Both the position numbers and the translations under genes were made by a program. This document shows, in pieces, positions 1-48,330 of a stretch of 48,330 bases of DNA. Origin of the DNA: a virus; the IMG/VR virus record IMGVR_UViG_3300024307_000004, positions 1 to 48,330 of that record. One strand, 5' to 3'. The notes beneath the pieces were generated by a model, which made no database searches, had not been told where the DNA came from, and saw nothing but the letters and a program-made list of their open reading frames with translations. Positions within the stretch are counted from its first letter, which is position 1, and each line of letters opens with the position of its first letter.

Positions 1-872
1 TGGTTTTCACGAGTCTTTGCTGCACAAGCCTCGAAGAATTCACAAGCTCTGCCATAACCATCGGACTCACATGCAGCATTTATCAGGCCCTCTCGTGGGA
101 ACTCATATCCTTCTGGCTTGTCTAGTCTCTGGCACAACTCTCCGAGTTGCATGTGAAACTCAGCAATCTTATCATCAGAGAATGTGAAGAAGTCTGACGT
201 TTGATACTTCACTTTCGACGGATCTTTGTCGATGAAGACGCCTTCAATAAATGCACCTTTCGCGGGCGCATTCAACCAGAGCTTTGCGAGTTGCGAATCC
301 GGTTTCAACTTACACGCTTCAGTTAGTCCAACGTAGTAATACATCAACTGCACAGACATGCGATACTTGTTGAAGTATTCTTCGACCTTGTAAGCTGATG
401 TTGTTTTGTAGTCACGGACAGCAAGCACTTCTGGATTCTCGCGCGACATACACACATCATCAATCGTTCCACACAAGATGACTTCGATGTGTTCACCACT
501 CCAGTAAGGAACAGCCCAAGGAATTTCCACCAGCGGCATGTTCTCGATCCACAACGTCTGCCACTTCGAATCTTCCATTGCCCACATCATGCAGACAGTT
601 CGGAAGTAATTGAAGTCATCTAGGAATTCCTTGCGATATTTCGTGTAGAGGTTCTTCACACCATCACGATAAGACCAGCCCTTCTGCGTTGCTGCTGTGA
701 CATTCTGACCGTTCACGCGATACTCAGCGACAAAATCATGAAAGCAAGAACCGAACACGATATCGTTCGGAACAAGTTTGTTGCTATATCCTTCGAGGAC
801 ATAGTTCAACCTGCGTTTGCAGGCAGACTTCCGCAAAGCGGAAGAGTTAAGCATTATGATTTTCTTTGGCAT
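1..872 (-). CDS. PD-(D/E)XK nuclease, Cas4/RecB-like (3' end cut off)
   Basis: This is a putative DNA exonuclease of the RecB/Cas4 PD-(D/E)XK superfamily, likely acting on phage recombination or end processing. The ATG is at 872-870 and the frame stays open to the window edge, giving at least 289 residues, so the C-terminus is missing. Visible core residues are His45 (GSCFHDF), Asp138 (GTIDDV) and the D-x-K signature Asp154/Lys156 (VRDYKTT). Cys18 near the N-terminus plus Cys267, Cys276 and Cys282 match the one-plus-three cysteine layout of the 4Fe-4S cluster in Cas4/AddB nucleases, although the spacing between the second and third is wider than usual. The gene starts 4 bp after its upstream neighbour and is last in the visible leftward operon. 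On a circular map it would precede the Sak4-like ATPase at the other window end, a sensible recombination partner. Confidence 0.85.
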   Translation of the reverse strand, partial: MPKKIIMLNSSALRKSACKRRLNYVLEGYSNKLVPNDIVFGSCFHDFVAEYRVNGQNVTAATQKGWSYRDGVKNLYTKYRKEFLDDFNYFRTVCMMWAMEDSKWQTLWIENMPLVEIPWAVPYWSGEHIEVILCGTIDDVCMSRENPEVLAVRDYKTTSAYKVEEYFNKYRMSVQLMYYYVGLTEACKLKPDSQLAKLWLNAPAKGAFIEGVFIDKDPSKVKYQTSDFFTFSDDKIAEFHMQLGELCQRLDKPEGYEFPREGLINAACESDGYGRACEFFEACAAKTREN

Positions 873-876
873 ATCT

Positions 877-1155
877 TTATTTACCATGCATCATCTTACG
901 CAACGCCATCATCTTCTCGTCAGTCAATGTTCCAAAGTCGAGATTCTTCAACACAGCTTTCATTCCTTGTTCTTGTTTCACTGCCGCCGACTTCATCTTA
1001 CTGCTGACTCCTGTCTTTGGTAGCAACATTCCAGTTCCTCTACTTGTGTCAGGACGCGTGAACTTGAAGTAAGGTTCAAGCATCTTCACGAGTTGATCAT
1101 CTGGAATTGCTTCGAGTCCAGATGCAGGTAGATCAAGAAGTTGTTCGATTGTCAT
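877..1155 (-). CDS. small conserved-looking hypothetical protein (92 aa)
   Basis: I do not recognise the family. The ATG at 1155 is chosen over an upstream possibility at 1191 because AGGAGG lies 9 bp before it, inside the end of the previous gene. The start is one base after that gene's TAA, so translation is probably coupled. The protein is mixed-charge and helical (MTIEQLLDLP near the start, LTDEKMMALRKMMHGK at the end) with a basic middle. It has no signal peptide or cysteines. It sits between an unknown gene and the nuclease in the operon that also carries the sigma-54-type activator. Confidence 0.75.
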   Translation of the reverse strand: MTIEQLLDLPASGLEAIPDDQLVKMLEPYFKFTRPDTSRGTGMLLPKTGVSSKMKSAAVKQEQGMKAVLKNLDFGTLTDEKMMALRKMMHGK

Positions 1156-1156
1156 G

Positions 1157-1804
1157 TTACGACTTCCTCCTAATATGCAGCACGTAAGCATCTAACGTCA
1201 CAAGTTCCATCGGATCATTCATCATCTCCGCAGACGCAACAAGAGCTTTCACAGTCTCTTGATCCTCAGGCGCAAGAAAAATCCCATCCGTAATCTTCAA
1301 CTCCTTCTTGTCACTGTTCTCCATGAACGTGTTCAGCATTGGTCGCCACTCAACAGTGACAACATCACGAACTGCGAACGCATCATGACGCACAAGAGCT
1401 TCACGCAACACAGATTGTTGTCGCCCATAGTTCATCGCATTCTCTTTGAAACACAACACGATAGCCCTCGGTGTCTTTCGCAAGACAACTTTCGCACGAA
1501 GAGATTCCAGTTGACCTCCGACATCGAGATTATCCACAGCGTAAGTGAACGACTGTTGCACACGCTGATAAACCGTCGTCAACTTTTCACCATGAGTGGG
1601 GGCGAATTCAATATCAGTCTTCTTCTCAATCATCTTCACAAGATGAGGAAGAATCGCACGACCATACTCTGCCTTGTAATATGTAGGACGTGTGCCGCCA
1701 GTGTATCGCTCCCGATTATGAGGCTTGGGCGTTATTGTTCCTCTCTGTTTATCCTCTGGAAGGTTGCCGTCTAAGAAGGACGTTGTAGTAATAGCATCAC
1801 TCAT
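1157..1804 (-). CDS. hypothetical protein (215 aa)
   Basis: No family is recognised. The start MSDAITTTSF at 1804 is preferred because AAGGA lies about 8 bp upstream; an alternative GTG at 1837 adds 11 residues and lacks a Shine-Dalgarno. The protein is soluble, with a basic N-terminal third (residues ~15-45), an alpha/beta-looking middle and an acidic C-terminal third. It lies directly downstream of the sigma-54-type ATPase gene with a 52-bp gap, and is coupled to the next gene. Its constant position beside the activator makes it a candidate partner, but nothing in its own sequence shows this. Confidence 0.75.
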   Translation of the reverse strand: MSDAITTTSFLDGNLPEDKQRGTITPKPHNRERYTGGTRPTYYKAEYGRAILPHLVKMIEKKTDIEFAPTHGEKLTTVYQRVQQSFTYAVDNLDVGGQLESLRAKVVLRKTPRAIVLCFKENAMNYGRQQSVLREALVRHDAFAVRDVVTVEWRPMLNTFMENSDKKELKITDGIFLAPEDQETVKALVASAEMMNDPMELVTLDAYVLHIRRKS

Positions 1805-1856
1805 ATCGTAAATCCTTATTAGCAAGTTGTATGCCACATTGATATGTGTTCATATA

Positions 1857-2735
1857 TCACAATGAATTGATACCGAGCACTTGCTTACGTAGAAACCAGT
1901 GCTGCATTTGTCGAATGTTACCTCTCAGTTGTGCTCGATTGTCATGCAAATATTGAGCATCCTCTTCTGTTCCACCATAAGCCTTTGCAAGTAGGATGAA
2001 ATCTTCGAGACAACGCTCACGCATTGGTTTGATTTCTACTTCGAACACAGCAAGACGGAAATACAAATCCATACGGAACTCACCATCATTGACGGCAGTC
2101 CACAGATGTTTGTGTGTAGCACTAATGAATCGACAGGAAATCTCTTCGTCTTGTGTTGAACCAACACGACGAACTGTCTTGTTCTGAATAGCTCGCAATA
2201 ACTTTGGTTGCATTGCTTTCGGCAAGTCGCCAATCTCATCAAGGAAGATTGTGCCATCGCGCGCATCTTGAAGCAATCCTATCTTATCAGTGTAAGCACC
2301 AGTGAATGAACCCTTGGCATGACCGAACAGTTCAGACTCGATGAGATTCTCACTGATAGCAGCGCAGTTCACAGCGACGAACTTGCCATGTCGTGTATTA
2401 TGCATAGCGCGGGCAATGAGTTCTTTACCCGTTCCGCTCTCACCATGAATGAGAACAGGATGTTGCAATGGTGCAAGTTTCTTGACATGTTCTTTCATCT
2501 CAACTAGAGCAGGGTCTTGTGTGATGAATCTGTCAAGCCATGTCATTGAAGGCTGACCGGGCTGCACAGTTGCAGGAGCAGGCGGAGCCTTCGGGATTTG
2601 CAAGGTCATCTTGCGGGCCTCATGTTCATTGATAACATTGGCAGCCTTGAAGATGTTGATACGTTCTTTACCGGATGATGCACGAAGTTGCTCTCTGAAC
2701 TTGCGCATCTCTTCTGCTTTTTGTTCTGGTGTCAT
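1857..2735 (-). CDS. sigma-54-interacting AAA+ ATPase (enhancer-binding-protein core without HTH)
   Basis: This is the central ATPase domain of a bacterial enhancer-binding protein, which in the known family remodels sigma-54 RNA polymerase closed complexes by ATP hydrolysis. In its 292 residues, Walker A is GESGTGKE (98-105), followed by ESELFGHAKGSFTGA with the sigma-54-contacting loop as GSFTGA (142-147). Walker B is FLDEIGD (164-170), arginine-finger candidates are Arg221 and Arg227 (FRMDLYFR), and there is a WPGNVREL-like RGNIRQMQHW (271-280). The protein stops about 12 residues later, so the usual C-terminal Fis-type HTH is absent. The first ~65 residues are a short charged helix and a Pro-rich linker, not a receiver domain. 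The start overlaps the upstream stop (ATGA). Three near-consensus sigma-54 promoters in the window, one heading this operon, support a transcription role. The ATPase family is sure; the regulatory role is inference. Confidence 0.93.
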   Translation of the reverse strand: MTPEQKAEEMRKFREQLRASSGKERINIFKAANVINEHEARKMTLQIPKAPPAPATVQPGQPSMTWLDRFITQDPALVEMKEHVKKLAPLQHPVLIHGESGTGKELIARAMHNTRHGKFVAVNCAAISENLIESELFGHAKGSFTGAYTDKIGLLQDARDGTIFLDEIGDLPKAMQPKLLRAIQNKTVRRVGSTQDEEISCRFISATHKHLWTAVNDGEFRMDLYFRLAVFEVEIKPMRERCLEDFILLAKAYGGTEEDAQYLHDNRAQLRGNIRQMQHWFLRKQVLGINSL

Positions 2736-3052
2736 AGGAGTTCTAGCTGTTGCTTATGTTTAAGTGATTGACGTGGTTGTTTGCGACGTGGTTGACTTTC
2801 TCCGAATTGTTTTGCTTTCCATGCGGACCAAAGACTGATAGCGCGCGTTCCGTAGAATGTTTCTGTCCTTCGTGAACCAAACTCGAAGATCACACAGAAT
2901 GTCCATGTGTCTGCTTGTTGTAGTGGACGCTTCTCGTGCATACGAGCACCAAGAAATGTCGGCTGCTCTGGCTTCTTCTCAACTCTCATGCCATAGTTGT
3001 TCTCCCAGCATGAGGTGGCGATGCTTACTTTCCTGAGGTCAATGACGCGCAT
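2732..3052 (-). CDS. hypothetical protein (106 aa), basic C-terminus
   Basis: No family is recognised. The gene overlaps the ligase gene upstream by 28 bp and shares an ATGA with the activator gene downstream, an arrangement typical of a real coupled gene. The first half is mixed and the last ~25 residues are rich in Lys, Arg and Gln (ESQPRRKQPRQSLKHKQQ), suggesting nucleic-acid contact or a flexible tail. The ATG at 3052 gives the longest form; an internal ATG near 2991 has a GGGAG about 14 bp upstream and could be the true start. Confidence 0.6.
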   Translation of the reverse strand: MRVIDLRKVSIATSCWENNYGMRVEKKPEQPTFLGARMHEKRPLQQADTWTFCVIFEFGSRRTETFYGTRAISLWSAWKAKQFGESQPRRKQPRQSLKHKQQLELL

Positions 3053-3936
3053 ATATCGTTTCTGTTACGGAATCGTTTGAAGACAGGGCAGCGGGGCGCT
3101 TCTTTCACTCCACACTTTTGTGATTCGTATTCGACTATCGTGCCAGACAGTGTGTCACGTCTAGCCCACAGCAGAGCTTTCTGTTCGTCGTCGAATCCTG
3201 TTCCAATGTTGAAGACGATACCTGAATCAAGGTCACGAACTAGCAACGAACCCAGTGTGCCAGCAGGAACCTTGTTCACTTTCTTGTGTGACCTTTTCGC
3301 TAATCCAAGTTCAGAGTTGAATGCAGGATTGTTGTTCTTCATCTCTTCGACTGCACACAGAACAATAGCTTTACCAGTTACCATTGGTTTCCATTTGACT
3401 AGCTCTTGCTTCGTCATTGTGGATTGACCACATTTGTATGGAGCGTGAGGATTACGGATGATGAGGCCTTCTCCTCCAACAGACAGCGATATATTAAAAG
3501 ACTCTTTCAATCCATTTTTGTCATGGATCAGAAGACATTTCATATAGTCTATCCATTGTGTAGATGAGCAATGACCACTTCGCATCTCTTCTATTAAGGC
3601 TCTGTATCTAGAGTCAAAAGGAAAAGGACTAGCCCAATCAAACACATACCACTTCAATCCTTTCACATCTGCATCCTCTGTCATCACGATGGATTCAATC
3701 TCTTGAAACGTCATTCCTTCAGCCCACAGTTCACCATCAAATCCATCTGGAATCTCTGGCACTTCAATCAACGCACGCAGTTGTGCGTTAACGATTGGCT
3801 TCATCGACTTCGACAAAGCTCTGCCTGCAACTTTGATGCAACGTATGCCATCGAGCTTATACGAAACATAGACAGGAAACTTGATGTCATCAAGCGATGA
3901 CATCGTAACTGCCCTCATTGGTCGTGTGATGTTCAT
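3025..3936 (-). CDS. ATP-dependent DNA ligase
   Basis: This enzyme seals nicks in duplex DNA using ATP during phage replication or repair. At 303 residues it is the short, phage-type two-domain form. Motif I, KLDGIR, places the adenylated lysine at Lys27. Motif III is DGELW with Glu69, motif IV is EGLIIRNP (156-163), and motif V is LVKWKP with Lys181/Lys183. The C-terminal ~100 residues (GTLGSLLVRD...FNIGTGF) look like the OB-fold. The start at 3936 has GGAGAGGAA just upstream, within the end of the helicase C-terminal gene, from which it is separated by 3 bp. The neighbours are replication and transcription genes of the same leftward operon. Confidence 0.95.
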   Translation of the reverse strand: MNITRPMRAVTMSSLDDIKFPVYVSYKLDGIRCIKVAGRALSKSMKPIVNAQLRALIEVPEIPDGFDGELWAEGMTFQEIESIVMTEDADVKGLKWYVFDWASPFPFDSRYRALIEEMRSGHCSSTQWIDYMKCLLIHDKNGLKESFNISLSVGGEGLIIRNPHAPYKCGQSTMTKQELVKWKPMVTGKAIVLCAVEEMKNNNPAFNSELGLAKRSHKKVNKVPAGTLGSLLVRDLDSGIVFNIGTGFDDEQKALLWARRDTLSGTIVEYESQKCGVKEAPRCPVFKRFRNRNDICASLTSGK

Positions 3937-3939
3937 ATG

Positions 3940-5157
3940 TTATTCCTCTCCCTCCTCTTCCTCTTCATCCACATCTGATCCACCAGAGTCATCGACGATC
4001 TCCGTTATCTTCTCGCCATTGCTATCAAACGACACACGATGTGTCTGTGCCGCTTCGACAATACAATCTTCCCATGACTCACGTTGACGCACAACTTCAC
4101 GAAGACAGCGCAACTTCTGTGACACCTTGTCAGCGATATGTTCTTCTATTGTTCCTTTGAAGAAGATCATTGTCTGAATTGTCTCGCTCAGCGACGTAAG
4201 TCGTGGTGCTCTTCCTAAACCCTGCACAAGTTCAATCGCACTGTAGCATGGCGCAATGATACTTTCACGTGGCAACAACTCAGGCTTCGAATGATGCAAG
4301 CTTAAGCCTACACCACCAGCTTTGAATGTGAACAAACAAATCTTACTCTTGCCATCTTGGAATCTATCAATCTCATCCTGACGCTGTGCCTTCGATTGCG
4401 TTCCGAGCTTCATGTTCTGAAGATCATCGGCAGTGATAGACTTCAGTCCTGCTTTCGTGAGCTTCTCACGATCGTCCATCTCTTGAGACAAATCCACAGT
4501 CTTCACGACTTTGTTCTCGTCTTCGTTCGACGTGACTATAAGACGCACGTTCAGCGACTTGAACAACTCCAAGTCTTCGGGCTGGAACAGATTGAATGTG
4601 CGCTCAGGAATCTTCTTCTCCTTGAGTTTCACCTTGCCATCGCTCGTGAACATGCCTCCCATGCCACCCCATATAATACTGATGTCATTGCGTTTGTATC
4701 CGTGCTTGTTCATCAGCACTTTGATTGTCGCAGCAATAGATTCCTTGAACTTGTATGCTACGACAGCAGCCTTGCCTCGTTTGCAGATGTCATCTGCCAT
4801 GTCAGCAACCTCTTCGTGACGAATTAGTTCTGCACTCTGCGAGAACTTCATCATCGCTACAAGCTCTTGGAATCGACCGAGTTCTTTCATGCCGCCGCGA
4901 ATCAATTCCATCTCACGTTCATACTTCTCCCATGTGAGTTTGTATTGTTCACGCTGTTTGTCCGTGCGAAACTCAATGAGCTTGACACGATTGCGTGCTG
5001 GGAACTTAGCCTTGACACCCTTGATGTCAATAATGTAAGGCTTCATCAGTTTGATTAAACGCTCCATCGCGGGTGGGTCGTATTCGTCCACACTTGCGGG
5101 CGCTGCGATTGTTGCTGACCACGTGGGCCAGACTGCATTTGTTAGGTGACCTTTCAT
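3940..5157 (-). CDS. SF2/SNF2-like helicase, C-terminal half (split gene)
   Basis: This is the second RecA-like lobe of a superfamily 2 helicase. In its 405 residues, motif V is FKAGGVGLSLHH (278-289) and motif VI is QGLGRAPR (312-319), preceded by a long charged region. There is no Walker A or DEAH box; those lie in the separate gene at 5409-6449. The first residues (HLTNAVWPTWSATI...) are what I would expect straight after the ATRAEMG end of that gene in an intact phage helicase, so the two are halves of one enzyme. The ATG at 5157 overlaps the stop of the 82-aa insert gene (ATGA) and has GGGAG upstream, so this half is translated on its own. The tail is extremely acidic (poly-Glu/Asp, last ~15 residues). 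Confidence 0.88.
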   Translation of the reverse strand: MKGHLTNAVWPTWSATIAAPASVDEYDPPAMERLIKLMKPYIIDIKGVKAKFPARNRVKLIEFRTDKQREQYKLTWEKYEREMELIRGGMKELGRFQELVAMMKFSQSAELIRHEEVADMADDICKRGKAAVVAYKFKESIAATIKVLMNKHGYKRNDISIIWGGMGGMFTSDGKVKLKEKKIPERTFNLFQPEDLELFKSLNVRLIVTSNEDENKVVKTVDLSQEMDDREKLTKAGLKSITADDLQNMKLGTQSKAQRQDEIDRFQDGKSKICLFTFKAGGVGLSLHHSKPELLPRESIIAPCYSAIELVQGLGRAPRLTSLSETIQTMIFFKGTIEEHIADKVSQKLRCLREVVRQRESWEDCIVEAAQTHRVSFDSNGEKITEIVDDSGGSDVDEEEEEGEE

Positions 5158-5402
5158 ATATTATATCTCCCATTCACTCCACCATCATACCAACCGTAAG
5201 GTTCTACTGCAAGTTGTAATCCAACACGACGACGTATGCCTGACGTGTGTCGTTTCTGTTCTCCAGCGGACTCAAGCTTGTCGCACACCTCACAAACAGG
5301 ACAGTTGTGCTTCATTCTAAACAATGGTCTACCGCAATAACACATCTTCAGCTTAGGCTTCGGTCCTCGCTTCTTTTGTAGATGTAGTGGTATTCTTGGC
5401 AT
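5154..5402 (-). CDS. small cysteine-rich protein inserted between helicase halves (82 aa)
   Basis: The basic N-terminus has an AT-hook-like KKRGPKPK (11-18), followed by a cysteine cluster CYCG...CPVCEVC typical of a zinc ribbon or knuckle. The rest is basic with an aromatic tail (YGWYDGG). It lies exactly between the two helicase half-genes: 6 bp after the stop of the N-terminal half, with the Shine-Dalgarno AGGAAT formed at that stop, and overlapping the start of the C-terminal half by ATGA. It could be a DNA-binding protein or the remnant of a mobile (homing-type) gene. I cannot see a complete HNH or GIY-YIG motif, so its role is unknown. Confidence 0.75.
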   Translation of the reverse strand: MPRIPLHLQKKRGPKPKLKMCYCGRPLFRMKHNCPVCEVCDKLESAGEQKRHTSGIRRRVGLQLAVEPYGWYDGGVNGRYNI

Positions 5403-5408
5403 AAATTC

Positions 5409-6449
5409 CTAGTCTCCCATCTCAGCCCGCGTTGCTACACAGAAACACTTTGCTTCACACACTCGCATAAACGGAGTCGCGCTAGAGAATATCTGCGTCA
5501 CCTTATTCGCTTCCACTCCGTGTGACAACTCCGTTATGTCATTCAATGCTTGAGCTATCCGCGATTGAGTTGAGTCAACATTTTTCAGAATTTGAGACTC
5601 ATCCCAAATCACTAGACGAGGAATGTTACGTGGACGCCACGTAAATATCGTATGCTCCTGCCCACTCACTACACAAGTCTGCTCATGAATGAACATCTTG
5701 CCTAGCTTAGCCCGCAGTTGCTCGATGTTCGTGACCATGCATGTCTCTTCATCCACACCGAACTGATCATTCAACACACGAACAGTCTGCTCAACAATCG
5801 AAGCCTTCGTCACATACAACACTGGCCACATTGAACGGCAGTCATCGAAGTATCCTACACGTTTGAGTGCTGCGATCACTGCACTTAGGATGTAAGTCTT
5901 TCCAAATCCAGTGCCTGCGAGTAGAAGATTAGCACGATGCTTATGCACATGCAGATTACGAACAAGCTCTTTCGCTTTACGAATCTGGAATCCGAATGGA
6001 ATAACCTTGGGATTCTTCTCTAGTTCTGGAAGATCGAGAACGATGTCTTGCTCAACGTGTTCTTCTGTGGGCTGAGCTACTGGTGGTGCAGGTGCAGTTG
6101 GTTTGACCTCAGCAGGCTTCGGTTGTTCAGTCGCAACAACCTTTGGTTGCTCTGCAACTTTCGGTTTCGCACTAAGTAACTCACGTCCTTGCAGGATTAG
6201 TGCAGTAAGTTCATCATGCGTTACAATTCTGTTCTCACGCCCTGCTCTATCAACACCTAGTGAGTCACAGATTGTGAATAAATCTTGCGCCTTGCCAAGC
6301 CTATGCATGAAGCGCACTCGTTGTGCAGTGCCCTCATATTGCTTTTGCAGGAACGCTAACTTGGCGGCTTCAGTCTGTGCTCCGAACGTGCGTTGACTGT
6401 GCCAGCCTGCTGGTTTATTTGGTTTCGGAGGAGTATTTGGATTGCTCAT
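5409..6449 (-). CDS. SF2/SNF2-like helicase, N-terminal half (split gene)
   Basis: This carries the first RecA-like lobe: Walker A GTGFGKT (179-185), motif Ia-like YVTKASIVEQT (212-222), DEAD-box-equivalent DESQ (283-286) and motif III SATP (323-326). The protein ends 20 residues later at ATRAEMGD. About 150 N-terminal residues precede the lobe, including a Lys/Pro/Ala-rich linker (~95-130). Motifs V and VI are in the gene at 3940-5157, so neither half can be an active translocase alone; the two presumably assemble. The start overlaps the upstream gene by 35 bp. ATP-driven DNA unwinding or remodelling during replication or recombination is the family role. Confidence 0.9.
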   Translation of the reverse strand: MSNPNTPPKPNKPAGWHSQRTFGAQTEAAKLAFLQKQYEGTAQRVRFMHRLGKAQDLFTICDSLGVDRAGRENRIVTHDELTALILQGRELLSAKPKVAEQPKVVATEQPKPAEVKPTAPAPPVAQPTEEHVEQDIVLDLPELEKNPKVIPFGFQIRKAKELVRNLHVHKHRANLLLAGTGFGKTYILSAVIAALKRVGYFDDCRSMWPVLYVTKASIVEQTVRVLNDQFGVDEETCMVTNIEQLRAKLGKMFIHEQTCVVSGQEHTIFTWRPRNIPRLVIWDESQILKNVDSTQSRIAQALNDITELSHGVEANKVTQIFSSATPFMRVCEAKCFCVATRAEMGD

Positions 6450-6855
6450 CTTTCAATTCTTTCTCAAGCATTTCGAGTGTGCATTCGAGTTCGCGGATCA
6501 TTGGTTCTGGATCGGATGGAGAATCGTCAACATAAGCACGATAAGGACTGTGACATTCATTTTCAGTTTCATTATCACAACTAACATCACCACGACAACG
6601 AAACAATGGACACGTGTCACAGTCTCCTCTGTCTTCTATGTCAGCAAGTTGACACAGAGCACAAGTGGAAGAAGACACACTTATAGGTGCTTCTTCTAGT
6701 TTATGCTTCTCCAAATTCTCTTTTCGCAATCCCTTCCACTTTTGCAGAGAGTGTTTCGTTGCACCTATCTGGTTGTGCAGTGAATCTTTCGCATTACCAT
6801 TCCACTCACTCGCATCAATCGGATAGAACTCCTCTTCCCATGTTGCATCACTCAT
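6415..6855 (-). CDS. cysteine-rich hypothetical protein (146 aa)
   Basis: The middle section contains CALCQLA...CDTCPLFRCRGDVSCDN...C followed by SPY. This C-x2-C / C-x2-CPL-type pattern recurs in unnamed phage proteins and suggests metal binding. A charged helix follows at the C-terminus (ELECTLEMLEKELKDEQ). The gene lies 6 bp after the first gene of the operon and overlaps the helicase N-half by 35 bp. No catalytic motif is visible. Function is unknown. Confidence 0.75.
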   Translation of the reverse strand: MSDATWEEEFYPIDASEWNGNAKDSLHNQIGATKHSLQKWKGLRKENLEKHKLEEAPISVSSSTCALCQLADIEDRGDCDTCPLFRCRGDVSCDNETENECHSPYRAYVDDSPSDPEPMIRELECTLEMLEKELKDEQSKYSSETK

Positions 6856-6861
6856 AATTAT

Positions 6862-7314
6862 TCACGATCCTTTCTCCATCAATTTAGCCATCTCAATCTT
6901 TCGAGCTTTCTCGATTAGAGCTTTCGGATTATTGCACATCGGCATGAACATCTTCTCAGCCTGCGCTTTATTTCCCGGAAATACTTCAAGAAAGAACTGC
7001 ATCACAACACTCTTCGCATGTTGATACGCTAGCTCATCTTCTAACAACTTCGCTTTGCGTTCTTCATCAGCGAGAGTTTTCGCAAATGAACGATGCCACT
7101 CCGCCTTTCGATAGATACAAATCACTCCTCGTTTTGTCACGTGCACGACGTGATGTAACTCGTCTGGGTCAGCATCACGCAACGACCTAACAAGTTCGTG
7201 ATCCATACCATCCACTTCTTCTCGCTCGCTCATCGGGTTTGCTCTCGTCATCAAGTCGAGCAGAAGTTTGATAGACACCGAACACATAGATTGATTAGCT
7301 GTATTGGATTCCAT
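6862..7314 (-). CDS. first gene of the sigma-54-promoter operon, hypothetical (150 aa)
   Basis: I do not recognise the family. It is a soluble, highly charged and mostly helical protein with a possible coiled segment (FAKTLADEERKAKLLEDELAYQHA) and a Met-rich C-terminal region. The start at 7314 is about 28 bp downstream of the predicted transcription start of the minus-strand sigma-54 promoter at 7353-7369. It therefore leads the operon that continues through helicase, ligase, activator and nuclease. No strong Shine-Dalgarno is seen, and internal ATGs at codons 10 and 22 are possible alternatives. Confidence 0.7.
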   Translation of the reverse strand: MESNTANQSMCSVSIKLLLDLMTRANPMSEREEVDGMDHELVRSLRDADPDELHHVVHVTKRGVICIYRKAEWHRSFAKTLADEERKAKLLEDELAYQHAKSVVMQFFLEVFPGNKAQAEKMFMPMCNNPKALIEKARKIEMAKLMEKGS

Positions 7315-7352
7315 ATTTATTTGCAGTATCGTTGGTTGTATCCATTCACTGT

Positions 7353-7369
7353 AGCATTTGCCATGCCAA
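7353..7369 (-). promoter_or_regulatory. sigma-54 (-24/-12) promoter for the leftward replication/activator operon
   Basis: The minus strand reads TTGGCATGGCAAATGCT against the consensus YTGGCACG-N4-TTGCW. The -24 GG and -12 GC are separated by exactly 10 bases, with one mismatch in each element. It lies in an intergenic gap after the terminator at 7388-7420 and before the gene starting at 7314. The predicted transcript would include the phage's own sigma-54-type ATPase. Confidence 0.65.
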
Positions 7370-7387
7370 TCTGTGAAGTAAATGAAA

Positions 7388-7420
7388 TGGCCGCTGAACT
7401 CTTGTGAAGTCCAACGGCCA
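7388..7420 (-). terminator. Rho-independent terminator after gene 7460-7942
   Basis: On the minus strand a 14-bp stem (arms 7407-7420 and 7388-7401, including G-U pairs) with a 5-nt loop is followed by the U-rich TTTCATTTACTT. It begins 40 bp after the stop of the 160-aa gene. It separates that transcript from the sigma-54 promoter immediately downstream. Confidence 0.7.
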
Positions 7421-7459
7421 CTCGATTACTCAACAACTTGTGATTGTTATCGTAACACT

Positions 7460-7942
7460 CTACTTCGTCCGACGGCGCAACTCCGCACGAATCTCGAACG
7501 CTTCCTCGTCCTCTTCCTGAGTCGTGGTCGCCTTCATCATCAACTCGAAGAAACGCTTGCGCAACTGAGAAGTTGGCACACGCTCTTCGACGATACCATC
7601 CGCCCACGCTTGCACTTGCTCCATATCCAGCCCTTCGAGACTGGTGTATTTCTCACCGAGAAGGTTCTCAGTGTTATTACGACCAGCCACATTGAAGTGA
7701 GCTTCGATCAGGTTTCGCACAAGCGGAATGCCAGCAGCCGTGATCAATGCACTGTCATCCAGCGCGTTGAAGTTCAGCGTGACATACGGCGTGCCCTTGT
7801 TCGTTCCCTTGAGGACGAACTTCTGTTGCAGAGGAACCTTGACACCGTTACGAGTGCCGTGGAATCCAGCAAACGGATCGCTGACTTCAGACTCAGGAGA
7901 CTGTGCTTCAGCAGGAGTTTGTGTATTAGTAGCTTCGCTCAT
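7460..7942 (-). CDS. hypothetical protein (160 aa), probable abundant early protein
   Basis: The family is unknown. The N-terminal ~25 residues are acidic and disordered-looking (TQTPAEAQSPESEVSD). A compact beta/alpha core follows (KFVLKGTNKGTPYVTLNFNALDD ... PLVRNLIEAHFNVAGRNN), and the C-terminus is charged (EEDEEAFEIRAELRRRTK). The gene forms its own unit, with ~150 bp of leader upstream, a weak sigma-54-like site at 8056-8072 and a strong terminator downstream. This isolation suggests individually controlled, possibly high-level expression. Confidence 0.75.
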   Translation of the reverse strand: MSEATNTQTPAEAQSPESEVSDPFAGFHGTRNGVKVPLQQKFVLKGTNKGTPYVTLNFNALDDSALITAAGIPLVRNLIEAHFNVAGRNNTENLLGEKYTSLEGLDMEQVQAWADGIVEERVPTSQLRKRFFELMMKATTTQEEDEEAFEIRAELRRRTK

Positions 7943-8055
7943 TGTTGTTCTTTCATTTATCTCTGGTCGCTTATTAGTTTTGTTTGTGTTAGAAGACAGT
8001 TATGCAAGCGTCCAGAACTACATAACATGTCTTCAAATTCTCAAGTATTAGTCTT

Positions 8056-8072
8056 AGCTGGTGGTATGCCAG
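8056..8072 (-). promoter_or_regulatory. weak sigma-54-like site
   Basis: The minus strand reads CTGGCATACCACCAGCT. The -24 half is identical to that of the 14036 promoter and the GG-N10-GC spacing is exact, but the -12 half (CAGCT) is poor. It is intergenic, about 115 bp before the gene starting at 7942. I treat it as a low-confidence candidate. Confidence 0.3.
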
Positions 8073-8093
8073 CGATGTGAGAGGATTTGTTAG

Positions 8094-8288
8094 TCAGTCC
8101 TTCAATCCTCTTTGTGCCCTTGTTCTGCGGGCTAGTGGATTCACTGGTATGATTCGTTTCACAGCTGCATCAATTTCTCATTTAGCAGCAGCGACTGCAC
8201 CTCGTTTGGAGAGTGCTGATGGAGCACCAAGTTCTCCGTTACTTTGTGCTGTTCGTCTATCGACTCGACTAGAGAAGGCAGTTCTCAT
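8094..8288 (-). pseudogene. small ORF interrupted by an in-frame TGA
   Basis: An ATG at 8288, one base after the stop of the previous gene, opens a 36-codon reading frame ending in TGA at 8180-8178. The same frame continues sensibly for another 27 codons (EIDAAVKRIIPVNPL...) to a TGA at 8096-8094. The two parts together look like one basic ~63-aa protein (GAPSALSKRGAVAAAK / EIDAAVKR). It may be a decayed gene, a readthrough product, a sequencing error, or simply a 36-aa gene. TGA is a normal stop elsewhere in this phage. Confidence 0.35.
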
Positions 8289-8289
8289 G

Positions 8290-8496
8290 TTAACGCACGT
8301 ATTTCTTGTAGTATTCCTCACGATTGAATCCATTCAAGAAGTCACGCTGCTCTTGAAGAGATGGACCGGGGAACTTGCGGTTGTGTTTCTTATTGTTTCC
8401 TTTGCTCTTAGATTCAGTCTCGTATCGAATAGGACTTTCGACAGGAAGTTCTGGTGTAGTGGTGTGTGAGACTGGAATGTTTATTGATATATTCAT
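8290..8496 (-). CDS. small basic hypothetical protein (68 aa)
   Basis: This is a hydrophilic, Lys/Asn-rich protein (SKSKGNNKKHNRKFPG) ending in an aromatic helix (LNGFNREEYYKKYVR). It is not recognised. It lies in line with small leftward genes, 23 bp after the stop of the gene at 8520. There is no clear Shine-Dalgarno, and the start context is A-rich. Confidence 0.55.
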   Translation of the reverse strand: MNISINIPVSHTTTPELPVESPIRYETESKSKGNNKKHNRKFPGPSLQEQRDFLNGFNREEYYKKYVR

Positions 8497-8519
8497 ACTG
8501 CTTTTGTTTTGTTTGTTGT

Positions 8520-8711
8520 TTAACTGACACGAGTTGCTACAAATCTTACAGTTCCTTCTTTCATTCCTTCACTAGTCATCTCTCGCACTTCATATGTCTT
8601 CTCTTCGATTCTGATTCGATCGAGAGGAAACATTGGTTGACGTGCAATGCCAGTGATGGATGAAGCAGAAGATTCACGAACTTCGATGATGGATGTTAGT
8701 GGATATGGCAT
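8520..8711 (-). CDS. small hypothetical protein (63 aa), beta-rich
   Basis: The sequence alternates charged and hydrophobic residues in a beta-strand manner (DRIRIEEKTYEVREM ... GTVRFVATRV). This suggests a small compact fold rather than random translation. It is located 6 bp after the next gene upstream. Family and role are unknown. Confidence 0.6.
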   Translation of the reverse strand: MPYPLTSIIEVRESSASSITGIARQPMFPLDRIRIEEKTYEVREMTSEGMKEGTVRFVATRVS

Positions 8712-8717
8712 AGTGTG

Positions 8718-9269
8718 TTATTTGTTTAATTCTCCGGTTGCTACTTTGCGGGCGCGGCTTTGATTCCAGCAATCATCTGCGCTTGCTTCACCAAAGTCCC
8801 CGTCAATAAAACCTTCGCGCCACGCCCTCTCAACCTCGCTCCTTAGCTTCGCACACTGCGCATGCGCTTTGGCGAGGTCGGTGCGAAGTGTGGAAAGTTC
8901 GTCCAACTGTTCAAGTTCACGAGTGCGCGCTTTTTCTGCAATGGTGGTCATTTCGGCAAGCTCTGTTCGCAACCGTTTCAACTCGCCCAGCAACTCGCGC
9001 CCAGCGTTGACGGATAGGGCGGCAGCGGCTTTGGAGCATGGGTCATTTTTTTGGCCCATTGGACTAAGCAGGAACAAGTAGAAGTCAGGCCGAGCATATT
9101 GCTCCAACGCCTCCTGCATCGCCGCCGCGTCGGCCTTCAATTTGTCACGCTCATCAATCAACGCGTTGCGTTCAATTTCGAGTTCTCTTGCCTTTTCAGC
9201 AGGAACGTGGTGCCAGCCGTTACAATTCTTAATCACCCAATCCGTCTCTGGTGTCTTTGTGTCGCTCAT
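8718..9269 (-). CDS. coiled-coil hypothetical protein (183 aa)
   Basis: The start at 9269 (MSDTKTPETDWV) is chosen because AAGGAA lies 8 bp upstream; the longer frame to 9389 would overlap the upstream gene. Residues ~25-60 and ~95-145 are long charged heptad-like helices (EKARELEIERNALIDERDKLKADAA; ELKRLRTELAEMTT...LRTDLAKAHAQCAKLRSE). The tail WREGFIDGDFGEAS...WNQSRARK resembles the ends of many phage 'Ead/Ea22-like' small proteins. The function is unknown. Confidence 0.75.
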   Translation of the reverse strand: MSDTKTPETDWVIKNCNGWHHVPAEKARELEIERNALIDERDKLKADAAAMQEALEQYARPDFYLFLLSPMGQKNDPCSKAAAALSVNAGRELLGELKRLRTELAEMTTIAEKARTRELEQLDELSTLRTDLAKAHAQCAKLRSEVERAWREGFIDGDFGEASADDCWNQSRARKVATGELNK

Positions 9270-9273
9270 AATC

Positions 9274-9600
9274 TTATTCCTTCCATTTACCAATTGTCCG
9301 CAAGAATGCTTCGGCGCGTTGACGGGCGGTGGCGTGACACATATTCCACACTTCTTGATAGCTGCCATCCATTTCAGCGGATTCACCATTGGTAGCTATG
9401 CATAGGTTATCTAGGTAGCACTGCCTTATCAGTTCTTCTTTGACTGATAGCACCTTCTCCGCCTCATGCATCGCGTTTAGGTCGGTGGTGTAGTTGGGTA
9501 GACGCTGGCCAATCGGGTTGTCAGGATGAAAGCAACCTTCCGGTAGTGGCTCCCACCCACACGCCTCCGCAATCGCAATGTTAATTTCGTTGGTTGTCAT
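9274..9600 (-). CDS. Phage ABA-sandwich-domain protein (108 aa)
   Basis: The pattern MTTNEINIAIAEACGW...P...YTTDLNAMHEAEKVL...ATARQRAEAFLRTIGKW matches the small phage alpha-beta-alpha sandwich domain family found in many tailed phages; its biochemical role is not known. It is full length for the family. AAGGAT lies 9 bp before the ATG at 9600, which decides the start. It is 4 bp upstream of the coiled-coil gene's start, in a run of small accessory genes. Confidence 0.75.
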   Translation of the reverse strand: MTTNEINIAIAEACGWEPLPEGCFHPDNPIGQRLPNYTTDLNAMHEAEKVLSVKEELIRQCYLDNLCIATNGESAEMDGSYQEVWNMCHATARQRAEAFLRTIGKWKE

Positions 9601-9634
9601 AGGTTATCCTTCTTCAGCATAATGAGTTTCAGGT

Positions 9635-9820
9635 TCATACAATCTCCACTTTCCAGCCGTGTGCTTCGGCTACGATTTTTAGTTTCTCCATTCCGCCGTG
9701 GTTGATAGATGCATGGTTAGTGTCGAGACAGTGTTGCATTAGGTATTCATCTTCTAATGAAACTGGAACATAAGAGACTCCACCGGAATATTGAGTGGCT
9801 TTGAATGTGATAGTAGTCAT
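9635..9820 (-). CDS. small hypothetical protein (61 aa)
   Basis: This is a soluble small protein with beta-type N-terminal half (TITFKATQYSGGVSYVPVSL) and C-terminal helix (EKLKIVAEAHGWKVEIV). Its ATG overlaps the TGA of the 37-aa gene upstream (ATGA), which supports both. No family is recognised. Confidence 0.6.
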   Translation of the reverse strand: MTTITFKATQYSGGVSYVPVSLEDEYLMQHCLDTNHASINHGGMEKLKIVAEAHGWKVEIV

Positions 9821-9930
9821 ATAAATAATTCTTGGAGTTGAAATAATACGGCACCTTTACGGCTCATTGATGTTCCGTAGAAAGGTTCTCCAATGTCAGC
9901 GACTGAATCTAGCGTCCATTGGGAAGTCAT
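9817..9930 (-). CDS. tiny protein (37 aa) coupled at both ends
   Basis: The 37-codon frame beginning MTSQWTLDSVADIGEPFYG fills the gap between two leftward genes exactly. Its ATG overlaps the upstream gene's TGA (ATGA) and its own TGA overlaps the downstream ATG (ATGA). Such double coupling is unlikely by chance and argues for a real translated gene. The function is unknown. Confidence 0.6.
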   Translation of the reverse strand: MTSQWTLDSVADIGEPFYGTSMSRKGAVLFQLQELFI

Positions 9931-10181
9931 AGGTCTTTCTCGGTTAGCTGTTCTGCGGCGGAGAGGATTTCCTGCCTAATGTCTCCTCGAAACATGTAGG
10001 CATCAAACGGACCATTCACTGCGTGTCGCGTTATGATTCCACAGCCTTTCATGTTTGCAATATCCGCCGCCCTCTTCATCCCTTCGCGCATTGCGTCGAG
10101 TTGGATTTGTTTGAGTATAGCTATAACACCATCTCGTGTTGTAGCGTCATTATTATCATACCAATCTTCTGCTGATTTCAT
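9927..10181 (-). CDS. hypothetical protein (84 aa)
   Basis: This is a helical protein of a kind common in phage accessory regions: MKSAEDWYDNN..., then AILKQIQLDAMREGMKRAADIANM and a short C-terminal region (RGDIRQEILSAAEQLTEKDL). It is likely soluble and I cannot assign a function. It ends in an ATGA overlap with the 37-aa gene. It is preceded by ~185 bp of non-coding sequence holding two hairpins. Confidence 0.65.
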   Translation of the reverse strand: MKSAEDWYDNNDATTRDGVIAILKQIQLDAMREGMKRAADIANMKGCGIITRHAVNGPFDAYMFRGDIRQEILSAAEQLTEKDL

Positions 10182-10272
10182 AGTGGGTATTCGTTTAACA
10201 AATTGAAGTAAGCAAGCTTGGCCTTTACCACAGGATGAACTCTTGCTTTTAATTCAAAGCCATTAAAATTAC

Positions 10273-10351
10273 CCCGGACACTTGCAAACGCAAGGCCGGG
10301 TTTCAATCATCCAGACCCGATGGTTCTAGCCAGACCGTTTCGGATGATTGA
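10273..10351 (-). other. tandem hairpins between genes 10367-10642 and 9927-10181
   Basis: Hairpin 1 has 10-bp arms at 10303-10312 and 10342-10351. Hairpin 2 has arms 10273-10277/10296-10300 plus an inner CTTGC/GCAAG stem with an AAAC loop (10281-10294). On the minus strand the second is followed by GTAATTTTAAT, so it may terminate transcription; on plus it is followed by only TTTC. The pair may instead be a structured leader or small RNA. The 10182-10366 gap has no convincing gene. Confidence 0.45.
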
Positions 10352-10366
10352 TAAATTCGTTAGTCG

Positions 10367-10642
10367 TCACTTCAAAGAAGTCACCGGTCGTGACATCACA
10401 TGAGTTCCACTGCCACGGCCTGTGTATTTGCCATACGGAACATAACGCCTGTAGTTGGCATGTTCCGCTGGTGACATGACCATCAGCGTTGGCGCTGTCT
10501 TGTGTTGATAGTTCATATCGCCTTTGACTCGTTGCACAGTTCGTTCTGCACATGTGAAACAGATGTGAAGGTTGAGTTCAACACGTGCTGGTTCGATGGG
10601 ATTGCGACAGATGTTACAAGTGTGATTTGATGTTGAGGGCAT
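10367..10642 (-). CDS. zinc-ribbon protein, DksA/TraR-finger-like (91 aa)
   Basis: The N-terminal half contains CNICRNPIEPARVE...CFTC, a C-x2-C / C-x2-C zinc finger resembling that of DksA/TraR-type proteins. A conserved-looking basic tail follows (HKTAPTL...YGKYTGRGSG). The N-terminal coiled coil of full DksA is missing, so action on RNA polymerase is only a possibility. It sits alone just downstream of the two tRNA-like genes, 14 bp from the 3' end of the nearer one. Confidence 0.65.
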   Translation of the reverse strand: MPSTSNHTCNICRNPIEPARVELNLHICFTCAERTVQRVKGDMNYQHKTAPTLMVMSPAEHANYRRYVPYGKYTGRGSGTHVMSRPVTSLK

Positions 10643-10656
10643 AGAAAGAAGATGTG

Positions 10657-10761
10657 AAACACAGACAGGATTTGAACCTGTATGAGAAATTTTTGCGTTT
10701 CCTCGCCATTGGCTAAGGTTTCTCTTACACAGTTAGCGTCTACCAATTCCGCCACTGTGTT
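10657..10761 (-). tRNA. atypical tRNA-Leu-like gene, anticodon not assignable
   Basis: The 7-bp acceptor stem AACACAG/CTGTGTT is perfect, the D arm is GCG-GAATTGGTAGA-CGC as in class II tRNA-Leu, and the T arm is ACAGG-TTCAAAT-CCTGT. Between D and T arms there are ~54 nt that do not fold into a normal 5-bp/7-nt anticodon arm plus variable arm. A GCTAA/TTAGC pairing encloses a 16-nt loop, and GAGAAA can pair with TTTCTC. No CCA is encoded. It could be a degenerate tRNA, one with an insertion in the anticodon loop, or a tRNA mimic. Confidence 0.55.
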
Positions 10762-10778
10762 TCACAAAAGAATTAGAA

Positions 10779-10906
10779 TGAGCGCGGCAGGATTTGAACC
10801 TGCATGACTATTGTCAGAACATTTCGGCATAGGTTGACCGATGTTTTTCAATCGTGATTCTATGGCTTACGCTGTTTCTTGCGTCTTTACATTCCGCCAC
10901 GCGCTC
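10779..10906 (-). tRNA. second atypical tRNA-Leu/Ser-like gene with expanded middle
   Basis: The acceptor GAGCGCG/CGCGCTC, D arm GCG-GAATGTAAAGA-CGC and T arm GCAGG-TTCAAAT-CCTGC are all intact, with A as the discriminator and no encoded CCA. The region between D and T arms is ~77 nt. It contains TGAC-AATA-GTCA just before the T arm (a plausible variable arm) and a long CATAG...CTATG hairpin enclosing CGAT...ATCG. The total of 128 nt is far above normal. It lies 17 nt upstream of the first tRNA-like gene, in tandem. No anticodon can be assigned with confidence. Confidence 0.5.
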
Positions 10907-11116
10907 ATTCTAAAAGAGTTTCACCAGAGCCAGTGCGTATTTCTGGCTTGCATCATCTACGGCATCTTTTCTGAGTTATCAATTCAGTGTGCTTTCGCTG
11001 ACTTACGATGCAATAGGCAGCTACATCCGCGACATGATTGATAATTTCATGTCTAGTTCGCTTTTGTTCATTGCCTGGCCCGTCCGCGCCGGGCTTGTCT
11101 GGTGAAATAAAGTTAA

Positions 11117-11677
11117 TTAAACCGGCCAAACGTATTCTAACGTTGTTGGCTCAGTCCATCCAAATTGATTATACCACGCGAAATCTTTGCGCAGCAAATT
11201 GCTCCGATGCGAGGCGTGGAATTCTTTATTTCCGAGCCACAAAGGATAATCGTATTTTGGATATTGTGGATCAAAAGAAAGCGTGCGTAAAGCTATCTCA
11301 AGGTTATTAGTCCACTGCATCATTCCACAAATCTTCTGTATGACATTGTCTTGAAATCCACGCTTACGCCATTCAAAACAGATGTGACAGCCATATAAAG
11401 CTAAAGCGTGCTCCTTACCTCTCCACATCCTGCATGCTGGATGATTATACCATGGAGTGCGGCGTTTATAGTATTTTGGTAGGGAAACGAACTCCTTGTC
11501 GCTACAAGGAGCAAATCCATCATCATACCCTAAAGCATCACAGATACGCTTCTGATATGGCCCTTTCGCTAACGTTTGCAGTATTTGCAAACATTCGACT
11601 CGTTGCTTTCCTAACCGTTTGTTGTCAAGCACACGAGCAGATTCACGAAAGTCAGGATATGGGAGGAAGGTTTGCAT
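11117..11677 (-). CDS. pyrimidine-dimer DNA glycosylase/endonuclease V-related protein (MSMEG_6728-type)
   Basis: The 186-residue sequence follows the family pattern MQTFLPYPDFRESARVLDNKRLGKQRVECLQIL near the start, then TPWYNHPACRMWRG, a central helix and WLGNKEFHASHRSNLLRKD...YNQFGW near the end. Proteins of this pattern are grouped with T4 endonuclease V-like pyrimidine-dimer glycosylases, which remove UV photoproducts; activity of this branch is less well established. The length is normal. A G/C hairpin lies after the stop (11079-11095) with no clear U tract. It is separated from other genes and may have its own promoter. Confidence 0.75.
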   Translation of the reverse strand: MQTFLPYPDFRESARVLDNKRLGKQRVECLQILQTLAKGPYQKRICDALGYDDGFAPCSDKEFVSLPKYYKRRTPWYNHPACRMWRGKEHALALYGCHICFEWRKRGFQDNVIQKICGMMQWTNNLEIALRTLSFDPQYPKYDYPLWLGNKEFHASHRSNLLRKDFAWYNQFGWTEPTTLEYVWPV

Positions 11678-11721
11678 AAATTAAATTGCGGCATCTTATG
11701 TTATTGGTGATGCCGCTAACC

Positions 11722-11841
11722 TCAACTAGAATCTCTTTGATTGTCCGCGGACACGAGAGTCAGCATTGCGCGATTATTACTCTCAGAGTTTGTTCTAGGT
11801 TTCTTTTCACTAGCCTTTACATATCCTTTTGCTGCGCTCAT
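11722..11841 (-). CDS. possible tiny basic protein (39 aa)
   Basis: The ATG at 11841 opens a frame beginning MSAAKGYVKASEKKPRTNSE and ending at TGA 11724-11722. It is hydrophilic and basic. No Shine-Dalgarno precedes it, so it may be chance. It fills the gap between the glycosylase and the small membrane protein, all on the minus strand. Confidence 0.3.
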   Translation of the reverse strand: MSAAKGYVKASEKKPRTNSESNNRAMLTLVSADNQRDSS

Positions 11842-11893
11842 CAAGGAGTCTAGCAGCTAATGAGTGGATTCATTGCTAGTTAAATTCTTGCGA

Positions 11894-12040
11894 TTACCAA
11901 CACGCCACAACGAACAATAGGCCAAAGCCTATCAGGCCGCAAAAGAGAATTGCGGCGTCATTGCAAAATTGCTGCCATTTCGCGTAACGAGATTTACCGC
12001 GATATGGAGCCACAACGAAATTCCAAATTGGATTGTTCAT
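11894..12040 (-). CDS. small membrane protein (48 aa)
   Basis: MNNPIWNFVVAPYRGKSRY opens the frame, followed by one clear membrane segment near the C-terminus (AAILFCGLIGFGLLFVVACW, about residues 29-48). Basic residues sit on the N-terminal side. AGAGGA lies about 10 bp upstream of the ATG, directly after the stop of the preceding small frame. It is likely an inner-membrane peptide; its role is unknown. Confidence 0.6.
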   Translation of the reverse strand: MNNPIWNFVVAPYRGKSRYAKWQQFCNDAAILFCGLIGFGLLFVVACW

Positions 12041-12058
12041 AATCAATTCATCCTCTTA

Positions 12059-12256
12059 TCAATTCATCCCAAACACAATCGCGTGCGAACTCACTCCACG
12101 CATGATAACGACAGTTGCAGGCATCATGCCATGCGAATTTGCCAATGTTCCGCTGATTGGCGGGCTAAACTCCCTCGCAAGTTGCAAACGTAACTTCCCG
12201 AAAGCTTTCAAGCCCTCGAAGGGCCAACTCTTGTCAGAGTTAGGTTTCTTTTTCAT
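12059..12256 (-). CDS. possible small protein (65 aa)
   Basis: The frame starts MKKKPNSDKSWPFEGLKAFG and continues basic and mixed to 12059, ending 18 bp before the small membrane protein. The start lies immediately after a hairpin/terminator-like structure, and a sigma-54-like site falls inside the frame. Amino-acid composition is reasonable but no family or Shine-Dalgarno is visible, so support is modest. Confidence 0.35.
   Translation of the reverse strand: MKKKPNSDKSWPFEGLKAFGKLRLQLAREFSPPISGTLANSHGMMPATVVIMRGVSSHAIVFGMN
12116..12132 (-). promoter_or_regulatory. candidate sigma-54 site, intermediate match
   Basis: The minus strand reads ATGGCATGATGCCTGCA with exact GG-N10-GC spacing, one or two mismatches in the -24 half and one in the -12 half. 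It could drive the small membrane protein (12040) and the glycosylase gene (11677). Because it overlaps a possible 65-aa frame it is less secure than the three main sites. Confidence 0.35.
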
Positions 12257-12343
12257 GAGTAAATAAAAATGCGTAGGTTTATGCAGCCTACGCTCTGCAA
12301 GTGCCATTCTAGCACTTCTCATTCTAGGGTTTAGGACTCCTAG
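12257..12343 (-). ncRNA. three consecutive hairpins ending in a U-rich tract (terminator or small RNA)
   Basis: On the minus strand three stems follow each other: arms 12339-12343/12324-12328 (5 bp, 10-nt loop), 12312-12317/12299-12304 (6 bp, 7-nt loop) and 12287-12293/12271-12277 (7 bp, 9-nt loop). The last is followed by ATTTTTATTT, giving a Rho-independent terminator. The compact spacing suggests a structured RNA 3' end rather than a lone terminator. No protein gene is convincing across it. Confidence 0.5.
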
Positions 12344-12396
12344 ACTAGCCAAAGCTCACACCAATCTCACAAATCAATACACACTCTCATCATCTT

Positions 12397-12498
12397 AATC
12401 AATATGGATAATGTCTTACTGTATCATTTAATATATTATATATATAAAAGTATATAAAAAGCCCTACCGAAGTCGATTATCGACTTTCCATATTGATT
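12397..12498. repeat. 12-bp inverted repeat around an AT-rich tract and a palindrome
   Basis: AATCAATATGGA (12397-12408) is exactly repeated inverted at 12487-12498. The 78 bp between are very AT-rich (runs of TATATA, 12430-12460). Immediately inside the right arm is an 8+1+8 palindrome AAGTCGAT-T-ATCGACTT (12470-12486). The layout suits a replication origin, protein-binding operator or recombination site; no gene crosses it. Confidence 0.6.
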
Positions 12499-12528
12499 TA
12501 CAAAATAGCTTGCGCGTATTCCTAAGTA

Positions 12529-12738
12529 TTATAGCACTTCTGGATTATACTGAAACTTCACGCGCCAAAACTCGCGCATATCTTGCTTGCGAGCCCTGCG
12601 CCCCGCGCGTGATTCGCGTTTCGACGGAGCAAGCCCAAACGTCGCCTCACGAAAAGAGCGCCGCGCCGCTCGAAGTTCGTCCCCGGCCCGCCGCAAATCC
12701 CGCGAATTTTTTGTTGGAGTGTAGTGTTTTGAAGCCAT
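12529..12738 (-). CDS. very basic small protein in a GC-rich patch (69 aa)
   Basis: From the ATG at 12738 the frame reads MASKHYTPTKNSRDLRRAGD and stays rich in Arg (RAARRSFREATFGLAPSKRESRAGRRARKQD). Base composition of about 12550-12715 is much richer in G and C than the surroundings, so the segment may be recently acquired, or the frame may be an artefact of a structured RNA. If real, it would be a nucleic-acid-binding type. No family is recognised. Confidence 0.4.
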   Translation of the reverse strand: MASKHYTPTKNSRDLRRAGDELRAARRSFREATFGLAPSKRESRAGRRARKQDMREFWRVKFQYNPEVL

Positions 12739-12766
12739 AAGTTGTTTGTTCTCAACTTTTGTAGAA

Positions 12767-12809
12767 AGACACAAGAGCCTTCGCTAGATGCACGAAAACT
12801 CTTGTGTCT
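12767..12809. other. long hairpin (11-bp perfect stem)
   Basis: AGACACAAGAG at 12767-12777 pairs perfectly with CTCTTGTGTCT at 12799-12809 around a 21-nt loop. On the minus strand it lies just upstream of the basic 69-aa frame and could be a leader structure or attenuator; the following U-tract is weak (TTTCT). Confidence 0.5.
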
Positions 12810-13112
12810 CTCCAGACGGCACACAACCAGAAGCGTAGCCACTTTCCAGAGAGAAACAAACATATCACCGTTAGCGTTGAGTTAGGAGAGCAATGGATAA
12901 ATCCACCGCTTTTTCCGTTAACCTAATCAACCACTAGTCGCGCTCGTATGCACGACACAGGATTTAGCCTAGCTAAAGTATGCTGGCGCCTCGCAACATT
13001 ACGTTGTTTGCCTGTCACGCTAACGTATGTTGTTACCTAGTCTGCTCACATAATTAACCTATTAAGTTAAAGACGCTCTGCAAACCTCTAGATTTTACCG
13101 AAAAAGGGAAAG
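12810..13112. other. non-coding stretch, nothing recognised
   Basis: No frame of plausible composition, tRNA-like structure or clear promoter is seen. The stretch separates the terminator of the 152-aa gene from the GC-rich patch and may be part of the control or origin region with 12397-12498. Confidence 0.5.
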
Positions 13113-13146
13113 ACCGGACGCATATCTCGAAAGATACACGTCCGGT
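13113..13146 (-). terminator. strong Rho-independent terminator after gene 13161-13619
   Basis: Arms ACCGGACG (13113-13120) and CGTCCGGT (13139-13146), with an inner TATCT/AGATA stem, form a long hairpin. On the minus strand it is followed by CTTTCCCTTTTTC. It starts 14 bp after the stop of the 152-aa gene. Confidence 0.8.
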
Positions 13147-13160
13147 GACCTGCTCACAAC

Positions 13161-13619
13161 CTACTTCCACGTTTGCCGTGACGCCCATGCTTTAGCTTCG
13201 GCCAAGTAATCGGCCAAGTTTGCGGACAGCGGGAGGCTGTCCAATTCGGGGCGCTTGCCAAAGAACTTTTCATCGTGACATTTCTCGATGAGAATGCATA
13301 CGCGAATGAGGCTCATGGAGAATGTCTGCGTTACGGCGTGAGTTTTCCCACTGAACGAAACAACAGACTCGCCATTCTTTTTGGCTTTGCCAACGGCTGA
13401 CACGATTTCAAGATTCTCTGACATGCCACGTCCGATGTCGGAAGCGTAGTCCATGGCAATCTTGTGTGCGACTTCACGCGAAACTTTGAACGCGAGCAAA
13501 TAATTGAACGCGCCAAGTGCGAATGAAGCCAAGTGTCCATTGAACTTGCCAGCTTCAACAGCAGGCGAGAGTTTGACTGTGGTGGTAGACTGTGGCTCTT
13601 GTGTGGTGGTAGTTTGCAT
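13161..13619 (-). CDS. hypothetical protein (152 aa), first leftward gene
   Basis: The start MQTTTTQEPQ at 13619 gives a natural Thr/Gln-rich flexible N-terminus; longer frames to 13769 add an unlikely Cys/Arg-rich stretch. The body is helical (NGHLASFALGAFNYLLAFKVSREVAHKIAMDYASDIGRGM) with a helical C-terminus (LADYLAEAKAWASRQTWK). No family is recognised. It is a monocistronic unit with its own terminator, transcribed divergently from the packaging operon. Such a position often holds an early, highly expressed gene. Confidence 0.65.
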   Translation of the reverse strand: MQTTTTQEPQSTTTVKLSPAVEAGKFNGHLASFALGAFNYLLAFKVSREVAHKIAMDYASDIGRGMSENLEIVSAVGKAKKNGESVVSFSGKTHAVTQTFSMSLIRVCILIEKCHDEKFFGKRPELDSLPLSANLADYLAEAKAWASRQTWK

Positions 13620-14035
13620 AGTGTTACTGATAATCGCACCCGGCACCATGCCAGACACGAAAGCGAAGCAATACCTACGGACGACACAAAAGGCTAGTGG
13701 CTGGCGGCTGACACACGGCAAAGCCGTGACGCGCGAACCGTAGCGGGCTGGAAAAGAGCAAACTGACACCCCTTTCAGGAAATCGTCTCACTTTTCAGCA
13801 CACACTAATAATGTTAGTCTCACCTAACTTTCCTTGGTAGCGTTACTTTAACACTTTACTTTAACACTTTCACTCTGTGCCACAAAGAACTCTGCAATGC
13901 AAAGTGACCCACCACCCCAGAAGTGGAAATCGATTTTTCACACACTCACACTCTCACAAATTTGATACTTCAAAATCTGAATTCTGACTCCATATAAATG
14001 ATACGTCGTGCAGATACAGTAAATCAATATGTGCT
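13620..14035. promoter_or_regulatory. divergent intergenic control region
   Basis: This ~0.4 kb gap lies between the leftward 152-aa gene and the rightward packaging operon. It holds the 13-bp tandem repeats at 13845-13870 and CA-rich tracts (13890-13970), and abuts the sigma-54 promoter at 14036. I see no convincing sigma-70 hexamer pair for the leftward gene and no protein frame. Confidence 0.55.
13845..13870. repeat. two tandem 13-bp direct repeats upstream of the sigma-54 promoter
   Basis: ACTTTAACACTTT occurs twice back to back (13845-13857 and 13858-13870). They end about 165 bp before the -24 element, a distance compatible with upstream activating sequences of sigma-54 promoters. The phage activator itself has no visible DNA-binding domain, so any binding protein would be a different one. 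Confidence 0.5.
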
Positions 14036-14052
14036 CTGGCATAGATGTTGCG
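14036..14052 (+). promoter_or_regulatory. sigma-54 (-24/-12) promoter of the packaging/structural operon
   Basis: CTGGCATAGATGTTGCG matches YTGGCACG-N4-TTGCW with an intact TGGCA, intact TTGC and exact GG-N10-GC spacing (GG 14038-14039, GC 14050-14051). It is intergenic and is the last sequence before the first rightward gene. Predicted transcription would start near 14063, just before the 27-codon leader ORF. Confidence 0.7.
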
Positions 14053-14069
14053 ATGAGAGTAAGGTAAGT

Positions 14070-14153
14070 ATGAGAAATAAAAACGAATTCAGCGAAGATG
14101 TTTGGAAGATTGTGCGAGGAACGAAGATGTGGAAGGTGTTGGAGATTGTGTAG
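14070..14153 (+). CDS. leader peptide-like tiny ORF (27 aa)
   Basis: The ATG at 14070 is preceded by AAGG at a good distance, and the frame MRNKNEFSEDVWKIVRGTKM... ends at TAG 14151-14153, 15 bp before the small terminase gene. It is the first start codon on the predicted sigma-54 transcript. It may be a small protein or a translational leader; no homologue is recognised. Confidence 0.45.
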   Translation: MRNKNEFSEDVWKIVRGTKMWKVLEIV

Positions 14154-14168
14154 CGGATTGAGAAGGCT

Positions 14169-14675
14169 ATGCTAAACAGTGCAGCAGACATAGAGATTAA
14201 GACGAGATACGAGGATTTGGAAATGTCCGTGCAGGACATTGCCGATGACATGGGTCTTGATGCTGATGCTGTGCGCATGTCGTTGGCGCAGACTAGTTGC
14301 GCGTATCGTGTTGAATTGAAGCAGGGCAAGGTCGAGGAGAAGAATTTCTTCGAGAACGCTGTGGCAAAACGGGCCGCAGAAACGATGGAGCAACTTCTGG
14401 ATTCGCCAGAAGAGAGCGTCAAATTTAGGGCTGCGAAATTCATCATGGATGAATATAAGGGACGGAATGATGCGGCTGTGAAAGGGTTGCGAAACATGCA
14501 GCAACTTGGGATTGGCGTTTTGCAATTAAACGAAGCTTTGCGACGTAGCAGAGAACAACTGGCGAAATCGCGAATGAATGGCGGTGTGATTGATGTGGGT
14601 GAAGTGAAGGCTGCTTCAGCGGGCGAGAAAAGCACCGCAAGTGAATCTGCAATGGAAATGGTGTTGGCGAAATAA
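14169..14675 (+). CDS. probable terminase small subunit (168 aa)
   Basis: This would recognise the packaging site on phage DNA and recruit the large terminase. The evidence is an N-terminal helix-turn-helix (MSVQDIADDMGLDADAVRMSL, about residues 19-39), a helical oligomerisation-type middle (ENAVAKRAAETMEQLLDS...RAAKFIMDEYKGRNDAA) and its place at the head of the operon, two genes before the large subunit. An AGAAGG sits just upstream of the ATG. Sequence similarity to named small terminases is not obvious by eye, so the call rests on HTH plus context. Confidence 0.65.
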   Translation: MLNSAADIEIKTRYEDLEMSVQDIADDMGLDADAVRMSLAQTSCAYRVELKQGKVEEKNFFENAVAKRAAETMEQLLDSPEESVKFRAAKFIMDEYKGRNDAAVKGLRNMQQLGIGVLQLNEALRRSREQLAKSRMNGGVIDVGEVKAASAGEKSTASESAMEMVLAK

Positions 14676-14686
14676 CTGAATGAAAT

Positions 14687-14935
14687 ATGAGTGATAAAGC
14701 AACTGTAGTAGAGTCAATGGACGCCAAGCTTTTGGCGGATATCAACAATCGTTTCTCGTATCATCCTCCAAAAGAGGGACAGCAAGCGAGATACGTTACG
14801 TTACGAGACAATGCAAGAAATTTTGCACTTCTCATTTGTCAAAACTCGAAACCAAGTCGAGAACAATCTTTGGCTCTGACCAAATTGCAAGAAGCTGTCA
14901 TGTGGGCTAATGCTGGAATTGCCTGTAACGAATAA
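14687..14935 (+). CDS. acb2: Acb2/Tad1-hairpin-type anti-CBASS protein (82 aa)
   Basis: The sequence NRFSYHPPKEGQQARYVTLR...FALLICQNSKPSREQSLALTKLQEAVMWANAGIA follows the signature of the Acb2/T4 Vs.4 family. These small helical-hairpin proteins assemble into hexamers and sequester cyclic di- and tri-nucleotide signals, blocking CBASS (and related) bacterial immunity. Length is right for the family and the conserved P-x-SREQSLALTKL-x-EAVMWANA-x-IA core is complete. It lies between the small and large terminase genes; in known phages acb2 also tends to sit in the packaging/head module. The family call is confident; the ligand here is not known. Confidence 0.88.
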   Translation: MSDKATVVESMDAKLLADINNRFSYHPPKEGQQARYVTLRDNARNFALLICQNSKPSREQSLALTKLQEAVMWANAGIACNE

Positions 14936-14940
14936 GAAAT

Positions 14941-15375
14941 ATGAACAAATCATGTCGTAATTGTGTCCACTGGTTCACTCCACATAAACGAAGTGAAGCG
15001 CAACAAGCTAATTGTCGTGCGAATCCGCCACAGTTGGTGATGACTGGCGAATCGAAGTTTCCAATGACAAACGCTACAACTTGCTGTGGAAGGTTTGAGG
15101 AAACGACGGAAACAGTCGATAAGCCCGCAGAAGCTCCGAAGATGAACGAGCTTGTTGTGGCGAGTGATGAATCCGTTTCAAATCCTCAACCTGTTGAATC
15201 AGTTTCCGGTCCTATTGTGAACGCAGCAATTCTCGCAGAGAAATCAACCTCTGGCCAAATCTTCGGAAACTCTCCGAAACCAGAAGTTCCTGTTCTTCCT
15301 TCTGGTGATTCACCAGCAAAGAAGTCCTTGCCTCCTCTTACTATCAACCAAGCGAAGCGGTTCATGAAACGTTAA
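14941..15375 (+). CDS. cysteine-motif hypothetical protein (144 aa)
   Basis: The N-terminal ~50 residues hold CRNCVHW...CRANPP...FPMT...CCGRFE, a small four-cysteine metal-binding module seen in unnamed phage proteins. The remaining ~90 residues are Pro/Ser/Val-rich and disordered, ending in a basic helix (TINQAKRFMKR). It lies 5 bp after acb2 and one base before the large terminase. It could assist packaging, but nothing in the sequence proves it. Confidence 0.7.
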   Translation: MNKSCRNCVHWFTPHKRSEAQQANCRANPPQLVMTGESKFPMTNATTCCGRFEETTETVDKPAEAPKMNELVVASDESVSNPQPVESVSGPIVNAAILAEKSTSGQIFGNSPKPEVPVLPSGDSPAKKSLPPLTINQAKRFMKR

Positions 15376-15376
15376 A

Positions 15377-17161
15377 GTGACACCAGAGGAAGCATTAGAA
15401 GAGTTGAAAAGACGCAGTGAATCCTACGAGGATCGCTGCGTCGATTCAGCTATTCGTGGAGTTGAAAGTCGAGCGGAGAGGCGTGAACGTGAACGTGATG
15501 AGAGAGAACAACCCGCTATAGCGGGCGAATCGGCCGTTAGCCGTGATGACGCTCCGTCATCAGTTCCTGCTGATCCAATCGTCGATGCCTCCGATCTTCA
15601 AGTCTACGACTTTGTCGAGCCCGCCGAAATAGCACAACTCTTCAATCCGGAAGTAACGCTCCACAACTGGCAACTAAACATTAGCCACCAGATTGCGTCT
15701 GCGAAACCGACGCAACATGACACATTTAAACTCTGTCTTTGCGCTTGTAACGGATCAGGGAAAGATGCGTTTGTTATTGCGCCCTTCGTGGTTTGGTTTT
15801 GTTTGACGCGCAAGCGGGCGTTGACGGTGATCACGTCGTCATCCGGTGTGCAGCTAACTGCGCAGACGGAGAATTATATCAGTGCTCTCGCGCTGAAATT
15901 TAACAAGCTCGTCGGGCGAGAGTGCTTCAAAGTTATCAAACGTTTCATTAAATGCAATGACACTGGAAGTGAAGTTCGATTGTTTGCGACGGATGAACCT
16001 GGTAAAGCAGAAGGTTATCATCCACTGGAATCGTGGTCTGAGATGGCTGTGATAACGAATGAGGCGAAGTCGATTCATGACGAAATCTTCGAAGCGTTGA
16101 CGAGATGCACAGGATACAATTACTGGCTAGAAGTCTCTACGCCCGGCGAGCCGACTGGACATTTCCATTACAGCTGCACGAATCATGAACGGCTTGGTTA
16201 CAAGTTCACGAGAGTTACGTCTTACGATTGCTCCCACAAAAACCCGAAAGACATCGAAGAGGATCGACTTCGTTACGGCGAGAACAGTGCAATATTCCGG
16301 TCGAAGCATCTCGCATTATTCACGCAACTCGGCGGGCAATTTATTATCTCACAACTGTGGGTAAATAAATGTGTTGAGAAAACCACTAGCTGGATTGGAA
16401 AGCGGTGGCAGAAGCGTGTCGGAATCGATATCGCAATGTCAACAGGAGGAGACGAAAGTGTCCTGTCGCTTTGGCAAGGAAACAAACGACTTGCGCAGCA
16501 TACGTTCTGTTCAGATGACATCACAGTTATCGTGACAGAAATCGACACATTCCTGAGGAAGCATGGAATCGCTCTCGATTCAACAAATATCTACATCGAC
16601 GATTCTGGTGTTGGTCGTGCTGTCTGGCCTCTCTTGCGAGACAAAGGTTGGGTCAATGTCAATCGGGTTCTGAATCAAGCTCGTGCATATAATACAGCAG
16701 AGTTCGATAACCGTGGAACTGAGCTGTGGTTCTTGATAGCTCGTCTTGTCGAAGAGTGCTACCTCATTCTGCCGAAAGAAGATCATCTGTTGGTGGAACA
16801 ACTCTCCACTCGTAAATACGATCGCTCGAAGCGCACCGGCAAGATTCGGATGCAAACGAAATTGGAGATGCGATCTGAGGGCTATAAATCTCCTGACCGT
16901 GCAGATGCAATGGTTCTTGCGTTCACAGGATTAACAATCGAGAACTTCCAAGAAGCTGTTGCAAAAGGCGATGTCGTAGACATAGAATCCACAAAAGTGA
17001 CAGGCGCATCTCATGCTTTGACAAGTAAGGAGCTTATCGAATTCACAATAAGCAAACCTAAAGAATCAGCAGATTTCATTGCGGAGTTTGTAAAGCCTAA
17101 AGAGGCTCAAGCTCCGAATTTGGTCAACGTAATTCAGGAAATTTATGACTACAGTAATTGA
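15377..17161 (+). CDS. terL: terminase large subunit
   Basis: This is the packaging motor ATPase and nuclease. In its 594 residues, the Walker A-type loop is CNGSGKD (124-130), and the ATPase region continues through a segment rich in conserved aromatic/acid residues (NEAKSIHDEIFEALTRCTG) to WLEVSTPGEP (coupling motif). The RNase H-like nuclease starts near residue 349 with GIDIAMSTGGDES, continues with YIDDSGVG and ends with the DRADAM motif (~507-512). The first ~90 residues are highly charged. Translation appears to start at GTG 15377, directly after the preceding stop. It overlaps the portal gene by 17 bp. Confidence 0.93.
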   Translation: MTPEEALEELKRRSESYEDRCVDSAIRGVESRAERRERERDEREQPAIAGESAVSRDDAPSSVPADPIVDASDLQVYDFVEPAEIAQLFNPEVTLHNWQLNISHQIASAKPTQHDTFKLCLCACNGSGKDAFVIAPFVVWFCLTRKRALTVITSSSGVQLTAQTENYISALALKFNKLVGRECFKVIKRFIKCNDTGSEVRLFATDEPGKAEGYHPLESWSEMAVITNEAKSIHDEIFEALTRCTGYNYWLEVSTPGEPTGHFHYSCTNHERLGYKFTRVTSYDCSHKNPKDIEEDRLRYGENSAIFRSKHLALFTQLGGQFIISQLWVNKCVEKTTSWIGKRWQKRVGIDIAMSTGGDESVLSLWQGNKRLAQHTFCSDDITVIVTEIDTFLRKHGIALDSTNIYIDDSGVGRAVWPLLRDKGWVNVNRVLNQARAYNTAEFDNRGTELWFLIARLVEECYLILPKEDHLLVEQLSTRKYDRSKRTGKIRMQTKLEMRSEGYKSPDRADAMVLAFTGLTIENFQEAVAKGDVVDIESTKVTGASHALTSKELIEFTISKPKESADFIAEFVKPKEAQAPNLVNVIQEIYDYSN

Positions 17162-19028
17162 TCCACAACTAACACCCGCCGAACCAGCCGAAAGGACGTA
17201 TTCGGATTATGCTTTCTTTTCGACGCAGTTCGAGGAGCTTCTGAAAGACTGGAATGGGGAGTTCATCCAGACGCGTGTGCGTCGGACTTTGCGTTACATT
17301 GATATTGATGTGAAGAAGATGCGTTCTGCTGGTGTCATCAAGGATGACGAAATCATCACACCGCAGCGTGTCGCAGATAAGAACATACGCCGTGAGCAGC
17401 CGTCGTATATCGCATTCCTTACACAATCCCGCAGGTCGTTGATTTTTAGGGAACGCCACGGGATGTGGGATACCGCACAGAAAGGAGAAGAAGCCCTCGA
17501 ACAAGCGTTTACTGAGGGCATGCGATTTCCTGAATGGGAGATTCCGATGTTCAAAGCTACTGATGGAGCGCAGACTCACGGATGGGATTCCGTTGAAGTT
17601 GTTCTCGATGAGACAAAGCCATTGAATGTCGGCATTGAGCATGTCAGTCATGACAAGTTGTTGTTCCCTATCGAGTGTCTTGATTTGCAGTTGGCATCCT
17701 ATGTTTGTCGTGGTTACGATCTGAATGCACAACAACTGAAGAAGTTTGTCCTTGAGTTTGGTTTTGACGGTGCACAGGTTGAGATGCTCATCTCAGCAGA
17801 TAAAGACTCTTCTCGTGCTGGACTGAAGAACTATCGCGTCTGGAAATGCTTTTTCCGTGAGAATGGTGTTGTGTATGTTGCGTGGCGTTGTGATTCGAGC
17901 ACAGTGATTGGATCGACAAGTGCGTGCAATGATTGGATCAAGAAGCCTGAGAAACTCTACTTAGGTAGGCAGCATATTGAAGTTGTGACTGAGATGCAGG
18001 AGACTGTGATGACTGATCCAATGACTGGATTGCCTTCACAAATGATGCAGCCTGTTCAGAAGGAGGTCGTCGTAGACGATGATGAAACACAGTATCCAAT
18101 CTACCTTCTGCGTTATCACGAGACAGAGAATCAACAAATCTTTACGACGAAGGGTCGTGTGTTCATGGATCAGTATGCACAGGAAGCTCAAACTGCGATT
18201 GCATCTGGATTCATCAATGGCATGATGCGGGCGAGCAATGTGTATGCGGCAGTGAAATCTGACTTGCAACAAGGATCATCGGCCCCGCCGAAGCAGTTGC
18301 CGGTGAAGTTGCAGCATGGCGCAATGTATGACAAGCCTGTTGACTTCTTCCATTCCGAGTATCCAAACCCTGTTGTGTTGAGTGCTCTGCAATGGTTCAA
18401 TACTTCAAACGCTGACGAGAATGGCCAGGTTGATTTCGCTGTCAACAATCGTAAAGACTCTCGTAAGACTGCCACAGAAATTCAAGCTGCTTCGCAACAA
18501 GCTGGTCTGCTGAGTGGTGTGCAAGTTACATTGTATTCGGCTTGGGTGTGTGCTGTATATCGTCGTTGTTGGATGATTGTGCAAAGTCTGGCGATGATGG
18601 ACAAGATTAAGTTCTTGCAGATTCAAGACCCAGCGACTGGCTTGATGACCAACAATAAGGACCTTATCGGACGTGAGTATTACGTGAAAGCTGCGGGCGA
18701 TGTGGATGTTGTGCAGCGGGCAGAACGTGTGCGTAAGATGCAGGAGTTCTGGCCAGTGATCTCACAGACTGCTGCCGCCGGTCAGTTCTTGCGGAGCATG
18801 TTGATGACGGCTTTTCCAGAAGGAGGCGATCAATGGGCTACTGCAATCCAAGATGATCAGAATGCTAAACAACTTCTCGCTGTCTGTGCAGACTTGCTAC
18901 AGAACCTCGTGATGAATCGACCAGAAGAGCTTGCTGCTTTGCCGCCAGAGCAGAAGCAACAACTAATGCAGTTGCAGGCTCAAGTTCAAGCTGTCCTTAA
19001 TCCTCAACAACCTCAACCTCAGACATGA
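17145..19028 (+). CDS. portal protein
   Basis: This would form the dodecameric ring at the capsid vertex through which DNA is packaged and ejected. The 627-residue length, position directly after the large terminase and before scaffold/capsid, and overall pattern support the podovirus-type portal. The pattern is an N-terminal alpha/beta region, RKDSRKTATEIQAASQQAGLLSGVQ in the long-helix region around residues 435-460, and a Gln/Pro-rich C-terminus. AGGAAA precedes the ATG inside the terminase end. It ends in an ATGA overlap with the next gene. Confidence 0.85.
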   Translation: MTTVIDPQLTPAEPAERTYSDYAFFSTQFEELLKDWNGEFIQTRVRRTLRYIDIDVKKMRSAGVIKDDEIITPQRVADKNIRREQPSYIAFLTQSRRSLIFRERHGMWDTAQKGEEALEQAFTEGMRFPEWEIPMFKATDGAQTHGWDSVEVVLDETKPLNVGIEHVSHDKLLFPIECLDLQLASYVCRGYDLNAQQLKKFVLEFGFDGAQVEMLISADKDSSRAGLKNYRVWKCFFRENGVVYVAWRCDSSTVIGSTSACNDWIKKPEKLYLGRQHIEVVTEMQETVMTDPMTGLPSQMMQPVQKEVVVDDDETQYPIYLLRYHETENQQIFTTKGRVFMDQYAQEAQTAIASGFINGMMRASNVYAAVKSDLQQGSSAPPKQLPVKLQHGAMYDKPVDFFHSEYPNPVVLSALQWFNTSNADENGQVDFAVNNRKDSRKTATEIQAASQQAGLLSGVQVTLYSAWVCAVYRRCWMIVQSLAMMDKIKFLQIQDPATGLMTNNKDLIGREYYVKAAGDVDVVQRAERVRKMQEFWPVISQTAAAGQFLRSMLMTAFPEGGDQWATAIQDDQNAKQLLAVCADLLQNLVMNRPEELAALPPEQKQQLMQLQAQVQAVLNPQQPQPQT

Positions 19029-19360
19029 TGACAAAATCACTACAAGAAATGGCAGCGGATTACGATGAACACCTTCGTAATGGAGGCTCTGCAAATGTAG
19101 AGTTCGAGAAGAAACCAGAGCCATTTGATGAAGTTGCGTTTGCTGCATCGCAGCAGAGTTGGCTTGGTCACAGCTTCACAGAAGAGTTCATGACTGAACT
19201 TGAACGTCAATCTGCACATCTGATTGCAGAGTCAAAAGATTTAGCAACGCTTGATGAATCTAGGTCTTCGTCGAAGATCAGGGCGATGCTATTGGAGAGT
19301 AAAACGCTGGATAAAGTTATTGCTTATGGACGCAGAAACAAACACAACACAAGTTACTGA
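19025..19360 (+). CDS. hypothetical protein between portal and scaffold (111 aa)
   Basis: This is an acidic, helical small protein. Its ATG overlaps the portal stop and its last 35 bases overlap the scaffold gene, so it is part of the head-assembly operon. The composition (MTELERQSAHLIAESKDLATLDE) suggests a soluble assembly factor; no family is recognised. Confidence 0.75.
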   Translation: MMTKSLQEMAADYDEHLRNGGSANVEFEKKPEPFDEVAFAASQQSWLGHSFTEEFMTELERQSAHLIAESKDLATLDESRSSSKIRAMLLESKTLDKVIAYGRRNKHNTSY

Positions 19361-20486
19361 ACAGCCCGCGGGTAGCGTATTTGATACGCCTCCTGTCATT
19401 GAAGTTCCAACTCCTGCTGCTGAGGCACCGGCAGCAGAGGCTCCTGTCGTTGAGACAGAGGTCACACCCTCAGTGCCAGAAGGAAAAGTCAAAGTTGTTC
19501 CTGACGATGTTGATGGAGATGCTCTTGAAAAGTTTCTCAAGGGTGAATCAGATGTCGATCCGACGCTAAAGCCTAAGGCTAAGGAAGAGGAGGAAGAAGT
19601 TCCTGTTCCTGCCCCCGCTGCGCCTCAGCCTCAAGCTCAACCTCAGAAGTCTTCTGCACGTGACTACACTGGACTTAATGAAGATGAAGTGAAGTTGTTC
19701 AAAGGAATGAGCAACGATGCTTACAAAGCATTGTATCCCAAGTATCAGGAGTTTAAGAAGGTCGAAGAGAAGCGTAAAGAACTAGAAGAGCGAGAACTCA
19801 AAGTAAAGACGGCTGAACCAAAGTCAGTTTACGACCACGAGCGGGCTTATGAACTAGCTCCCGCATTTCAGTCGAAGGCTCAGGAGGTTCAAGCTCTCCA
19901 GTTTGAATCGAAGTTCTGGCAAGACCAGTATGCGAAGTGTGAATCCGGTGAAGACTGGCAGCCTCTCGAAACAAACGAGAGAGGTCAATACGTTGCAGGA
20001 AAAGCTCAGCCCGCAACTCCTGCCGCAAAAGCCCAACTGTTGCAACAGCTTACACTAGCCACGCAGTATCGCTCGCAAGCAGAGCAAGAGTTGAAGCAAA
20101 TTGCGGGCAGTTATTCACAGCGCAGGAATGAGATTGTGTCTGGTATCAAATCCTATGAGAAGAAATACTTTCCGTTCTTCGAGGATCCAAACTCTCCTCA
20201 TCAAGCAACAATCAAGAACATTCTTCACGCTATCCCAGAAGAGATGCGCGATCATCCTCTTTCACCTTTCCTTGCGAAAGCGATGGCCTGCATTCAGATC
20301 TTGAACAATAACAATCAAGCCCTCACAAAACAACTATCCGCAAAGGCTGCAATTAAAGCAGATGCGAAGAAGGCTGGCCCGAATATGTCCAGTATAAACT
20401 CTAGCTCACCATCTGGGTCTAAAGGAACTGCCGATGTCGAGAACATGACAGTCGAGCAGCTTGATAAATTCATGCGAGGGACATAA
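19326..20486 (+). CDS. capsid scaffolding protein
   Basis: This is a probable internal scaffold guiding capsid assembly. The start MDAETNTTQVTEQPAG at 19326 is the first sensible ATG. The 386 residues are rich in Glu, Ala, Pro, Lys and Gln: an acidic Pro/Ala N-terminal third, a long charged coiled region (KKVEEKRKELEERELKVK; LLQQLTLATQYRSQAEQELKQIA) and a short C-terminal helix (VEQLDKFMRG) of the kind that contacts capsid protein. It lies between portal and the major capsid gene, as usual. Confidence 0.82.
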   Translation: MDAETNTTQVTEQPAGSVFDTPPVIEVPTPAAEAPAAEAPVVETEVTPSVPEGKVKVVPDDVDGDALEKFLKGESDVDPTLKPKAKEEEEEVPVPAPAAPQPQAQPQKSSARDYTGLNEDEVKLFKGMSNDAYKALYPKYQEFKKVEEKRKELEERELKVKTAEPKSVYDHERAYELAPAFQSKAQEVQALQFESKFWQDQYAKCESGEDWQPLETNERGQYVAGKAQPATPAAKAQLLQQLTLATQYRSQAEQELKQIAGSYSQRRNEIVSGIKSYEKKYFPFFEDPNSPHQATIKNILHAIPEEMRDHPLSPFLAKAMACIQILNNNNQALTKQLSAKAAIKADAKKAGPNMSSINSSSPSGSKGTADVENMTVEQLDKFMRGT

Positions 20487-20781
20487 CACAACACAACATT
20501 CAGCCTCGCTACAAACCCAACTGTGAGCTAATCCCTCCGGTTGGGTTATGCGTTCTTTGGCGCGAGGAGTAGTGTTGCGGGCGAGGAGTCCCGGAGGGTT
20601 CGGCTCGAAGCAAGGGTGTTGTGCACGCTGGAAGTTGCGTGTGCTTTAGCCCGAGCGTGCCGAAGCCGGGACACTCGCTGAGTCGAGCAAGCGGTCGCGA
20701 AGACTGCGGCGTGCTGAAGCCAGTTGGCGTGCGCGGCAACGCCGCAAGGCGTTGCAGCACGCCGAACAAATCATTTATGAT
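20487..20781 (+). other. GC-rich, hairpin-filled non-coding region before the capsid promoter
   Basis: This stretch is clearly richer in G and C than its flanks and holds several inverted repeats. AACCCAAC/GTTGGGTT pairs at 20514-20521/20540-20547. A very strong stem at 20726-20763 has two 7-8-bp arms and a GCAA tetraloop. AAATCAT-TT-ATGATTT lies at 20768-20783, touching the promoter. The strong stem may stop readthrough from the packaging operon, though no U tract follows. No protein frame is convincing. Confidence 0.55.
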
Positions 20782-20798
20782 TTGGCACGGCTATTGCT
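20782..20798 (+). promoter_or_regulatory. consensus sigma-54 (-24/-12) promoter of the major capsid gene
   Basis: TTGGCACGGCTATTGCT is a perfect match to YTGGCACG-N4-TTGCW, with GG at 20784-20785, GC at 20796-20797 and exactly 10 bases between. It is intergenic and correctly oriented. Transcription from about 20809 would give a ~150-nt leader before the capsid ATG at 20960. Confidence 0.85.
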
Positions 20799-20959
20799 CT
20801 AGCTACAGGTGCTACTAAACAGTTCGCAGGGCAGCGAGTGGATTTGCTACGTTTCGTTGCAGGGCAGCAACCCGCGTTGTTTGAATCACGGTAACGATTC
20901 AATCTGGGTTTAATTCTGTCTCGCCCAGCATAAGTAGATAGAAGAAAGTCGAACTGTTT
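20799..20959 (+). promoter_or_regulatory. structured 5' leader of the capsid transcript
   Basis: Downstream of the sigma-54 promoter the leader can form small stems GTTGC/GCAAC (around 20858-20873) and GAATC/GATTC (20882-20899). A purine-rich AGAAGAAAG lies 12-20 bp before the ATG at 20960 as the only ribosome-binding candidate. Such leaders can stabilise an abundant mRNA; this is inference. Confidence 0.4.
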
Positions 20960-22261
20960 ATGCCCACTGGATTGCCCTCTATTGATAACGACGCTTGCAC
21001 GTCGTGGACGGAATTGGATCGGGACCGCTATAATAAGCTCCCGGTTTATTTCCAAAAGAAACAAGCTGAACAACTCAAAACCTGGGCTGTTTGGTCCAAG
21101 CTGCTAGGTTCCCGTAACTGGGAACAAAACATGGGTAACCTTGGTAAGGTTATTCAAAAGGAGTTTTCTCCGCATCTTCGTTCAACTGCATTTCCAGTTG
21201 CGCTTAGCTCTTCTGCGAAGAAAGACATCATTGCTGTTCGGGAGCGCGCTACTCCGTTTAGCTTGCGTCATCAAAAGTTTGAGTCGCCGATCTTCAACTT
21301 CTTGCCTAATTTCCAGGATTTCTTGAATGACCATGTTGACTTCACTCTTGAGAATATCAACATGCAGGTTTCGCGGTTTATGGATGTGTTCGCTCGGACA
21401 CACATTTTCCATCAGTCGCGCTATCTGATGATTCCAAATGGTGCTGGAACTAACAACGATGGTATCTATCTGGCTCCTCAAGGTGATGGTAACTCCACTG
21501 GCACTTCTGGTAAGACCAATGCTTACCTTGCTGCTACAATCGCTGGCATTGCCAATGTCGGTAATCTGAGTTTGAACGCGATCAATCTCGCGTGCTCTCA
21601 CTTGGATGATCAGCGTATGCCTGCGTTCAAGGGTAATTCACTTCCTTCTGGTGATAACTCTCCTCTGGATCAGAAGTTCTGTCTTGTTCTTGGTAGCGAT
21701 ACCTACAACCAGTTCATCTATGATCCGTGGCTGTTGAGTTACAAGCAGATTGATTTGAACATCATCACTGCTGGTTTCACTGGCAGTCTATTTGGTCGTG
21801 TCATGTGTAAGCTCGAAGATATGCCTCTTCGTATCGCGTTTGACACTACGCTCCAGCCCGGCAATCCTGATGCGTATTCATTCCCTGCTCCAGAGACTCA
21901 AGAGTTGAATCCTGATGCAGAGAACTATGGTGAAACCATTCCGAATCCTGCTTACGTCAATGCTCAGTTTGAGGTTGCGTTCTTGGTTTCTGGTGGTAAG
22001 CCGTATGACATGCTCCGTGTTGGTGCTCCTCCGAAGAACTTCTCTTCGATGCCTTGGAATGGTCGCGTTATCATGACTGATAACGTTGCTGTTCCTTGCA
22101 CTGATGAGAATGATCAAACTTATTGGGACACCAATAAGTATAAGGAATACCTCCAGCTGATCTCTCATGCTGTTCTTGGTATTGTTGGAACTCAGAAGCG
22201 TGGTGTGCTTCCGATTCTGTTCCGTCGTTTCCGTGGTGCTCGTAACCCTGTTGCCGCGTAA
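20960..22261 (+). CDS. major capsid protein
   Basis: The assignment rests on size (433 aa), place right after the scaffold gene, a dedicated consensus promoter, and a composition typical of an HK97-fold capsid protein. It has a charged N-terminal helical arm (YFQKKQAEQLKTWAVWSKLLG), a central beta/alpha core with N/G/T-rich loops, and a basic C-terminus (GVLPILFRRFRGARNP). No signal peptide is seen. Codon choice is strongly biased (GGT, CGT, CTT/CTC, AAG), as expected for a highly expressed gene. Confidence 0.82.
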   Translation: MPTGLPSIDNDACTSWTELDRDRYNKLPVYFQKKQAEQLKTWAVWSKLLGSRNWEQNMGNLGKVIQKEFSPHLRSTAFPVALSSSAKKDIIAVRERATPFSLRHQKFESPIFNFLPNFQDFLNDHVDFTLENINMQVSRFMDVFARTHIFHQSRYLMIPNGAGTNNDGIYLAPQGDGNSTGTSGKTNAYLAATIAGIANVGNLSLNAINLACSHLDDQRMPAFKGNSLPSGDNSPLDQKFCLVLGSDTYNQFIYDPWLLSYKQIDLNIITAGFTGSLFGRVMCKLEDMPLRIAFDTTLQPGNPDAYSFPAPETQELNPDAENYGETIPNPAYVNAQFEVAFLVSGGKPYDMLRVGAPPKNFSSMPWNGRVIMTDNVAVPCTDENDQTYWDTNKYKEYLQLISHAVLGIVGTQKRGVLPILFRRFRGARNPVAA

Positions 22262-22339
22262 ATGATGAATGAATGGTGTTCTTGGGAAGTAACTAACCAA
22301 GAATTCACAAAAACTACAACTCAAATCCTGATAATCAAC

Positions 22340-22840
22340 ATGAAGAAATCCCTCATTAAGTTTGTTTCGATTGCCGCTCTTGCCCTCTTGATGGGCTTTA
22401 GCGCCAATGCCCAATCCACGTTTAGCACGAATGTCACTGCTGGTGGCACTGGTGTCCTGTTCACTTATCCTGTTCAGATTACTAGTGTGACTGTGCTCGG
22501 TGCTTCTGTTGGTCCCACGACTGTGAAGTTGTATGACAACACAACTGCTTCGACTACTTACACGAATGCAGCTTACACAAGTGCTATCACGTATGCGACG
22601 AACATTACGTCTGTTATTACCAACTCGCTTGGTAAGTTGCAGACGAATACGTTCACTGGATACTTCACTACGACTCAATCGAACTCTGCTAACACGAACA
22701 CGTTGCCTTTGCTGGGAACGTTTTCTGCTGGTGCAAGCGCTTCGACTACGTCGTCTGTGAACATCCAGACTGTTCGTGGTTTGATCGCGAACTACACTAC
22801 GAATGCCACTCTTACGGTTACGTATCGCCGTTTGAATTAA
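22340..22840 (+). CDS. Thr/Asn-rich protein with Sec signal peptide (166 aa)
   Basis: The start MKKSLIKFVSIAALALLMG at 22340 gives a textbook signal peptide with likely cleavage after SANA. The mature part is low-complexity, rich in Thr, Asn, Ser and Tyr, with beta-strand periodicity (TTVKLYDNTTASTTYTNAAYTSAI). Placed directly after the capsid gene, it might be a capsid decoration or fibre, but an exported phage protein is unusual. Alternatives are a surface-masking or superinfection-exclusion protein. A longer frame from 22262 is not favoured because it would bury the signal. Confidence 0.7.
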   Translation: MKKSLIKFVSIAALALLMGFSANAQSTFSTNVTAGGTGVLFTYPVQITSVTVLGASVGPTTVKLYDNTTASTTYTNAAYTSAITYATNITSVITNSLGKLQTNTFTGYFTTTQSNSANTNTLPLLGTFSAGASASTTSSVNIQTVRGLIANYTTNATLTVTYRRLN

Positions 22841-22942
22841 GGATTGAGCTTAAGCGTCCAAGCTAATATCAATCCGAATTGGAGTAAGGGGATAACCAAT
22901 ACAAAACTTCCTTGTTGCAAGTGAGATAACCCGAAGAAGACT

Positions 22943-23368
22943 ATGCTACCTCAATTTCCTCCTCCGCTGAATAGCAGTGATCCGATCAATGTCAAGGTGA
23001 CAAATGATCAGCCTGTTACGCCATACCTTCGGACTGCAATTTCAAATAGCTGGTATTCTTCTGCTGTTATCTCGAAGGCTGCTGGAATGCCCGGCATTCA
23101 TCTGGTTTCTCTTGTTGGCTATAATAAAGGTGCTGCTCAGTGGCTGCATATTTTCGATGCTGCTGCCCTTCCTGGAAATGGTGCGGCTCCATTCATGATT
23201 ATTGCCCTTGCTGCTAATTTTCAGTTCTTTGTGGATTTGCCTGCTGAAGGGTTTATGTTTTCTGATGGAATTGTTATTGCTGTTTCAACAACTGAAACAA
23301 CGCTTACTCTTGGTGCTGCTGATGTGAAGTTGGCTTATGGCACAAAATATAGTCCTGTTACACAGTAA
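22943..23368 (+). CDS. phage structural-type protein (141 aa)
   Basis: The pattern GYNKGAAQWLHIFDAAALPGNGAAPFMIIALAANFQFFVDLPAEGFMFSDGIVIAVSTTETTLTLGAADVKL resembles an unnamed beta-sandwich family that recurs in phage head/tail modules, often annotated as hypothetical structural protein. The N-terminus is Pro-rich. It lies between two secreted-type genes and ends one base before the next start. A decoration or fibre-base role is inferred. Confidence 0.65.
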   Translation: MLPQFPPPLNSSDPINVKVTNDQPVTPYLRTAISNSWYSSAVISKAAGMPGIHLVSLVGYNKGAAQWLHIFDAAALPGNGAAPFMIIALAANFQFFVDLPAEGFMFSDGIVIAVSTTETTLTLGAADVKLAYGTKYSPVTQ

Positions 23369-23369
23369 T

Positions 23370-24047
23370 ATGAAATCTCTACTTATTTTGTTACTGTTGT
23401 CTGCTGCTTGTGTTAATGCAGCAGTAGGACCGGGAAGTCCAAGCGGCACTGTAATTCCTGGAGGTTCGACGAACGTGGCGCTGTTGAGCGGGACAAATGT
23501 TTTCAGCGGAACAAACACGTTCAGCACCAACACGGTATTCGGGACGAACATCGTTGGCGACTTTGTGACGGTTGGCTCGCGTTACCGAACGATTTACGTC
23601 GGTGCATCTAACTACTTTACCGGCACGCCGAGCACACTGGAGACAAACATTTACGCCTCGATCACGCTTCCTCCGCTCATGTCGGAGAAATCTCAGATTT
23701 TGTGTGGATACAGGACATCCAAAACAAATATCACGACGCAGCCTGTTTGGTGGTGGGAATTTCGGGCGGACACCACTAATGGCACGGTGGTTGCAGGGTT
23801 TGGGGCGTTGACGGCCACATCTTATTGGCAAGCCACTACTCCAATCACATTCGTCATGGAAAACGAGGGTTTCAATTACCAGTTTGTTGGGCCATTTTCA
23901 GGATATGTGTCAACCGTCGTTCCATCAGTGATGAATTGGAACACGTTGGCCTCAACGAATGTTTTGCATGTGTTGCTCCACCACGGAAGCGCCGCCAACA
24001 CTGATCCCATCACGGTAAGATCGTTTGTTCTCGTTGAAAGATACTAA
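23370..24047 (+). CDS. exported beta-rich protein with SGTNTFS repeats (225 aa)
   Basis: The signal peptide MKSLLILLLLSAACVNAA is followed by a Gly/Pro/Ser linker and short repeats (LLSGTNVFSGTNTFSTNTVFGTN). A beta-rich globular part follows, rich in Trp, Tyr and Thr (WWWEFRADTTNGTVVAG). The ATG overlaps the end of the upstream gene region (stop TAA 23366-23368). The repeats resemble tail-fibre or surface proteins of phages and Verrucomicrobiota-type secreted proteins. The function is unknown; a host-surface or adhesin role is possible. Confidence 0.65.
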   Translation: MKSLLILLLLSAACVNAAVGPGSPSGTVIPGGSTNVALLSGTNVFSGTNTFSTNTVFGTNIVGDFVTVGSRYRTIYVGASNYFTGTPSTLETNIYASITLPPLMSEKSQILCGYRTSKTNITTQPVWWWEFRADTTNGTVVAGFGALTATSYWQATTPITFVMENEGFNYQFVGPFSGYVSTVVPSVMNWNTLASTNVLHVLLHHGSAANTDPITVRSFVLVERY

Positions 24048-24101
24048 CCTTCAGAACATGCCCCTCGACCTAGACCAAATCACGCAACTCTAACTGCTAT
24101 T

Positions 24102-24362
24102 ATGAGCCAAGAAGACTATAACCCAAATAGCATTGACTCTCGACTTACAGAAATTAAAACACTACTTTCGAACCATATAAGTGAGACTCGTGCTTACAGA
24201 AAAGCGAAAGATGCTGCTGATGCGAAGCTCACTGACCGTGTGACTGCAATTGAAGGAGACAAGAAGAAGTTTATTGGATTCATCGCGGGGGCAAGTGCAG
24301 CATCTGGTAGTGTTGGTGCTCTAGTGGCAAAGTATTTCGGTTCAGGTGGTAGTGGTCATTAA
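24102..24362 (+). CDS. holin-accessory-like protein with C-terminal membrane segment (86 aa)
   Basis: A soluble N-terminal coil (SRLTEIKTLLSNHISETRAYRKAKDAADAKLTDRVTAIEGDKKK) is followed by one membrane segment (FIGFIAGASAASGSVGALVAKYFG). This architecture resembles XhlA-type lysis proteins. It opens a cassette of small membrane proteins followed by spanin-like genes, which supports a lysis role. Confidence 0.6.
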   Translation: MSQEDYNPNSIDSRLTEIKTLLSNHISETRAYRKAKDAADAKLTDRVTAIEGDKKKFIGFIAGASAASGSVGALVAKYFGSGGSGH

Positions 24363-24376
24363 CAAATAACACAAGT

Positions 24377-24571
24377 ATGAAAAACTGGAAAACAACTGTA
24401 GCTGGTGTTGGTTCTATCCTTGCTGTCGTGGGTAATGTTCTACATTCATTGTTTGATGGTAACTCTCTCACGAATCCAGATTGGGCTACCGTTGCTGCTG
24501 GATTAACTGCTGGTTGGGGTTTGATTGTCGCGAAGGATGCTGAGAAGCCTGCTGATACAGACAAGAAATGA
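24377..24571 (+). CDS. probable holin (64 aa)
   Basis: The sequence MKNWKTTVAGVGSILAVVGNVLHSL...DWATVAAGLTAGWGLIVAKDAEKPADTDKK has two hydrophobic segments and a charged C-terminus. This follows a common short phage holin-like family (MKNWKTT...GWGLI.AKD). It would form the inner-membrane lesion that triggers lysis. It lies between the accessory membrane protein and the spanin pair, overlapping the latter by 4 bp. Confidence 0.7.
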   Translation: MKNWKTTVAGVGSILAVVGNVLHSLFDGNSLTNPDWATVAAGLTAGWGLIVAKDAEKPADTDKK

Positions 24572-24780
24572 CAGCAGCTATCGCAGGTCTTGTTGTCTCT
24601 ATCCTTACGTTTTTGCTTTGGCTGGCAAGGCGTAAGATAGAGACACCAAAAACAAAATCAGAACTTCTAAATGAAGCTCAAGTTCAAGTTCGCGGGATTG
24701 TTGGTCGTGAAGATGTTGCTGGTCTTAACAAGCGTGTCGATGACAGGCTGCGTGAGATTGGTAATAATTCCCGCAAATAA
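24568..24780 (+). CDS. inner-membrane spanin-like protein (Rz-like, 70 aa)
   Basis: One N-terminal membrane segment (AAIAGLVVSILTFLLWLA) is followed by basic residues and a charged, probably coiled periplasmic domain. This is i-spanin architecture, though shorter than most. A lipoprotein gene begins inside it in another frame at 24671, the hallmark of Rz/Rz1 pairs. Together they would fuse inner and outer membranes at lysis, implying a Gram-negative host. The start overlaps the holin stop (ATGA). Confidence 0.6.
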   Translation: MTAAIAGLVVSILTFLLWLARRKIETPKTKSELLNEAQVQVRGIVGREDVAGLNKRVDDRLREIGNNSRK

Positions 24781-24892
24781 AGAAATTCTGCGTTTGAAAG
24801 TTGGTGACAAAGCTCCTGTTGATGGTTACTTGGTTCCAGATGCCCGCATGATAGAGATTTTGGATGCTCTTGATAAGAAAGCTCTCGAATGA
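24671..24892 (+). CDS. lipoprotein, o-spanin-like (73 aa), embedded in the Rz-like gene
   Basis: The N-terminus MKLKFKFAGLLVVKMLLVL has a lipoprotein signal ending in the lipobox SMTGC (Cys27). The 46-residue mature part is charged. The gene starts out of frame within the i-spanin-like gene and ends overlapping the next gene start. The mature part is not notably Pro-rich, and a second embedded lipoprotein gene exists at 25295, so which one is the true outer-membrane spanin is open. Confidence 0.6.
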   Translation: MKLKFKFAGLLVVKMLLVLTSVSMTGCVRLVIIPANKEILRLKVGDKAPVDGYLVPDARMIEILDALDKKALE

Positions 24893-25353
24893 TTACGACA
24901 GTCGATACAATTAAAGCACTCATTCTTGAGGCTGGACATGGTTTTGTTCAGTATCCTCAGATGATTCGCGCTGTTGATGTGTTTGTTTTCTCGAAAGACT
25001 TCATCGAAGATGACTGGAATGAGTTCTGGCGTAAGTGGAAGTTTGCAAATGACTTTGTTTATGAACCTGGATCGGGGATGTGCGAAGAGTTTGCAATGGA
25101 AGCTATTGCAAAATTTCTTCGCAGCAATCGCAAACGTGATCCAAAAGCAAATGTAACTGCTGGTGCATTTGAAGTTCGGATGACGATAGGCAAGAAGCCT
25201 GTCAATGCTGTTTCTGATGGTGGTCATGACACAATTCTGATTGCAGTAACTGAAGACCAAAAAACTATTACACTATATGTCTGGGAACCACAAAATGAAT
25301 GTTGGTGTAAGCTTGCTGATGCTGATTGCTTGTTGTCTGATGTCTTCATGTAA
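24889..25353 (+). CDS. transglutaminase-like/cysteine-peptidase-fold protein in lysis cassette (154 aa)
   Basis: Residues around GSGMCEEFAMEAI (Cys near 64), GGHDTILIAV (His) and VWEPQNE recall a family with the ordered motifs C-D/E-x-FA, GGH and EPQ. I associate that family with transglutaminase-like cysteine-protease folds; catalysis is not demonstrated for it. Its location between spanin-like genes suggests a role in cell-wall degradation, possibly as the missing endolysin, but no classical endolysin motif is seen. The start overlaps the lipoprotein gene (ATGA). Confidence 0.5.
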   Translation: MITTVDTIKALILEAGHGFVQYPQMIRAVDVFVFSKDFIEDDWNEFWRKWKFANDFVYEPGSGMCEEFAMEAIAKFLRSNRKRDPKANVTAGAFEVRMTIGKKPVNAVSDGGHDTILIAVTEDQKTITLYVWEPQNECWCKLADADCLLSDVFM

Positions 25354-25399
25354 GACTTCTGACACACGCGTTGTGCCAGAAGTTCCTGTTGCACGTTAA
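25295..25399 (+). CDS. tiny embedded lipoprotein (Rz1-like, 34 aa)
   Basis: The ATG at 25295 starts, out of frame inside the previous gene, MNVGVSLLMLIACCLMSSC with a clear lipobox (LMSSC, Cys19). A 15-residue tail (KTSDTRVVPEVPVAR) containing two prolines follows, with TAA at 25397-25399. Size, embedding and tail resemble Rz1 lipoproteins. Either this or the 73-aa lipoprotein may pair with the i-spanin-like protein. Confidence 0.5.
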   Translation: MNVGVSLLMLIACCLMSSCKTSDTRVVPEVPVAR

Positions 25400-25404
25400 G
25401 CTCC

Positions 25405-26610
25405 ATGAGCACACAAACCATAACAGATTGGCTGACTTTTACTCCTGCTGGAGTTATACGCAAAGCTAAAGCGTATATCGACTTGCCAGCTTTCAGCTAC
25501 AGTGCTGGAACATGGGGTGGAGCTAGTATCATTGTGGCACAATTCAATTTTAGTGCATCACGTGATTTCTATTTGTTGACGCGTCCGACAAAGCCAACTG
25601 GAGTCAATTATGGTTTGTGCATTCGCTATCGCATTGGCGAAACGGTTTATCGCTACAAGTTGTGGGAGGATGAAGATTTCAATCTTGGCGGTAATACGCC
25701 GTTGTATAATCGTGACCTGATCAAGAAGAACTTCGTCCTTGAAGTGTGGACGATGAACAATGAAGCGACTGCTTCACAGGCTACTGCGATTCGGATGATT
25801 ACAAGCGTTCGGAGTGTGCCAACTGATTTGCGAAGTATTGCAGATTATGCTCTTGCTGTGGGCGCGGAGTTTACTGACTTGTCTGCTATCACTCCCACAC
25901 TGCCGGTTACACCATCACATCGATGGACTTGTGATGGAGCAGACACGACAGTTCCTTGGACTGATTCTATTGCAGGAGTTCAATTCTCTGTTGCAGGGTC
26001 TGTGGGAACTCCAACTGCACCTTTTCTGGAAGCCCCAGATTCTACATGGGTGCGTGGACGTTGGAAGTTTACGGATGGATCGGCACGTAATTTTTACACT
26101 ACTTTCCCTTCTTCAACTTGGGATGGTATGATGTTGTATGTTGTAGGTGCTGTTACTTTAGGTGGAGCTTTGCAACGCACAATGCTTCGGATGACAAATT
26201 TCTTGGACATGGCTGTCGGAAACACTGATCAGTTACGTTGTGGACAAAACTCCGGCTATTTTGATCAGACAATTCCTGACAGTCTTCCTCATATCTTCTC
26301 TGTTGGGCGTCTTGCGTCTCCTTCTACATTCATGAATGGAAGGATTGATGAACTTGGTGGCGGTAGTTCGAGTGATCCGACTATTGTTCCGTTCACTGGA
26401 TCTCTTGATTTCGCGCTTGCGACAGAGAAAACTGGACTCAACGATGGGCAGTTAGACATCGCAGAGGTATTGATTTTCAAGGATAGATTTGATGCTCAAG
26501 GTTCAGATTTTGATCTCGCTGTTCAACAATACCTTCGTTGGTATCACTTTGGTGAGACTCCTTTGCCTGCCTCATTCAATGCCGGTTCTGCGTGGTTGGA
26601 TAACGTGTAA
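25405..26610 (+). CDS. tail fibre/adhesin-type protein with LamG-like C-terminus (401 aa)
   Basis: The first ~150 residues form a beta-rich domain. The C-terminal ~230 residues look like a concanavalin/LamG jelly roll: SHRWTCDGADT...WVRGRWKFTDGSARNFYTTF...MLYVVGAV...FSVGRLASPSTFMNGRIDELGG...IAEVLIFKDR. Such domains bind glycans, so a receptor-binding role is plausible. It starts 5 bp after the small lipoprotein. No signal peptide is present, unlike several neighbours. Confidence 0.65.
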   Translation: MSTQTITDWLTFTPAGVIRKAKAYIDLPAFSYSAGTWGGASIIVAQFNFSASRDFYLLTRPTKPTGVNYGLCIRYRIGETVYRYKLWEDEDFNLGGNTPLYNRDLIKKNFVLEVWTMNNEATASQATAIRMITSVRSVPTDLRSIADYALAVGAEFTDLSAITPTLPVTPSHRWTCDGADTTVPWTDSIAGVQFSVAGSVGTPTAPFLEAPDSTWVRGRWKFTDGSARNFYTTFPSSTWDGMMLYVVGAVTLGGALQRTMLRMTNFLDMAVGNTDQLRCGQNSGYFDQTIPDSLPHIFSVGRLASPSTFMNGRIDELGGGSSSDPTIVPFTGSLDFALATEKTGLNDGQLDIAEVLIFKDRFDAQGSDFDLAVQQYLRWYHFGETPLPASFNAGSAWLDNV

Positions 26611-26616
26611 CAATCT

Positions 26617-27732
26617 ATGAAAAAGAAACTGCTCCTTACTTTTGTTGGAACTTATCTCGCCTCTCTAGGCTTGATGATCGCAGGAGATGATCTTGTGAAA
26701 GGCTATGACTTCACTGGCTCGTCGAGTGTGACTGCCGCCAAGCTGAACCAACTTGTCGATAATGCTACTCCTGGCACAAATCGCGGGCTAGTATATTATT
26801 CGCCGTCTGCTCCTAGCGCGTCATACTACCGCTATCTCTGGCTCGACCCTTCTACGACTATTCCTGGGTTGAAGGTTTATTCCACGAACGGAGGGGGCTG
26901 GAGTAATATCGTCGCTTCTGTATCATTCTCGCAAAACTCAATTGGCGCTGGTGTTTTGCAGCAAAATGCTGTCAGCACAACGAACATTGTTGATAATGGC
27001 ATCTCGACAATTAAGATCGCTGCTGGGGCAGTGACATCTTCAAAGCTTGGGTTGCAAGCTGTTGATGCGACAAACATTGTAAACAATACTATCACGTCTG
27101 CACAGATTGCGACGAACGGATTGGCTACTGCAAACTATGCTGATGCTTCTGTTACTGCTGTGAAGCTTGCTGCTGGAAGTGTTGGAGCTAGTAACTTGCA
27201 GTCTGGTTTTTTGTTGTATGGAACGAATATCGCGAATGGGACAATCACTAGTGCGAACATAGCGACAAGTGGTGTTGCATTGACCAACATTGACATGACT
27301 GCTGGAAGTGCAAATCAAGTTCTGCGTGTCAATCCATCTGGAACTGCTCTTCAGTGGGCGCTTGATCCTTATATCTTTGTTTCTACCAACATGGTAATTT
27401 CTGCTGGTTCATCTATCGTTGTTACAAATTATGCTCATGGTCTTGGTGCTGTTCCTGATGCTGTCATTGTGAATATGGTTTGTCGTGGGGCTAGTGTAGC
27501 GCATGGATACTCTACTGATGCTAAGGTGCCTATCACAATGTTTGGTAACGTAATTGCTAGGTTAACTCCTGTGAGTGTTATGGCAACTACTTCTGAAATT
27601 AGTGTTAGTCGTTTAGTGTCTGGCAATAGTTACGTAGCTGTTCAAAGCACTCTAGCAGAGTTGACAATGACTGAAGCTCAATTAGCAGCAGACTGGTATG
27701 TTCAAGTGACTTGCATTAAATACAATCGTTAA
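26617..27732 (+). CDS. repeat-containing fibre protein with N-terminal signal-like segment (371 aa)
   Basis: MKKKLLLTFVGTYLASLGLMIAG looks like a signal or membrane segment. It is followed by repeats of the form (S/T)IKIAAGAVTSSKLG / ATNIVNNTITSAQIATNG / SVTAVKLAAGSVGASNL (about residues 110-225), a pattern frequent in phage tail fibres. The C-terminal domain is beta-rich. It probably forms an elongated trimeric fibre. Why a virion fibre should carry a Sec-like signal is unexplained. Confidence 0.65.
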   Translation: MKKKLLLTFVGTYLASLGLMIAGDDLVKGYDFTGSSSVTAAKLNQLVDNATPGTNRGLVYYSPSAPSASYYRYLWLDPSTTIPGLKVYSTNGGGWSNIVASVSFSQNSIGAGVLQQNAVSTTNIVDNGISTIKIAAGAVTSSKLGLQAVDATNIVNNTITSAQIATNGLATANYADASVTAVKLAAGSVGASNLQSGFLLYGTNIANGTITSANIATSGVALTNIDMTAGSANQVLRVNPSGTALQWALDPYIFVSTNMVISAGSSIVVTNYAHGLGAVPDAVIVNMVCRGASVAHGYSTDAKVPITMFGNVIARLTPVSVMATTSEISVSRLVSGNSYVAVQSTLAELTMTEAQLAADWYVQVTCIKYNR

Positions 27733-27735
27733 GTT

Positions 27736-28755
27736 ATGCTCGAAGATATTCTCACAGAAGTTGCTCAAGAGCTTGGACGTTCTGCGTCTGATCTCAATGA
27801 TCGCAAGCTCATGATTGCGCAAATCAATCATGCAGCAAAAGAAATCTACGAAACTGACGATATTCTTGGCTGTGAGCGTGAGCAAGTCTTCAACATTGGC
27901 ACGTCAGATCAACAAATAACGTTACCTTCGTATGTGGGCGAGGTGATGGGCGCACGTAATTATGATTCTCGATCGAACATTCAGCAAGTTGACATGCGCC
28001 CTCGATATGCTCGTAGTGGTTGGAAGAAACCATTTCAGCAATGGCCTTATCTTCAATGGCGCAAGAAAGGTAATACACCGATTTGTCGTAGCATTGTTGA
28101 TGAAGCTGCCATTACTGTATCGCTTCCTGATGGTGTTGTAGCTGAACGTGATTTCACAGTTAGTATCACTGGATCGAATGAGCAGTCTTCTCGTGTTGTA
28201 GAGGTTTTAACTTTTGCTGCTGGAGATACCACAAAAACGACCTCGAAATTCTTTGGAGACATCGAATCCATCACGAAGAATAAATCGATAGACTATGATT
28301 TGACTATCACTGACGTCGCAGGAAACATAGTCGCACAGATTCCAAATACGCAACTCAATTCAAGCTATCTCTTGATTCAAGTTCTTGATCGCCTCGAAAC
28401 AAATAATCCGGCTGCCCTCGTTGAAGTTCTTTACAAGCCTCGTTTCCGACCGATGGTGCTGAACACTGATGTATTTACTGCCGGTGAGGCTTATGACAAA
28501 GTCATTTTCTGGAAGACGATGGCCTTCTTCTATGCGAAGATGGATGGGAAAGAAGATCGTGTTCAGATGTTTGATATGAAGAGTCAGATGTTGTTGTCGA
28601 ATTTGATTGCATCTGCTGCCGGTAACATTGAGATGGAGATTGATTTTGGTCGCAATGGAACGCTTGAAGCATTTCGCTACGCAGAATACGATTCCGCAGT
28701 CCGTAGTCCTCAAGACGTGCGTCTTCCCGGTTCTTGCTTCACTTTAGGCTCATGA
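27736..28755 (+). CDS. tail adaptor/gatekeeper-type structural protein (339 aa)
   Basis: The N-terminal helices (MLEDILTEVAQELGRSASDLNDRKLMIAQINHAAKEIYE) and size resemble podovirus tail-tube adaptor proteins, which close the portal and connect the tail. The middle is beta-rich (FTVSITGSNEQSSRVVEVLTF) and the C-terminus helical. It lies directly before the large tail protein and overlaps its start (ATGA). The role is inferred from context and architecture. Confidence 0.6.
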   Translation: MLEDILTEVAQELGRSASDLNDRKLMIAQINHAAKEIYETDDILGCEREQVFNIGTSDQQITLPSYVGEVMGARNYDSRSNIQQVDMRPRYARSGWKKPFQQWPYLQWRKKGNTPICRSIVDEAAITVSLPDGVVAERDFTVSITGSNEQSSRVVEVLTFAAGDTTKTTSKFFGDIESITKNKSIDYDLTITDVAGNIVAQIPNTQLNSSYLLIQVLDRLETNNPAALVEVLYKPRFRPMVLNTDVFTAGEAYDKVIFWKTMAFFYAKMDGKEDRVQMFDMKSQMLLSNLIASAAGNIEMEIDFGRNGTLEAFRYAEYDSAVRSPQDVRLPGSCFTLGS

Positions 28756-31616
28756 GCACTCCGCTAATATTCTTACAGAATAGTTTCATTGGTGGACTCA
28801 ATCAACAGATTGATGGCTCTCGTTTGCAGTCAAACGAATATGGTCTTCTGATTAACGGTCGTTCTCGTTTCGATGTAATCGAACAGACGACAAACCCTGT
28901 AAATGTAACACTTGCGGGCTGGAATAAAATTCAAGGCGGGTATGCCGCCGGAAGCTTGTTGCTTGTCTTTGCTGATGGTAAAGCATACTATCGCGATTTC
29001 AGTGTTGATGGAACGACATTCATTCAAGTTCCAGATTTCCAAATGTCTGCGACAGCAGATGTTTTGTATGCTTGCCTTGTTCCATCTAGCACGATCAATG
29101 GACTGCGAAAGCTAAACGCGAGTTTGAAGTCTGTTGAAGGTCCAATTTTGTTGACTGGAACTTCCTCAGCTTCTCCTCAGGCAGTGATTGTTCAAGATGG
29201 AATCAATCAGCCTTGGATTATCTTTCCGAATGGGACTGCCCGCGTTTCGCTAAATTACAACCAGTGGTCTGTTGCCAATCGTGAATACATTCCGATCGGA
29301 AAGCAGATGCTTTGGCATGATGGCATTCTCTATATTGTCTCACCTGATGGTTTGCAAATCTATCGTTCAGTCACTGGACGCCCAATGGATTTCATGGTCA
29401 TCATCAACTCAGATGGAGATAAAGAAGCTCTTGAAGCATATGGAGGTGCTGCTGCAATCAGCCACAAAGTTGATTATTCTCCAATCACAGCAATTGGAAC
29501 ACTGAACTCGCCTGACGGAGACTTCTATGTTTCGACTGCTCGCACTTCGTATTCTGTTCGTCCGACGTTCGACATCACGCCTTACGGAGAACCTTACTTC
29601 TCGAACTTCGCTCTTTTCTCGACAGGTGCAGTAAATCAATTCTCAATCTGTGATATTCTAGGTGATTACGCTGTCATTGATTACAGCGGTATTCGTAGTT
29701 TTAATGCTGTTCAACAATTTCGCATCGAGGGCCGTAACGCTCCTTTCTCATCGAAGATAAGCAAGCTTCTCGCTGGAATTAAACAAGAACATCCTGCCTC
29801 GATTACATTCGATAACTACGGACTCTTTGCTGTTGAGACGATCTTCGGGCGAGGAATCATGGTGTTCGATACACTCACTCGTCAATGGACTTCTCTTGAT
29901 CTGTTTGAAGAGTTGAAATACGCAACGGTCAAGATGTTTGCGGAAATTAAGACGTCAGTGACACGTCGTTTATTTGCTATAACTGAAGGCGCTGTCTACG
30001 AGCTGTATTCAGAGGATGCGAATGCTTCACAGGTGGGATACTACAGCCCTGAGTTCAGTTCGACTGATCCCGGAGAAAATCATAAACCTGTCCTTGTTCA
30101 GTTATCTTTCCTTGATGTGCTTGAAAATGGGTCATGCTACTTGACTCTCATTGGAGATGAACTTGCAGGAACTCGTTTCCGTCGTTCTGTTGGGTTTGGA
30201 TCGACTCCTGTTGTTGGCGCAATTCCTCCTGTCACATCACGAAATGCAGACAAAACGCGTGAAGTAGCGTTCTATGTGTTTGATTGCGCTCGCACTTCTT
30301 GGAAGACTGGTTTGTATATTCAGTGGTCGTTCTCAGGAAAACTCGCTTCCGTGAAAATGATCGCGAACTCCGAGAAGATTGGAGTTCCATTGAATCAGCA
30401 AGTGAATGAGGCTCAGTTGAATATCATAGCCCTTTCTGTTACTTCGTCTGAAGCTGGAGGCTTTGTCAATTTGTTTGGTTCTGGCTTATCCTCACTGACT
30501 TGTCTCGAAGCTAATGGTGTTAATCTCACGTCTTACACTGTAATCTCTGACAACTGGATTCAGTTCATTTTGCCTGACAGTTGGCCCTCTGGAACTCCAG
30601 TCATTACTGTCAGGATTTGCACTGAATCAGAGGTTTTTGTTTTTTCAATGCTTGACTCATCCACTGCATTGAGTGACAATCCTGATTACTCCCGCTATTA
30701 TACATCACCAGAAGTTGTGAGCAGTGCAGGCGCGGATGCTTACGCTGTGATAGCTGCTAGAACAGCTAACACTGCCGACAACGATGCTATAGCAGCCTCT
30801 GCTCCTGCCGCTGATCCATCTGCAACAAACGGAAATAAAACAGTTCCTAGCCCTACTGCCCCTGCAACAAGCTCGTCGAGCACGGTTTGCACCAATACAC
30901 TTGGGACGAGGGCTATTCAGAGCGGAAGGCCTGTAACAATTCCTTTGCTGTTGGGTGCAGGTCCAGTAGATGCGACTGGATATTTGGTTGATGTCTCTTC
31001 CATGATCCCTGTTGCTGAACGCACCCATGTTGTAGATGGTGTGACGATTGTAGCGACAATTCAGTTTTTGTTTCAGACGAATTCTGATGGCTCATTCACG
31101 TTCCTTGGAGCATTCACGAATGAGTTGCCTTATGACTTCGTGCAGAGGTCAGCGGTGAACACACCAAACGGTTTGCGTGTGTTACCAGACGATTATTCGA
31201 ATGTATCATTCGCTGGCAGAAACTTTTGCTTTCTTAATAATGGAAGTGGAAGCGGGTCTAATCCTATTATTCCTGTCGATCCTTGCACGATGTGTAACGA
31301 GGTGAGAAGTATTCGCGTTCAGCTTCCTTCTATGGGCTGGGACTATATCATTACTCCTAACATGGATGGCACATGGGGAACTGCTGGATTGATTGGCTCT
31401 GCTTATCTATTCCAATCTACTGGCCCGCATCCGACTCCTGATTGTCCTGGTTTGTATAATTGGGTGTGGAGTATTCAAGTAGCCTATCCGTCAGGGCCTT
31501 ATACAACCACAGTCTATACAAGCGACAATCCCTTGAGGTGTCCTCTTGATGGTCCGTGGCACATTGAGCCTTACGCTGCTCCGACTGGAGATATGATTCT
31601 TACATGGATTGGTTAA
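28752..31616 (+). CDS. large tail nozzle/tail-tube-B-like protein with C-terminal Ig-like region (954 aa)
   Basis: The N-terminal FLQNSFIGGLNQQIDGSRLQSNEYGLLINGRSR is the typical opening of podovirus tail nozzle proteins. A long beta-rich, propeller-like region follows (MLWHDGILYIVSPDGLQIYRSVTGRP; GDFYVSTARTSYSVRPTFDITPYGEPYF). Residues ~560-635 resemble an IPT/TIG-type Ig fold (VTSSEAGGFVNLFGSGLSSLTCLEANGV). Next comes an Ala/Thr/Ser-rich linker and a cysteine-containing C-terminal domain. It would form the distal tail channel. The start at 28752 is set by ATGA overlap with the previous stop. Confidence 0.75.
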   Translation: MSTPLIFLQNSFIGGLNQQIDGSRLQSNEYGLLINGRSRFDVIEQTTNPVNVTLAGWNKIQGGYAAGSLLLVFADGKAYYRDFSVDGTTFIQVPDFQMSATADVLYACLVPSSTINGLRKLNASLKSVEGPILLTGTSSASPQAVIVQDGINQPWIIFPNGTARVSLNYNQWSVANREYIPIGKQMLWHDGILYIVSPDGLQIYRSVTGRPMDFMVIINSDGDKEALEAYGGAAAISHKVDYSPITAIGTLNSPDGDFYVSTARTSYSVRPTFDITPYGEPYFSNFALFSTGAVNQFSICDILGDYAVIDYSGIRSFNAVQQFRIEGRNAPFSSKISKLLAGIKQEHPASITFDNYGLFAVETIFGRGIMVFDTLTRQWTSLDLFEELKYATVKMFAEIKTSVTRRLFAITEGAVYELYSEDANASQVGYYSPEFSSTDPGENHKPVLVQLSFLDVLENGSCYLTLIGDELAGTRFRRSVGFGSTPVVGAIPPVTSRNADKTREVAFYVFDCARTSWKTGLYIQWSFSGKLASVKMIANSEKIGVPLNQQVNEAQLNIIALSVTSSEAGGFVNLFGSGLSSLTCLEANGVNLTSYTVISDNWIQFILPDSWPSGTPVITVRICTESEVFVFSMLDSSTALSDNPDYSRYYTSPEVVSSAGADAYAVIAARTANTADNDAIAASAPAADPSATNGNKTVPSPTAPATSSSSTVCTNTLGTRAIQSGRPVTIPLLLGAGPVDATGYLVDVSSMIPVAERTHVVDGVTIVATIQFLFQTNSDGSFTFLGAFTNELPYDFVQRSAVNTPNGLRVLPDDYSNVSFAGRNFCFLNNGSGSGSNPIIPVDPCTMCNEVRSIRVQLPSMGWDYIITPNMDGTWGTAGLIGSAYLFQSTGPHPTPDCPGLYNWVWSIQVAYPSGPYTTTVYTSDNPLRCPLDGPWHIEPYAAPTGDMILTWIG

Positions 31617-31617
31617 T

Positions 31618-31995
31618 ATGACTATCTCAAACGCTATCGACTTCATTCATGAGCAACGACAAATTAGAGGATCACAAAGAGTTTGCCGAAACTGGACAGA
31701 TGCTCAGTTGGTATCGTCGATACAGAAAGCAATCTCAGAAGAAAGTTTTGGATGGGTTACGGAAGGAAATCGAATCACAGGCCTTTGTTGGGGAACGAAA
31801 CGTGACAGTGAAAAGGTTCTTTGGGTTGAACAAGTAGTTTGTGCAAACAAACGCGCGTTAGCACACTTAATGCTTCTGTTCTGTCAAAGGCTTCCGAATT
31901 GGACAATCGAAGGGTTTCGTAGAAAGCACGACGAACTTCGTAAAAAGCGCTTTACTCGCATTCAACGGATGACAACTTTAACTCAGCTACCATGA
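31618..31995 (+). CDS. T7 gp13/acetyltransferase-like virion-associated protein (125 aa)
   Basis: The sequence GWVTEGNRITGLCWGTKRDSEKVLWVEQVVCANKRALAHLMLLFCQRLPNWTIEGFRRKHDELRKK follows a GNAT-like pattern. Podoviruses often have such a small gene between tail-tube and internal-protein genes. Acyl-CoA-binding residues are not clear, so enzymatic activity is uncertain. The start MTISNAIDFI at 31618 follows the tail gene stop by one base. Confidence 0.6.
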   Translation: MTISNAIDFIHEQRQIRGSQRVCRNWTDAQLVSSIQKAISEESFGWVTEGNRITGLCWGTKRDSEKVLWVEQVVCANKRALAHLMLLFCQRLPNWTIEGFRRKHDELRKKRFTRIQRMTTLTQLP

Positions 31996-32915
31996 TGTAT
32001 AACTCTTCTTTTCGCGTCCTTCGTGGCGGCGATCCTGCACCAGCTTCTGCTGGTGAAACGACAGCGCAGCAGATGCAGGCACTGATTACACACTTGCCTG
32101 ATTTGACACGAGTCACTGGTGAGAACATTTTGCCATATGAGCAAGCGCGTCTTAACGCTAGTAAAGCAATCTCTCCGCAGGAGAATGAACTTGCATTGGG
32201 GTTGTATCAACAATTTGGTCCCGCGCTTAACTCTCTCGGAATGCAGATTGCTGGACAAAATCAGCAAGCCGCTGTCACAAATGATGCTGCTGCTCTGAAT
32301 ACAGCAAGTAATGCTGGGCTGGTTGATAAAGCTCTAGCTTTGCAACGTCAGGCTGACCCTGAGTATTACAGGATGCGGGAAGGCATCGGTGCGGGTGCTA
32401 ATCGTTTGATGCAGTCGTTTGAGGGTGATGGAGGAATGTTGTCTCCTACGGAACTGGAACAGATTTCTCGTGGATTGAATCGCACAAATGTTCGTTCGGG
32501 CTTGAGTGATGTTGGCTCTCCTACTGCTGGTGTTGTGAATGCGATGCAGTTTGGCGAGGCTGGAAGGCAACGTAAGTTAGGGTTTCAGAACTCTCTCAGC
32601 AACGCCCTTGCATCTACAGCTAACGCGATGGCTGGAACAAAATCTGGATTCGATCCTTTCCAAGTTGCGACTGGACGCTCTGCGTTTGCTCCGAACTCTG
32701 GCGAGAATAAGTTCCAAGGAAATTCTCAAGGGTTAGGACAAGCAACGCTTGGCATGAGCAACAATCTGTTGCAACAGACAGGTGAGAATGCTCGTCAATA
32801 CAATCAACTTAATGCACAACGTCGTGACAGCCTTGATCGGTTTGGCTCGACATTTGGCAGTGTGATGTCTGGTGTTGGATCACTGGCTGGTGGATTTGCT
32901 CAGATGCGTCGTTGA
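31992..32915 (+). CDS. internal virion (DNA-ejection) protein, first of three (307 aa)
   Basis: This is an Ala/Gly/Gln/Asn-rich, helical protein (ENELALGLYQQFGPALNSLGMQIAGQNQQAAVTNDAA) without cysteines, ending in a glycine-rich hydrophobic segment (VMSGVGSLAGGFAQM). Size, composition and order before two larger proteins match the gp14-type ejection protein of T7-like phages. The start overlaps the previous stop (ATGA). Confidence 0.68.
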   Translation: MMYNSSFRVLRGGDPAPASAGETTAQQMQALITHLPDLTRVTGENILPYEQARLNASKAISPQENELALGLYQQFGPALNSLGMQIAGQNQQAAVTNDAAALNTASNAGLVDKALALQRQADPEYYRMREGIGAGANRLMQSFEGDGGMLSPTELEQISRGLNRTNVRSGLSDVGSPTAGVVNAMQFGEAGRQRKLGFQNSLSNALASTANAMAGTKSGFDPFQVATGRSAFAPNSGENKFQGNSQGLGQATLGMSNNLLQQTGENARQYNQLNAQRRDSLDRFGSTFGSVMSGVGSLAGGFAQMRR

Positions 32916-32950
32916 TCGAGTGTGCTATAAAATTTAACTTTGACTTTACT

Positions 32951-34405
32951 ATGCCTAACCGAGAAAATCGTCCCTCGAAATTTTCTGCTCCGACTTCCAG
33001 CCGTTCCACTGCTCGTCGCGGAGGTTCTACAAACGCTGGAGTAAAGCCTATCTATGACTATCAAGAAGGCACGGCTGATGAAGGTGCTCCAAAGTTAGCT
33101 GGATTTGAAGATACTACACCAGCTTGGCAACGCTTTTTGCGTGGGGTTGCAGGTATTCAAGGACCAGACATCAGCGGATTAAATGCTCAGCTTGCTCTCG
33201 GACGTGATCAATCTGAGCGTGCATTTACTCAAGCAAAAGAACTTGAAGGCATTCGCTCTACTGCTGATTTGACGAAGTTAGAAAAGGAGTTTGAACTGCG
33301 TAAGGGAGAGAAGGGATTTGATCACATCAATAATTTAAGTCTTGAGCAAGAAAAAGCAAAGTTGGCAATTAAGAAAGCTGTTCTCGACAATGATTTGAAG
33401 GCTCAAGCTGCTGCTGAAGAGCATTCTCGCAAGCTTGCAGAACAACAAGATCAGGCAATTAACACCGTCGCTGTTGCAAGGGGGTTGACTCCAGCACAAG
33501 TAGTGCAAGGGGCTTCGACTTGGATGCAGCAAGCTACTGAAGATAGCAATGCTAAACAAGAAGCTTCTAAGGCTGCTGGTATGAAGTCAAAGGTAGAGCA
33601 AGGAATCGAAGCATCGCGATTAGGTGCAATCGGAGGAATTGAGGGCAAGAGCATTCCTCGCTCAACTGCTCTGTCAAGTGTGACTGAACCTATGCTTGCT
33701 GCTGCAGTTGCGAATGATAAGAATAGTCGTATTGTTCTTCAACAAAATGAAACTGGATTTGGTGGTGGATATGGAGAGAAGCCAACAACTGTCTATACTC
33801 CCGGTCGGCCTGGAACTCCCTCCACTATTGCAGGGCCGGGCACTCCTCCAGTTGATCCCAGCGTCAGAACACTGAAAGATCCTGACGCGATTCGTGCTGA
33901 GATGGAATCTTTGAAGAGGGCTGCTGCATCTTCTCGTTATCCAGTTTCTCGTTATCCAGTTGCTGCTGGTCAATTTTGGGATGCTGGTAATCAGGGAGTT
34001 GTTGCTGGAAGAGTTGCACCACAAACAACAACGGCTGTTGCGCCTCAAGAATCAGGAGGTTTTATCTCTGCTCTTGGTCGTGCAGCAAATTCTGTTTTGC
34101 AGCCTTTTGGTCCTATTGGACAGGCAGGATACAGCACTGTTCGAGGTCTTGGTGATTTGATTTACAGAGATCCAGAAGGAAGTCCTGAAAGGGAGGCTAA
34201 GCTGCAAAACGATGCAAAAATGTATAATATGTTTCAGAAGTGGAGAAACTCAAAGGTCACTGATTTGTTTGATGGTCAACCTGCTGTCCCTCAAAACTCC
34301 ACGGCTGTAAGACAACAACCTAAGCGTCAGTTACTTCCAGAAGAAGAGCTTCAACCTGATGGGACTGTTTTTAATAAATCAACTGGATATCGTTACTCTT
34401 TGTAA
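32951..34405 (+). CDS. internal virion protein, second of three (484 aa)
   Basis: The start MPNRENRPSKFSAPTSS at 32951 follows a 35-bp gap that contains TATAAA but no Shine-Dalgarno. The protein has a long charged coiled region (about residues 75-175: ERAFTQAKELEGIRSTADLTKLEKEFELRK...), then Pro/Gly/Thr-rich linkers and a short C-terminal domain. By order it corresponds to a gp15-like ejection protein. Confidence 0.62.
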   Translation: MPNRENRPSKFSAPTSSRSTARRGGSTNAGVKPIYDYQEGTADEGAPKLAGFEDTTPAWQRFLRGVAGIQGPDISGLNAQLALGRDQSERAFTQAKELEGIRSTADLTKLEKEFELRKGEKGFDHINNLSLEQEKAKLAIKKAVLDNDLKAQAAAEEHSRKLAEQQDQAINTVAVARGLTPAQVVQGASTWMQQATEDSNAKQEASKAAGMKSKVEQGIEASRLGAIGGIEGKSIPRSTALSSVTEPMLAAAVANDKNSRIVLQQNETGFGGGYGEKPTTVYTPGRPGTPSTIAGPGTPPVDPSVRTLKDPDAIRAEMESLKRAAASSRYPVSRYPVAAGQFWDAGNQGVVAGRVAPQTTTAVAPQESGGFISALGRAANSVLQPFGPIGQAGYSTVRGLGDLIYRDPEGSPEREAKLQNDAKMYNMFQKWRNSKVTDLFDGQPAVPQNSTAVRQQPKRQLLPEEELQPDGTVFNKSTGYRYSL

Positions 34406-34411
34406 TATTCT

Positions 34412-37400
34412 ATGCCAACTCCTCTTTCTCAAGACGAGATCAACGAGTATATTCGCCTCAAAGGATTTGATCCTGCTGAGGCTGATCTCGACATGTTCAC
34501 TGGTGAAGTCAAGCCAAAGCAAAAAGCGCAACCCGCTCTCTCGACTCCAGAAGCTCCCGCTCCGTCGAAGAAAGAAACGTTTTGGCGTTCGACTGCTTTA
34601 AGTGTTCTTCCTTCTGCTGCATCATTGCCAGTTGGTGCTGCTGTTGGTATGAAAGCTGCGGCTGCTGCTGCGCCATTGGCAACTGTTCCATTCGTTGGTC
34701 CAGCAATTCCTGTTGTTGCAGGCCTTGGTGCTGGCTTACTTGCTGGTGGACTAGCAGGTGCTGGTGCAAGTCAGGTGCAACAGAAAGTTCTGGAACAATC
34801 AGAAGGGGGCCAGAAGTTCTTGGAGCGCGCTGCATTAGCTCGTGAGACGAATCCGATCACGTCTGCTGTTGGTGATGTGGCTGGTTCATTACCATTGATG
34901 CGAGTAAATCCGAAGATGTTGGGAGATGCTGCGAAAGCTCTCACAACTGAACGTGCTGCTGGCGCTGGATTGCTGAATAAGCTCGCTAATCCTGCTGTTC
35001 AGGAAATCGGAATCTCTGGAGCACTTGGTGGTGGAATGAGTGCTTACGAAGATATTCAAGAAGGTAAAGACGTAAATGTTGGAAAGGCTCTCGTCAACAC
35101 TGTCCTGCAAGGACTCGTGTCAGACATTCGACCGGGAGTTGCTTCTCGTATTCCCGGCCTTCGTGGAACATCCTACACAGGATTGCCGGGTGCTGAGCCC
35201 GCAGCTGAAGGGTTTATTCCAAATCGTGTCGCAACTCCAGTGGAGCCTTCTCCTGCTGATGTTGCCGCAATCGCCAACGAGCGGGCTGGACTTGAGATAA
35301 AGCTCAAGGGTGTCGAGGATTCTCTCAAATCTGTCGTCGATGAAGCTAAACGCGAACAGATTCAACGTGAAGCGAAAATCGCACTAGCTGAACTCGAACT
35401 GAAGAATCGCGAACTTGCTGCCCGCGAACAGGCTTTGCGAGAGAAAGTCACTTTCGAGGCTTCTCCTGAGAATGTCGAGTGGGCTAAACAGATGGCGGCT
35501 GCAAAGGGCGCAGATGAATTTGTTGCTGAGCCAACAGGAGTTCTTGATGCGACAAGTGGTAAGACTTATGGCGCGTTGTCTGTCTCACCAGAAGGAAAGC
35601 GTTCAATTCGTGCTAGCACAACTGCTGCTGAAGAGTCTGCGAAAGGTGAGATTTCTACGACGTTGCCAGAAGGTTTGATTCGTGATCAAGAAGGAACTGC
35701 TATTGGACCTCGTGCCAGCACTCTCGTGCATGAGAATCTGCACAATGATTTCCTGAACATGATTCAGTCGGATCGTGCTGCACAACGTAAGATGGGCACA
35801 CAGATTCTGGACGCAGTCGATAAATCTCCTGAGTTCGCTGAATGGAAATCGAAGCAGACGGCTGAGAATCTTTCGCGGATGCCTGATCCTCGTGAGGAGT
35901 TTTTCGCTATTGAGGCGTCGAAGCAGTTCCTTCGTGATCCTGAGAACAAAGGACGCACTTGGCGTGGTGAGCGTGCTGCATTGAAGAATCTCCAGACCGG
36001 CAAAGGTGGATTGCAAGACGCAGTGCAAATTGGTTTGATGAAGTTCCGATATGATCGTGGACTAAATGCAAATCTCACGAATGTCGCGAAAGCGGCTGGA
36101 GCCAAAGCATCTCTCGCTTCTGACGTTCGATCTGAGATTGAGCGTCGTGAAAAGAATCCAGAAATGGAACAGATGGAATTCCGTAAGACTGCACAAGAAG
36201 GAAGCCCATTGAGCAAGTATTTGCGTGATACTGAAGAGTTACCTCCAAACACCTTCTTGCCAAAGAAGGGTCAGATGGAAATGCGTTTGAGTCAGCCCGC
36301 TCGCGAAGCGAAACTTGGGCCTTCTGAGTCTCTTTTCTTCACGACGGAGGATAGCCCTCTCAAGAAGAAGTTCTTTGAGAAGTATCCTCTCCTAAAGGAG
36401 ATCAATCCTAATGGATGGCCAAAGAAGTATCTCAGTGAACTCTATGGAGTTGATCGTCGTCGCATCAATGACTTTGAGAAAGCACGCGAACAAACAACTG
36501 GAAAGCCTGTCGACTGGAAAGAAGTGATTGACGGCAATCTTTACGATCCTAAACGCTATCCAAAGATGGAGCGTGTTGAGGGCAAAGTGCAAGCTGTTCG
36601 TGATGAAGAAGGTGAACAAGTAATGCGTGATCGCCCCACGAAAGAAGTTTTGAGTGACTTCACTCCCGGTGTGCAGCGTGTTATCCGTCAAGGGGTTAAT
36701 CGTGCTGTTGAGCCGTTGCCTTCTGCTAAGGCAGGAATTCGATTTGCAATGCTTCGTGCTTTGGAGAATCCTGATAACAGTCAATATGGTGGCGACAAAG
36801 ATTACAGAAAATTGCTTGAGTCTCGTGTCGCACGCGAGATTTCACAGTCTGGAATTGATGTCGAAGGAAAGAATACAACTGACAAAAATCTGTTCATGAC
36901 GGCTGCCCGCACTGCACAGCGTTTGATGCGTGCTGACTTCATGCTAATGCGTGCGAAGAAAGAGGCAGCGAGACGTGAGGCTGGAATTGAGGATGAGATG
37001 GTTCCTATTGTAGCTGGTAAGGTGCGTGATGTAGCTGTTATTGATGACATCAAGAAACAGCTGCAAGAGAACTATCGCAAGTTCGACAGTGATCAAATCG
37101 ACGATGATACTTACGAGACAACTCTCACGTCACTCGAAACGAAACTGAAGGATGCTGGACTTTCGCGTGACGAGATTCTGGATATTGTGTCTGATGCAGA
37201 AACTCCTGCTGAGGTTGTTGCAGTGAAGCCTTCTGCCACACCAGCAAAGAAAACGAACACAGTCGCACAGACACGTGAGACTGTCAAAGAACTGCTTGCT
37301 AAAGGCATCATCGACAAGGACGAAGCCGCTCAATTAAATCGCGAACTTGCGGGCATGAAGGATTCGGATACAGTGAATCTGCCTGAGTTAATTGCTGATA

Positions 37401-40400
37401 TTCGACGTGGTGGGGCGGATGAAGTTAAGTATCAGCCAGATGAAGACCGTTATTCACTTCCCGCTCAGCGTCAAACACTGACTGACGAGAAAGACATCTT
37501 CGTCACGGATGTTCAGAAACAATTCGAGTCTGGTCGTCCTTATGGATTGCAAACGTCGAAAGACGGGAAGTTTGCTTCGTCAGATATTCTCGCGAAGCTT
37601 CGCAATACTCCGAAGGTTGAACAAGAGTTGCTCGGTAAAGACTTCACGGATTGGCTCACTGTGCGGAGTCGTGTCTCTCCTGAAGAAGTGAAGGAGTGGT
37701 TGGATAAAAATGGACCGAAAGTGGAAGTCCATAATTATGGTATGGAAGGGAAAGTGAGTGAGGCGAAGAAAGAGTATGATAGGATGACGCATGAGTGGGC
37801 TGACAGAAACCTAACGCCTGATGCCAGAGAAGATATGCGCCACTATGAAATGGCACACAAAAGACAGAACAATGACCTAGTAAACACCTTCGCGAAAATA
37901 CTAACTGAGAGGTATAAACTAAACCTAGATGATGTGCATAAATACCTAGCACTAGAAGATAAAGTAAAAAGTGAGCGTGCAAAACAAAAAAATGAACTCC
38001 GCGCCACTTCTGCATACGACACTGTCTCCGCTTTCGACACAAACCAACCAATGCCAGAGTGGACTGCTAGCAAGAGCAGGAAGAATGTGCAGAGAGTGGA
38101 TGTGGTGGTGCCTGAAAGCAAAGCTACAACCAGTAAAATAAGTTACGAAGACTATCTACGACAAACTGCGCGAGTAGATAATGAATACTCTCGTAATGCC
38201 TATGAACAGCAAGTAACAGGCAATAAAAGGCTGGATACTAAACAACTCTGGCAACCCGACAACCTCCATGAAAACCTCCCCAACACTTTAGGATGGGCGA
38301 TGATACAGTATAAGGATGGCCCGAAAGAACTGGCAGGAATGGAGTGGCAAAATGCTGACAAGCGAGTGCTAGTAACTAAACGTCTGCCAAGTGATACTGA
38401 CTCAACTCTACCATACCGAGTAACTGAAATATGGAAAAAGAGTGGAAACCCTAAAGGGCATGGATATGCTGAAACACTGGCTGATATAAAAGAACACCTA
38501 GGAGAAATAGATAACAGTGGTGAATGGAAGCTGATAAAAGATACTGAACCCAAGAAAATAGCGGTGATTGCAGAGGCACAGAGTAGGTGGGGGCAGAAAG
38601 CGCGCAAACAAAAGGCAGACATAGATAAACTACAAATAGTAGATAAAGGAGACTACTGGGAAACTAATGACCCAAGTGGAGCTAAAGTAAGACTGGATAA
38701 ATCAGACTTCCCAACAAAAGAATCTGTGGTAAAGTGGTCTCTGCCAAACCGTAATACTCTAGACCACCCCCTCCTCCGCGACTACAACCGTCTAATCCTC
38801 AAAGCTGCAATCGACCAAGCACGTAAAGAAGGTGCAACGCATGTGATGATTTCGGATGCAGAGACGGCGATGATGACAGAGGGGCATGATGCACACACAC
38901 AGGCAAGTGATACTGTAGGAAACTATGGAACTCGTGGAGAAGCTGAATATAAAGCACAACAACTAAAACAAGAGGGTAAAAGTGCTAAAGTAACAGAGGG
39001 AGACGATGCTACATGGTATGTGGAGACTATATCCCAAGAACCCGGCATGCGTCTCAACTACGACACAATCCTACCAAAGATTGCAGAAGACCTCACTGGC
39101 ACTGAAGGAACTCGTGTGTCGTTGGGGGAGCATAAGAATGCTTTTGATAACAGACACATGTCTGGTGGAACAGAGCTTGTCGATAGAAATCTACCCGGTG
39201 ATGCACCAGTAAAGCCTAGAGACAACCTCATCTTCCGCAATCCAGACGGAACTCCAAAGACTGACGTCTCAGGCTTGCTCTACGACATCTCTGTTCCTGC
39301 ATCTCGTCGCGAATCTGGTGAGAAGTTCACATTTGGTGGGCGACGTTTCTCTACGCCATCCTCTCGCGAAACCCTCTCTCCTCGTGCAACCGAAGAAGAT
39401 CGAATGAAGAAAGGTTTCATCGAAGCCTTCGCTCCACAATTTGACAAGGTTCCTGACAAGCAAGTTTCCGAAGCAATGAAGAACATGGACACTCAACGTT
39501 CCATGTATCTCGGTGCTTGGCATTATGCTCCCATCAAAGAGTTCCAATCGAAGTTCAAACACATGCCCGAGGATCGTCTCAATGTGATTTATGATCGCGT
39601 TCTCGAAACATATCGCAAGGGCAAGAAAGATCTCATCACAGAAGGGCTAACGTCACAAGAGATCAAAGCAGCGAACTTCCTCAACGACAACGTCTATCGT
39701 GCTGTTCGTGGCAAACAGAAAGAGATCGGAATGAAGGTCGAAACGCGTGAGGGCTTACGCCGTGAAGCGAAACTCTCTCCGTGGTATGTGCCAGAGATGC
39801 TCAACGACAAAGCTCTGCAAGCCTTCACGAAAGGTGATCAGTCTGCTACTGCTCAGCGTTATATCGACATGTGGGCTGATCATGTTGTTGACCAGTCCGC
39901 AGGGACGGTGACAAAGAAAGAAGCCCTCGAAGAAATCCGTAACTATGTCGCAGCAATCGGTGAAGGTGGACGTCGTGGCACAGAATTTGGTGCACTGCGC
40001 AAAGCTGCTGGATATGGACTTCCGAAAGAACTTCGTGAGCGTAATCTCCTTCGCGTGACTCAACGCTATTCTCGTCGTGCTGCCCAAGACGTTGCTCGAT
40101 TCCAACATCTCGAACTTCCCGAATATATTCGTAACAAACTCGCTCTGCCTGATCCTGACACTGGAGTTGTTCACACGCAGGATTCGATCCTTCACATCGA
40201 AGACGTTCGACAAGCGATGAAGTTCGTGAATAATTCCTTCGAGATTTATCACAACCCGCGAGTTGCGTCATTTGCACGGCTCGTCACGAACGGAATACTC
40301 GGACCTTTGACGGGCATTCGTGACTTCATGTCGATTCCTGTCAATGCACTGCCTTACGTGAAGGCGACTGACATTGGCACGATCTTCACATCTCTCCTCG

Positions 40401-41710
40401 ATGCTCGTCGTGATTGGCAGAAATCGCTGAAGACTGGTGCTCGCACTGGAATGAATCAACTCGATGCAGTTGACACGATTCCGAATCTCGACAAGACAAC
40501 TTACGCATTCAATGTCGCATCTGAGATGTTACGTAAATATCAAGGTCGTGACGCAATCGAACAGGTTAACCGTGTCTGGACTTACTCCATCGGGAAAAAC
40601 CTAGCAGAGCGTGCTGTTCTTGAGAAGAACAAGACGTTCCTCGAAAAGTTTGGTCGTCTCGCAAAAGATGAAGCCACTGGCAAATACAACACAGACATCA
40701 TGGCCAAGAACTTCGTTGATCGAGTTCAAGGCACTTATGGCGGTGCTGGTTTGCCTTCATCTTCTGTTGATGGAATGGCTGCCCCTTGGTTTGCACTTGC
40801 CCGCTGGTCACTTGAGAAATCGAATGTCATCTGGCAAGATGTGATTCAACCTGCATACCGCAAGAACAATCCGCAGTATGGCCCTCTCCTTCGGTATGCT
40901 CTCGGTGCTTACCTCACAGGTGAAGCAATCGACTTGCTCGTGGAAGAAATCAATAGTGGTAAGAAGTCGAACATTCCAACCTATGCCGAATTGCAAGCTG
41001 CTGACGCTGACCCAGAATCCTATGTTGCGAAACTCGTGAACGTGATGCAACTCGGATCATTTGCGGGCATGGCTGGTGATGTTGCGAAAATGGCAATGGA
41101 TGCATATCGTGGCGAGAAACCACAAGGATTCAGTGTTCCTGCTGCGACACTGATTTCTCAAGGAATTGGTGACACTGTTGTGAACTTCTCACGTGCTGTT
41201 CGTGACGGAACTGATCCTCTCGACGCTGCTGGAATCCTCATTCTCGAACTGATGAAGAATCAAGTTCAGACTGCTCGCCTTGTTCTTAATGCAGCTGATA
41301 ACGAGGACGTTGATCGCAAGAATGCACTACGCGATTTGCGCTTGTATAAACAAATGCGTGGCGAGATTCTCCCTTCCGATTTCCAGCGGGCTAATCCTGC
41401 AATGCGTCCTGAAGAGCGTGAATTCAAACGTGCGAAGACTGAAGAGGAAGCTGGAGCTTCACTGCAAAATATCATCGCAAACTTACAGGAGGAATTCAAA
41501 GGCGATCCTCGCGGGTTGAGGAAAGCCCTTGATCGCTTGAAGAAGAACTCATATCAGACGTTCCCGAACTTGGAGCTTGACCCTGCGGGTGCTACAGAGT
41601 ATTATCAATACCTGATCGAATCGCTCGGACCTGTAGAAGCGAAAAAACGCCTGGATGATTATATCAAACAGACGTCTCTCAACAGAGCTAAAACTGCTGC
41701 TATCCCCTAA
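34412..41710 (+). CDS. giant internal virion/ejection polyprotein with HExxH motif (2432 aa)
   Basis: By order and size this is the gp16-like ejection protein expanded to a 'large polyvalent' protein. Visible regions: an Ala/Gly hydrophobic segment (~77-120); a charged coiled region (~300-355); a zincin-type TLVHENLHNDF with His440-Glu-x-x-His444 and a downstream EEFFAIEAS that may supply the third ligand; a region ~1110-1545 whose codon use differs from the rest and which resembles polyvalent-protein-associated domains (AEAQSRWGQ; LLRDYNRLILKAAIDQARKEGATHVMISDAETAMMTEGHD); and helical/hydrophobic regions in the last ~500 residues. It may cleave or pierce the cell envelope during DNA entry. 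No lysozyme or transglycosylase motif is obvious. It is convergent with, and overlaps by 11 bp, the minus-strand ATPase gene. Confidence 0.8.
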   Translation: MPTPLSQDEINEYIRLKGFDPAEADLDMFTGEVKPKQKAQPALSTPEAPAPSKKETFWRSTALSVLPSAASLPVGAAVGMKAAAAAAPLATVPFVGPAIPVVAGLGAGLLAGGLAGAGASQVQQKVLEQSEGGQKFLERAALARETNPITSAVGDVAGSLPLMRVNPKMLGDAAKALTTERAAGAGLLNKLANPAVQEIGISGALGGGMSAYEDIQEGKDVNVGKALVNTVLQGLVSDIRPGVASRIPGLRGTSYTGLPGAEPAAEGFIPNRVATPVEPSPADVAAIANERAGLEIKLKGVEDSLKSVVDEAKREQIQREAKIALAELELKNRELAAREQALREKVTFEASPENVEWAKQMAAAKGADEFVAEPTGVLDATSGKTYGALSVSPEGKRSIRASTTAAEESAKGEISTTLPEGLIRDQEGTAIGPRASTLVHENLHNDFLNMIQSDRAAQRKMGTQILDAVDKSPEFAEWKSKQTAENLSRMPDPREEFFAIEASKQFLRDPENKGRTWRGERAALKNLQTGKGGLQDAVQIGLMKFRYDRGLNANLTNVAKAAGAKASLASDVRSEIERREKNPEMEQMEFRKTAQEGSPLSKYLRDTEELPPNTFLPKKGQMEMRLSQPAREAKLGPSESLFFTTEDSPLKKKFFEKYPLLKEINPNGWPKKYLSELYGVDRRRINDFEKAREQTTGKPVDWKEVIDGNLYDPKRYPKMERVEGKVQAVRDEEGEQVMRDRPTKEVLSDFTPGVQRVIRQGVNRAVEPLPSAKAGIRFAMLRALENPDNSQYGGDKDYRKLLESRVAREISQSGIDVEGKNTTDKNLFMTAARTAQRLMRADFMLMRAKKEAARREAGIEDEMVPIVAGKVRDVAVIDDIKKQLQENYRKFDSDQIDDDTYETTLTSLETKLKDAGLSRDEILDIVSDAETPAEVVAVKPSATPAKKTNTVAQTRETVKELLAKGIIDKDEAAQLNRELAGMKDSDTVNLPELIADIRRGGADEVKYQPDEDRYSLPAQRQTLTDEKDIFVTDVQKQFESGRPYGLQTSKDGKFASSDILAKLRNTPKVEQELLGKDFTDWLTVRSRVSPEEVKEWLDKNGPKVEVHNYGMEGKVSEAKKEYDRMTHEWADRNLTPDAREDMRHYEMAHKRQNNDLVNTFAKILTERYKLNLDDVHKYLALEDKVKSERAKQKNELRATSAYDTVSAFDTNQPMPEWTASKSRKNVQRVDVVVPESKATTSKISYEDYLRQTARVDNEYSRNAYEQQVTGNKRLDTKQLWQPDNLHENLPNTLGWAMIQYKDGPKELAGMEWQNADKRVLVTKRLPSDTDSTLPYRVTEIWKKSGNPKGHGYAETLADIKEHLGEIDNSGEWKLIKDTEPKKIAVIAEAQSRWGQKARKQKADIDKLQIVDKGDYWETNDPSGAKVRLDKSDFPTKESVVKWSLPNRNTLDHPLLRDYNRLILKAAIDQARKEGATHVMISDAETAMMTEGHDAHTQASDTVGNYGTRGEAEYKAQQLKQEGKSAKVTEGDDATWYVETISQEPGMRLNYDTILPKIAEDLTGTEGTRVSLGEHKNAFDNRHMSGGTELVDRNLPGDAPVKPRDNLIFRNPDGTPKTDVSGLLYDISVPASRRESGEKFTFGGRRFSTPSSRETLSPRATEEDRMKKGFIEAFAPQFDKVPDKQVSEAMKNMDTQRSMYLGAWHYAPIKEFQSKFKHMPEDRLNVIYDRVLETYRKGKKDLITEGLTSQEIKAANFLNDNVYRAVRGKQKEIGMKVETREGLRREAKLSPWYVPEMLNDKALQAFTKGDQSATAQRYIDMWADHVVDQSAGTVTKKEALEEIRNYVAAIGEGGRRGTEFGALRKAAGYGLPKELRERNLLRVTQRYSRRAAQDVARFQHLELPEYIRNKLALPDPDTGVVHTQDSILHIEDVRQAMKFVNNSFEIYHNPRVASFARLVTNGILGPLTGIRDFMSIPVNALPYVKATDIGTIFTSLLDARRDWQKSLKTGARTGMNQLDAVDTIPNLDKTTYAFNVASEMLRKYQGRDAIEQVNRVWTYSIGKNLAERAVLEKNKTFLEKFGRLAKDEATGKYNTDIMAKNFVDRVQGTYGGAGLPSSSVDGMAAPWFALARWSLEKSNVIWQDVIQPAYRKNNPQYGPLLRYALGAYLTGEAIDLLVEEINSGKKSNIPTYAELQAADADPESYVAKLVNVMQLGSFAGMAGDVAKMAMDAYRGEKPQGFSVPAATLISQGIGDTVVNFSRAVRDGTDPLDAAGILILELMKNQVQTARLVLNAADNEDVDRKNALRDLRLYKQMRGEILPSDFQRANPAMRPEEREFKRAKTEEEAGASLQNIIANLQEEFKGDPRGLRKALDRLKKNSYQTFPNLELDPAGATEYYQYLIESLGPVEAKKRLDDYIKQTSLNRAKTAAIP

Positions 41711-43307
41711 CTAGCTGGATTGATCTGACTCCTTTAACAGTTCCATCTAAAATAAGAGCACGGAGTTTCTGAAGTTCTTGTGTGGGAGTGTTTCTCTCCA
41801 CAAGAACTTTTCCGTTTCTACCCCACCGAATTCCTTTGTCGAGTGAAGGATGAACTACGCCACGAGCTTCTGCGAACTTCAGATCTGAGGCGATGTCGAG
41901 TTCATCGCTTGCTGCACGATCTGGAGGAAGTCGATAGTATTGAACGTTGTCTTCTGTCGATGCGACAAGTTTTCCTGTCGTGATCATATACTGCACAATC
42001 TCTTGCAAGTCAGCAGTCTTCGCATCAGTATAGAATGTCTCAAGGAGTTCCTTGAATGACACAGGTTCATTAGCCCGCAGCGTCAAGAACCGCACGATGC
42101 TCCGCGCAATGTTTGCAAATGGATTCTTCGATCCGACTTGTAATGCCAAGTGCATATATTTCTCAGTCTCTTCGAGAAATTCAAGAGCGCGGATACAAGT
42201 TTCAAGTGGAATCACCATTGAGGTAGATTCAGCAAAGTGCATTGCCATGCTCAACTTCACAACGTGAACACGCTTGCGTCCATAGTATGATTCGAGCTTC
42301 GGGTCTTTGTTGACTCGTGACTGAGCGTGGATGTTCTCATACCAGAACTTCATGTATTCTTCAGCTTCTGGCGACAGTTTTACTTCTCCATAAAGAGTTG
42401 AGAGTTTCCGCATCCATGACAAGATTTGAGCTTTTGCCATGATCTGTTCCAGAGACATCTCGGAGATATTCCACTTTTGAAACCGATTCGCAAACGCAAA
42501 AACGAACACACTGCGGGCTGACATACCACCATTGATGATTGCATCATCGAATGCTTCTTCCATGTAATCTGGAGTAGTGCCCGCAAGAAAGTTCACACAG
42601 CACTTTGTGATCATGTCTTTGCCCATGTTCTTCGTGCGATACTCGTAACGATCCTTGCAGTCGTAACCTTCGAGCAAAAAATTCACGATGTTCTCTGTGT
42701 TTTTCTTGAGCAAGTTCGACAACTCTGTGCTCATCATCGCAATTGTATTGTGCGTGTATAGCCCTCTCTTCGCTACACCTTCACGAATAGTCTCGAAGGA
42801 AACCATGCGAGTCGAACGAGCAATGTCATGAATCAACTGTTCGTATGTAGTGCAATCAGCACCCGACGGAAACAGTTGCAAATGATTGTCGTCCTCTGCC
42901 TGTTGTTCGCGCTTTGCTGAACCATTTGGCACAAGCATATTGCTGTGAACATCTTGCACGTGATTCGCATTCAAAGAACTACCAAGCAAGTCAGGAGGAA
43001 CGATTCGTTTGAAGATACTATCTGCATCAAATGGACCCTTGTCCTTGAGTTTATGCCATTCGAGAAACTGCTTCACTGGCGTGATTGTGATACTCTTTCC
43101 AATGCCGGGACCAGCAACAAGGAACACGTAGAGATTAGGATACAAAGGACGTTCTGAACTGCCCCACCAGACTCGTCTTTGTAACGATGCCGAAATCATC
43201 CAATAGAATGACCAGTCAATGAAAGCATCTGGTGCTTCGATTGACTTCAGATAGAAACGCCAACGGTCGAGGTTGGTCACTTCTGTGGGTGCTATGACGG
43301 TTGACAT
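41700..43307 (-). CDS. P-loop replicative helicase-type ATPase (DUF3987-like, 535 aa)
   Basis: The Walker A AGPGIGKS lies near residues 69-76, preceded by a helical N-terminal region (FYWMISASLQRRVWWG), and the following sequence has the layout of DUF3987-type phage ATPases. These are usually found with replication genes and are thought to act as helicase or primase-helicase partners. A C-terminal winged-helix-like part (ANEPVSFKELLETFYTDAKTADLQEIVQYMITTGKL) could bind DNA. It is the last gene of the right leftward block; its start overlaps the upstream stop (TAATG). Confidence 0.7.
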   Translation of the reverse strand: MSTVIAPTEVTNLDRWRFYLKSIEAPDAFIDWSFYWMISASLQRRVWWGSSERPLYPNLYVFLVAGPGIGKSITITPVKQFLEWHKLKDKGPFDADSIFKRIVPPDLLGSSLNANHVQDVHSNMLVPNGSAKREQQAEDDNHLQLFPSGADCTTYEQLIHDIARSTRMVSFETIREGVAKRGLYTHNTIAMMSTELSNLLKKNTENIVNFLLEGYDCKDRYEYRTKNMGKDMITKCCVNFLAGTTPDYMEEAFDDAIINGGMSARSVFVFAFANRFQKWNISEMSLEQIMAKAQILSWMRKLSTLYGEVKLSPEAEEYMKFWYENIHAQSRVNKDPKLESYYGRKRVHVVKLSMAMHFAESTSMVIPLETCIRALEFLEETEKYMHLALQVGSKNPFANIARSIVRFLTLRANEPVSFKELLETFYTDAKTADLQEIVQYMITTGKLVASTEDNVQYYRLPPDRAASDELDIASDLKFAEARGVVHPSLDKGIRWGRNGKVLVERNTPTQELQKLRALILDGTVKGVRSIQLVRG

Positions 43308-43534
43308 TATCGTTTAGATAGAAATGCCCGAATCAAATTCAATGCACAGGACTCCTTTGCCATGCGAATTCTCTCACTTAAAGGCAGCTTATAGCCTCCA
43401 AGAGAAAGCTCTATCTGAGCAATTAGGGTCTCTTTTTCTATTGTGGTAGAAGCCCTTACGAGCATCACAGGTTTAGGACACTCAAGATCTTTACTCAAAT
43501 CAAAATCCTCAAATTTAATCGTAATTTCATTCAT
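43307..43534 (-). CDS. small hypothetical protein (75 aa)
   Basis: The N-terminal part is acidic and beta-like (NEITIKFEDFDLSKDLE) and the C-terminal half is a basic helix (LSERIRMAKESCALNLIRAFLSKR). It overlaps the polymerase stop by ATGA and the ATPase start by one base, so it belongs to the replication operon. No family is recognised; it is of the size of a helicase/polymerase accessory factor, but this is a guess. Confidence 0.65.
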   Translation of the reverse strand: MNEITIKFEDFDLSKDLECPKPVMLVRASTTIEKETLIAQIELSLGGYKLPLSERIRMAKESCALNLIRAFLSKR

Positions 43535-44556
43535 AGCTTTATCTCCTTCAAACCCTCTGGATTCTTCTTCTCATGCCAAGGTGCCCAATTCTTACCGATT
43601 GAAGCCTCACTTCGCATTCTAAATTTCTCGCCCCGTGGGGCAGTCATTTCGATCTCGATGAACTCTTTCATCTTCTTCGCGACTACTTCAATCGTTTCTG
43701 TAGGAGCTTGAACCAGATACGAGTCATGGCAGTTATTGAGTATGACCGCGCTAGGACAAGTAGTTTCGATCCATCGTTGCATCTCCACAACAGCAAGGTT
43801 AGTAATGCAACCAACAGTGGATTGGGGTATGAACGCATAGGCTTCTTTTGGGTCAGTGACTAGTGAACAGAACTTTCGTGGATAACCAAACAAATTGCGG
43901 AGTTCTCCTTTCTGTTCGAGTGTGTTCATCACAACTCGATGGAAGATGTGGAGTTCTGGAAAAGCTACGTCACGATATGTTGAGAGGAATTTGTCAGCTT
44001 CTGCACGTGTGATAACTACTTTGCCCTCTGATTTTTCGAGGAGGTTTTGTTGGAATGTGTTGCCCATGATCCCGTAATTTCCAGAATGACAAGTCTGCTT
44101 GTAGAAGTAATAATACCTCGTCGAAGTGTGTGGAGAGTTATCCGATGCTGCGACAGCTTTCACAAAGGCTGTCCAATTAGGGTGATTCTTTAACTCAGCA
44201 ATTTTTATGCTAGAGAATTCCTTCACCATTGGGAACTCTTTCATCCAGTGTTCTGGAAAGAACACACCAATGTAGACATGTGGTTTGATGCTGTTCAAGA
44301 ACAAATCACGAAACCTGCCGGGAGGACAGAGGTAAGCAACAATCAAGGCTTCTGCGCCCGCTTGGTCCACTTGGCAGAAGGATGTTCCCTCGTCTGCAAT
44401 AAACAACTTGCGCAAAGACTTCTCAATGTTCTGTGCGTTGCCGCCATACTCGGGGCCGTAAGCGGAAACTTGTTTCTTGCCCTTAGCGAAGAGCTTACCA
44501 CTTCCGAGACGGAAGGTGTTGGTGCGAGCAAGACGGAAGCAACTCGTGTATCTCAT
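43531..44556 (-). CDS. DNA polymerase family A, palm/fingers half (split gene)
   Basis: This is the catalytic part of a Pol I-type replicase. In its 341 residues, it begins with RYTSCFRLARTNTFRLGSGKLF, the start of the palm, equivalent to the TGRLSS region. Motif A is CQVDQAGAEA (Asp64), the fingers O-helix region is YKQTCHSGNYGIMG (~152-165), and motif C is NNCHDSYLV (His277-Asp278-Ser279). Motif C is HDS where most Pol I enzymes have HDE. The exonuclease and thumb are in the separate gene at 45243-46796, with two small genes between. The ATG at 44556 overlaps the upstream stop as TGATG. Confidence 0.92.
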   Translation of the reverse strand: MRYTSCFRLARTNTFRLGSGKLFAKGKKQVSAYGPEYGGNAQNIEKSLRKLFIADEGTSFCQVDQAGAEALIVAYLCPPGRFRDLFLNSIKPHVYIGVFFPEHWMKEFPMVKEFSSIKIAELKNHPNWTAFVKAVAASDNSPHTSTRYYYFYKQTCHSGNYGIMGNTFQQNLLEKSEGKVVITRAEADKFLSTYRDVAFPELHIFHRVVMNTLEQKGELRNLFGYPRKFCSLVTDPKEAYAFIPQSTVGCITNLAVVEMQRWIETTCPSAVILNNCHDSYLVQAPTETIEVVAKKMKEFIEIEMTAPRGEKFRMRSEASIGKNWAPWHEKKNPEGLKEIKL

Positions 44557-44981
44557 CACAAAGCCCTCATCCTATAATCGACTTGATAGTCAGTCACATG
44601 CCTTGATACGAACGCAACAATCTCAGCATAACACTTTGGTGCTCGTGACTTCAATGGGCCAGACCACGTGGATGTTCCAATCGTTGGATCACACACGACA
44701 TTCACTGGTTTCATCCTCTCAATCTTCTGTCGAATATCTCCTTCGTATGCTCTATTCAAATGGTCCTTAAGAACTTCGAGATACAATCTGTCGTCCCAGA
44801 AAGAGATCTCATCCATGCAAGGTTTGATCTTGACAGGAACTCGAAAGACGTTCGGAAACATGACGTAAGGAGCCGCTTCGCCACGAATTTCTGCGGGCTT
44901 CAAAGAGTCTCCAAAGATGAAGAGTGTCGAAGTGTTCGACTTGACGTAGTTAGGAGTGAGTTCTGGAGGGATGTTAAACAT
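44556..44981 (-). CDS. insert gene between polymerase halves: [14 protein letters not shown] family (141 aa)
   Basis: The sequence [38 protein letters not shown]...[19 protein letters not shown]...[28 protein letters not shown] follows a phage/bacterial family of unknown function. Its members have FGDN near the start, a central GIPTK-like segment and a final GLGTG...RAP..(F/Y)..I. Here the final part reads [16 protein letters not shown]. The start MFNIPPEL at 44981 overlaps the previous stop by 8 bp; an upstream start at 45098 would overlap much more. It is inserted between the two polymerase halves together with the SEC-C protein gene. Confidence 0.65.
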
Positions 44982-45246
44982 AACAGCATCTCTTGTATTT
45001 CTTTCCACTTCCGCAAGGGCAGGGATCATTACGTCCAACCTTAGGAGGAGCAATGTAAGGCTTTGTTTCTGCTTTATGTCGGTATCCTTTAGTCCCAATT
45101 CTGTGGATTTCTTTCAGAGCTTGGTGCATTCTAGGATCATTCTTCCATGATTCCTCATTGAACCAAAGTCCACAGTTATCACAATATTTCTCTTTGAGTT
45201 GTGTCTCTAAGATAGTAGGTTTAATACAATGACAGCTATCACTCAT
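44974..45246 (-). CDS. SEC-C zinc-motif protein inserted between polymerase halves (90 aa)
   Basis: The C-terminus [18 protein letters not shown] is a textbook SEC-C motif, the zinc-binding tail known from SecA and many small proteins. The N-terminus has a second cysteine group (CHC...YCDNCG) like a zinc ribbon. The ATG at 45246 overlaps the stop of the polymerase exonuclease half (ATGA), with GGAGA upstream in that gene's end. This gene therefore starts exactly where the polymerase breaks. Its role is unknown; a nucleic-acid or protein-binding adaptor is plausible. Confidence 0.82.
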
Positions 45247-46796
45247 AAATATGATTTCTCCGGCCAACTGTTGATGTTTCCAAGGAAAGACGTTTCTTTT
45301 CGCACCCCTGCAAATTTCAATCGAAGATCGATAACAGGATTCTCCACACCAGATTTCGCGAGTGCAAGTTTCATCTTCAGCATCGCACCTGCGTCACAAG
45401 CTGGCTCGCCAGAATCAGTCTTATATGGGACTTTGTATCCGAGCATCGTGTAGAAATATCTTGCTGCTTGCTTGTTCGATGACAACAGACTCGCATCACT
45501 CTTGCCCTTCAACAAATCGAAGACTTCCTCGCCCACGAGAATGCGAACCATTCGTTGCAATTGCATCATGTATCGGTCATTCTCTGACACGATCTCTCGC
45601 AAACGAACTTCATCCATCTTGATACCCTTGAGGGTAGCGACAAGGTAAGGATAAATCATCGATTGAGCTTGCTCGATTGAGGCTTTCAGTCCTGCATCTT
45701 TGTCACACTCATTATCAAATGCCTTCTTCAAATCTCGCATTGCATAAACGTCCTTCGCGTTATACAACCAGAGTTGACGTTCTTGATCTGTGTTGTGCGG
45801 ATTGAATACACCTTCATCTTTGTGATAAGGCTCATCTGTCCAGAGTGACAAACAATGACCGAGAGACTTTTCAGCTTCTGGATAGCAACGATTGTGCGAA
45901 ATCATCGTATCGTATAGATTCTTGCCGAATGGAATACGATAGTGATGCGCTAATACGAGCCAATCGAATCCGTGTCCGTTATGTGATACGGTAAGGTTGT
46001 CTCGCATTGCAATGGATAATACGCGCAAGATGCGTGACGCCTCCACTTCTCCGTAACCGAGTGTGTAATCATACCTTCTAAATGGAAATACATATACTGG
46101 ACCCTCTTCAAAGCAGAAGCCAATGCAAGTGAGCGTTCTGTCAAAGGTAGTTTCGATGTCCAGATAGAACGTATCCCCCTTTTTACTTTGTAAGACCTCC
46201 ACAAGTCTGCTCGCAGGCGGATAGAGCACAGGAGCAGGTCGAACGCTTCGATGCAATCCTTGCTTGAGTATTCTGCCAACTTTTCGGATGTCACATCCCA
46301 ACCAGAATTTGTAGTTTTGTCGTCGTGTCGATCCCTTGTGGCCTTTAGCCTCATCATCGTCGGGTGCCTCAGAATCTTCACGAGGTCCACTGTGGTGTGG
46401 ATTGAGTCGAGCTTCATAGTTTTGTAAATCGTAACAATCTTGAGGAAAGAAAGAGGAGATATAGATGATGTCTTCGCCCGCGTTCGATTTGATATGTGGC
46501 GATCCGCGCTGCTCCGAAAGGCTGTGCTGCGGGCTAAACCATTTCTGCTGCGCTGCCTGACCTAGACACAGAACAACTTTCGTTCCCGGTAGAAGTGGAG
46601 TCTCCACATCCATTGTCCGTATGTCACACTGATAACGATTCAACCCAATACCACGAAGTGCCGTATCACAAAACCACGTTCCAGCATTACCGGATAAGAG
46701 TTGTTTGAAATCGAATCTCGAAGGGTTCGAGAGGATGATTGTCAGACCTTTATATCCTAGCTTTGGAGGATGGTGAAATGATTTTGGAGTAGGCAC
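45243..46796 (-). CDS. DNA polymerase family A, N-terminal/3'-5' exonuclease half (split gene)
   Basis: In its 517 residues the DnaQ-like proofreading exonuclease is clear: Exo I YLDIETT (Asp213, Glu215), Exo II NGHGFDW (~273-279), LYDTM (Asp296) and Exo [12 protein letters not shown] (345-353). Residues ~16-130 ([13 protein letters not shown]...[14 protein letters not shown]) recall the uracil-DNA-glycosylase-like fold fused to some phage polymerases; this is tentative. Thumb-type sequence follows to [20 protein letters not shown], where the frame stops just before the palm. The palm is encoded at 43531-44556. The start seems to be GTG at 46796. Confidence 0.88.
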
Positions 46797-46820
46797 TTCG
46801 TGGATTGGATTGGAGAAGAG

Positions 46821-47003
46821 TTACTTGATCGACTCGATGGAAACCTTACCTTGTTTGAGGAGTTCCATTTTGTATTCGTGTGAAAGCTTAGCTGATTGAA
46901 AGCAACAAACAAGTAAGCCCAGCAAGAGCAAAACAAAACCTGTGAAAAGGAACACTGGAATGTGTTCAGTCACAATCTCACAAAATTCACGTAGTAGTTT
47001 CAT
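46821..47003 (-). CDS. small membrane protein (60 aa)
   Basis: A single membrane segment (VFLFTGFVLLLLGLLVCCF, about residues 17-35) separates a short N-terminal part from a charged C-terminal helix (HEYKMELLKQGKVSIESIK). It sits between the SSB-like and polymerase genes. The leader contains a 7-bp hairpin GTCCCGA/TCGGGAC (47016-47044). It could be a holin-like or membrane-anchoring replication protein; no family is recognised. Confidence 0.6.
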   Translation of the reverse strand: MKLLREFCEIVTEHIPVFLFTGFVLLLLGLLVCCFQSAKLSHEYKMELLKQGKVSIESIK

Positions 47004-47069
47004 ATCTCAGAGAGTGTCCCGATCTCACACCGACTGCTCGGGACCACACAGTTCACTTCATCTCACTCC

Positions 47070-47648
47070 TTACATCACCTCATTACGAGGCGGAAGCTGC
47101 ACACTGGAAGCTTCAAGCAACTGAATGAGGACACAGTTGTATCCCTTCACTTCAGTTCCATCTTCCATGCGAATAGGTTCAGCTTCCTGTGGAGTCTTAC
47201 CAGCAGCAATCTCTGCATCGGTAAGATCCTTGCGCTGAACATACTCTTCTGCACCACAGATTGCATTGGCAACCTTGCCCTCAAATGCTTTCGCATAAGG
47301 TTCGAGGTCGTCAACATCAACACCGGGTTCGATACCGAACATCACCTGCGTATTAAACAGGCGCTCGTTCTTCTTGGCATCGGCCGGGTCAGTGTGGCAC
47401 ACAAGATAGTTTGGCTTCAACTCGATTCCAGCAATCGCAGTGGGCTTGCCATTGATCTCGATGGAGTCAGGGCGTGCAATCTCCCAGACCATCTTGATCA
47501 TCGGCTTACCACTGGTCTTGCTGACTTCGGCAGTAGACTTCTTACAACGGACAATGTAGTTGTCCTTCGGAAGACGCTGACTGCGGGTCAAGTTGCTGAC
47601 CTGTGCGTTACCTTCGGCGGTTTGTGTGGGTTTTAGTATGGTGCTCAT
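47070..47648 (-). CDS. SSB-like/DUF669-type recombination-associated protein (192 aa)
   Basis: The N-terminal half reads like an OB-fold of phage single-strand-binding proteins (NYIVRCKKSTAEVSKTSGKPMIKMVWEIARPDSIEINGKP). Residues ~120-165 are acidic and ALT/Glu-rich (VQRKDLTDAEIAAGKTPQEAEPIRMEDG). It is next to the Sak4-like ATPase, the usual neighbour of such proteins. It would protect single-stranded DNA during replication or recombination. The similarity is by pattern and context, not a certain family match. Confidence 0.55.
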   Translation of the reverse strand: MSTILKPTQTAEGNAQVSNLTRSQRLPKDNYIVRCKKSTAEVSKTSGKPMIKMVWEIARPDSIEINGKPTAIAGIELKPNYLVCHTDPADAKKNERLFNTQVMFGIEPGVDVDDLEPYAKAFEGKVANAICGAEEYVQRKDLTDAEIAAGKTPQEAEPIRMEDGTEVKGYNCVLIQLLEASSVQLPPRNEVM

Positions 47649-47716
47649 TTTGTTTTGTTTTTGTTTCTGTTTCTGACATTAGCGGAAGGTCGCCACCCAT
47701 TAACCTCAACGTGAGG

Positions 47717-48330
47717 TCAAATTGTTGTATAGATTTGTTTCCAAGCTAATCCATCTCCAGACATATCGAAAGTCTTACCTTTCAAGTGATCACATCGCGC
47801 TCCGCAGTTAATCGTCTCCGATGATTCGAAGTTAATCGTCAACGCTTTTGACACAGGATGACGAAACACGTAACCGATTCCGTCTGCACGAGAGCAAGCA
47901 ATCTGTTTGATCTTGCCTGTCAAGTCGAGATCTTTCGATGAAACAGCAGTATCAGACTTCAAGTCTTTGCCACCAAGAAACTTCTCTCGCAAATGACCGA
48001 CAAGAATGATATGCTTTCCCATTGGTCTGATTGCAGCAAGCACTTCATCAAATGCTTTACGAAGCCAGAAGTAGCCTGACCCTTGTGGTAATTCAAGGAC
48101 AGACTTGCCCTCGAAACTCTTGCCAATTACCGATTGGCGATACATCCGTGTCGCATGAATCTCGCACCAATCTTCTACACGCGTGATCGTATCAATCGCA
48201 ATGAATTTGTATTTGCATCCATCCTTCACAATCGCAGTTGAGAGTTCGAGTAACTCAGCAACACTGTTGATCTTCACCTTCAGAGCAGACACGTAATCAC
48301 TTCCCTCTTCGGTGTCAACGATCAAGCAAT
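47717..48330 (-). CDS. RecA-like recombinase ATPase, Sak4/AAA_24 type (5' end cut off)
   Basis: The frame is open through the right window edge and begins, within the window, with CLIVDTEEGSDYVS, the strand and 'DTE' that follow Walker A in Sak4-type ATPases. Walker A itself must lie outside. Walker B is KFIAIDTITRVEDW, and HIILVGHLRE and GIGYVFRHP complete the core. Sak4 proteins promote single-strand annealing or exchange with an SSB partner, which fits the next gene. At least 203 residues are present and ~30-40 N-terminal residues are missing. A TTG at 48325 could be mistaken for a start. Confidence 0.82.
   Translation of the reverse strand, partial: CLIVDTEEGSDYVSALKVKINSVAELLELSTAIVKDGCKYKFIAIDTITRVEDWCEIHATRMYRQSVIGKSFEGKSVLELPQGSGYFWLRKAFDEVLAAIRPMGKHIILVGHLREKFLGGKDLKSDTAVSSKDLDLTGKIKQIACSRADGIGYVFRHPVSKALTINFESSETINCGARCDHLKGKTFDMSGDGLAWKQIYTTI

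Follow-up and report, generated by a model that had tools for sequence, protein, structure and literature searches.

A candidate sigma-54 promoter, activator gene and leader RNA for capsid expression in a lineage of uncultured phages

The capsid locus and its late module

We report the analysis of a candidate sigma-54-dependent promoter before the major capsid protein (MCP) gene of a phage genome, here called the window, which is an IMG/VR virus record analysed over its whole stretch of 48,330 nucleotides and whose relatives are uncultured phages. Between ORF 19251-20486 and ORF 20960-22261 lies a noncoding gap of 473 nt, which holds, on the + strand at 20782-20798, the sequence TTGGCACGGCTATTGCT, 161 nt upstream of the MCP ATG. 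This sequence agrees with the -24/-12 consensus of sigma-54-dependent promoters, including its GG-N10-GC, and places the predicted transcription start of the capsid operon at about 20809. It is the single match in the window to YTGGCACG-N4-TTGCW, a pattern for which 100 dinucleotide-preserving shuffles gave no match at all, and a scan of the gap before the MCP gene for a sigma-70-type promoter or an intrinsic terminator found neither. The original prediction had described an exact fit to the consensus, intergenic, on the right strand, some 160 bp from the capsid ATG and rare by chance, and on each of these points the present analysis agrees with it.

That the downstream gene encodes a capsid protein had been assumed. 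The 433-aa product of ORF 20960-22261 (+ strand) gives no family match and has no relative among isolated phages in a search of 50,697 phage records. An AlphaFold2 model, made with 30 sequences as input (pLDDT 78), finds HK97-fold major capsid proteins as its best PDB matches, that of phage N4 first (E 2.5e-10); the predicted fold supports the assumption and we take the product to be the MCP. In the relatives the gene order is terminase-portal-ORF19251-MCP wherever all of these lie on the contig, and the late module ends with an ORF of 2432 aa at 34412-41710 that has a homologue in 26 of the 31 genomes compared below.

Elsewhere in the window the DNA polymerase is split into ORFs 43531-44559 (-) and 45243-46796 (-), with another ORF in between. 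The polymerase cluster, both parts combined, has 46 members in 27 genomes, and a divided polymerase seems to be common among these phages. A tRNA-like gene at 10657-10761 (-) has an Rfam tRNA match of 34.6 bits and a long insertion, and a second, at approximately 10783-10915 (-), has D- and T-arm sequences similar to those of the first; ARAGORN, run on the window, found neither.

The original prediction also drew attention to a GC-rich hairpin before the site, and this is indeed present, with arms at 20733-20743 / 20748-20758 and 20707-20716 / 20755-20764. It sits within a strongly structured, noncoding island of about 64% GC (approximately 20550-20780, in a genome of 46% GC), and folding of the whole 473-nt gap gives z = -5. 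Most relatives have ordinary gaps of lower GC at this place, so that the island was rejected as a conserved feature and the hairpin, belonging to it, forms no part of the conserved promoter. The island, which returned no match in an Rfam search, may be an insertion or an unidentified RNA.

Sigma-54-type sites in the window and its relatives

Searches with the MCP or TerL as single proteins returned only identical contigs, and a terminase alignment that included Akkermansia phages was needed to find relatives. Contigs nearly identical to the window are present in the IMG samples 3300024494 and 3300028265. The terminase alignment yielded 80 IMG/VR loci. An MCP homologue is present in more than 50 of these, and 31 dereplicated MCP relatives, at approximately 29-47% identity to the window, form the first comparison set. 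The check that had been proposed for the site, alignment of the upstream region in related phages, gives a clear result here: a strong site (at least 14 bits) stands in the 300 nt before the MCP ATG, on the coding strand, in 29 of the 31, as against 0/31 for a strong site on the opposite strand before the MCP gene and about 2% in random windows. The weights of the scoring matrix were assigned by hand, a weakness of which de novo motif search is free; such an unbiased search returned TGGCA-N7-TGCT as its top gapped word, present in 28 of the 31 MCP upstream regions, whereas the best gapped word within the MCP genes reached only 10. Since the surrounding leader DNA is highly diverged, selection appears to act on the sigma-54 site itself.

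A second set, for which relatives were selected through the MCP rather than the terminase, comprises 80 viral loci and two genome-bin loci, on contigs that are partly the same as those of the first set. Among its 69 unique leaders, 57 have a site of at least 13.5 bits and, of the remaining 12, eight share CTGGCATATCGTTAGCA and four have lost the site. The L053 cluster has kept the capsid gene and leader and lost the promoter. In the cluster of L266, L275, L278 and L280 the MCP sigma-54 site is lost and both of the AGGGCA hairpins described below are kept. As for the genome-bin relatives, L090 falls in a Deltaproteobacteria bin and L091, a relative with promoter and AGGGCA hairpin, in the bin of a Methanoregulaceae archaeon; archaea are not known to have sigma-54, and L091 is therefore probably misbinned.

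The genome-wide scan demanded GG-N10-GC, which makes these four bases invariant by construction, and its matrix favours the other consensus positions too. With a loose pattern allowing two mismatches the window shows no excess of sites (36 found, 30.5 expected), whereas matrix sites of at least 14 bits number six against 1.65 expected. Over the 31 phage records, 183 sites were found, compared with 12 in the reversed sequences, and 109 of the 183 (60%) fall in noncoding DNA, which averages only 8.4% per record. Three placements recur. The first is before the MCP gene (27 of 30, plus G026). The second is on the same strand as the terminase large subunit gene and approximately 500-1360 nt upstream of it (19 of 31 genomes), represented in the window by a weaker sigma-54-like site, CTGGCATAGATGTTGCG, at 14036-14052 (+), upstream of the terminase operon. 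The third is at most 900 nt downstream of the activator gene discussed in the following section (21 of 28), where the window has GTGGCATACAACTTGCT at 1821-1837 (-), just past that gene; this last site is less certain in the window because its predicted start would be separated from the likely ATG by a mere 6 nt or so and would lie past the ribosome site. Two further putative sites of the window are the near-perfect ATGGCACGGTGGTTGCA at 23779-23795 (+), inside ORF 23337-24047, and TTGGCATGGCAAATGCT at 7353-7369 (-), upstream of the leftward ORF 6862-7314. In the Akkermansia phages, taken for comparison, the activator is absent and 52 kb hold no site; other TerL relatives that lack the activator are mostly short fragments and have a few matches, so that the control is only partly informative.

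A phage-encoded activator and sigma-54

ORF 1857-2735 (-) encodes a predicted sigma-54 activator of 292 aa, an AAA+ ATPase with Walker A and B motifs and a GSFTGA loop that ends at sensor II and matches PF00158 with E 1.2e-62, as well as PHROG 7998, a family listed as of unknown function. A PF00158 activator gene is found in 28 of the 31 records, the exceptions being three fragments of 21-26 kb; each of the 28 records that reach 31 kb or more has both the gene (AAA+ with a GxFTGA-type loop) and sigma-54 sites. Walker A and B, a GxFTGA-type loop (with a few variants) and the arginine of sensor II are conserved in the 28 proteins, which stop shortly past sensor II. Most are 235-306 aa long, with one of 355 aa; in some the AAA+ domain comes first, and in others it follows a short N-terminal stretch of variable sequence that the model shows as helical and to which no class was assigned. 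The phages thus encode what a sigma-54 promoter requires, a sigma-54 activator, and the original reading of the site as such a promoter gains strong support from comparison, both from this gene and from the conservation of the site across a diverse phage clade.

The phage proteins resemble the bacterial activators NtrC, FleQ and PspF in their AAA+ Walker motifs, GxFTGA loop and fold, the model (pLDDT 91) matching NtrC4, FleQ, NtrC1 and PspF, and the promoters share the consensus of those systems. They differ from them in their setting, a phage in which they would drive the capsid and terminase operons, and in architecture: the phage activator has neither a receiver domain nor the C-terminal Fis-type helix-turn-helix (HTH) that is present in most, though not all, bacterial enhancer-binding proteins, and HTH families searched in 27 members gave no match. 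Sigma-54 activators without a DNA-binding domain exist in bacteria, namely Helicobacter FlgR and Chlamydia CtcC. These likewise lack the C-terminal DNA-binding domain and are expected to act from solution; the phage protein differs in having no receiver domain and in being phage-encoded. It is likely to be always active and to have no need of an enhancer.

Homologous activator-like ATPases do occur in other phage genomes, as PHROG 7998 and the AAA+ protein of the human gut phage MT121960 (L297) demonstrate. The latter, at 20001-20618 of an unrelated phage, resembles sigma-54 activators with its GAFTGA intact, and its Walker A is altered; in the 38.7 kb of this phage that were examined there are no sigma-54 sites, and it has no recognisable relative of the MCP or terminase. 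The activator matches among the 50,697 phage records are mostly to records resembling host sequence.

Two relatives, G013 and G015, encode among their phage genes a 429-aa protein with the three sigma-54 domains (activator-interacting, core-binding and DNA-binding), its gene close by that of the activator. This full-length phage sigma-54 lies at 4499-5788 of L165 and at 3387-4676 of L171 (the records of L028 and L039). In both G013 and G015 the MCP site is CTGGCATATCGTTAGCA, and TTGGCACA-N4-AAGCT precedes the sigma-54 gene by some 50-60 nt, which suggests, from few sites, a shifted -12 preference and autoregulation of sigma-54 in these phages. A diverged repeated motif, sought in the two genomes, had too few sites to be defined and was set aside.

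Taken with the site itself, these observations make it very probable that 20782-20798 is a working sigma-54 promoter of the capsid operon and an element of a late-gene switch run by the phage. An improbable alternative is that the promoter is real but driven mainly by a stress-sensing activator of the host, similar to NtrC or PspF, with the phage AAA+ protein serving another role. The phage protein has no recognisable DNA-binding domain and sigma-54 hosts carry many activators, as this alternative would have it; nevertheless, activator gene and sites co-occur in every examined record of at least 31 kb, the sites often stand directly behind the activator gene and the phage AAA+ domain has kept the loop that contacts sigma-54. 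It is more improbable still that some other phage-specific factor reads the motif and that its likeness to sigma-54 sites is only apparent, for although conservation alone does not name the reader, the -24/-12 consensus match, the conserved activator and the two relatives with a full sigma-54 all point to sigma-54.

The leader RNA and the proposed late switch

Downstream of the predicted start, MCP leaders carry a tandem element in which each unit consists of a box, GCTWCTA, and a hairpin with an invariant AGGGCA hexaloop. In the window, unit 1 (20811-20839, +) has the box GCTACTA at 20811-20817 and the hairpin GTTCGC-AGGGCA-GCGAGT at 20822-20839, and unit 2 (20845-20871, +) has the box GCTACGT, with two mismatches, and the hairpin GTTGC-AGGGCA-GCAAC at 20856-20871; several of the phages nearest the window have loops of GAGC or GGGC type instead. 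The 31 genomes contain 41 hairpins with the AGGGCA loop, about 35 of them before the MCP gene; control loops of similar composition gave 5-11 and the reverse complement, TGCCCT, gave 47. Stem pairs 2-4 are canonical in 58-59 of 60 unique units, with all four Watson-Crick types represented, and the fraction of canonical pairs over 42 unique units of 16 nt is 0.90, compared with 0.48 +/- 0.03 when the 3' arms are exchanged. The box usually precedes each unit, typically 12-19 nt before the loop, and is found with at most one mismatch within 40 nt of 68 of 78 units, as against 8.7% of shuffles. At least one unit occurs in 42 of the 69 unique leaders and at least two in 33. An Rfam search with the element returned no match, and we regard the hairpins as a new conserved RNA family. 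A perfect 11-nt complementarity in the window between the start of the leader (20816-20826) and the stretch that directly precedes the ATG of the MCP gene (20950-20960) was considered as a long-range pairing and rejected, as it is not conserved in relatives (mean 5.08, compared with 5.06 with partners swapped).

The units probably act on the transcript once it has been started, in antitermination or in control of capsid translation. For the former we see about an even chance: the units would be a nut-like (boxA-boxB) signal that renders the polymerase resistant to termination along the late operon of approximately 21 kb. In the lambda nut (boxA-boxB) and HK022 put RNAs, a single-stranded box and then a small hairpin with a fixed loop stand close to where a phage operon begins, and the leader units resemble them in order and position; box and covarying hairpin are both seen here, in sequences that differ from those of lambda. 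The invariant loop, the covarying stem and the usual presence of two units near the 5' end of a long operon transcript speak for such a signal. Against it, the box GCTWCTA differs from the E. coli boxA, GCTCTTTA, the element is confined to the leader of the MCP gene and no antiterminator gene was noticed. Lambda nut also differs in that the leader loop is AGGGCA (or of GAGC type), the units are usually two and the promoter is of sigma-54 type.

Somewhat less probable is a protein-binding site that controls capsid translation or mRNA stability. This would account for the near restriction of the units to the MCP leader (about 35 of 41) and for their retention in the promoter-less cluster, where they lie close behind the upstream gene; the units are, however, located approximately 40-140 nt upstream of the ATG, away from the ribosome site. 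The geometry of the hexaloop is similar to that of CsrA sites, but CsrA needs GGA in the loop and the leader has GGG. CsrA/RsmA sites as such were rejected, AGGGCA being without GGA and no CsrA gene being found in the phage records. On balance we place antitermination slightly ahead of a capsid-specific role in translation or stability.

Under the phage-run switch that we favour, host RNA polymerase with sigma-54 would bind 20782-20798 and wait there as a closed complex. The phage AAA+ protein (ORF 1857-2735), lacking a recognisable DNA-binding or receiver domain, would contact sigma-54 through its GxFTGA loop, hydrolyse ATP and open the promoter, such that transcription of the capsid and terminase operons would have to await synthesis of the activator. 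The capsid transcript would start at about 20809 and its first part would be the two box-plus-hairpin units. The genomes show the conserved promoter, the activator gene with its motifs and the covarying hairpins; from them we infer the use of the sigma-54 holoenzyme in the cell, the enhancer-free action, the timing and the role of the hairpins. A still broader proposal, which we hold tentatively and at slightly less than even chances, is of a self-contained programme across the lineage: a sigma-54 late switch worked by a stripped-down, enhancer-independent activator, in some phages a sigma-54 of their own together with changed -12 elements, and a nut-like RNA in tandem units that modifies the polymerase for the capsid operon.

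The original prediction was right about the site and passed over the gene for the activator, the other conserved site, which precedes the terminase operon, and the RNA hairpins, which lie just downstream of the predicted MCP start site. As read from these genomes, the find is larger than it had proposed, namely a lineage that combines a probable sigma-54 late switch with a phage activator, in some members a phage sigma-54, and an RNA element conserved in the leader. In the open-access literature, to which the search was confined, we found neither a sigma-54 late switch in a phage nor a phage that depends on sigma-54 reported.

Alone among the modes of bacterial transcription, that by sigma-54 remains silent until an activator driven by ATP is present, and it is thereby naturally suited to tight switching. 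Phages are known to inhibit host RNA polymerase, as T7 Ocr does (PMC7064336). A large family of uncultured relatives of the window also appears to switch its capsid genes on through sigma-54. If true, this would be a new principle of phage late control, in which phage production is tied to rpoN hosts. It would further suggest a function for the PHROG 7998 family, and would offer synthetic biology small activators and, possibly, pairs of sigma-54 and promoter that are orthogonal; the leader hairpins add a candidate RNA family whose role is directly testable.
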